In this document: one piece after another, positions 1 to 32,554 of the stretch
Layout: each line of letters opens with the position of its first letter
How positions within the stretch are numbered: position 1 is the stretch's first letter
NCBI RefSeq assembly: GCF_005144475.1
Contig: NZ_SWJZ01000107.1
Span: 1-32,554, forward strand
DNA: 32,554 bases
Reading direction: 5' to 3'
DNA from: Rhodobacter capsulatus
GTDB taxonomy: Bacteria; Pseudomonadota; Alphaproteobacteria; Rhodobacterales; Rhodobacteraceae
Notes under the pieces: generated by a model
Told to the model about the DNA's origin: nothing
Database searches by the model: none
The model's input: only the letters and a program-made list of their open reading frames with translations
Made by a program: the position numbers and the translations under genes

Positions 1-344
1 ATGTGGCGGGCCGGTTCGGTCGGATCGTCGGGCTCGAAGATGATCGCCGTCTGCAGCGCGCGGTCGCGCAGATGCCGGTCGATGCAGTTCACCGAGGCGT
101 TCAGCACCCCATCCTCGAACCATTTGATCGAGACCTTGCCGAAGGTGAAATCGGTGTTCTTCACCTTGGTATAGGGGGTGATCCAGTCGAGCCGCTTGCC
201 TTCGCGGCCCCAGAACGCATCCGGATTCTCGAGCGATTCCCGATACATCTCGAGGTATTTCGCGCCATTCGCATGCGCCGTCTCAAACCCAGCCGGAACC
301 TCCCGAAGCGCCGGTGCGGCGATCACCTGATCTTGAATACCCAT
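1..344 (-). CDS. acs: Acetyl-CoA synthetase, N-terminal part (gene runs off the window)
   Basis: This is the first 114 codons of an AMP-forming acetate:CoA ligase, which activates acetate to acetyl-CoA through acetyl-AMP in the cytoplasm. The translation begins [20 protein letters not shown] and continues with the family's N-terminal cap: [55 protein letters not shown] and [13 protein letters not shown]. These match E. coli Acs almost segment for segment. The ATG at 342-344 is preceded by a strong GAGGGAGGG ribosome binding site. The catalytic adenylation motifs lie outside the window, so only the N-terminus can be judged. The SulP transporter gene lies upstream on the same strand, separated by 305 bases that contain a terminator-like hairpin and AT-rich repeats likely to be regulatory. 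Confidence 0.95.
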
Positions 345-472
345 CTGTCCCTCCCTCTCTGACGGCGCGCCCTGGGCCTTGGAAACCCGTCACACCCCAA
401 GGCATCATTCCCCTAGGGCAATGTAAAGGGATTGTCACACCCAATGTAATTGTCCATTCCGACTAGAGGATT

Positions 473-525
473 TTGTAAATTCATTCACAATCCGGCTTGG
501 CGTTTTTGTAAATTTCGTGAATTTC
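473..525. promoter_or_regulatory. Putative operators upstream of acs
   Basis: TTGTAAATTCATTCACAA at 473-490 is an 18-base dyad in which seven of nine positions pair (TTGTnAATnnATTnACAA). A related sequence follows at 506-525, where GTAAATTTC (508-516) is directly followed by GTGAATTTC (517-525). Both lie 130-180 bases upstream of the acs start. Their similarity to each other and their contrast with GC-rich surroundings suggest a transcription factor target. The regulator is unknown; short-chain-acyl regulators of the ScfR/RamB type control acetate genes in related bacteria, but I cannot match the consensus with certainty. Confidence 0.4.
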
Positions 526-583
526 CCGTCCTGTTCACGCCTTCGCGACCAAGGGCGCAGGCCAGGGCGGGACGGCCCGGAAT

Positions 584-606
584 TGCCGCGGCGATCTGCC
601 GCGGCA
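584..606 (-). terminator. Hairpin downstream of the SulP gene
   Basis: TGCCGCGG at 584-591 and CCGCGGCA at 599-606 form a perfect 8-base-pair stem with a 7-base loop, starting about 44 bases past the SulP stop codon. There is no clear U-tract, so it may be a weak or Rho-assisted terminator separating the SulP transcript from acs. Confidence 0.4.
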
Positions 607-649
607 GAGCTTGCGGCACCCGGATCCGCGACGGATGCCGAATCGTCGC

Positions 650-2299
650 TCAGGCCGCATCCAGTTTGGCCAGCGCCGCCGCGGTGTCGGGGCAATAGCA
701 CAGCAGCGGTTCGGTCAGCCCCTGGGCGCGCATCGCCGCCTCGATCGCAGGCGTGGCGCCCAGCACCATCAGCCGCTCGCCCCGGCGCCCCAGTTTCTGC
801 GCCATCTGCCCGATCATCCGCGCCCCGGTGCTGTCGACAAAGCCGACCCCGGAGACATCGAGCAGGATCGCCCGCGGATGGCTGGCGATCCGGTCCAGCA
901 CCGAGCCAAGCCGCGCCACAGATCCGAAAAACACCGCCCCGCGCAGGTGATAGGTGACGACATCGCGCCGCGCGGGACCGGCGCTGCGAGCATGCGTCGC
1001 GCCCTCGTCCAGCGCGGTCATCTCGGACATGTGGCGGATGAAGACCAGCCCGCCCAGCGCGAAGCCGATCACGATGCCCTCGGCCAGATCGCGGAAGGTG
1101 ACGACAAGGAAGGTGACGATCAGCACCAGCGCATCGCCCTTGGAAGAGCGGATCAGGGCGGCCATCTCGTGCCGCTCGATCATGTTCCAGGCGACGATCC
1201 CCAAAAGCCCGGCCAGCGCGGCCAGCGGAATATAGCCCGCCAGCGGTGCGGCCAGGATCATGAAACCAAGGATGAAGAGCGCATGAAACATCCCCGCCGC
1301 AGGGCCGCTTGCCCCGGCGCGGACATTGGTTGCGGTGCGCGCGATGGTGCCGGTGACGCAAAAGCCGCCAAACAGCGCCGCGCCCATGTTCGCCACGCCC
1401 TGTGCCACCAGTTCGATGTTCGAGCGGTGCTGCGTGCCCGACATCCCATCGGCGACCATCGCCGACAGAAGCGATTCGATCGCGCCCAGCAGGGTGAAGC
1501 TGAAGGCCCAGGGCAGCGCCGTCCACACCGTCTCAAGCGAGAAATCGGGCAGGGCCGGGGCGGGCAAAAGCCGCGGCAGGCCGCCAAAGCGCGACTGGAT
1601 CGTTTCGACCGGCAGGTTCAGCAGCGTCGCCACCAGGGTGATCGTGGCGATGCCCAGAAGCAGGCTGGGCAGGCGGGGGGCAAAACGCTTGAGCGCCTCG
1701 ATCAGCGCGACGGTGGCCAGCGCCACCCCCACCGCAGTCGGGCTGACCGTATCACGCGCCGCCCAAAGCGCGGCAAGTTTCTGCAAGATCGGCCCGGGCT
1801 CGCCCCCCGCCAGGGTCAGCCCGGCCATATCCTTGATCTGGCTGGCGAAAATGATCACCCCGATGCCTGACGTAAACCCCACCGTGACCGGATAGGGCAT
1901 GTAGCGGATCGTCGAGCCAAGCCGCAGCACCCCCAGCACCGCCAGCATCACCCCTGAAAGGAACGTCGCCAGCACCAGCCCCGCAACCCCGGTCGCCGTC
2001 ACGCAAGCCATCACCAGCACGATGAAGGCGCCCGCCGGACCGCCGATCTGGAACCGCGATCCGCCCAGCGCCGAAATCAGGAAGCCGCCGATGATCGCGG
2101 TGAACAGCCCGCGTTCCGGCCCCACCCCCGAGGCGATGGCGATCGCCATCGACAGCGGCAGCGCCACGATCGCCACCGTCAACCCGGCCAGCAGATCGGC
2201 ACGCAGCCGCGCCAGATCGTAGCCCTCGGCAAAGGCGGTGACGGACATCGGTAAAAGGGGCTCGGCCCCGACCCTTGCGGGCAGGCTCTCGTTGCGCAT
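650..2299 (-). CDS. SulP family anion transporter with STAS domain
   Basis: This is a 549-residue inner-membrane SLC26/SulP transporter. The first ~430 residues are a run of hydrophobic helices with family signatures: DLLAGLTVAIVALPLSMAIA near the N-terminus, then FQIGGPAGAFIVLV and MPYPVTVGFTSGIGVIIFASQ. A cytosolic STAS domain follows, containing ILLDVSGVGFVDSTGARMIG, the typical STAS phosphorylation-loop region. The substrate cannot be read from sequence; sulfate, bicarbonate and dicarboxylates are all transported by this family. I chose the ATG at 2297-2299, where the recognisable protein starts, although its ribosome binding site (GAAGAAG) is only moderate. The gene is divergent from the small flavin-fold gene at 2388 and lies upstream of acs in the same direction. 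Confidence 0.92.
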   Translation of the reverse strand: MRNESLPARVGAEPLLPMSVTAFAEGYDLARLRADLLAGLTVAIVALPLSMAIAIASGVGPERGLFTAIIGGFLISALGGSRFQIGGPAGAFIVLVMACVTATGVAGLVLATFLSGVMLAVLGVLRLGSTIRYMPYPVTVGFTSGIGVIIFASQIKDMAGLTLAGGEPGPILQKLAALWAARDTVSPTAVGVALATVALIEALKRFAPRLPSLLLGIATITLVATLLNLPVETIQSRFGGLPRLLPAPALPDFSLETVWTALPWAFSFTLLGAIESLLSAMVADGMSGTQHRSNIELVAQGVANMGAALFGGFCVTGTIARTATNVRAGASGPAAGMFHALFILGFMILAAPLAGYIPLAALAGLLGIVAWNMIERHEMAALIRSSKGDALVLIVTFLVVTFRDLAEGIVIGFALGGLVFIRHMSEMTALDEGATHARSAGPARRDVVTYHLRGAVFFGSVARLGSVLDRIASHPRAILLDVSGVGFVDSTGARMIGQMAQKLGRRGERLMVLGATPAIEAAMRAQGLTEPLLCYCPDTAAALAKLDAA

Positions 2300-2387
2300 G
2301 GCGGCTTCTTCGTTATGGATACGCGGGCAGCAAACAGCGCCGCCATGGCCGCTGTCAAGCCCGATGCCCTCACCATTCGGAGAGCCG

Positions 2388-2867
2388 ATGTCCGAAAACC
2401 GAAAAGATCCCGTGCAACCCGCCGACGCCGAGGCCCGCCACCTCGCGCGCGGCCTGATCACCGCCGCCCGCTTTGGCGCCCTGGGCGTGATCGACCCCGA
2501 GACCGGCTTTCCTTTCGTCAGCCGCATCGCGCTTGGCGCCACGCCCGAAGGCGGGCTGTGCACGCTGGTCTCGGGCCTTTCGGCGCATTCGCGCGCGCTG
2601 CGGGCCGATCCGCGGGTGTCGCTCTTGGTGGGCGAGCCCGGCCCCAAGGGCGATCCGCTGGCCCATCCGCGCCTGACGCTTCTGGCCATGGCCGCGGCCC
2701 TGCCCCGGACCGCGGCGCTGTGCGACCGCTGGCTGAGCGATCACCCCAAGGCGAAGCTGTACATCGATCTGCCGGATTTCTTCTTCGTCGGCTTTTCGCT
2801 GCGCGCGGGGGCGCTGAACGGCGGCTTCGGCCGCGCCTTTCGCCTTGCCCCCGCGGATCTGACCTGA
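2388..2867 (+). CDS. Pyridoxamine 5'-phosphate oxidase-like (HugZ-type) protein
   Basis: This 159-residue protein has the split-barrel flavin/heme-binding fold of the PNPOx-like superfamily. Recognisable parts are ARFGALGVIDPETGFPFVSR (strand opening), LSAHSRALRADPRVSLLVGE, DPLAHPRLTLLA and, near the C-terminus, YIDLPDFFFVGFSLRAGALN followed by GGFGRAF, typical of HugZ-like proteins. The C-terminal DUF2470 domain found in full HugZ heme oxygenases is absent, so heme degradation should not be assumed. The ATG at 2388 follows GGAGAG. The gene diverges from the SulP transporter 88 bases away, and its end lies 8 bases from the end of the convergent tailspike gene. Confidence 0.85.
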   Translation: MSENRKDPVQPADAEARHLARGLITAARFGALGVIDPETGFPFVSRIALGATPEGGLCTLVSGLSAHSRALRADPRVSLLVGEPGPKGDPLAHPRLTLLAMAAALPRTAALCDRWLSDHPKAKLYIDLPDFFFVGFSLRAGALNGGFGRAFRLAPADLT

Positions 2868-2875
2868 GGCCCGCC

Positions 2876-5167
2876 TCAGTTCGGGGTGTCGATGCGGATC
2901 ACGACGTTGATCTTGCCCTTGGCGGCCTCGGGCCAGGTGACATTGACCAGATTTTTCCCCGCGCCCTGCTCGGCGGTGATGAAGGGCATGCCGCTGACCC
3001 GGGCGCCGGCGGCATTGGTGATCGCCCCCACCGCCACCAGGCTTTCGACATGCCGCGCCCAGCCGCCAAAGGGCAGATAGGCCGCGGCATCCGCGCTCCA
3101 GACCGATTGCGCGCTCGACTGCGTCACCTGCACCATCACCGGGTTCACCGTCATCTGCGTCACCGCGTTGAAAATGTTGTTCTGGAACGTGATGTTGCGC
3201 ATCCGCGCATAGTCGAGATCGGCAAAGCTCGTGTCCACCTTCTCGATCCGGTTGATGTTGCCGTTCAGCGCCTTGAAGACGTTGTTCGACACCGTCAGCC
3301 CCTGGATGTAATGGCCGCTGCCATAGGGCTTGATCGAGATCCAGGTCACCCAGGCCGCGACATCATCCATGATGCAGGTGTTGCCGGTCATCGTCAGGCC
3401 ACCGAACGAATATTGCGTGCCGAGGTTCGGGTCGGGCGAATATTCGTTCGTCCATTCGATGAAGTTGTTGTCGATGTAGTTGCCGGTCACCGTCGATTGC
3501 ACGTTCGGCGTGGTGAAGACCAGCCCCGGCACCCGCGGCCCGTCCACCTGCCCGTCGCCCTGAAACCAGTGGTTGCCCACGATCACATGGCCGGTGCCGT
3601 CCAGCACCATCGTCGTGCCGAAGCGCACGAAGCGCGAATCGCGGATCTTCGTGTCATTCGCATTGACATTGACACAGACCGAGGTCCGGTCCCCGACATT
3701 GACATCCAGCTCGTTCGACAGAAAGTCGCAGCGGTCGATGCAAAGGTTCTGGCAGGCCCGTCCGATCGAGGTGATGGCGCGGTCCCTCGGCTTCACCATC
3801 CAGCAATCGCGCAGCCCGAAGGTTTCGCCCTCGCGCGCCAGCAGGATGCCGCTGGCGATCCCGCCCAGCAGGAACTCGATATTGTCGAGGGTGAACCGGG
3901 CCAGATAATCGAAGCCGGAAAAGTCGAGCGCATATTTGTAGCGCCGGAACGTGTAGCTGCGCGTCGCCGAGCCGCCATAAAGCGGTTGCGACAGCGTCAG
4001 CTTGGCGGCGCCGATATCGACCGACTGCACATAGACCTCGCGGCCGACGCCGGTGCCGCTCACCCGCGCACCGACCGGGATGTTGGCGATGTTCGACACA
4101 TTGCTCAGGATCGTCGATTGCGACGTGGAATAGGTCGCGTTCGAGGTGACGGTGACAGTGTTCCACGCCGTCCCGTCGCTGACCGAGATCTGCCCGTTCG
4201 CCAGCACGCGCCGGTTCGCCCAGCTCGAGGTGTCGGGCACCGCCGCCTTGACGTCGATCGGCGCGGTCAGATCGACCCGGCGCCCGCACAGGTCGAAGAT
4301 GTTGTTGTCGGTATAGGACAGAAGCGCCTGCAGGCCCTTCTTCAGCCCCAATTCCTCGTTGCCGAAGGCTTTCGCATAGGTGGGAAAGTCGAAATTCTTC
4401 TGCAGCACCAGCCGCGCCGCGGTCGGCATGCTCAGCGTGCCGGTGAAGCGGATCGGGCTGTCGATCGACAGCGACGAGGCGATGCGGTAGCTGCCCTCCG
4501 GCACGACCAGGCTGCGCCCATCGGCGGCGGCATCGGCGGCCAGAAAGGCGGCGCGGTCATCGGTGGTGCCGTCGCCCCTGGCGCCATAGTCGCGCACATC
4601 GACCACATCCATCAGATCGCGCAGGAAAGCCTCGGTGATATCCTCGATGACGATATCCTCGATCCGCACCACGCCGCCGGTCTGCCCGGTCAGATCCAGC
4701 CCGAAATGGCCATAGGCGGGCGCCGTGCCCCAGGCCATGTCGACGCCCGCGCGCGTGCCCGAGCCGACGATCGCCTGCACCGTCACCACCTTGCCATAGG
4801 TGGTCAGCGTGACCGGGCTGGCCACCTCGGTCAGCCCGGTCACATGGGCATTCGCGGCGGTCATCGCATAGCCCGCGATCCGCACCGCGCAGAAATTGCC
4901 CGACACGGCCTTCACCTTCGCGGTGATGCGCAGATAGACGCCGGGCAGGATCGGCGTCTGCCCCATCCAGCGCAGCTTTTGCGTGCTCTGGGTCTTCACC
5001 AGCTCCAGACAGGAGCCGAAATCGGCATCCGCCGGCACCAGCGCGGCATTCGGGGCCCCCGCATAGGTGGCCGAGCCCGCCGTGCCGTTCTCGCTCGACC
5101 ATTGGCCAAGCCCCAGTTCGAAAGCAGAGGGGGTCAGGTTCACCCCGTCAGTGATCGCGATGTTCAT
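2876..5167 (-). CDS. Phage-type beta-helix tailspike / pectate lyase superfamily protein
   Basis: This encodes a 763-residue protein. Residues 1 to about 180 look like a beta-rich jelly-roll module. From residue ~188 comes VVDVRDYGARGDGTTDDRAA, the classic opening of the pectate-lyase-like right-handed beta-helix of phage tailspikes and GH28-related proteins. A long series of short Asn-rich rungs follows (for example VTGNYIDNNFIEW, LTMTGNTCIMDD, LTVSNNVFKALNGN, ITFQNNIFN), then a small C-terminal beta domain. There is no signal peptide. The ATG follows AAGGAG by 8 bases, a strong site. No other phage gene is nearby. R. capsulatus has unlinked spike and fibre genes for its gene transfer agent, and this could be the tail-fibre gene (rcc00171, from memory); that identity is inference. 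A solitary prophage relic or a polysaccharide-binding protein are alternatives. Confidence 0.85.
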   Translation of the reverse strand: MNIAITDGVNLTPSAFELGLGQWSSENGTAGSATYAGAPNAALVPADADFGSCLELVKTQSTQKLRWMGQTPILPGVYLRITAKVKAVSGNFCAVRIAGYAMTAANAHVTGLTEVASPVTLTTYGKVVTVQAIVGSGTRAGVDMAWGTAPAYGHFGLDLTGQTGGVVRIEDIVIEDITEAFLRDLMDVVDVRDYGARGDGTTDDRAAFLAADAAADGRSLVVPEGSYRIASSLSIDSPIRFTGTLSMPTAARLVLQKNFDFPTYAKAFGNEELGLKKGLQALLSYTDNNIFDLCGRRVDLTAPIDVKAAVPDTSSWANRRVLANGQISVSDGTAWNTVTVTSNATYSTSQSTILSNVSNIANIPVGARVSGTGVGREVYVQSVDIGAAKLTLSQPLYGGSATRSYTFRRYKYALDFSGFDYLARFTLDNIEFLLGGIASGILLAREGETFGLRDCWMVKPRDRAITSIGRACQNLCIDRCDFLSNELDVNVGDRTSVCVNVNANDTKIRDSRFVRFGTTMVLDGTGHVIVGNHWFQGDGQVDGPRVPGLVFTTPNVQSTVTGNYIDNNFIEWTNEYSPDPNLGTQYSFGGLTMTGNTCIMDDVAAWVTWISIKPYGSGHYIQGLTVSNNVFKALNGNINRIEKVDTSFADLDYARMRNITFQNNIFNAVTQMTVNPVMVQVTQSSAQSVWSADAAAYLPFGGWARHVESLVAVGAITNAAGARVSGMPFITAEQGAGKNLVNVTWPEAAKGKINVVIRIDTPN

Positions 5168-5407
5168 CCGAGACTCCTTCGTGTTCGGCCCGCCCCGCAT
5201 CGCGGCACGCGCAGACCGGTCGCGGCGCAAACACGCCGCGCGACCGCCCTTGGCGTTCCGCAGGATCGGGGATTTCACCGGGCCCTTGCGCCCCGGCCAG
5301 ACCAGAACTAGCCGTGAAGATTGAAGAAGATCTGACGACAGCGCGCGCTGCCCGGGCCCCGGACAACGCGCGCAAAAGTCTTGGATATCAGCGGGTTCAG
5401 CCCGTGA
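5168..5407. other. Intergenic region between lysS and the tailspike gene
   Basis: This stretch of 240 bases holds no supported gene. It contains an inverted repeat near the lysS end (5341-5373) and the tailspike ribosome binding site. No strong sigma-70 promoter stands out, so the tailspike may depend on an activator or on readthrough from lysS. Confidence 0.5.
5341..5373 (-). terminator. Inverted repeat downstream of lysS
   Basis: GCGCGCG at 5341-5347 can pair with CGCGCGC at 5367-5373. The intervening bases contain a second palindrome, CCGGGGCCCGG on the minus strand. It starts about 35 bases after the lysS stop codon and lacks a U-tract, so terminator function is plausible only. Confidence 0.35.
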
Positions 5408-7012
5408 TCAGGCTTTGATCAACCCGCCCGCCAGCGCGGTTTCCATCAGCGCGATGGTTTCGCTCACGCCATAAAGCGCGATGAACCCGCCAAAACGCGG
5501 CCCCTGCGATTGCCCCAGCAGCACCTCGTAAAGCGCGGTGAACCAGTCGCGCAGCGGCTCGAACCCATGCGCGGTGCCGACGGCGAAAACGATCGTCTGC
5601 AGCCCTTCCGAGGGGTCTTCGAACTGCGCGTGTAGATCGGTCGCGGGCAGCGCCCTCAGCCGCGCCAACAGATCCTCCATCGCCGCGCGTTCCTTGTCCG
5701 TGGGCAGCCGGAAGGTCCGGGTCGGCGCGACGAAATCATGGAAATAGCGCACCGCAAAGCCCGCCGCCGCATCCAGATCGGGGTGGGTTTCGGGCGTGGC
5801 CTCCGGCGCATAGCGTTTGATGAAGCCCCAAAGCCCGGCCTTGTCGCTTGCCCCCGCCACGCTTGCAAGGTTCAGCAGCATCGCAAACGGCACCACCAGA
5901 TTGGACTCGGGCGGCTGGCCGCCGTGGATGTGCCAGACCGGGTTGTCGATCTGCTTCTCGACCGGCTGCGTGGCATAGGCGCGCAGCTGCTGGTGGTATT
6001 CATCCACCGCTTTCGGGATCACATCCCACCACAGCCGCTTCGCCGTCTTCGGCTTTTGATACATGAAATACGACAGGCTTTCGGTCGCCGCATAGCTCAG
6101 CCATTCGTCGATCGTCAGCCCGTTGCCCTTCGATTTCGAGATCTTCTGCCCCTGATCGTCCAAAAACAGCTCATAGGTGAAATGCTCGGGCTTGCGGCCC
6201 CCCAGCACTTCGCAGATCCCGTCATAGATCGGCGTGTTGGTCGAGTGGTCCTTGCCATACATCTCGAAATCGACATCCAGCGCGGCCCAGCGCATGCCGA
6301 AATCGGGCTTCCACTGCAGCTTCACCTTGCCGCCCGTCACCGGCAGCGTCCATTCGCGGCCGTCCTCGTCGTCAAAGGTGATCAGCCCGTTCTTCGCGTC
6401 GACATTCTTCATCGGCACATACAGAACACGGCCGGTTTCCGGGTGGATCGGCAGGAAGCAGGAATAGGTCTGCTGCCGCTCTTCGCGCAAGCTTTTCAAC
6501 ATGATCGCCATGATCGCGTCATAGCGCTCGGCGCAAAGCATCAGCATGTCGTCGAACTTGCCAGCCTTGTAATAGTCGGTCGCGCTGGCGAATTCATACT
6601 CGAACCCGAAGGTGTCGAGGAACCGGCGCAGCATGGCGTTGTTGTGATTGCCGAAGCTGTCAAACTCGCCGAACGGGTCCGGCACGGCGGTCAGCGGCTT
6701 CTGGATATTCGCGTAAAGCAGCTCCTGCTGCGGCACGTTTTCGGGCACCTTGCGCATGCCGTCCATGTCGTCCGAAAAGCACAAAAGCCGCGTCGGAATG
6801 TCCGAGATGATTTCGAACGCGCGGCGGATCATCGTCGTGCGCGCGACCTCGCCGAAGGTGCCGATATGCGGCAGACCCGACGGCCCGTAACCCGTCTCGA
6901 ACAGCACATGGCCCTTTTTCGGCGGCGCCTTTTCGTACCGTTTGAGCACCCGGCGCGCTTCCTCGAAAGGCCAGGCTTTGGAGTTCATCGCAGCGTCGCG
7001 CAGGGTGGTCAT
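5408..7012 (-). CDS. lysS: Class I lysyl-tRNA synthetase
   Basis: This 534-residue enzyme charges tRNA-Lys with lysine using ATP. It is the class I (Rossmann-fold, archaeal-type) LysRS found in many alphaproteobacteria, not the class II enzyme of E. coli. The HIGH signature is HIG at residues 49-51 in [20 protein letters not shown]. The KMSKS signature is KISKS at residues 290-294 in [20 protein letters not shown]. The class I LysRS core includes [16 protein letters not shown] and [20 protein letters not shown]. The C-terminal half is the helical anticodon-binding cage. The ATG at 7010-7012 follows GAGGA. The gene is divergent from the TerB-like gene, with 103 bases between the starts. It appears intact and is presumably the housekeeping enzyme. 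Confidence 0.96.
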
Positions 7013-7057
7013 GTCAAATCCTCATCCGGGCGCCCCATGCGCCTCGCGCCTGACCTA

Positions 7058-7086
7058 TTGAACGGGGCCTAAAACGTCAATAATTC
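7058..7086 (+). promoter_or_regulatory. Probable sigma-70 promoter of the TerB-like gene
   Basis: TTGAAC (7058-7063) and TAATTC (7081-7086) are separated by exactly 17 bases. A start near 7093 would leave a leader of about 23 bases before the GTG at 7116, including the AAAAGGAAA ribosome binding site. Confidence 0.5.
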
Positions 7087-7115
7087 TTGCGGCAGACCCA
7101 GAAAAGGAAACGCCC

Positions 7116-7538
7116 GTGACCGACACCCTTCCCTCGCTTTCGCCGCAGGATGCGCTCGTTGCCGTGATGGTCGCCGTCTCGGCCTCCGACGCGACGATCC
7201 GCACCGCCGAGCTGGTCGCCATCGAGCGGATGGTGAACCACATGCCGATCTTTGCCACCTATGACATCGACCGCATCCGCGTCGTGGCGCAGACGGTCTA
7301 TTCCCTTTTCGAGGAGGAGGAGGGGCTTGCCGCCCTCTTCGGTCTCGTGCGCGAGGCCCTGCCCGAAAAGCTGTTCGAGACCGCCTATGCGCTGGCTTGC
7401 GACGTGGCGGCGGCCGATGGCGTGCTGCACCAGCCCGAATTGCGCATGCTCGAGGAAATCCGCGACGAGCTGTCGATCGACCGGCTGCATGCGGTGGCGA
7501 TCGAATGGGGCGCGCGGGTCCGTCACGTCAAGCTCTGA
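7116..7538 (+). CDS. TerB-like (tellurite resistance family) protein
   Basis: This 140-residue, all-helical cytoplasmic protein belongs to the TerB/TerB-like fold. The two acidic helix-turn segments typical of the family are visible: AVMVAVSASDATIRTAELVA at the start and AYALACDVAAADGVLHQPEL about 75 residues later, each placing Asp/Glu residues as in the metal-binding site of TerB. The start is GTG with AAAAGGAAA just upstream and a good promoter before it. Bacterial TerB-like proteins often act in general or envelope stress, and tellurite resistance itself is not implied because no terC/terD genes are present. The hairpin GCCCG-ATGT-CGGGC shortly after the stop codon may end the transcript before the riboswitch. 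Confidence 0.82.
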   Translation: MTDTLPSLSPQDALVAVMVAVSASDATIRTAELVAIERMVNHMPIFATYDIDRIRVVAQTVYSLFEEEEGLAALFGLVREALPEKLFETAYALACDVAAADGVLHQPELRMLEEIRDELSIDRLHAVAIEWGARVRHVKL

Positions 7539-7583
7539 CGCCGCCCGATGTCGGGCAAGACCCGCATCACGCCGCAAAGCCGA

Positions 7584-7612
7584 TTGACACAGCCCCCGCC
7601 CGCCCCCATCTT
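7584..7612 (+). promoter_or_regulatory. Putative promoter of the riboswitch transcript
   Basis: A perfect TTGACA at 7584-7589 lies 17 bases before CATCTT (7607-7612), a weak -10. A start near 7617-7620 would fall at the 5' edge of the cobalamin riboswitch, which supports the assignment. Confidence 0.45.
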
Positions 7613-7781
7613 CAGCAGGCCTTGGTCCTGCGGCACGCTGCCGCGGGGTAATAGGGAAGCCGGTGCAACTCCGGCGCTGCCCCCGCAACTGTAAGCGGCG
7701 AGCCTTCTGCAACACCCACTGGCCCCGGCCGGGAAGGGGCAGCAGGCGTCCGAGCCGCAAGCCAGGAGACCTGCCAGGTCA
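7613..7781 (+). ncRNA. Cobalamin (B12) riboswitch
   Basis: The core elements of the RF00174 class appear in order. GGGAAGCCGGTGCAACTCCG starts at about 7653. GCGCTGCCCCCGCAACTGTA follows it. The variable arm comes next, and then the B12 box, AAGCCAGGAGACCTGCC, at 7759-7775. This RNA binds adenosylcobalamin or a related corrinoid and normally represses the downstream gene. The only gene downstream on the strand is the small cysteine-rich protein at 7879. Between them lie two hairpins that probably form the expression platform. The boundaries are approximate. Confidence 0.95.
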
Positions 7782-7790
7782 AAGACCATC

Positions 7791-7834
7791 CCGGGCGGCG
7801 GGCCCGGCGGCATGGAGCCCGCGTTCGCGCGGGC
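7791..7834 (+). promoter_or_regulatory. Two hairpins after the riboswitch (expression platform)
   Basis: The first hairpin pairs CCGGGC (7791-7796) with GCCCGG (7802-7807). The second pairs GCCCGCG (7817-7823) with CGCGGGC (7828-7834) and closes on TTCG (7824-7827), the very stable UUCG tetraloop. They lie between the aptamer and the ribosome binding site. There is no U-tract, so control by translation or Rho is more likely than intrinsic termination. Confidence 0.5.
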
Positions 7835-7878
7835 CGCGCCTGTCCGCCCTCGGCCCGACACAACGGAGCGGCCAGGCC

Positions 7879-8223
7879 ATGGAACCGAAAGACACGACGA
7901 CGAACACCGCCTTCAAGGGCTACACGAACAGCACCTGCCCGTTCCTGCCCTGTCATCCGGGGGTGAAACGCGCGTTCAACTGCCTGTTTTGCTACTGCCC
8001 GCTCATCGCCTATGAATGCCCCGGCCCCTATCAGACCTACACCGACCGCAACGGCCTGACGCGCAAGGATTGTTCCGCCTGCACCCTGCCCCATGACGGG
8101 CACGAGCAATCCTGGAACTTCATCCAGAAATGGCTCGACTATCCGCAGCCCTGGTCCGGCAGACCGCAGACCGAGCCGCCCACCGCCCGCCCCCGTCCGC
8201 CGGGATCGACCGATCAGCCGTAA
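7879..8223 (+). CDS. Cysteine-rich small-domain protein under B12 riboswitch control
   Basis: This 114-residue protein matches the cysteine-rich small domain family (PF04071). Eight cysteines sit at positions 20, 25, 35, 38, 40, 47, 65 and 68, in the blocks CPFLPCHPG, FNCLFCYCPLIAYECPGPY and KDCSACTLPHDGHEQSWNFI. The spacing suggests one or two zinc or iron-sulfur sites. The family is known from archaea and bacteria, often near cobalamin genes, but its reaction is not established. The riboswitch 98 bases upstream links it to corrinoid supply here. The last ~25 residues are a Pro/Arg-rich tail. The ATG follows GGAG at a long spacing of 11 bases. The gene ends 7 bases before the convergent dacB. 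Confidence 0.85.
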   Translation: MEPKDTTTNTAFKGYTNSTCPFLPCHPGVKRAFNCLFCYCPLIAYECPGPYQTYTDRNGLTRKDCSACTLPHDGHEQSWNFIQKWLDYPQPWSGRPQTEPPTARPRPPGSTDQP

Positions 8224-8243
8224 AGCCCGATCAGCCGTAAAGC
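8211..8243. repeat. 17-base tandem duplication across the ends of two convergent genes
   Basis: CGATCAGCCGTAAAGC occurs at 8211-8226 and again at 8228-8243 with one base between. The first copy carries the TAA of the cysteine-rich protein gene. The second carries the TGA (reverse strand) of dacB. It looks like a recent slippage or duplication event at the gene junction. Confidence 0.85.
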
Positions 8244-9679
8244 GTCGCCCAGCGGGTGATCAGCTGGCTTTGCAAGAGCTTCGAGCGCCCGACCCAGCCG
8301 CGCGAGCCCTCCGCCTGCTCGGCGTCGCGCGATTGCGCCCGCCGCGCCAGATCGCCGGTGAAGATCGCGAATGTCAGCTCGGTCCCGTCGGGCGCCGAGA
8401 CATAGCCCGTCAGCGTCGAGACGAAATTCAGCGTGCCGGTCTTCGCATCGACGCGGATCTGCTCGCCCTTGACCTTGCCGCCCGCCTCGTCGCGCAGGTT
8501 GAACGGCTTCATCAAGCCCCGCAGCCCGACCTTCGGCCCCAAAAGCGTCACCGCCCGGACCATCTCGATCGGCGCGATCCGGTCGTCGCCGCCAAGGCCC
8601 GAATGATCGACGAACCGCGCCCGCGTGCCGCCCAGCCGACCGCTCAGCCAGTCGCTCATCGCCGCCCCCGAGGCGCCGCGCGCCGCATTCGCCCCCCGCG
8701 CCGCCGAGGCCGTCATCCCCACCGCCTCGGCGGTGATGTTGGTCGAATATTTCATCATCGAGCGCAGGATCTTCGGCAGCGCCTCCGAGGGCTGGCCGAC
8801 CAGAACCCGCGCCCCCGCAGGCAGCGCCCGCACCGGCTCGGGGGCGGGCAGATCGATGCCGCGCGCCCGCGCCAGCGTCTGGAACACGTCGCCCGCATAG
8901 GCCTCGGGCAGCCGCACCGGCAGCCAGCGGCTGCCCGCCTTGCCCAGGGCGCTTGCCGCCACCGTCCAATGTTCGCGCCCCCCCGCCTGCCGATACTCGA
9001 ACAGCGGCGCCTGCCGCGGCACCGCCGCCACATCGGCCGTATAGACCTTGGGCACATGGCGCTCAGAGCGCGCATCCATCGCCAGCGCATAGCCGCCCTT
9101 GGCGCGTTTCCACTCGAAATGGACGCGGTTGTAATTCAGGATCAGCCCGGAAATCGCCGGGTTGTAGCCCACATGCACCGGCTGATCCGCCGCGATCGCC
9201 TCGGCATAGGGCAGCGCGCCGCCCCAGACCAGAAACCGCCCGGTCACGCCGCTGACGCCCTTTTGCGCCAGCGCCGCCGCCAGATCGGCCAGCCCGTCGG
9301 TGCTCAGCGTCGGATCGCCGCCCCCCGCCAGGATCAGATCGCCCTGCACCCGCCCGCCCGAGACCGGCCCCGTCGCCAGAACCCGGGTCTGAAAGCGGAA
9401 CTGCGGCCCGAGCGTCTCCAGCGCATAAAGCGTGGTGATCGCCTTCGCCGTCGAGGCGGGCGCCATCGGCTTCGTGCCGCCGCGCGCCTCCAGCACCAGC
9501 CCGGTGCGCGCATCGGCCACCACATAGCCGACATCGCCGCCCAGCCGCGCCGCCGCGATCAGCTCCTCGCCCGACAGCATCCGCAGCGTCGCGCCCTCGG
9601 CCCGCAGCACCGCAGGCGCGGCCAGACCGGCCCCCACCCCCAGCATCCCGCCCAGGATCCCCCGCCGCGTCACGTCCAT
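8231..9679 (-). CDS. dacB: D-alanyl-D-alanine carboxypeptidase/endopeptidase, PBP4 family
   Basis: This 482-residue serine peptidase of family S13 trims or cuts peptidoglycan peptide cross-links in the periplasm. The three penicillin-binding motifs are present: S76-T-A-K79 ([18 protein letters not shown]), STN in [14 protein letters not shown], and KTG in [17 protein letters not shown] large insertion between the first two motifs is typical of PBP4. The N-terminus, [20 protein letters not shown], has twin arginines followed by a hydrophobic stretch and a likely cleavage site after LRA, which suggests Tat export. The ATG follows GGGAG. Its first 10 bases overlap the end of nadD, so the two are probably translationally coupled. 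The penultimate gene on this strand's run is thus involved in cell-wall remodelling. Confidence 0.93.
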
Positions 9680-10299
9680 GCCCGTCTCCCTTCCGTTGCG
9701 CCGCGCCAATCGCCCCCGGCCCGGATCGCGGACGAGGACAGATCCGACATCGGCATCTGCACGAAACACCAGGCGGGCAAGTCCGCGCAAGCCAGAAGCC
9801 GCGCCTGCGCCGCACGAAGCCGTGCGCGGGCAAAGATCTGTGCCGCAGGCGCCTGCCGCGCCACCATCCGATGCCCCGGCCGCGCCAGCACCCCCACCGG
9901 CACCGCCGCCAGAATCGACCGCCAGTCCTCCCAGCGGTGGAACTGCGCCAGATTGTCGGCGCCCATCAGCCAGACGAATCGCACGCCCGGATAAAGCGCC
10001 TTCAGCCGGGCCAGCGTCTGCGCCGTGTAGCGCGTGCCCAAGCCCGCCTCGAGCCCGGTGACCACCACTTTCGGATCGCGCATCACCCGCCGCGCCCGGG
10101 CGATGCGCTGCGCCATCGGCGCCGGACCGCGGGTCTTCAGCGGGTTGCCCGGGCTCACCAGCCACCAGACCTGATCCAGACCGAAGCGGCGCAGCGCCTC
10201 GCGGGTGATATGGGCGTGACCGGCATGGGCCGGGTCGAAAGACCCGCCCAGAAGGCCGATGCTCTGGCCGCGCGTGGCGATCGGAAACCCCTGTTTCAT
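9670..10299 (-). CDS. nadD: Nicotinate-nucleotide adenylyltransferase
   Basis: This 209-residue enzyme transfers AMP from ATP to nicotinate mononucleotide to form deamido-NAD in NAD biosynthesis. The nucleotidyltransferase signature [11 protein letters not shown] lies near residues 18-28, with [11 protein letters not shown] and [19 protein letters not shown] as further NadD hallmarks. The C-terminal SSSAIR corresponds to the ISSTxIR ATP-binding motif. The ATG follows GGGCAGGGG. The gene overlaps dacB by 10 bases and lies 77 bases downstream of the HNOBA-GGDEF gene. The usual alphaproteobacterial neighbours proA and rsfS are not in this window. Confidence 0.94.
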
Positions 10300-10376
10300 G
10301 CCCCTGCCCTACCCGATCGGTCCGGGCTGCGCCACCGGCTTGTGACAGCGCCGCGACAGCCGTTCCGGCCTGCGGC

Positions 10377-11444
10377 TCAGGCCTGCGGCCGCGACCCGAA
10401 GCGCAGCGGCGCGATCGTCCAGCGCCCGCGCCCGGCGCGTTTCGATTGATACATCGCCGCATCGGCCTCGGCCATCAGCTCTTCGGCGAGCGCCGGACGG
10501 CATTCGAGCGCGATCGCCACCCCGATCGAGGCCGAAATCCGGCAATCCACCCCGTCCAGCCGGATCGGTTCCTCGATCCGGCCGATCAGCCGCTCGGCCA
10601 TGCCCTCGATCATCGCCCGCTCGACCGGGCCGCGCAGCAGGATGATGAATTCGTCGCCGCCCAGCCGCGCCACCAGATCGCCGCGCCGCACCTCGTCGCG
10701 CAGCACATGCGCCGCCCGCACCAGCACCGCATCGCCCGCCGCATGGCCCAAAGTGTCATTGACCTGCTTGAAGAAATCCAGATCGAGATGCAAAAGCGCA
10801 AAGTTCCGCCGCCCGCGCGTCGCCGATTTGACCGCATGGGTCAGCGCCGCATCGAAGGCGCGCCGGTTCGCCAGCCCGGTCAGCGGATCCAGCTGCGCCT
10901 CGGTCTCGGCCTCGGCCTTGGCCAGCCGCAGCCGCCCGGTCAAGGCGGTCAGCTCGCCCAGAACCGCCGCCTTCGCCTCGGCCAGAAACAGGAATTCCAT
11001 CGCCAGATCGGAAGCGGCGAAATCCGCCTCGGTCAGGCCGAAATAGCGCACCGCCTCGGAGAGCTGGATGCCAAAGGACAGGTTCACCAGCACATCGGCC
11101 TGTTCCCCCGGCCCCAGCGCCACCGCAAGGCCGCGCAGGTTGAACATCGGATAGCGCACCAGCGTCATCACCAGCCGCCGCCCGGTCAGCGCGACGTCGC
11201 GCCCCTGTTCGGCGCCCCGGGCCCGGCGCAGGGTGAAGTGCCGGGCGAAATCCCCGCCCTCCGCCGCCCCCGGCCCGACGATCCGCGACAGCGTCGGCCC
11301 CATGGCGCGGATCCGTCCGCGCGCATCCAGCCACAGGAACATCGGCATCAGCCGCGCCAGCATCTCGGTGTTCAGCGTCAGCACCGGCTCCGGCGCGAGC
11401 GGCGACGCGAGCGGCGGCGCGGCCGCAGGCAGGATCCGGGTCAT
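10377..11444 (-). CDS. HNOBA-GGDEF diguanylate cyclase
   Basis: This 355-residue cytoplasmic protein probably makes cyclic di-GMP. Residues ~22-175 resemble the HNOBA (heme NO-binding associated) PAS-like domain of soluble guanylate cyclase. The segments are LARLMPMFLWLDARGRIRAM, VNLSFGIQLSEAVRYFGLTE, then LAMEFLFLAEAKAAVLGELT leading into the helical signalling linker. Residues ~184-350 are a GGDEF domain with an intact active site GGDEF at 262-266 in RLGGDEFIILL. The RxxD inhibitory site is R253-R-G-D256, five residues before it, so product inhibition is expected. The ATG overlaps the stop codon of the H-NOX-like gene by four bases (ATGA), strongly suggesting coupled translation and a protein complex. 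There are no membrane segments. Confidence 0.9.
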   Translation of the reverse strand: MTRILPAAAPPLASPLAPEPVLTLNTEMLARLMPMFLWLDARGRIRAMGPTLSRIVGPGAAEGGDFARHFTLRRARGAEQGRDVALTGRRLVMTLVRYPMFNLRGLAVALGPGEQADVLVNLSFGIQLSEAVRYFGLTEADFAASDLAMEFLFLAEAKAAVLGELTALTGRLRLAKAEAETEAQLDPLTGLANRRAFDAALTHAVKSATRGRRNFALLHLDLDFFKQVNDTLGHAAGDAVLVRAAHVLRDEVRRGDLVARLGGDEFIILLRGPVERAMIEGMAERLIGRIEEPIRLDGVDCRISASIGVAIALECRPALAEELMAEADAAMYQSKRAGRGRWTIAPLRFGSRPQA

Positions 11445-12031
11445 GGCGCCTCTCCCAGCTCGGGGCGGGCCAGATCGAACTGGCGCGCGACATGATAGGT
11501 GGTGAAATGCAGCTCGACCTGCACCCGCTCCACCCCCTCGCGCGGCTCGATCAGGTCGATCAGCACCAGCGCGCCGTAATCGTCGGCCATCGCCCGCATC
11601 AGCCCCGCCATCACCGCACCCCAGCCCGGGAACCGGCCCCGCACCAGCAGCGTGAACCGCCCCTGCGCTTCCGATTGCAAGGTCAGTTCCGGCAGTTCCA
11701 GATCGGGCAGCGCCATCTGCGCCCGCCCCTGCAAGTCATCAAGCGAGAACAGGAATTCAAGATAATCCGGGCCGCCGAAGCGCAAGAGCCGCCGCAGCGA
11801 TTCGGTCTGCGCCACTTCGGCGCCGATATCTTCCAGCAATTGCTCGCGGGTCTTGCCGGTCAGCCCCTCGGCCACCGACAAAAGCGCCTCGGTCGTGTCA
11901 TCGGCATAGGTCAGCATGGCCTCGAACCCCTCGGGGCCAAGGCGCAGACGATCGGCCACCTCGCGCCAGACGGCGCTGCCGTGGTGCTTGCACAGGAAAG
12001 CCTGAATGGATTTGTTGACGATGCCGAGCAT
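11441..12031 (-). CDS. H-NOX-like sensor protein lacking the heme-ligating histidine
   Basis: This 196-residue protein has the H-NOX fold. It opens with MLGIVNKSIQAFLCKHHGSA and VWREVADRLR, matching the sGC beta1 opening, and LRRLLRFGGPDYLEFLFSLD leads into the proximal helix. At the position of the invariant heme-ligating His (LDALHDH in sGC beta1, MDEVHLQ in Thermoanaerobacter H-NOX) it reads LDDLQGR, so the ligand is Gln101. The YxSxR heme-propionate motif is LVRGR at 129-133, retaining only the last Arg. Heme and NO binding through the classic site are therefore unlikely. The ATG follows GAGGAGGG, an excellent site that supports expression. The gene is coupled to the HNOBA-GGDEF cyclase. 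It may be a heme-free regulator or bind another ligand; this is inference. Confidence 0.88.
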   Translation of the reverse strand: MLGIVNKSIQAFLCKHHGSAVWREVADRLRLGPEGFEAMLTYADDTTEALLSVAEGLTGKTREQLLEDIGAEVAQTESLRRLLRFGGPDYLEFLFSLDDLQGRAQMALPDLELPELTLQSEAQGRFTLLVRGRFPGWGAVMAGLMRAMADDYGALVLIDLIEPREGVERVQVELHFTTYHVARQFDLARPELGEAP

Positions 12032-12093
12032 GGACCCTCCTCGCGCGGACCATAGCGCAACGGCTGTTAACAAACCCCCAATCTGGAAGCGTT

Positions 12094-13836
12094 TTAAGGC
12101 GTCATGCCGACCTGCCAGCGGCCCAGCTGCAGCATCTGCAAGGTCACCGGCGCGGTTTGCGGCCCGGTTTTCGGCATCCCCGCGCGCAGCGCCGCGATCA
12201 TCTCGGCCACCGACACCGTGTCCTTGTCGCCCAGCACGATCTGCCCGCCCCGGACCCAGTCGCCGGTGTCAAGCCGGTGCAGGACCTGCACGCCATCGGC
12301 GCTGAAATACCCGGCCGCATTCAGGAAAACCGCTTCCGGTCCGGGGGTTTGCGGCAAAAGATCGGCCAGGACCAGCGCGCAGCGGCCAGTGCCGCCCCCC
12401 GCCGCGACGGCACAGCCGCCCAGATCGGGGGACCGCAGATCCCCCGCCAGCCTCTCGGCCAGCCCCGCGGGCCAGGCCGCCCCCGCAGGCCAGAGCGTCA
12501 CCGCCGCCCGCAGCCGATCGAGCGCCGGCGCCCCGGTCTCGACCGCATGCTCGAACTGCCAGCGCCCCTCGACCGTCTCCAGCAGCTGCAACCGCGCCCC
12601 CAGCGCGGCCTCGTCTTGCGCCCGCAACCGGTCAAGCCCGCGCCGCCCGGCAAAGCCCCAGTCATGCGCCATTTCCCACAGCGGCAGCTGCGCCACCGTC
12701 GCCCGTCCCGCCTCGAACCGCGCCAGCTGCGAGCGCACCGCGATCGCCTCGGGCGAGAAGACCGGGCTCAGCCACAGCACGGTCAGCGCCAGGATCGCCA
12801 GCGCCATCGCCACATTCGTCCGCCGCAGCGCCGCGCGCCAGCGCCGCCCCAGACCCAGCGCCAGCAGATAGCCCAGCCCGTAGCCCGCCACCACGAAAGC
12901 GAGCGCCGAGGCCGCCACCCGCTCCGGCGTCCAGCCGTATTGCGCGATCCGCAAGGCCAGCGCCCAGATCGCCAGCCCCGCCAGCACCGGCACGAAAGCC
13001 ATCAGCCCGCGCGCCGAGAGGGTCAGGATCAGCCCCTGCGCCGCCTCGGCGTCATCCTCGTCCGCCACGATCGAGATCAGCCCGATCGCCGCGATCGCCG
13101 TCGCCAAAAGCGCCGAAGCCGCCGAGATCTCGCCAAAAAGCGCGCCCAGACCCCGCAGCGGCAGCGCCGCGACAAAGACCACCACGACGCAAAGCACAAG
13201 CGGCGTCAAAAGCCGCAAAAGCCGCAACAGAAGATAAGGAGAGACAGTGTCCGACAGCTCCGTCACCACCGAGAACGCCAGCCCCAGCACCGCCCCGGAC
13301 ATCAGCCACAGCCCCAGATCGTCGCTCAGCACATCATGCAGCAGCGTCACGTCCACCAGCTGCAACAGCGCGCCCAGCAGCCACAGCACCAGAAGCGCCG
13401 TGGCCACGAACAGCCCCGCCGAGACATAGCGCACGACAATGTTCCAGCTCTCGGTGAACAGCACCCGGTAATCGGTCAGCCCGGCCCGCCCGCCAAGCCC
13501 GAAGGCGATGGCAAAGGGCACCGGCATCACCGCCAGCACCGCCATCGCCACCCCCAGATGCCCGGTCGAGAGCATCTGCGCCCCGGTCTCGAAGCCAAGC
13601 CCCTTGAGCGCGACAAGCCCGCCCGCCGCCGCCGCGATCCCCGCACCCGACAGCGCCGCCCGGCGCAACCCCAGGTCCGGGGCCATCGCCAGCGTCGCGA
13701 AAAAGAACGCCCCGGCACAGACCAGCGCCGGCACCGCCAGCCGCCAGGCCTCCAGCCGCTCGAAGGCGTCGAACAGCCCCCAAAAGGCGACCCCACCCAG
13801 CATCCCGATCAGGATGAACTGCACCCGACTGCTCAT
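12094..13836 (-). CDS. DUF4153 multi-pass membrane protein
   Basis: This 580-residue inner-membrane protein has about ten to twelve hydrophobic segments in the first ~390 residues, such as LIGMLGGVAFWGLF, GVAMAVLAVMPVPFAIAFGL and FVATALLVLWLLGALLQLVD. A soluble C-terminal region of ~190 residues follows. The arrangement fits the DUF4153 family, whose function is not known. VLFTESWNIVVRYVSAGLF is a conserved-looking loop. I chose the ATG at 13834-13836 because GGAGG lies 6 bases upstream and the first transmembrane helix begins shortly after it. It lies 67 bases downstream of the HAD gene and 62 bases upstream of the H-NOX-like gene, all on the same strand. Confidence 0.82.
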   Translation of the reverse strand: MSSRVQFILIGMLGGVAFWGLFDAFERLEAWRLAVPALVCAGAFFFATLAMAPDLGLRRAALSGAGIAAAAGGLVALKGLGFETGAQMLSTGHLGVAMAVLAVMPVPFAIAFGLGGRAGLTDYRVLFTESWNIVVRYVSAGLFVATALLVLWLLGALLQLVDVTLLHDVLSDDLGLWLMSGAVLGLAFSVVTELSDTVSPYLLLRLLRLLTPLVLCVVVVFVAALPLRGLGALFGEISAASALLATAIAAIGLISIVADEDDAEAAQGLILTLSARGLMAFVPVLAGLAIWALALRIAQYGWTPERVAASALAFVVAGYGLGYLLALGLGRRWRAALRRTNVAMALAILALTVLWLSPVFSPEAIAVRSQLARFEAGRATVAQLPLWEMAHDWGFAGRRGLDRLRAQDEAALGARLQLLETVEGRWQFEHAVETGAPALDRLRAAVTLWPAGAAWPAGLAERLAGDLRSPDLGGCAVAAGGGTGRCALVLADLLPQTPGPEAVFLNAAGYFSADGVQVLHRLDTGDWVRGGQIVLGDKDTVSVAEMIAALRAGMPKTGPQTAPVTLQMLQLGRWQVGMTP

Positions 13837-13903
13837 CTGCGCCTCCGTTTTGGCCAGCTTACCCAGCCCCGACGGGATTGGCGAGCCACCCGTCACCGCC
13901 CCG

Positions 13904-14599
13904 TTACCGCCCCGACAGCCAGCCCGCCAGCCCGTCGATCGTCGGCAAAACCACATCCGCCGCGGGGGCCAGCACCTCGGCCGTCGCCGGGCCGGTCAGC
14001 ACCGCCACCGCCCGCATCCCCGCCGCGCGCGCCGCCGCCATGTCGTGCAGACTGTCGCCCACCATCGCAACCCTTGCGGGTGCAACGCCCAGATGCGCCG
14101 CAAAGGCCAGCAGCTGGCCCGGGGCGGGCTTGCCGCCAAAACCGCTGTCATAGCCCGCGATGAAGTCGAAGAAATCGCAAATCCCCTCGCGCTCCAGTTG
14201 TGCCCGCGCCGAAGATTCGCTGTCGTTCGTCGCCACCCCCAGCCGCAAACCGGCCCCCCGAAGCCCGCCCAGACAGCGCTCCAGATTGACGGCCGCCACT
14301 TGCGGGGCGCGACATGCAGCCGCATCCAGATCCCGCACCAGCGCCGAAACCGACTGCCCGGGCAGATGCGGCGCGATCAGCTCGGCCACCTCCGCCACCG
14401 TGCCCGCGATCACCGGCGAGTGGCGCTCGAACCGCCCCGCCGCCAGGTCGTAGCCCAGCACCTGCGCCAGCCGCCCGGCCAGCGTGACATCGCCCCCGGC
14501 CAGATCAAAGGTCACCCCCCGCGCCCAGGCCCCCCAGGTCGCGTCAAAGTCGAAAAGCGTTCCATCCTTGTCAAACAGGATCGCAGCGATATCAGACAC
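13904..14599 (-). CDS. HAD-family phosphatase, phosphoglycolate phosphatase-like
   Basis: This 231-residue hydrolase has all four HAD motifs. They are motif I ILFDKDGTLFDFD with nucleophile D10 and acid D12, motif II VATNDSES, motif III Lys in FGGKPAPGQLL, and motif IV MVGDSLHDMAAARAAG. A helical cap domain lies between motifs I and II. It resembles Gph (removal of phosphoglycolate) or other small phosphatases, and the substrate cannot be settled by sequence. The likely start is GTG at 14597-14599 with a weak GAGG upstream. The gene begins 9 bases after the DUF3572 gene ends, so the two probably share a transcript. Housekeeping phosphoglycolate phosphatase or a pyrimidine or sugar phosphatase are both possible. 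Confidence 0.88.
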   Translation of the reverse strand: MSDIAAILFDKDGTLFDFDATWGAWARGVTFDLAGGDVTLAGRLAQVLGYDLAAGRFERHSPVIAGTVAEVAELIAPHLPGQSVSALVRDLDAAACRAPQVAAVNLERCLGGLRGAGLRLGVATNDSESSARAQLEREGICDFFDFIAGYDSGFGGKPAPGQLLAFAAHLGVAPARVAMVGDSLHDMAAARAAGMRAVAVLTGPATAEVLAPAADVVLPTIDGLAGWLSGR

Positions 14600-14608
14600 T
14601 TGAAAACC

Positions 14609-14887
14609 TCACGTCCAGTTGCGGCCCGCCGCGCCATCCAGCACGGCCGCGGCCAGCGCCAGCTCTTCGGACCGCACCGCCAGCGCCTCGGCGCAGGACC
14701 GCACCCAGTCATCCTCGCGCAGAAGATGCGCCAGAACCGCGCGCTGCATCGACGGTTGCGCCGCCTCGGCCCGCACCTGCGCCGCATCCGCGCCGCTGGC
14801 GCCCAGAAAGGCCAGCCAGACCGCCTCCTCGCCCGCCATCCAGCCCAGCGCGCGGATCGCGAGAATTTGTGCCAAATCCTGCTGCAA
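14609..14887 (-). CDS. DUF3572 family protein
   Basis: This 92-residue, alanine-rich, predicted all-helical cytoplasmic protein resembles the alphaproteobacterial DUF3572 family, whose function is unknown. Typical segments are ILAIRALGWMAGEEAVWLAF, LGASGADAA and LREDDWVRSCAEALAV. The likely start is TTG at 14885-14887. An in-frame TGA lies three codons upstream, and AGGAG sits 9 bases before the TTG, which makes this start credible. The gene runs into the HAD phosphatase gene 9 bases later. Its promoter must lie in the ~90 bases shared with the divergent PleD-like gene. Confidence 0.75.
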   Translation of the reverse strand: MQQDLAQILAIRALGWMAGEEAVWLAFLGASGADAAQVRAEAAQPSMQRAVLAHLLREDDWVRSCAEALAVRSEELALAAAVLDGAAGRNWT

Positions 14888-14979
14888 TCTGTGTCACTCC
14901 TAGAATTGAAAGAGTTTGTTAACCTTTGGGTAGCCATGATAGGCTCTGCGGGCGGCAGGTTAAAGGAGCGGAACAGTTC

Positions 14980-16380
14980 ATGGCAGGGAAAATCCTGATC
15001 GTGGACGATGTGGCCACGAATCGGATCGTACTGAAGGTGAAGCTCTCGGGCGCCCGGTACGAAACGGTTCAGGCTGGCACGGGACAGGAAGCTCTGCGTC
15101 TGGTGACGCTGGAGCTGCCCGATCTTGTCTTGCTCGATGTGCAGCTGCCCGACATCAGCGGCATCGAGGTGTGCCGACGGCTGAAGTCCAACCCGCTGAC
15201 CCGGAACCTGCCGGTGATCATGGTCACGGCCTTTCCCTCGCCCGAAACCCGGCTCGAAGCGCTGCGCGCGGGCGCCGATGATTTCATCATCAAACCCTTC
15301 GAGGAACTGACGCTGCTGGCCCGGTTGCGCTCGCTGATGCGGATGCGCGAAACCGACGAGGAATTGCGGCTGCGCGAAAGCACCTGCCACGAGCTTGGCT
15401 TCACCGAGCCGCCGGTGCCCGTGGCCGAACCGCCCGCGGTGATCTGCCTTGTCGCCCCCGACCGCGAAACCTGCGTCGGCTGGAAGGCCGCGATGGCGCG
15501 GTTCCTGCCGCAAGACACGCTGCGGGTGCTGGATTACAACGAGGCGCTGACCGCCGCCGCCGAGATGCCGCCGCCCGACGCCTATGTGATCTCGGCCGAT
15601 CTGGCCCGCCCGGGCGAGGGGCTGCGGCTGATGTCGGAGCTGCGCTCGCGCGCGGGCTCGCGCCATGCGGTGATCTGCATCGCCGTGCGCGAGGGGGCGC
15701 GGGAAACCTCGGCGGTGGCGCTTGACCTTGGCGCCTCGGATCTGACGCCGGTGAAGCTGTCCGACCCGGCCTTTGCCGAAGAAGCCGCGCTGCGTCTGCG
15801 CACCCATATCTCGCGCAAGCGCCGCCATGACCGGCAGCGCGAACGGGTCGCCGACGGGCTGCGCCTTGCGCTCGTCGATCCGCTGACCGGGCTTTACAAC
15901 CGCCGCTATGCGATGCCGCATGTGGCGCGGCTGGCCGAACGCTCGCGCCACAGCGGGCGGGCTTTCGCGGTGATGGTGCTCGACATCGACCGTTTCAAAT
16001 CGGTGAACGACACCTATGGCCATGCCGCGGGCGACCGCGTGCTGATCGAGGTGGCGCGGCGGCTGACGCTGAACCTGCGCCAGGTCGATCTTGTTGCCCG
16101 CGTCGGCGGCGAGGAATTCCTGATCGCCATGCCCGAAACCTCGCTGGACGCCGCGCGCGCCACCGCCGAACGGCTGTGCCGGGTGATGGAGGAAACGCCG
16201 TTCGAGTTGCATGACGGGCATGCGCTGCGCATCACCGTGTCGATCGGGCTGGCGCTTGGCGGCGGCCATGGCGGCACCGGCACCGTCGAACAGGTGATCA
16301 ACCAGGCCGACCACGCGCTGATGAGCTCCAAGGCCGAGGGGCGCAATCAGGTCAAGATCTTCAAGCTGCCTGCCGCCTGA
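14980..16380 (+). CDS. pleD: PleD-like response regulator diguanylate cyclase (REC-REC-GGDEF)
   Basis: This 466-residue protein has the PleD layout. REC1 (residues ~4-120) is intact, with the acidic pair D9-D10 in ILIVDDVATN, phosphoacceptor D53 in LVLLDVQLPD, T83 and K105. REC2 (~152-270) is degenerate: the acceptor position is S205 in DAYVISADLAR, as expected of an adaptor domain used for dimerisation. The GGDEF domain has GGEEF at 376-380, compatible with activity, and an RxxD inhibitory site at R367-Q-V-D370. Phosphorylation by an unlinked kinase should activate cyclic di-GMP synthesis. In Caulobacter PleD controls polar development. The ATG follows AAAGGAG at ~11 bases. It is divergent from the DUF3572 gene; divK is not in this window. 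Confidence 0.93.
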   Translation: MAGKILIVDDVATNRIVLKVKLSGARYETVQAGTGQEALRLVTLELPDLVLLDVQLPDISGIEVCRRLKSNPLTRNLPVIMVTAFPSPETRLEALRAGADDFIIKPFEELTLLARLRSLMRMRETDEELRLRESTCHELGFTEPPVPVAEPPAVICLVAPDRETCVGWKAAMARFLPQDTLRVLDYNEALTAAAEMPPPDAYVISADLARPGEGLRLMSELRSRAGSRHAVICIAVREGARETSAVALDLGASDLTPVKLSDPAFAEEAALRLRTHISRKRRHDRQRERVADGLRLALVDPLTGLYNRRYAMPHVARLAERSRHSGRAFAVMVLDIDRFKSVNDTYGHAAGDRVLIEVARRLTLNLRQVDLVARVGGEEFLIAMPETSLDAARATAERLCRVMEETPFELHDGHALRITVSIGLALGGGHGGTGTVEQVINQADHALMSSKAEGRNQVKIFKLPAA

Positions 16381-16440
16381 TCCGGCCCCCCGGGGGCGGG
16401 ACAGCAAGACCCCCGACCTTGCGGCCGGGGTGATCCCGTC

Positions 16441-17010
16441 TCACTCCTGCGGCGGCGGCGCGTTGCCCGGTCCGCGCGGGCCGTGGCTGTGGTCCCCAAG
16501 GTGTTTCGAAAGCCGCTCCACCCCGCGCCGCAGCCGCTCGACAAAGCGGTCGCGCTGCTGCGGCGTCATCTTCGCCAAGCGCTCGATCATCAGATTTTCG
16601 CCGATATCCATGCGCTTGAGCGTGCGCGCCCGAATATCGGCCAGCACCGCCCGGACGCCCTCGGCATCGAAAGGATCGGCCTTCAGCGCTGCCTCAAGCC
16701 GGGTGAAATCCGACCGGACCGCCGCCTGCATCGCCTGAAAATTCGCCCCCCGCCCCTCGGCCGCCTGCCGCATCGCCAGCCGGTCCTCGCGGTTGAAGGC
16801 GCCCCCCAGCGGCCCGAAGGTCAGTGCATCCGGCCCCCGCTCCATCACCGGCGGCGGCGGCTGCATCCGATGCGCGATCACCCCGCCGACGACGGTGCCC
16901 AGCACAAGAAAGTTCACCGTGACCGAGGCGATGAAGGCGAGCTTCATCCAGCCGCGCATCCCCGAGCGGGGCGCGGGATCTTCCGGCGGTGTCGTCGTCT
17001 CCGGCTTCAT
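16441..17010 (-). CDS. CnrX-like periplasmic heavy-metal sensor
   Basis: This 189-residue protein has a short cytosolic N-terminus and one transmembrane helix at ~22-47 (MKLAFIASVTVNFLVLGTVV). A periplasmic helical domain follows: FNREDRLAMRQAAEGRGANF, LKADPFDAEGVRAVLADIRA and IGENLMIERLAKMTPQQRDR. This is the helical-hairpin pattern of the Spy/CpxP/CnrX-type superfamily, in which such proteins sense metals or envelope stress. The tail is rich in His, Pro and Gly (KHLGDHSHGPRGPG) and may bind metal. The ATG at 17008-17010 follows GGGGAG by 8 bases. It is last in a run with a small membrane protein and an ECF sigma factor, which resembles a sigma / anti-sigma / periplasmic sensor cascade. Confidence 0.8.
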   Translation of the reverse strand: MKPETTTPPEDPAPRSGMRGWMKLAFIASVTVNFLVLGTVVGGVIAHRMQPPPPVMERGPDALTFGPLGGAFNREDRLAMRQAAEGRGANFQAMQAAVRSDFTRLEAALKADPFDAEGVRAVLADIRARTLKRMDIGENLMIERLAKMTPQQRDRFVERLRRGVERLSKHLGDHSHGPRGPGNAPPPQE

Positions 17011-17029
17011 CCTGCACACTCCCCTTCGG

Positions 17030-17422
17030 TCATTCCATCACCGCCAGCGCCAGCACGTCGGCATCGGCCAGATAGCTGTCGGCCTCGGCCGCGGCGGTGA
17101 CGGTGCTGCCCAGCCCCACCGCCTGCACCAGCGTCGGCGCCCCGGCCAGCCCGATCCAGAGCCCGGCCACCGTCGCCGTCGCCATGCCGCCCGCGAAACC
17201 GCCCAGCGCCGCCCAGCCGCCCAGCGCCGCCGCCAGCGCCGACACCAGCCCGCGCCGCCGCACCGGCAGCGCAGGCCGCGGCGGCACCGGCTTTCGCTGC
17301 GCCGCCTCGGCCTGGGTCGCAAGCCGGGTCAGAAAATCCCCGGACGGCGCCGGCGCCGCCGTGCGTGCCGCGCGAAAAAACCGTTCCAGATCAGCCTCTT
17401 CGAACTCAAAACGGTCAGTCAT
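17030..17422 (-). CDS. Small membrane protein, putative anti-sigma factor
   Basis: This 130-residue protein is not clearly assigned to a family. An acidic, Phe-rich N-terminus (MTDRFEFEEADLERFFRAAR) could embrace a sigma factor. It is followed by a basic Pro-rich linker (KPVPPRPALPVRRR) and one or two transmembrane segments (GLVSALAAALGGWAALGGFA and TATVAGLWIGLAGAPTLVQA). The C-terminal tail is short and acidic. The start overlaps the last codons of the ECF sigma gene, within GGCCATGACTGA, indicating coupled translation. GGGG upstream favours the ATG at 17422 over the one at 17428. Position between a sigma factor and a periplasmic sensor suggests an anti-sigma role, as for CnrY, by inference only. 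Confidence 0.65.
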   Translation of the reverse strand: MTDRFEFEEADLERFFRAARTAAPAPSGDFLTRLATQAEAAQRKPVPPRPALPVRRRGLVSALAAALGGWAALGGFAGGMATATVAGLWIGLAGAPTLVQAVGLGSTVTAAAEADSYLADADVLALAVME

Positions 17423-17999
17423 GGCCATACCCCAGTTCCGCCCGGCGCGGCGCCAGAAGCTGCGCCAGCGTCCGTTTCCCCCGCGCCGTCAGGCTTTCCA
17501 CCGCCTCGACGCCAATCTCCATCGCCGCCGCAATCTCGGGGTTGGTCAGCCCCTCAAGATGGCGCAGCACCACCGCCTGCCGCTGCCGCGCCGGCAGCTG
17601 CGCCAGGGCCAGCTCCAGCGCCTGCGCGCGGTCGGTCTCGATCATCCCCTCCAGCGCCGAGACCGCCCCGTCGGGCAGCTCCGGCGCCTCGTCCAGCCCG
17701 ACGCCGCGGCGCCGCCGCAGCCGGTCCGTCGCCAGATTGGTCACCACCCGGTAAAGCCAGGTCGAGACCTTGGCCTCGCCCGTGCGCCACTCGGGGGCGA
17801 TCTTCCACAGCCGCAACAGCGCTTCCTGCGCCAGATCCTCGGCCTCGGCCCGGTCGCCCAGCATCCGCACCGCCAGCCGATAGGCCAAGGGCCCAAGCCG
17901 CTCCACCAGCGCACGCGCCGCCGCCCCGTCGCCGTTGCCGTAAAGCACCAGCAGGGTTTCGTCGGACAATGCGCGGATCTCGTCGAAGGCCATCTCCAT
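17415..17999 (-). CDS. ECF-type RNA polymerase sigma factor
   Basis: This 194-residue sigma-70 family protein has region 2 (ARALVERLGPLAYRLAVRML, GDRAEAEDLAQEALLRLWKI, STWLYRVVTNLATDRLRRRR) and region 4 (LAQLPARQRQAVVLRHLEGL, TNPEIAAAMEIGVEAVESLT) joined by a short linker, and no region 1 or 3. It would redirect RNA polymerase to a stress regulon. I prefer the ATG at 17997-17999, because GGGA lies just upstream; another ATG lies two codons later and a TTG three codons earlier. The next two genes look like its anti-sigma factor and its periplasmic sensor. The EF-hand gene lies upstream behind a terminator and may be a target or an accessory component. Confidence 0.92.
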   Translation of the reverse strand: MEMAFDEIRALSDETLLVLYGNGDGAAARALVERLGPLAYRLAVRMLGDRAEAEDLAQEALLRLWKIAPEWRTGEAKVSTWLYRVVTNLATDRLRRRRGVGLDEAPELPDGAVSALEGMIETDRAQALELALAQLPARQRQAVVLRHLEGLTNPEIAAAMEIGVEAVESLTARGKRTLAQLLAPRRAELGYGHD

Positions 18000-18039
18000 C
18001 GGTCCCAAGCACTAACGCCAATGCGCCGTCGGGGCAACA

Positions 18040-18064
18040 GCGGCCCCCCGGATCAGGGGGCCGC
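18040..18064 (-). terminator. Strong hairpin between the EF-hand gene and the ECF sigma gene
   Basis: GCGGCCCCC (18040-18048) pairs perfectly with GGGGGCCGC (18056-18064) around a 7-base loop, beginning 13 bases after the EF-hand stop codon. No U-tract follows. It probably ends or attenuates the EF-hand transcript and separates it from the sigma operon. Confidence 0.55.
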
Positions 18065-18076
18065 CGCGCCTCCGGC

Positions 18077-18676
18077 TCAGTTCTGCGCCGGGCCGAACCA
18101 GCCCTGACCATCCTGCGGACCGCGCGGCCCGTGATCCCTCGGGCCATGATCGCCGCGGCGATCCTGCATCCGGTCCATCATCTTCGACCGCATCGCCGCG
18201 CGCGCCTGCGTCAGTTCCGCCTCGGTCACGGTGCCGTCATTGTCGGCATCGATCCGGTCGAAGAGCCGCGCCGGGCCGGGCGGAACCATCATCTCCGCCG
18301 CCGACAGCTTGCCGTCGCCATCCGCATCCTGCGCCGCGATCCGGTCCTTGATCCGCGCCTCGATGCGGGTTTTCTCCAGCGTCAGATCGGCCGCGATCAT
18401 CTCCTCGGCGCTCAGCAGCCCGTCGCCATCCGTGTCGATGCCCTTGACCCGCTCAGCCCGGCCCGCCTGCACTTCGGCCCGCGTCAGCTTGCCGTCGCCG
18501 TCCTTGTCGAAGGCCTTGAAGTCGAACTGCGGCCAGACCGGCCCGGGACCACCGGCGGGCGCCATCTCCGGCGCGGGCGCTGCCGGGGCCTCCTGCGCCA
18601 CCGCAGGCAGCGTCCCACCCAGCGCCACCCCCGTCGCCAGAACCGCCATCATCGTTTTCTTCAGGATCGTCGTCAT
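18077..18676 (-). CDS. Secreted EF-hand calcium-binding protein
   Basis: This 199-residue protein has a typical Sec signal peptide (MTTILKKTMMAVLATGVALG, with cleavage probably after AVAQ), then a Pro/Ala-rich stretch. Four canonical EF-hand loops follow: DKDGDGKLTRAE, DTDGDGLLSAEE, DADGDGKLSAAE and DADNDGTVTEAE. All have Asp at positions 1, 3 and 5 (Asn at 5 in loops of the DADND type still ligates via position 3/5 oxygens) and Glu at 12. The C-terminus is rich in Asp, His, Gly and Pro (GDHGPRDHGPRGPQDG). It should bind Ca2+ in the periplasm. The ATG follows AAGGAG by 9 bases. It precedes the ECF sigma module on the same strand and is divergent from the Nudix gene. Confidence 0.88.
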   Translation of the reverse strand: MTTILKKTMMAVLATGVALGGTLPAVAQEAPAAPAPEMAPAGGPGPVWPQFDFKAFDKDGDGKLTRAEVQAGRAERVKGIDTDGDGLLSAEEMIAADLTLEKTRIEARIKDRIAAQDADGDGKLSAAEMMVPPGPARLFDRIDADNDGTVTEAELTQARAAMRSKMMDRMQDRRGDHGPRDHGPRGPQDGQGWFGPAQN

Positions 18677-18840
18677 CGTCGTCACTCCTTGCCGCGGCCC
18701 CAATTCCCGCCGCCGATGATCACAAAACGCCGCGGGTCGCGGTTTCCGTCGCGCCGCCTGCAAAAGACCTGCGCCCGGCATTCCCCTTTCGCCCCCGCGC
18801 GGGCTGCGGTTAGACTGGCGAAAACCCAGCGCGAGGCCCG

Positions 18841-19569
18841 ATGAGCACCCCCGATCCCCAGCCCGAAAGATCCGCCCCCGACACATCCGCGCCCGACAAG
18901 ACCTCCCTGCGCGATGCCGCCACCGTCCTCGTGTTGCGCCGCGACCTGCCCGCGGGCCCCGCGGTGCTGATGGGGATGCGCGGCGCCGGTGCCGCCTTCA
19001 TGCCGTCGAAATACGTCTTTCCGGGCGGCGCGCTCGATGCCGCCGATGCCGCCGTGCCGCTGGCCCGGCCGCTGCCCGCGCCCGACGCCGCACGACTGGC
19101 GCTGGAGGCCCCCGCGGGGATCGGCCCGGCGCTGGCCGCCGCCGCGATCCGCGAATTATGGGAGGAAACCGGCCTGATCCTCGGCACCCCCGGCGCCTGG
19201 GACGGCCCGGTGCCCGCCGACTGGCAGGGCTTTGCCGCCACCGGCCATCGCCCCTCGGCCGCGGGGCTGCGCTTCGTCTTTCGCGCGATCACCCCGCCCG
19301 GCCGCCCGCGCCGCTTCGACGCGCGGTTCTTTCTGGTCGATGTGGCGGAAATCGCCTCGGACCCCGATGATTTCAGCCGCGCCTGCGACGAACTCAGCCA
19401 TCTGCACTGGGTCGCGCTGACCGAGGCGCGGGCACTTGCCCTGCCCTTCATCACCGAGGTCGTGCTGGCCGAGGTGCAGGCCCGGCTCAGCTTCGACACG
19501 ACCGAGCCCGGCTCGATCCCGTTCTTCGACAACCGCGGCCCGCGCGCGACATTCGCCCGGCTCGGCTGA
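18841..19569 (+). CDS. Nudix hydrolase (NUDT19-like)
   Basis: This 242-residue hydrolase probably cleaves a nucleoside diphosphate linked to another group, possibly CoA-type or NAD-type substrates. The Nudix core REUXEEXG is seen as IRELWEETGLIL at residues 103-114 (R104, E105, E108, E109, G111). The leading Gly block is FPGGALDAAD, and an insertion separates the two parts, as in NUDT19/RP2-type proteins with a long loop. Arg-rich FVFRAITPPGRPRRFDARFF and the LHWVALTEARAL segment also fit that branch. The ATG follows GCGAGG. It is divergent from the EF-hand gene and its stop codon is 2 bases from the convergent lipoprotein gene. Confidence 0.88.
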   Translation: MSTPDPQPERSAPDTSAPDKTSLRDAATVLVLRRDLPAGPAVLMGMRGAGAAFMPSKYVFPGGALDAADAAVPLARPLPAPDAARLALEAPAGIGPALAAAAIRELWEETGLILGTPGAWDGPVPADWQGFAATGHRPSAAGLRFVFRAITPPGRPRRFDARFFLVDVAEIASDPDDFSRACDELSHLHWVALTEARALALPFITEVVLAEVQARLSFDTTEPGSIPFFDNRGPRATFARLG

Positions 19570-19571
19570 TC

Positions 19572-20075
19572 TCAACCGCCGATGCGCTTCAGATCATAGC
19601 CATTGAAATCAAGCACTTCGCGCGCGGCGGACAGCAGATCGCCGCGCCCCTTGCCCGGCCGCGCCAGCACCACCGCCCAAGATCCCGAAGGCGTGCCCAG
19701 CGCCGCCACCCGGTAATCCTGATCGACCCAAAGCACCCAGACCGGCTCGCCGCGATAGGCCTTGTCGGGCGCAAACCGCCCGCCCGGGCCGGTCAGCGCC
19801 GCCTGTCCTTGCAAGACCGCGGGCACCGCCCCCGTGCAATCGACCCCCGACAGCGCATAGGCGCCGCGCCCGTCCCAGCGCCAGCTCTGCTTCGCGCCCG
19901 CACAGCGCGGCGTCGCACTCATCGCCACCTGCCAGTCGCCGCCGAACCGCGCCGGATCGAACAGCGCCGCCGAGGTGATCATCACCTGCGGATCGCGCAG
20001 CGGCGCCGTGGGCGCGGGCGCTTTCGTCCCGCAGGCGGCCAGGGCCAAAAGCCCGGCCAAGATCATTCGACGCAT
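19572..20075 (-). CDS. Lipocalin-like lipoprotein
   Basis: This 167-residue lipoprotein has the lipobox LALAAC (lipidated Cys15). The mature part resembles a short Blc-type lipocalin: FDPARFGGDWQVAMSATPRC, WRWDGRGAYALSGVDC, then VWVLWVDQDYRVAALGTPSG followed by SWAVVLARPG. Lipocalins bind small hydrophobic ligands in a beta barrel. The similarity is at the level of motifs, so this is a moderate assignment. The ATG at 20073-20075 follows GAGGGG. It overlaps the preceding lipoprotein gene by 13 bases and is last in a run that starts with the aldo-keto reductase. Confidence 0.72.
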   Translation of the reverse strand: MRRMILAGLLALAACGTKAPAPTAPLRDPQVMITSAALFDPARFGGDWQVAMSATPRCAGAKQSWRWDGRGAYALSGVDCTGAVPAVLQGQAALTGPGGRFAPDKAYRGEPVWVLWVDQDYRVAALGTPSGSWAVVLARPGKGRGDLLSAAREVLDFNGYDLKRIGG

Positions 20076-20407
20076 TGGTTCCCCTCGATCCCCGCATCAT
20101 TCAACACGGCATTGCAGCCCAAAAGCGGCTTTGCCGGGGCGCAAGTCCTTGAACGCGCCAGACATTCCCCCGCGCAATCCGAGCCCGCGCGGCAGGATTT
20201 GCCCGCGTCCGCCGTGCGGGTGATGCAATATTCCATCTTGCCCTGCCGCGCCCATTGCCCGCCCCTGCCTTCGCAGCTGGCCCGCGCCGCGGCCATCGCC
20301 TCGGGTCCGCCGCCCTGCAATCTGCCGTCGTCAGCGCCGGGCTTGCAGGCGGCCAGAACCGCGACCAGCAGCAGCGCCAGCGCCTCAGAACGGCATCGGA
20401 TGGCCAT
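20063..20407 (-). CDS. Small cysteine-containing lipoprotein of unknown function
   Basis: This 114-residue protein has an N-terminal signal with lipobox LAAC (MAIRCRSEALALLLVAVLAA, then Cys21), followed by ~90 residues with cysteines in ASCEGRGGQW, EYCITRT, KSCRAGSDCAGECLARSRTC and LGCNAV. It probably folds with several disulfides in the periplasm. I do not recognise a named family with certainty. AAAGGG precedes the ATG. It overlaps the aldo-keto reductase gene by 23 bases at its start and the lipocalin-like gene by 13 bases at its end, so its expression is tied to both. Confidence 0.78.
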   Translation of the reverse strand: MAIRCRSEALALLLVAVLAACKPGADDGRLQGGGPEAMAAARASCEGRGGQWARQGKMEYCITRTADAGKSCRAGSDCAGECLARSRTCAPAKPLLGCNAVLNDAGIEGNQCVE

Positions 20408-21431
20408 GATGCACCCTTTCGATCGCGCTCAGAAGCGTCTTGTCCAGCCCCCGCCCCGCCGCATCAAGCGACTTTTCCAGCTGCCCGACCGAGGTCGCGC
20501 CGATGATCGGCACCACCGGGAAGGGCCGTTGCAGCACCCAGGCCACCGCCATCGTCACCGGGTCCAGACCCGCCTCGCGCGCCAGCCCGACATAAAGATC
20601 GGCGATCTCGAAGGCGCGCGGATTGGACCGCCCGCCCAGCTCGCGGTTGATCGACCGGCGCGAGCCCGCAGGCACGGCACCGCCCGCATATTTCCCGCTC
20701 AGCATCCCCGTCGCCAGCGTCGAATAGGCCAGCAGCGTGATTCCTTCCTGCACGCCCACCTCGGCCAGATCGGTGTCGTAAAGCCGGCACATCAGCGAAT
20801 ATTCGTTCTGCAGGCTCGCCACGCGCGGCCCATGCCCCGCCTCCGCCAGCCGCAGCGCCGTCATCACGCCCCAGGCACTGTCATTCGACAGACCGAAATG
20901 CCCGATCTTGCCCTCGCCGCGCAGCACGGCCAGCGTCTCGAGACAGGCGCAAAGATCTTCCTCGATCTCGGCCTTGCCCGGCTGTTTCGTCGCGTCGAAC
21001 TTCCAGTTCTGCCGGAAATGGTAATCGCCGCGGTTCGGCCAGTGGAACTGATAAAGCTCGATGTGATCGGTCCTGAGCCGCCGCAGCGAGCCCTCGACCG
21101 CGGTGCGGATCGTCGCCGGGGTGATCGGGCCGCCGTCGCGCACCGCCTTCATCGCATTGCCCGCGATCTTCGTCGCCAGCACGACATCGCGCCGCCGCCC
21201 GGTCTTCGCAAACCAGCTGCCGATGATCTCCTCGGTGCGGCCGACGGTTTCGGCGGAAATCGGGTTGACCGGGTAAACCTCTGCGGTGTCGATGAAATTC
21301 ACGCCGCGGTCGAGCGCCAGATCGATCTGCGCATGGCCCTCGGCCTCCGTGTTCTGCGTGCCCCAGGTCATCGAGCCCAGACACAATTCGCTCACCATCA
21401 GACCGGTGCGCCCCAGTTCCACTTTCCGCAT
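20385..21431 (-). CDS. Aldo-keto reductase, Tas-like
   Basis: This 348-residue NADPH-dependent oxidoreductase has an (alpha/beta)8 barrel. The catalytic tetrad is visible: D48 and Y53 in FIDTAEVYPVNP, K88 in ATKIAG and H130 in LYQFHWPNRGD. The sequence follows E. coli Tas closely, for example LCLGSMTWGTQNTEAEGHAQ and SLQNEYSLMCRLYDTDLAEV. The natural substrate is unknown. I chose the ATG at 21429-21431 (MRKVELGRTG), preceded by GAAGGGGG. Two lipoprotein genes follow with overlaps, forming an apparent operon. Confidence 0.9.
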   Translation of the reverse strand: MRKVELGRTGLMVSELCLGSMTWGTQNTEAEGHAQIDLALDRGVNFIDTAEVYPVNPISAETVGRTEEIIGSWFAKTGRRRDVVLATKIAGNAMKAVRDGGPITPATIRTAVEGSLRRLRTDHIELYQFHWPNRGDYHFRQNWKFDATKQPGKAEIEEDLCACLETLAVLRGEGKIGHFGLSNDSAWGVMTALRLAEAGHGPRVASLQNEYSLMCRLYDTDLAEVGVQEGITLLAYSTLATGMLSGKYAGGAVPAGSRRSINRELGGRSNPRAFEIADLYVGLAREAGLDPVTMAVAWVLQRPFPVVPIIGATSVGQLEKSLDAAGRGLDKTLLSAIERVHHGHPMPF

Positions 21432-21500
21432 AGTGCCCCCTTCGGTTGGCGCGAACCCTGCCACAGCGGGGGGCGATTTGGAATCCCTCTCGACCCGCGC

Positions 21501-22151
21501 TCAGATCACTTCCGCCGGAACCAGCCCGCGAAGCGCATTGCCCAGAAAGAACCGCCCCTCGGCCAGATCAGACCAGCGCAGAACCGCCTCGCGCGCCCGG
21601 CCGGTGGCCAGCAGCTTCGCGCGCAGAACCCCCGGCAAAGCGCCGCAGCGCAGGGGCGGCGTCCACAGCAGATTGTCGCGCCACAGAAAGACATTGGTGA
21701 TCGTGCCCTCGACCACCTCATTGCGTTCATTCAGAAAAATCGCCTCGTCCCAGGCTGCGGGCAGCTCCGCCCGGACCCGGTCATAAAGATGCCGCTCGGT
21801 CGATTTCACCTGCCGCCACGGATCGTCCGAGGCCACGCGCCCCTCGGCCAGCCCCACCCGCCACAGCGCCTTCGCCTTCGGCAAGGGCGCGGTCACCAGC
21901 TCTGGCCCGCCATCCAGCCCCACCGTCAGCCGCAGCCGCAACGGCTCCGCGGCGCTGACGGTTTCGATCATTTGCTCGACCCGCCACAGATCGCAGTCGA
22001 TGCCCAGCCTCCGACACCCGGCCTCCAGCCGCGCCAGATGATGCAGGATCAGCGCCACCCCCTCGCGCGGGGCCCAAAGCATCGTCTCGATCAGCCGCAC
22101 ATCGGCGGGGGCGCCGTCACGAAGGCCGCCTTGCTCAGCGCTTCCGCCCAT
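21501..22151 (-). CDS. pabC: Aminodeoxychorismate lyase (class IV aminotransferase fold)
   Basis: This 216-residue PLP enzyme probably converts aminodeoxychorismate to p-aminobenzoate and pyruvate, the step after PabB. The PLP lysine is K116 in RQVKSTERHLYD. The class IV pattern EAIFLNERNEVVEGTITNVF is well conserved, and CGALPGVLRAKLLATGRARE follows. The start is uncertain. The ATG at 22149-22151 has GAGGGGG upstream and gives a 61-base overlap with pabB. GTG at 22098-22100 would give a 10-base overlap but a very short N-terminus. Overlap with pabB in the same direction strongly supports the role. Confidence 0.87.
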   Translation of the reverse strand: MGGSAEQGGLRDGAPADVRLIETMLWAPREGVALILHHLARLEAGCRRLGIDCDLWRVEQMIETVSAAEPLRLRLTVGLDGGPELVTAPLPKAKALWRVGLAEGRVASDDPWRQVKSTERHLYDRVRAELPAAWDEAIFLNERNEVVEGTITNVFLWRDNLLWTPPLRCGALPGVLRAKLLATGRAREAVLRWSDLAEGRFFLGNALRGLVPAEVI

Positions 22152-23221
22152 TCCGACACCCCCTCGCTGTCATGCACCACCCCGCCGCCGACATTCAGCA
22201 CCGCCACGCCCGCCCGCAAGGTCAGGCTGCGGATGGCCACGTTGAACGCCATTCCGCCCGTCGGCGCAAGCCAGCCGATGGAACCACAATAAACGCCGCG
22301 TTGATCGGGTTCGAGGTCGCGGATGATCTGCATCGCGCGGATCTTCGGCGCCCCGGTGATCGAACCACAGGGGAAAAGCGCCTGACAGATCGCTTCGAAA
22401 TCAACCCCTTGCCGCAGCTGCGCCGTCACGGTCGAGGTCATCTGATGCACCGTCGCATAGGTCTCGATATCGTAAAGCGCGGGCACTTTGACCGATCCGA
22501 TCTCGGCAATCCGGCTCAGATCGTTGCGCAGAAGATCGACGATCATCAGATTTTCGGCGCGATTCTTTTCGGACGCCCGCAGCCAGTCCACCGCCTGCGC
22601 ATCCGCCGCGGGCGTCGCGCCGCGCGCCACCGTGCCCTTCATCGGCCGCACCGTCGCCCGGCCCCGGGCGTCGATGGCGAAAAACAGCTCGGGCGAGCGT
22701 GAGAGCACCGCAAAGTCTTCGGTCTCGACCAGCACGCCATGGCCCACCGGCTGCGCCGCCTTGAGCCGGGCGTAAAGCGCGCGCGGATCGGCGTCACAAT
22801 CGGCGCGCAGCGGAAAGGTCAGGTTGATCTGATAGACATCGCCCGCGGCGATATAGTCCTGCACCCGGGCGAAGGCCTGCAGGTAATCGGCCTGCGTCAC
22901 GGCGGGGGCAAACTGCGGCGCCCGTGGCGCGGGCGCGGGGTCGGGCAAGGGCGCTTCGGGCGCGTCATAGACCCCGAAGAGCATCAGCGGCACCGCGCGA
23001 CCCTCGGGCAGCAAGGGCGCGAGTTTCGCCGAAAAGGCATATCCCAGCTCGTAGCTCAGAAGCCCCGCCAGCCATTTTCCCGCCGCCCGCGCCCGGGCGA
23101 TGGCGTCAAAGGCCGGACCGATTTCGGCCAGGGTCTCGGCCCGGATCACCGCGGACGGCCGCGCAAACCGCGCGGCCCGGCCCTCGGGACCGCGGTCGAA
23201 TTCGAAACTCAGGCTGCCCAC
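22091..23221 (-). CDS. pabB: Aminodeoxychorismate synthase component I
   Basis: This 376-residue protein of the chorismate-binding family aminates chorismate to 4-amino-4-deoxychorismate, with ammonia normally supplied by a PabA glutaminase. Conserved elements are YIAAGDVYQINLTFPL, SPELFFAI, VRPMKGTVARGATP (K195 is the expected active-site lysine), ENLMIVDLLRNDLSRI and FPCGSITGAPKIRAMQIIRD. The PMKGT motif and size separate it from anthranilate synthase TrpE, and the PabC neighbour supports this. I chose GTG at 23219-23221, preceded by a G-rich stretch; a TTG nine codons upstream is less likely. No pabA is in the window, so the amidotransferase must be encoded elsewhere. Confidence 0.92.
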   Translation of the reverse strand: MGSLSFEFDRGPEGRAARFARPSAVIRAETLAEIGPAFDAIARARAAGKWLAGLLSYELGYAFSAKLAPLLPEGRAVPLMLFGVYDAPEAPLPDPAPAPRAPQFAPAVTQADYLQAFARVQDYIAAGDVYQINLTFPLRADCDADPRALYARLKAAQPVGHGVLVETEDFAVLSRSPELFFAIDARGRATVRPMKGTVARGATPAADAQAVDWLRASEKNRAENLMIVDLLRNDLSRIAEIGSVKVPALYDIETYATVHQMTSTVTAQLRQGVDFEAICQALFPCGSITGAPKIRAMQIIRDLEPDQRGVYCGSIGWLAPTGGMAFNVAIRSLTLRAGVAVLNVGGGVVHDSEGVSEWAEALSKAAFVTAPPPMCG

Positions 23222-23278
23222 ATCCCCCCCGCGCTCGCTTCGCCCCAATAAAGCGGGGTTTTGCCGCGCGGCAATGCC

Positions 23279-24427
23279 TCAACCGACAGAAAAATGCCAC
23301 TCTCCGTCACCCAACGCCGGGCTGGCCTTGTCCAGCGCCAGATCCGAGCGCGAAAAGACGATCGGCGTGCGCAGACCGGGCAGGCCCTCGGGCGCAATCC
23401 GCATCCCCCGCGCGGCGATCTGCGGCTCGGCCAAAGCCTCGGCCACGTCGTTGATCGGGCCGCCGGGAATGCCCGCCGCTTCCATCGCCGCGATCAGATC
23501 GGCTTTCGGCCGCGCCGCCGTGACCTCGGCGATACGGGCGCACAGCGCGTCCCGATGCGCCACGCGCCCGGCATTGCTGGCATAATCCGGGTGCGCGGCC
23601 TCTGCGGTCAGACCCAGCATCGCGCACAAGGCCTGAAACTGCCGGTCATTGCCGCAAGCGATGATGAAATGCCCGTCTGCGGCCGGAAACACTTGATACG
23701 GAACGATATTCGGATGTGCATTGCCCAGCCGGTGCGGCACCATCCCGCCCAGAAGATGGTTCATCGCCTGATTGGCGAGCACCCCGACCCCGCAATCCAG
23801 CAGGCTCATGTCGACCTGCTGCCCGCGCCCCGACCGCGCCCGCTCGGCCAGCGCCGCTTGCACCCCGATGACGCCATAAAGCCCGGTGAAAATGTCGATC
23901 CAGGCGACGCCGACCTTTTGCGGCTCGCCGTCCTTCGGCCCGGTCAGATCCATGATCCCGCACATGCCCTGCACCAGAAAATCATAGCCCGGCTGTGCCG
24001 CGCGCGGCCCGGTCTGGCCAAAGCCGGTGACCGAGACATAGACCAGCCCGGGGTTTTCGGCGGCCAGGCTCTCGTAATCCAGACCGAACTTTTTCAACCC
24101 GCCCCGTTTGAAATTCTCGATCACCACATCGGCCTCGGCGATCAGCCGTTTCAGCCGCGCCAGATCATCAATGTTCGAAAAGTCACATTTGACCGAGGTT
24201 TTTCCCCGGTTTGCCGCCTGAAAATAGGCAGCTACGGTTTCAAAAGTACCATCGGGACGCAGCCGTTCGATGAAGGGCGGGCCCCAGCGACGGGTGTCGT
24301 CGCCCTCGGGCGCTTCCACTTTTACAACCTCGGCGCCGAGATCGGCCAGAACCTGACCGATCCAGGGACCGGCGAGTATCCGCGCCAGTTCCACCACCTT
24401 GAGCCCCTTGAGCGGCGCATCGGACAT
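23279..24427 (-). CDS. CaiB/BaiF family CoA transferase
   Basis: This 382-residue family III CoA transferase moves CoA between carboxylic acids. Signatures are GLKVVELARILAGPWIGQVL, ADLGAEVVKVEAPEGDDTRR, ENFKRGGLKKFGLDYESL and VSVTGFGQTGPRAAQPGYDF. The likely catalytic Asp is D178 in GVAWIDIFTGLYG. The substrate pair is not clear. The ATG follows AAGGGAGGG, an excellent site. It lies upstream of pabB on the same strand with a 57-base gap but no functional link is evident. The gene ends with a compact C-terminus (DGEWHFSVG). Confidence 0.9.
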   Translation of the reverse strand: MSDAPLKGLKVVELARILAGPWIGQVLADLGAEVVKVEAPEGDDTRRWGPPFIERLRPDGTFETVAAYFQAANRGKTSVKCDFSNIDDLARLKRLIAEADVVIENFKRGGLKKFGLDYESLAAENPGLVYVSVTGFGQTGPRAAQPGYDFLVQGMCGIMDLTGPKDGEPQKVGVAWIDIFTGLYGVIGVQAALAERARSGRGQQVDMSLLDCGVGVLANQAMNHLLGGMVPHRLGNAHPNIVPYQVFPAADGHFIIACGNDRQFQALCAMLGLTAEAAHPDYASNAGRVAHRDALCARIAEVTAARPKADLIAAMEAAGIPGGPINDVAEALAEPQIAARGMRIAPEGLPGLRTPIVFSRSDLALDKASPALGDGEWHFSVG

Positions 24428-24518
24428 CGGACCCTCCCTTGCTGCACCCTTCCTAGCCCGGGGCGGCGGCCAGATCGACCGCCGTTTTCACCGCCAGATA
24501 TGCCTTTTAGGCATGGGT

Positions 24519-25004
24519 TCAGGGCATCGCATGACCCGACATGTCGGGCGCCTTGCCCGCCGTCGTCACCATGAACTCCACCGGCACCTTGCCCGCATGG
24601 TCAAAGACCAGCGTTCCGGGCAAGAGCACGCCTTCGGCGATCGGTGCGGAAAGCCCCATGAACATCACATGCAGCCCGCCCGGCGCGAATTTCACCGTCG
24701 CCCCCGCGGGCACCTCGACGGCGGCGACATCGACCATCCGGGTCACGCCGCCGGCATCGGTCTCGCTTGCGTGCAGCATCGCCATCGTGGCGAAATCGAC
24801 CTCGACCGCGGTCAACCGGTCGGCGCTGTCGCCCGCATTGACGATGGTGAAATAGCCCGCCGCGGCTTGCGCCCCGCTCATCACCGCCGGGATCGCCGGA
24901 TGGATGATCGTCAGCGCCCCGGCCTGCGCCTCGTGCGCCTGACCCGAAACCGGCGCCAGCGCCAGCATCAGCGCGCAGAGCGGCGCCGCAATTCCCTTGA
25001 TCAT
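24519..25004 (-). CDS. PCu(A)C periplasmic copper chaperone
   Basis: This 161-residue protein has a Sec signal peptide (MIKGIAAPLCALMLALAPVS, with cleavage after GQA) and a cupredoxin-like PCu(A)C domain. The Cu(I) ligands are H78, M90, H112 and M114 in LHASETDAGGVTRM and LHVMFM. They fit the H-x10-M-x21-H-x-M motif except that the first spacing is 11. A C-terminal SGHAMP could add ligands. Such proteins deliver copper to the CuA or CuB site of cytochrome oxidases. The ATG follows GGGGAG by about 7 bases. It lies downstream of putA on the same strand, with no Sco gene beside it. Confidence 0.92.
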   Translation of the reverse strand: MIKGIAAPLCALMLALAPVSGQAHEAQAGALTIIHPAIPAVMSGAQAAAGYFTIVNAGDSADRLTAVEVDFATMAMLHASETDAGGVTRMVDVAAVEVPAGATVKFAPGGLHVMFMGLSAPIAEGVLLPGTLVFDHAGKVPVEFMVTTAGKAPDMSGHAMP

Positions 25005-25071
25005 CTGTGTCTCCCCTGATCGCGCCCGCAGGCGGTGCCGCAAAGTGCCGCAGGCGGGCGCAAAGGGCAAG

Positions 25072-28000
25072 TCACCCCGCCAGCAAAGCCGCGTTGCCGC
25101 CCGCCGCCGTCGTGTCGACGCACAGATGCCGCTCATGCGCGACATGGGCAAGGTCGGGCGCCGCGGTGATCAGCGGCACCAGCGCCCCGGGCCGGGCGGC
25201 CAGCGCGCGGGCATAGGCACGGCCGGTTTCGGCCTCGCCCCACCACAGCACGCCCGCCAAAGGATCCAGCGTTTCCAAGGCCTTGGCGGGCACGGCCCCG
25301 GTTGCCTGCACCGCCTGCCCGCCCAAGACCACAACCGCCGCCGCCTGCGCTGCCGCCGCGTCACGCCCCGGTCCAAGGCAGAGGATCGGGCCGCGCAGAT
25401 GCCGCGTCAGCCGGTTCAGCTCGCCCGTCGGACCGGGCAGGAAGATCTCGGCCAGCTGCGTTTCCACCGCTTCGGGCAGAACCGGCGTCGCCGCCTGCAT
25501 CCAGCCGCCAGTCGCCGCGACCGGCTCGGGCGCATGGAAGCGGCCCAGATACAAAGGCCCGCCCGCCTTCGGCCCGGTGCCCGAAAGCCCCTCGCCGCCA
25601 AAGGGCTGGCTGCCCACCACCGCGCCGATCTGGTTGCGGTTCACATAAATGTTGCCCGCCCGGATCGTCTCGGCCACGGTTTCGACGCGGGCATCGATGC
25701 GCGAATGCAGCGCGAAAGTCAGCCCATAGCCACGCGCATTGATCGCCGCGATCACCGCGGGCAGGTCCTCGGCGGCGAATGTTGCAAGATGCAACACCGG
25801 CCCGAAGATTTCACGCGGAAGATCGGCAATGCCGCTGACGCGCAGCAGCGCCGGGGCAACGAAATGCCCGCCTTCGGGCGCAGTGCTGCGGTGCAGGAGG
25901 CGCCCCGCATTCTCGGCCAGATAGGCCTCGATTCCGGCCCGGGCCTCGGCGTCGATCACCGGGCCGACATCGGTCGACAGATGCGCCGGATCGCCCGAAA
26001 CCAGCTCGTCCATCGCGCCTTTCAGCATCTCGATCAGATGGGGCGCGATGTCCTCCTGCACGTAAAGGCAGCGCAGCGCCGAGCAGCGCTGCCCGGCCGA
26101 ACGGAAGGCCGAGGCGACGACATCGCGCACCGCCTGTTCGGGCAGCGCCGTGCTGTCGACGATCATCGCATTCAGCCCGCCGGTTTCCGCGATCAGCGGC
26201 GTGCCGGGCGCCAGATGCTCGGCCATCGTGCGGGCGATGATCTGCGCGGTCTCGGTCGAGCCGGTGAAAACCACACCCTTGACGCGCGGATCGCGGGTCA
26301 GCGCGGCGCCGACGGTCGGGCCGTCGCCGGGCAGCAACTGCAGCGCCGCCGCGGGAACCCCGGCCCGATGCAGCAGCCGCACGGCAAGGGCGGCGATCAC
26401 CGGGGTCTGCTCGGCGGGCTTCGCGAGCACCGCATTGCCCGCCATCAAACCCGCCGCGATCTGGCCGGTGAAGATCGCGAGCGGGAAGTTCCACGGGCTG
26501 ATCGCCACGACGGCACCGCGCGGGGAACGCGGGTCCGCGGCGCCCTCGGCCGCATAATAGCGCAGAAAATCAACAGCCTCGCGCAGCTCCGACACGGCAT
26601 CGCCAAGCGTCTTGCCCGCTTCCTGCGCCAACGCGGCAAAGATCGGACCGAAGCTTTCCTCATACAGATCGGCGGCGCGGCGCAGCACCGCCGCACGCTC
26701 TGCCGCGGGCGACGACCAGACCTGCGCGGCATCGAGAGCCACCGCCACCGTCGCCGCATCGGCCTCGGTCACCTGCGCCACAACCGCCCCGCTGGCCGGG
26801 TTCCGCACCGGGCGCAGCGTGCCCGAGACCGGCCCGGCCACGATCGGCGCGGCGTCAGGCAGGGTCACGGCCCGCGCGGTTTCGATCCGCGCCAGAACCT
26901 CGGGGTCGCTCAGATCGAAGCCCTGCGCATTGACCCGGCCCGCACCGAAAAGATCCGCAGGCGCCAGAAGCCCGCGCGGTGCCCGCGCCATGGGCAGGGC
27001 CGCAAAGGGACAGGCCGCGACCTCACTTGGCGGCACGCTTTCGTTGACGATCTGATTGACGAAAGACGAATTCGCGCCGTTCTCCAGAAGCCGCCGCACC
27101 AGATAGGCGAGCAGGTCGCGATGCGCCCCCACCGGCGCGTAAATCCGGCAACGCCCGCCGGTTTCGCGCAGCACGATGTCATGCAGCCGCGCGCCCATCC
27201 CGTGCAGGCGCTGGAACTCGAACGGCCGTCCCGCGGCCATCTCCAGCACCGCCGCGACCGTATGTGCATTATGCGTCGCAAATTGCGGATAGATGCAATC
27301 GTCCAGCCCGAAAAGCTTTGCCGCAAGGCAGATATAGGCGACATCGGTGCCGGTTTTCGAGGTGAAAAGCGGAAAGCCCGGATGGCCCTCGACCTGGGCG
27401 CGCTTCATTTCGGCGTCCCAATAGGCGCCCTTCACCAGCCGGATGTTGATCCGCCGCCCGGTCGCCCGCGCCATCGCGGCCAGCGCGTCGATCGCCGCCC
27501 CGGCGCGCTTGCCATAGGCCTGCACCACGGCGCCAAAGCCCTGCCAGCCCGCGGTTTCGGGATCGGCCATCACCGCCGCCATGACGCGCAAGGACAGCGC
27601 CAGCCGGTCCTGTTCCTCGGCGTCGATGTGCAGCGCGATCCCCGCCGCCGCCGCCGCCCGCGCCAGATCGCGCACGACCGGCACAAGCTCGGCCATCACC
27701 CGCGCCTCCTGCGCCACCTCGTAGCGCGGATGCAGCGCCGACAGCTTGATCGAAATCCCCGGATTGGCCGCGATCGAGCCCTTGGTCGCCGCCGTGCCGA
27801 TCGCCGTGATCGCCTGCGCATAGGCCCGCCGGTAGCGGTCTGCATCGGCCCGGGTCAGCGCCGCCTCGCCCAGCATGTCATAGCTGAAGGTGTAACCCTC
27901 GGCCTCGCGCTTTTGCGCGCGTTCCAAAGCCTTTTCAATGGTTTCGCCCAGAACGAACTGGCGGCCCATCTCGCGCATCGCCTGCCCCACGGCGGCGCGG

Positions 28001-28455
28001 ATGACCGGCTCGCCCAGCCGCCGCATCGCGCCGCGCAGGGTTCCGGCGATGCCGCCCGCGCCATCGTCCAGCACCTTGCCCGTCAGCATCAGCGCCCAGG
28101 TCGAGGCATTGACCAGCGAGGAGGCCGCCGTGCCCAGATGCTTGCCCCAGTCCGAGGGGGCGATCTTGTCCTCGATCAGCGCGTCGATCGTCGCGGTGTC
28201 GGGCACGCGCAGCATCGCCTCGGCCAGACACATCAGCGCCACGCCCTCGCGCGTCGACAGCCCGTATTGCGCGAGGAAATGCTCCATCAGGCTTGGCTTC
28301 GCCTCGGCCCGGATCCGCGCCACCAGATCGGCGCCGCGCGCCGCGATCCGGTCAAGCTGCGGCTGCGACAGCGCCGCCTGCGCGACAAGCGCCGCCAGAA
28401 CCTCGGCCTCGGGGGCGAATTTGGCCTGCGGGCCAAGGGCGGAAAGATCGGTCAT
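25072..28455 (-). CDS. putA: Bifunctional proline dehydrogenase / P5C dehydrogenase
   Basis: This 1127-residue enzyme oxidises proline to glutamate in two steps. FAD-dependent proline dehydrogenase occupies residues ~130-430 (ISIKLSALHPRYEVAQEARV, LHIDAEEQDRL, RLVKGAYWDAEMKRAQVEG). The NAD-dependent aldehyde dehydrogenase lies at ~530-1000 (ISPWNFPLAIFTGQIAAGLM, GSTE, AETGGLNAMIVDS with the general base Glu, and SAGQRCSALRCLYVQ with the nucleophile Cys near ~790). A C-terminal ~100-residue region follows. The N-terminus starts directly with the helical arm, with no ribbon-helix-helix DNA-binding domain, so PutA is not its own repressor here. The ATG follows CAGGAG. The divergent putR should provide activation in response to proline. 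Confidence 0.96.
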   Translation of the reverse strand: MTDLSALGPQAKFAPEAEVLAALVAQAALSQPQLDRIAARGADLVARIRAEAKPSLMEHFLAQYGLSTREGVALMCLAEAMLRVPDTATIDALIEDKIAPSDWGKHLGTAASSLVNASTWALMLTGKVLDDGAGGIAGTLRGAMRRLGEPVIRAAVGQAMREMGRQFVLGETIEKALERAQKREAEGYTFSYDMLGEAALTRADADRYRRAYAQAITAIGTAATKGSIAANPGISIKLSALHPRYEVAQEARVMAELVPVVRDLARAAAAAGIALHIDAEEQDRLALSLRVMAAVMADPETAGWQGFGAVVQAYGKRAGAAIDALAAMARATGRRINIRLVKGAYWDAEMKRAQVEGHPGFPLFTSKTGTDVAYICLAAKLFGLDDCIYPQFATHNAHTVAAVLEMAAGRPFEFQRLHGMGARLHDIVLRETGGRCRIYAPVGAHRDLLAYLVRRLLENGANSSFVNQIVNESVPPSEVAACPFAALPMARAPRGLLAPADLFGAGRVNAQGFDLSDPEVLARIETARAVTLPDAAPIVAGPVSGTLRPVRNPASGAVVAQVTEADAATVAVALDAAQVWSSPAAERAAVLRRAADLYEESFGPIFAALAQEAGKTLGDAVSELREAVDFLRYYAAEGAADPRSPRGAVVAISPWNFPLAIFTGQIAAGLMAGNAVLAKPAEQTPVIAALAVRLLHRAGVPAAALQLLPGDGPTVGAALTRDPRVKGVVFTGSTETAQIIARTMAEHLAPGTPLIAETGGLNAMIVDSTALPEQAVRDVVASAFRSAGQRCSALRCLYVQEDIAPHLIEMLKGAMDELVSGDPAHLSTDVGPVIDAEARAGIEAYLAENAGRLLHRSTAPEGGHFVAPALLRVSGIADLPREIFGPVLHLATFAAEDLPAVIAAINARGYGLTFALHSRIDARVETVAETIRAGNIYVNRNQIGAVVGSQPFGGEGLSGTGPKAGGPLYLGRFHAPEPVAATGGWMQAATPVLPEAVETQLAEIFLPGPTGELNRLTRHLRGPILCLGPGRDAAAAQAAAVVVLGGQAVQATGAVPAKALETLDPLAGVLWWGEAETGRAYARALAARPGALVPLITAAPDLAHVAHERHLCVDTTAAGGNAALLAG

Positions 28456-28564
28456 GGTCGGGCACTCCTGGGGCGTTTCCCCGATGATACCAGCAAGGCG
28501 CTGGACGATGTGACCATTCAAAGCCATCATGACAGGCGATCCGACCAAAGATAGGGCCAAAAAC
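28456..28564. promoter_or_regulatory. Divergent putA/putR control region with palindromic candidate operator
   Basis: CCAGCAAGGCGCTGG at 28490-28504 is a 15-base palindrome with perfect 5-base arms, the size of an Lrp-family site. On the putA strand TATCAT (28484-28489) would be a good -10, but no -35 stands at 17 bases (CACATC), consistent with activator dependence. I infer that PutR binds here to switch on putA. Confidence 0.45.
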
Positions 28565-29029
28565 GTGACCGACCCGATTGACGCCACCGACCGGCGCATC
28601 CTGCACGAGCTGTGCGCGAACGCCCGGATTCCGGTCACCGAGCTTGCCCGCAAGGTCGGGTTGTCGAAAACCCCGGTCGCGGCGCGCATCCGCGCGATGG
28701 AGGAGATGGGGCTGATCACCGGCTACCGCGCGATGCTCTCGCCGATCCAGCTGGGGCTGATCCATGTCACCTATGTCGAGGTGAAACTGTCCGACACAAG
28801 GCAAAAGGCGCTGGAGCAGTTCAACGCCGCGGTGCGCGAAATCCCCGAGGTCGAGGAATGCTACATGATCGCCGGGGGCTTCGATTACCTGCTGAAGGTG
28901 CGCAGCCATGACATCGCGGAATACCGCAAGATCATGGGGGAGAAGCTTTCGGCGCTACCGCATGTGGCGGCAACCTCGAGCTATGTCGCGATGGAAGCGG
29001 TGGTGGAGCAGAACTCCCCCAGCCTGTGA
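28565..29029 (+). CDS. putR: Lrp/AsnC-type regulator of proline catabolism
   Basis: This 154-residue regulator has an N-terminal winged helix-turn-helix (IDATDRRILHELCANARIPV, TELARKVGLSKTPVAARIRA) and a C-terminal RAM ligand-binding domain (VPE-like VREIPEVEECYMIAGGFDYL, LSALPHVAATSSYVAMEAVV). The Lrp-type PutR of R. capsulatus activates putA with proline as signal, and this gene's divergent position next to putA fits that. The start is chosen as GTG at 28565 with AGGG upstream. ATG at 28529 would add 12 residues but has no ribosome binding site. The gene ends 2 bases before the convergent selD. Confidence 0.92.
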   Translation: MTDPIDATDRRILHELCANARIPVTELARKVGLSKTPVAARIRAMEEMGLITGYRAMLSPIQLGLIHVTYVEVKLSDTRQKALEQFNAAVREIPEVEECYMIAGGFDYLLKVRSHDIAEYRKIMGEKLSALPHVAATSSYVAMEAVVEQNSPSL

Positions 29030-29031
29030 TC

Positions 29032-30096
29032 TCAGACGATGCGCAGCCGCGGCGTGGCGCTTTCGCCCAGCACCCGGCCCACCGCGGCGGCATGATCGAA
29101 GCCGTGACGGCGGAAGGTCGACAGCACCGCCTCGACCGCCTCGGGCGCGCAGGCGACCAGAAGCCCGCCCGAGGTCTGCGGATCGGTCAGAAGCCCGCGG
29201 TCGAGATCCCCAAGGTCCGCGGGCAGGTCGATCCCGGCGCCGTAGCTTGCCCAGTTCCGCCCCGAGGCGCCGGTCAGATGGCCCTCGGCCGCGGCCTCCA
29301 TCACGCCGGGCAGACGCGGCACCGCGGCCCAGCAAATTTCGATGTCGCAGCCCGATCCGCGCGCCATTTCAAGACCATGGCCGCCAAGGCCGAAGCCCGT
29401 CACATCGGTCATCGCATGCACGTCGTCCATCTCGCCCAGATCGGCGCCGGGCGTGTTCAGCTGCGTCACCGAGGCGATCAGCTCGGCTTCGGCAAAGGGC
29501 GGCAGCTGGCCCTTTTTCAACGCGCCCGACAGCACGCCGACGCCGATCCGCTTGCCCAGCACAAGCACATCGCCCGGCCGCGCCCCCGCATTGGTCTTGA
29601 CCCGGTCGGGATGCACCAGCCCCAGCGCCACCAGACCATAGATCGGCTCGACGGAATCGATCGTATGCCCGCCCGCCACCGGAATGCCCGCCGCGGCGCA
29701 GACCTCGGCCCCGCCCTTCAGGATCGCGCCGATGGTGGCCTCGGACAGAACCTTGATCGGCATGCCGACGATCGCCAGCGCCAGGATCGGCCGCCCGCCC
29801 ATGGCGTAGACGTCAGAGAGCGCATTCGTCGCGGCGATACGGCCGAAATCGCGCGCGTCATCGACGATGGGCATGAAGAAATCCGTCGTCGCGACAAGGG
29901 CTTGGCCGTCATTGAGCCGCCAGACCGCGGCATCGTCGGCGGTCGCGATGCCCACCATCAGATCCTTGGGCACCAAGGGCACGAGGGTATCGGAGAGGAT
30001 CCGTTCCAGCACGCCGGGCGCGATCTTGCAGCCACAGCCGCCCCCATGCGACAGCGAGGTCAGCCGCGGCTCGGTCTTCGGGGCGGTATCGGTCAT
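29032..30096 (-). CDS. selD: Selenide, water dikinase (selenophosphate synthetase)
   Basis: This 354-residue enzyme makes selenophosphate from selenide and ATP. The catalytic loop is SLSHGGGCGCK, with C21 and K24 corresponding to Cys17 and Lys20 of E. coli SelD. It uses cysteine, not selenocysteine. Other signatures are TTDFFMPIVDDARDFGRIAA, TNALSDVYAMGGRPILALAI, VAGGHTIDSVEPIYGLVALG, MTDVTGFGLGGHGLEMARGS and LLTDPQTSGGLL. The ATG follows AGGAG by 6 bases. No selA, selB or mnmH is nearby, so whether selenophosphate goes to selenocysteine or 2-selenouridine cannot be told here. It is divergent from the universal stress gene. Confidence 0.96.
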   Translation of the reverse strand: MTDTAPKTEPRLTSLSHGGGCGCKIAPGVLERILSDTLVPLVPKDLMVGIATADDAAVWRLNDGQALVATTDFFMPIVDDARDFGRIAATNALSDVYAMGGRPILALAIVGMPIKVLSEATIGAILKGGAEVCAAAGIPVAGGHTIDSVEPIYGLVALGLVHPDRVKTNAGARPGDVLVLGKRIGVGVLSGALKKGQLPPFAEAELIASVTQLNTPGADLGEMDDVHAMTDVTGFGLGGHGLEMARGSGCDIEICWAAVPRLPGVMEAAAEGHLTGASGRNWASYGAGIDLPADLGDLDRGLLTDPQTSGGLLVACAPEAVEAVLSTFRRHGFDHAAAVGRVLGESATPRLRIV

Positions 30097-30126
30097 CGCG
30101 AACTCCTGTGGCGCCGAAACTGCGCG

Positions 30127-30155
30127 CTTATAGGCGCAGCCCCGCGCCGGGCCAA
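30127..30155 (-). promoter_or_regulatory. Probable selD promoter
   Basis: On the minus strand TTGGCC (30150-30155) and TATAAG (30127-30132) are separated by exactly 17 bases. This good sigma-70 match would start transcription about 25 bases upstream of the selD start codon. Confidence 0.55.
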
Positions 30156-30195
30156 GCATGATTGCGCAAAACCTGCCCTGCGTCCCCGTCCCAGC

Positions 30196-30224
30196 TTGGA
30201 TTTGGCCCAAAAGCCGTGTATCCG
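30196..30224 (+). promoter_or_regulatory. Putative promoter of the universal stress gene
   Basis: TTGGAT (30196-30201) and TATCCG (30219-30224) are separated by 17 bases on the plus strand, about 55 bases before the start codon at 30279. Confidence 0.4.
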
Positions 30225-30278
30225 GCGGCGCGGCCCGGCCCGCGCGAGAGTCGCGCACCGCCGCCGTCAGGAGGACAG

Positions 30279-31133
30279 ATGACCGGGAAGATCGTCGCAT
30301 TCGTCGATGGCTCGATCTACGCCACAAGCGTGTGCGACCATGCGGCCTGGATTTCGAAACGCACCGGCGCGCCGGTGCAGCTGGTCCATGTGCTGCGCCC
30401 CTCGGGTGCGCCGGCGCTGACCGATCCCTCCGAACCGGCGCCGCTGGGCGCGCGCAGCGGGGTGATGGAAGAACTTGCGGCGCTGGACGCGCAGCGGGCG
30501 CGGCTGATGGCGGCGCATGGGCGCGCGCTGATCGACGACGCCCGGATGCTGCTGGAAAAGGCCGGTGTGGCCGAGATCTCGGCCGAGCTGCGGCAGGGCG
30601 ATCTGCTGGCCACCGTGCAGGATGTCGAGGCCGAGGCGCGGGTGATCCTTTTGGGCAAGCGCGGCGAGGATGCCGATCAGGCGATGGATCATCTGGGCGC
30701 CAATCTGGAACGGATCGTGCGCTCCTGTGCGCGGCCGGTGTTTGTCGCCTCGCGCGCCTTCAAGCCGATCGAGCGGGTGCTGGTCGCCTATGACGGCGGC
30801 GTTTCGGCGATGAAGGCGGTCGATCACATCTCGCGCAGCACGCTTTTCCCCGGGCTGTCGGTGCAGATCGCCGCGGTGGGGCAGGCCACGCCCGAGGTGA
30901 AAAAGGGTCTGGAAGCGGCGCGGGCGATGCTGGCCGCGGCCGGGATCGCGGCGGAAACCACGGTGCTGGCGGGCCAGCCCGAGGCGGCGCTGCGCAAACT
31001 GGCCGAGGAAGAGAAATTCGATCTGCTGGTGATGGGCGCCTATGGCCATTCGCGGATCCGCAGCCTGATCATCGGCTCGACCACCACCGCCACGATGCGC
31101 GCCTGCAAGGTGCCGGTGGTGCTGATCCGCTGA
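30279..31133 (+). CDS. Tandem-domain universal stress protein
   Basis: This 284-residue cytoplasmic protein has two USP domains (about 1-145 and 150-284). Domain 1 starts MTGKIVAFVDGSIYATSVCD but lacks the nucleotide motif. Domain 2 starts RVLVAYDGGVSAMKAV and ends with GAYGHSRIRSLIIGSTTTAT, which fits the ATP-binding pattern G-x2-G-x9-G-S/T. One active and one degenerate domain is common in tandem UspE-like proteins, which support survival under stress. The ATG follows AGGAGG by 6 bases. It is preceded by a plausible promoter and ends 6 bases before the convergent gene at 31140. Confidence 0.92.
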   Translation: MTGKIVAFVDGSIYATSVCDHAAWISKRTGAPVQLVHVLRPSGAPALTDPSEPAPLGARSGVMEELAALDAQRARLMAAHGRALIDDARMLLEKAGVAEISAELRQGDLLATVQDVEAEARVILLGKRGEDADQAMDHLGANLERIVRSCARPVFVASRAFKPIERVLVAYDGGVSAMKAVDHISRSTLFPGLSVQIAAVGQATPEVKKGLEAARAMLAAAGIAAETTVLAGQPEAALRKLAEEEKFDLLVMGAYGHSRIRSLIIGSTTTATMRACKVPVVLIR

Positions 31134-31139
31134 GCCCGC

Positions 31140-31604
31140 TCAGAAGGCCTGCGCCACCTCGCGCAGGTCGGGCGGCGCCCGGCCGGGCGTGAAGACGCAA
31201 CCGCACAGGGGCGCCGTCTGCGGCCCCGGGGGCTCTGCCGCCAGCCCGCGCGGCATCACCTCTGCCACGAAAAGCGCCAGTTGCAGCACCTTTTCGGCCA
31301 TGTCGGCATGCGCCCGGGCGGCCTCCTCGGGGTAAAGCAGCGCCACATTGCGCCGGGCGACGATCTCGCGGCACAGCTCGCGGCTGGCGTCGAACCCCGG
31401 TCGGCACCGGCAACCCTGCCGGTGCAGCGACAAAAGCAGCGATCCCTCGACCATGCCCGGGGCCGCCCCCGCGCCGCAGCGCGCCAGCCAGGTCACCAGA
31501 ATCTCCTCGGCCATGGCCAGCAGCCGATCCAGCCGCGGCAGCGGCTCGTGCCCCAGAATGCCGGCCTCCAGCCGGGCGATGATATCCGCAAAGGGCCCGG
31601 TCAT
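31140..31604 (-). CDS. Unrecognised protein with paired cysteines
   Basis: This 154-residue protein is one I do not recognise. The N-terminal two-thirds look helical (FADIIARLEAGILGHEPLPR, LDRLLAMAEEILVTWLARC, MVEGSLLLSLHRQGCRCRPG, HADMAEKVLQLALFVAEVM). Cysteines lie at 43, 65, 67, 78, 134 and 136, including the pairs CRC and CGC, which could bind a metal or form disulfides. No signal peptide or membrane helix is evident. The ATG follows GGAGG by 8 bases. The start codon overlaps the stop codon of a possible 22-codon ORF (ATGA), which suggests translational coupling. Coding sense is supported by high third-position GC and the good ribosome binding site. Confidence 0.7.
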   Translation of the reverse strand: MTGPFADIIARLEAGILGHEPLPRLDRLLAMAEEILVTWLARCGAGAAPGMVEGSLLLSLHRQGCRCRPGFDASRELCREIVARRNVALLYPEEAARAHADMAEKVLQLALFVAEVMPRGLAAEPPGPQTAPLCGCVFTPGRAPPDLREVAQAF

Positions 31605-31669
31605 CCGCAGGCCTCCGCCGCGCGCGGGGCCGCAATCCTGGGTTGTTTCCGGATGTGATAAAACGTCAT
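31601..31669 (-). CDS. Possible 22-residue leader ORF
   Basis: The ORF starts with an ATG preceded by GGGGAGGGG at 7 bases, a very strong site. It encodes 22 residues beginning MTFYHIRKQPRIAAP. Its TGA overlaps the ATG of the next gene in the sequence ATGA. This is the arrangement of a translated leader or coupling ORF. It could also be chance in GC-rich DNA or an alternative start region. The same frame is open for 39 more codons upstream without a better start. Confidence 0.4.
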   Translation of the reverse strand: MTFYHIRKQPRIAAPRAAEACG

Positions 31670-32045
31670 GTGAGGCCCCTCCCCGGGCAGATCATGGTCG
31701 CGACGTCGCAGATGTTCCGCGCAAATGGGCTTGCGGTTTCTTTCGGCCTTCCGGCCATCCCGAACCGTTCCGGCCCGGCCTTTCACACGTCTGAGGCCCC
31801 TGCCGGGCCCGCCGGACCCCGGCGCCGGGCGGAGGCCTCCTGAAGCCCGGGGCCTGCGCCCGCTCAGCCTCAGGATGTATCAACTGTCGGCACGGATCCC
31901 CCGATTGTCAAAAGAATTCGTCGCCGCGCCGCGGCAGGGCAAAAGCCGCCGACGCCGGGCGCGCGCCCTCTTGCACTTTCGCCGCGGCGGGTCTTTCACT
32001 GGTCCCGAGCCGGCCCGGGGCCGCGCTTCGAAGAAAGGACTGACC
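31670..32045. other. Intergenic region between the leader ORF and fucU
   Basis: In these 376 bases I see no supported gene, although the fucU frame stays open through much of it. The only ribosome binding site that fits a recognised protein is AAAGGA before 32046. There are several GC-rich inverted repeats around 31800-31860. The region must hold divergent promoters; I could not place them with confidence. Confidence 0.5.
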
Positions 32046-32483
32046 ATGCTGAAGACCATCGATCCGATCCTGACGGCGGACCTGCTTTACACGCTGCGCG
32101 CCATGGGCCACGGCGACGAGATCGTGATCGTCGATGCCAATTTTCCCGCCGAAAGCTGCGCGCGGGAGCTGATCCGGATGCCGGGGCTGAGCGCGACCCG
32201 GGTGATGGAGGCGATTCTCTCGGTGATGCCGCTGGATGACTTCGTGCCCGAAGCGGCCTTTCACATGGAGGTGGTCGGCGATCCGACGGCCGAGCAGCCG
32301 ATCTTCGCCGATTTCCGCGCCATTCTGGCGCAACACGAAGGCCCGGCGGCGCAGCTGGGCCGGGTCGAGCGCTTCGATTTCTACGCCCGCGCGAAACAGG
32401 CCTTTGCCATCGTCGCGACGGGCGAGACCCGGCTTTACGGCTGCCTGATCCTGAAAAAGGGCGTGATCCGGCCGCAGGCCTGA
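32046..32483 (+). CDS. fucU: FucU/RbsD family sugar mutarotase
   Basis: This 145-residue protein matches the RbsD/FucU family, which interconverts anomers of fucose or ribose. The key segment is RAMGHGDEIVIVDANFPAES, with H22 and D30 in the expected catalytic and binding positions, and the C-terminal LYGCLILKKGVI is typical. The sequence is closer to FucU than to RbsD, but no fucose or ribose transport gene is visible in the window; such genes may follow. The ATG follows AAAGGA at 8 bases. A perfect hairpin directly after the stop codon suggests the gene ends its transcript. Confidence 0.87.
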   Translation: MLKTIDPILTADLLYTLRAMGHGDEIVIVDANFPAESCARELIRMPGLSATRVMEAILSVMPLDDFVPEAAFHMEVVGDPTAEQPIFADFRAILAQHEGPAAQLGRVERFDFYARAKQAFAIVATGETRLYGCLILKKGVIRPQA

Positions 32484-32488
32484 GACAG

Positions 32489-32522
32489 GCAGCCGCCCGC
32501 AAGCGATCTTGCGGGCGGCTGC
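32489..32522 (+). terminator. Perfect 15-base-pair hairpin after fucU
   Basis: GCAGCCGCCCGCAAG (32489-32503) pairs completely with CTTGCGGGCGGCTGC (32508-32522) around the loop CGAT. It begins 5 bases past the fucU stop codon. No U-tract follows, so it is an atypical intrinsic terminator, possibly bidirectional or protecting the 3' end. Confidence 0.7.
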
Positions 32523-32554
32523 ACGCCCCGGCGCCACGGGGGAGGAGAATGGGG

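Follow-up and report, generated by a model that had tools for sequence, protein, structure and literature searches.

In the window, by which we mean the whole analyzed stretch of 32,554 nucleotides from Rhodobacter capsulatus, an hnoX-like gene encodes an H-NOX (HNOB) protein of 196 residues without the proximal heme-ligating His. This protein has lost the ligand and the YxSxR motif, keeps the H-NOX fold, is under purifying selection, shares a conserved pairing with an intact diguanylate cyclase, and falls into a common clade with the H-NOX of Dinoroseobacter shibae. In the reading that we favor, at somewhat better than even chances, it is a Group 5-type H-NOX of the Rhodobacteraceae that has kept the fold and the coupling to a dedicated HNOBA-GGDEF-type cyclase, dropped the Fe-His switch, and holds the cyclase inhibited. 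The ligand-less group itself is already described (PMC8738867, PMC5588039). Added here are the dN/dS ratios in the cluster of the window, the 13 ligand changes on the tree, the place of D. shibae in the His-bearing minority, and HNOBA in 28 of 32 partners.

The hnoX frame lies on the reverse strand (11441..12031) and has no internal stops in translation. A Shine-Dalgarno sequence read from the DNA, AGGAGG (12036..12041, reverse strand), stands 4 nt 5' of its ATG. The initial annotation had claimed a very strong ribosome binding site and no frameshift for this gene, and both observations hold. The protein scores 67.3 bits against the PF07700 HNOB profile (cut-off 25.5), which assigns it to the fold family. 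Its AlphaFold2 model, calculated with an input alignment of 40 window and named sequences, has a pLDDT of 91, and the top PDB match by Foldseek is the Nostoc H-NOX 2o09 (TM 0.79/0.84, rmsd 2.4 Å, 26% identity), so the predicted structure has the H-NOX fold as well. Residues 90-107 of the model form the counterpart of helix αF, and Q101 lies within it. Our scan 5' of hnoX found no sigma-70-like promoter, and no near-identical DNA of the locus was found among plasmids. Upstream of hnoX, at 12067-12081 on the forward strand, is a match with two mismatches to TTAA-N7-TTAA, a CtrA-type motif; the whole window has 15 matches of this quality where 6.7 are expected, and no better one.

The position of the lost ligand was established by two alignments. 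A phmmer search against the PDB sets Q101 (codon CAG, 11729..11731, reverse strand) on H105 of Nostoc Alr2278 (4iah/2o09) in an alignment that runs ungapped from residue 100 across YxSxR, and a MAFFT alignment of 157 clade members puts Q101 in the same ligand column. The initial assignment of Gln101 to the proximal His position is confirmed by this. YxSxR had been read as LVRGR. The loss of the motif stands, but the register was off by one residue: Tyr134, Ser136, and Arg138 of Alr2278 align to V130, G132, and F134 by both methods, in the degenerate segment V130-R-G132-R-F134 (11630..11644, reverse strand), so the Arg of the motif is lost as well. Of the features of a heme gas sensor, the window protein has Gln101 in place of the proximal His on αF and V-R-G-R-F in place of YxSxR.

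The stop codon of hnoX and the start codon of the partner cyclase (ATG at 11444) share four bases (ATGA). The cyclase (10377..11444, reverse strand) has 355 residues, with a long helix at 147-185 and a GGDEF domain at 183-340. The GGDEF active-site motif (residues 262-266; 10647..10661, reverse strand) and the RxxD inhibitory-site motif five residues N-terminal of it (residues 253-256; 10677..10688, reverse strand) are both intact, in agreement with the earlier claim of coupling to a cyclase with intact active-site motifs. A same-strand GGDEF frame accompanies hnoX in 156 of the 157 clade loci, whereas any GGDEF frame is found in 5 of the 57 loci outside the clade. The contig of the sole clade locus without one (L075) stops about 250 bases beyond the match. 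Of the clade loci, 107 have an overlap of the ATGA type. Among the 156 partners, 155 have an intact GGDEF motif and 153 an intact RxxD. The model of the window cyclase shows an alpha/beta domain at the N terminus, followed by the helix 147-185 and GGDEF. PAS-GGDEF proteins (5xgd) are the top hits for it in the PDB, and soluble guanylate cyclase (sGC) alpha chains appear further down the list. Of 32 aligned partners, 28 have a match to the PF07701 HNOBA profile at E≤1 (the strongest at 5e-9); the window's own partner is not one of them. HNOB, HNOBA, and a cyclase are the component parts of sGC (PMC8196705), and the HNOBA matches in most partners suggest that the pair resembles a split sGC with a GGDEF output.

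The other genes near the pair include a second diguanylate cyclase of the PleD-like type, with a response-regulator receiver and a GGDEF domain (14926-16380, forward strand), which is separated from the H-NOX pair by about 3 kb that include a HAD hydrolase gene (13904-14599). The H-NOX pair of Phaeobacter sp. G2 likewise has a cyclase, a HAD hydrolase, and a DUF3572 gene nearby. The genes for a PutA-type proline dehydrogenase/aldehyde dehydrogenase (25072-28719), an S13 D-Ala-D-Ala carboxypeptidase (8231-9760), a cytidylyltransferase-like protein (9670-10299), and a class I lysyl-tRNA synthetase (5408-7012), all on the reverse strand, are ordinary neighbors.

The ligand-less state extends far beyond the window. 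All 18 genomes of its genus have one HNOB match, with Gln at the ligand site in 14, Pro in 3, Arg in 1, and His in none. HNOB was found in 296 of 394 Rhodobacteraceae genomes of the family sample, and in 106 of the 150 genomes (149 genera) of a second sample in which every match was listed. The ligand site was read in 120 loci covering the matches of the second sample, two pieces of one broken gene being counted as one locus, and clade membership was assigned by a FastTree tree with moderate support for the clade (0.867). The cyclase-linked clade occurs in 102 genomes, two of them from the genus of the window. Their ligand residues are Pro (74), His (8), Gln (4), Asn (4), Arg (3), Thr, Ala, and Gly (2 each), and Lys, Ser, and Glu (1 each), so that across the sampled Rhodobacteraceae genera the proximal ligand is absent in 94 of 102 genomes with a cyclase-linked H-NOX. 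Gln, the residue to which the initial annotation drew attention, thus occupies the site in 4 of the 102 clade genomes and in 14 of 18 within the genus. It is a variant at the level of the genus, within a ligand-less state that spans the family and is already published.

Outside the clade, His is at the ligand site in 55 of 57 sequences and YxSxR is present in 53. Given 0 of 18 with His in the genus, the loss is not due to chance. The two non-clade exceptions are L061, with Gln, and L071, a broken copy that resembles a clade member with His and was left out of the clade counts. L061 (G102:C4:118741-119217) keeps YxSxR and, judged by its sequence, is apparently an independent ligand loss. Among the 157 clade members, His is present in 13 and YxSxR in none; this sample leans to high-scoring matches, so 13 of 157 is not a frequency. 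Nor is the 14 of 80 with His among the 80 top-ranking named loci, as their ranking followed similarity to a sequence that has the His. HNOB was found in 18 of 385 genomes of a class-wide sample. The clade members there (L001, L083, L110, and L141) are all from Rhodobacteraceae, and the matches from other families that were placed, 12 in number (L129-L140), fall outside the clade. One more HNOB match, L142, is weak, comes from another family within the class, and was missed by our profile. A second HNOB outside the clade is present in 13 of the 102 clade genomes, whose clade copies carry Pro in 12, Thr in 1, and His in none. As an indication that the second H-NOX replaces the clade copy, the 0 of 13 is uninformative, given 8 of 102 with His overall.

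We followed the ligand changes on a quick IQ-TREE tree of 232 rows from which sites 101 and 132 were removed; L215 was excluded, 12 of the 80 named sequences were dropped as duplicates, and our trees are without P. denitrificans. The fewest changes between His and non-His on the best tree are 13, with only three independent pairs on well-supported branches, and the count is blind to direction, so that gain and loss of His look alike. Residue 132, the Ser position of YxSxR, is Trp in 7 of the 13 His members and in 5 of the remaining 144 (Fisher 2.8e-6, the lowest value in 1864 tests). We do not retain this covariation, as the three independent well-supported pairs, too few for a test, gave averages of 0.5 in the same way, 0.6 in the other, and 2.0 with no difference. 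A link between a kept His and NO production is also unsupported: nitrite reductase, called as NirK above the cut-off or a NirS-family hit stronger than 1e-90 and tallied by eye, is present in 5 of 8 His genomes versus 35 of 94 non-His genomes (Fisher p 0.26). In the genome of the window itself, NirK-family matches are absent, and the NirS family gives only a weak, partial hit of 27 bits. It is possible, although we consider it doubtful, that this single clade, coupled to its partner throughout, has repeatedly switched the heme ligand off, and perhaps on, so that the same H-NOX/HNOBA-GGDEF pair serves as an NO sensor in some members and in others as a controller independent of heme and locked in the NO-on, or His-off, form. 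If true, the clade would offer a natural series of conversions from gas sensor to constitutive regulator.

An alignment error, with another His as the real ligand, is hardly credible. The window protein does have four His residues (16, 17, 175, and 180), but these are shared by only 7, 7, 4, and 3 of the 18 genus members, whereas 13 clade members including D. shibae have His exactly in the column in which phmmer, without gaps, and the 157-row alignment place Q101. Binding of heme without a His ligand or through another residue, with NO still sensed, is unlikely but better founded. A His-to-Gly H-NOX mutant was solved in the Fe(II)CO state (2kil), and within the clade the ligand site changes between His and other residues. 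Pro114, presumably at a heme-contacting position, is invariant in 157 of 157 clade members. A possible substitute ligand in the relatives is residue 2, which is His in 120 of the 144 ligand-less members and in 8 of 18 within the genus, and is Leu in the window protein. Against continued heme binding, YxSxR is wholly gone in the window and absent from all 157 clade members, and we found no column with His or Cys kept in at least 14 of the 18 genus members that could serve as a substitute axial ligand.

Decay of hnoX on its way to loss is equally hard to believe as such an alignment error. Copies with an in-frame stop or a split gene in three sampled relatives (L071, L207, and L215) indicate occasional loss, and 44 of the 150 sampled genomes have no HNOB match. 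However, dN/dS, calculated with an NG86 script of our own for the six pairs formed by the window and the three congeners closest to it, is 0.060-0.118 in hnoX and 0.185-0.281 in the cyclase gene, a gap partly due to the lower dS in the latter. The hnoX value already contradicts decay, and the gene is free of internal stops in 18 of 18 genus genomes, has a strong Shine-Dalgarno sequence, and overlaps the cyclase start. RRLLRF, ADDYG, P114, W22, Y42, and G143 are nearly or fully invariant among the ligand-less members. The earlier opinion that this is not a decaying gene is therefore upheld by the dN/dS, by these clade-wide motifs, and by the partner in 156 of 157 loci. The cluster of the window thus shows no sign of decay. 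More distant pairs have higher dN/dS, the highest at least 0.52 (L001/L008) among the pairs listed, and their dS is in many cases large or undefined. The low dN/dS and the many residues conserved across the clade would also suit a protein whose former heme pocket or surface binds another signal, such as a small molecule, another tetrapyrrole, a metal, or another protein, to switch the cyclase. Heme-independent redox control has been reported for the Vibrio cholerae H-NOX (PMC8738867, PMC7108781). We regard such a signal as rather improbable, though less so than retained heme. No cofactor candidate was found, and Cys is not conserved: the richest column, residue 130, has Cys in 70 of the 144 ligand-less clade members and Val throughout the genus (18 of 18), and the sole Cys of the window protein (residue 14) is shared by 6 of 18, which argues against a zinc or disulfide route.

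The favored reading, a ligand-less H-NOX that holds its cyclase inhibited, draws on studied relatives. Lee-Lopez and Yukl (2022; PMC8738867) describe Group 5 as a very large H-NOX cluster seeded by the Paracoccus denitrificans protein (Pden_3719), with fewer than 10% having the proximal His, most having Pro, Cys not conserved, and a trigger called unknown. Our clade likewise has few His and mostly Pro (8 and 74 of 102; the window itself has Gln) and no conserved Cys, and the agreement of 8 of 102 with the published figure suggests that the window protein is a further member of this kind. The P. denitrificans H-NOX is a homologue of it, aligning at 37.8% over 96%. Pro is at the ligand site (ELPGR) in P. 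denitrificans HAMBI_2443. The H-NOX proteins of R. sphaeroides and P. denitrificans are noted as lacking the ligand in PMC5588039, citing Iyer 2003 and Plate and Marletta 2013. The genome G052 is 100% identical, at the same coordinates, to a stretch of the D. shibae DFL12 plasmid pDSHI03; it is thus D. shibae, and its single HNOB match (L157) is the D. shibae H-NOX. This protein is inside the clade with His in the ligand column (LDDLHDRARLA). Our search of the open-access literature found no statement placing it as a His-bearing member of Group 5, and no biochemistry on any ligand-less member.

In heme H-NOX proteins, NO breaks the Fe-His bond and shifts αF (PMC8196705), and the NO-bound D. 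shibae H-NOX is reported to inhibit Dgc1 (PMC8846402, PMC7232146). In P. denitrificans, biofilm is underproduced by an hnoX mutant and overproduced by a mutant that has neither dgc gene; the authors propose that DgcA is inhibited by H-NOX (PMC5588039). As c-di-GMP was undetectable for the P. denitrificans authors (PMC12582929), this inhibition is deduced indirectly. Both author sets frame the protein as an NO sensor (PMC5588039, PMC12582929). From the D. shibae inhibition, these phenotypes, and the Fe-His breakage, we propose a His-off resting state for ligand-less proteins. The window H-NOX would bind the N-terminal domain of its partner cyclase directly and keep it in an inhibited state, as the NO-bound H-NOX does in the His-bearing D. 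shibae. With Gln here and Pro in most relatives, the protein would be permanently in the His-off form, and cyclase output would be set by the amount of H-NOX or some other signal, independently of heme and NO. The D. shibae H-NOX gene is under quorum sensing via the CtrA phosphorelay (PMC7232146), and in R. capsulatus the cyclase gene rcc02629 is described as being under CtrA control (PMC9143464); such links would suit control by amount. The repurposed or structural regulator proposed in the initial annotation fits the P. denitrificans phenotype, where the H-NOX has Pro (PMC5588039, PMC12582929). The further suggestion of a heme-free sensor may hold, but the Fe(II)CO structure of the His-to-Gly mutant (2kil) makes it less certain.

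Some points count against the inhibited-cyclase reading. A locked-on form leaves the retention of a separate conserved protein unexplained, and the interchange of His and non-His in the clade may reflect a return of heme binding or its persistence without the ligand. The dN/dS of distant pairs and the missing HNOBA match in the window's own partner also weigh here. D. shibae H-NOX, a clade member that has kept the His, provides a natural control, which makes what a ligand-less H-NOX responds to testable. The ligand is absent in 94 of 102 genomes although such proteins carry the name heme NO-binding, and NO-sensing models built on such proteins (P. denitrificans, and R. capsulatus by homology) need a direct heme test.

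Compared with known systems, the window pair is most like those of its own family. It shares with P. denitrificans and Group 5 the missing proximal His, and the P. denitrificans hnoX also overlaps a GGDEF gene (PMC5588039). It differs in having Gln, as do 14 of the 18 in its genus including the window, where Group 5 has mostly Pro, and in Leu at residue 2, where most ligand-less members have His. D. shibae H-NOX/Dgc1 belongs to the same clade and has the same gene pair, but its H-NOX keeps the His and is 32% identical to the window protein. Nostoc Alr2278 (2o09), the closest solved fold, has His105 and YxSxR, unlike the window protein. Soluble guanylate cyclase is built of the same HNOB, HNOBA, and cyclase parts, which here are two proteins with a GGDEF output. 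Its alpha chain has a pseudo-H-NOX, an H-NOX fold without heme binding (PMC8196705), as may hold for the window protein too; human sGC alpha is without the His and moth sGC alpha without YxSxR (PMC8196705). The sGC alpha domain is fused, dimerized with a heme-bearing beta chain, and has an N-terminal extension in its pocket (PMC8196705), whereas the window H-NOX is a separate protein with no extension and a GGDEF partner.
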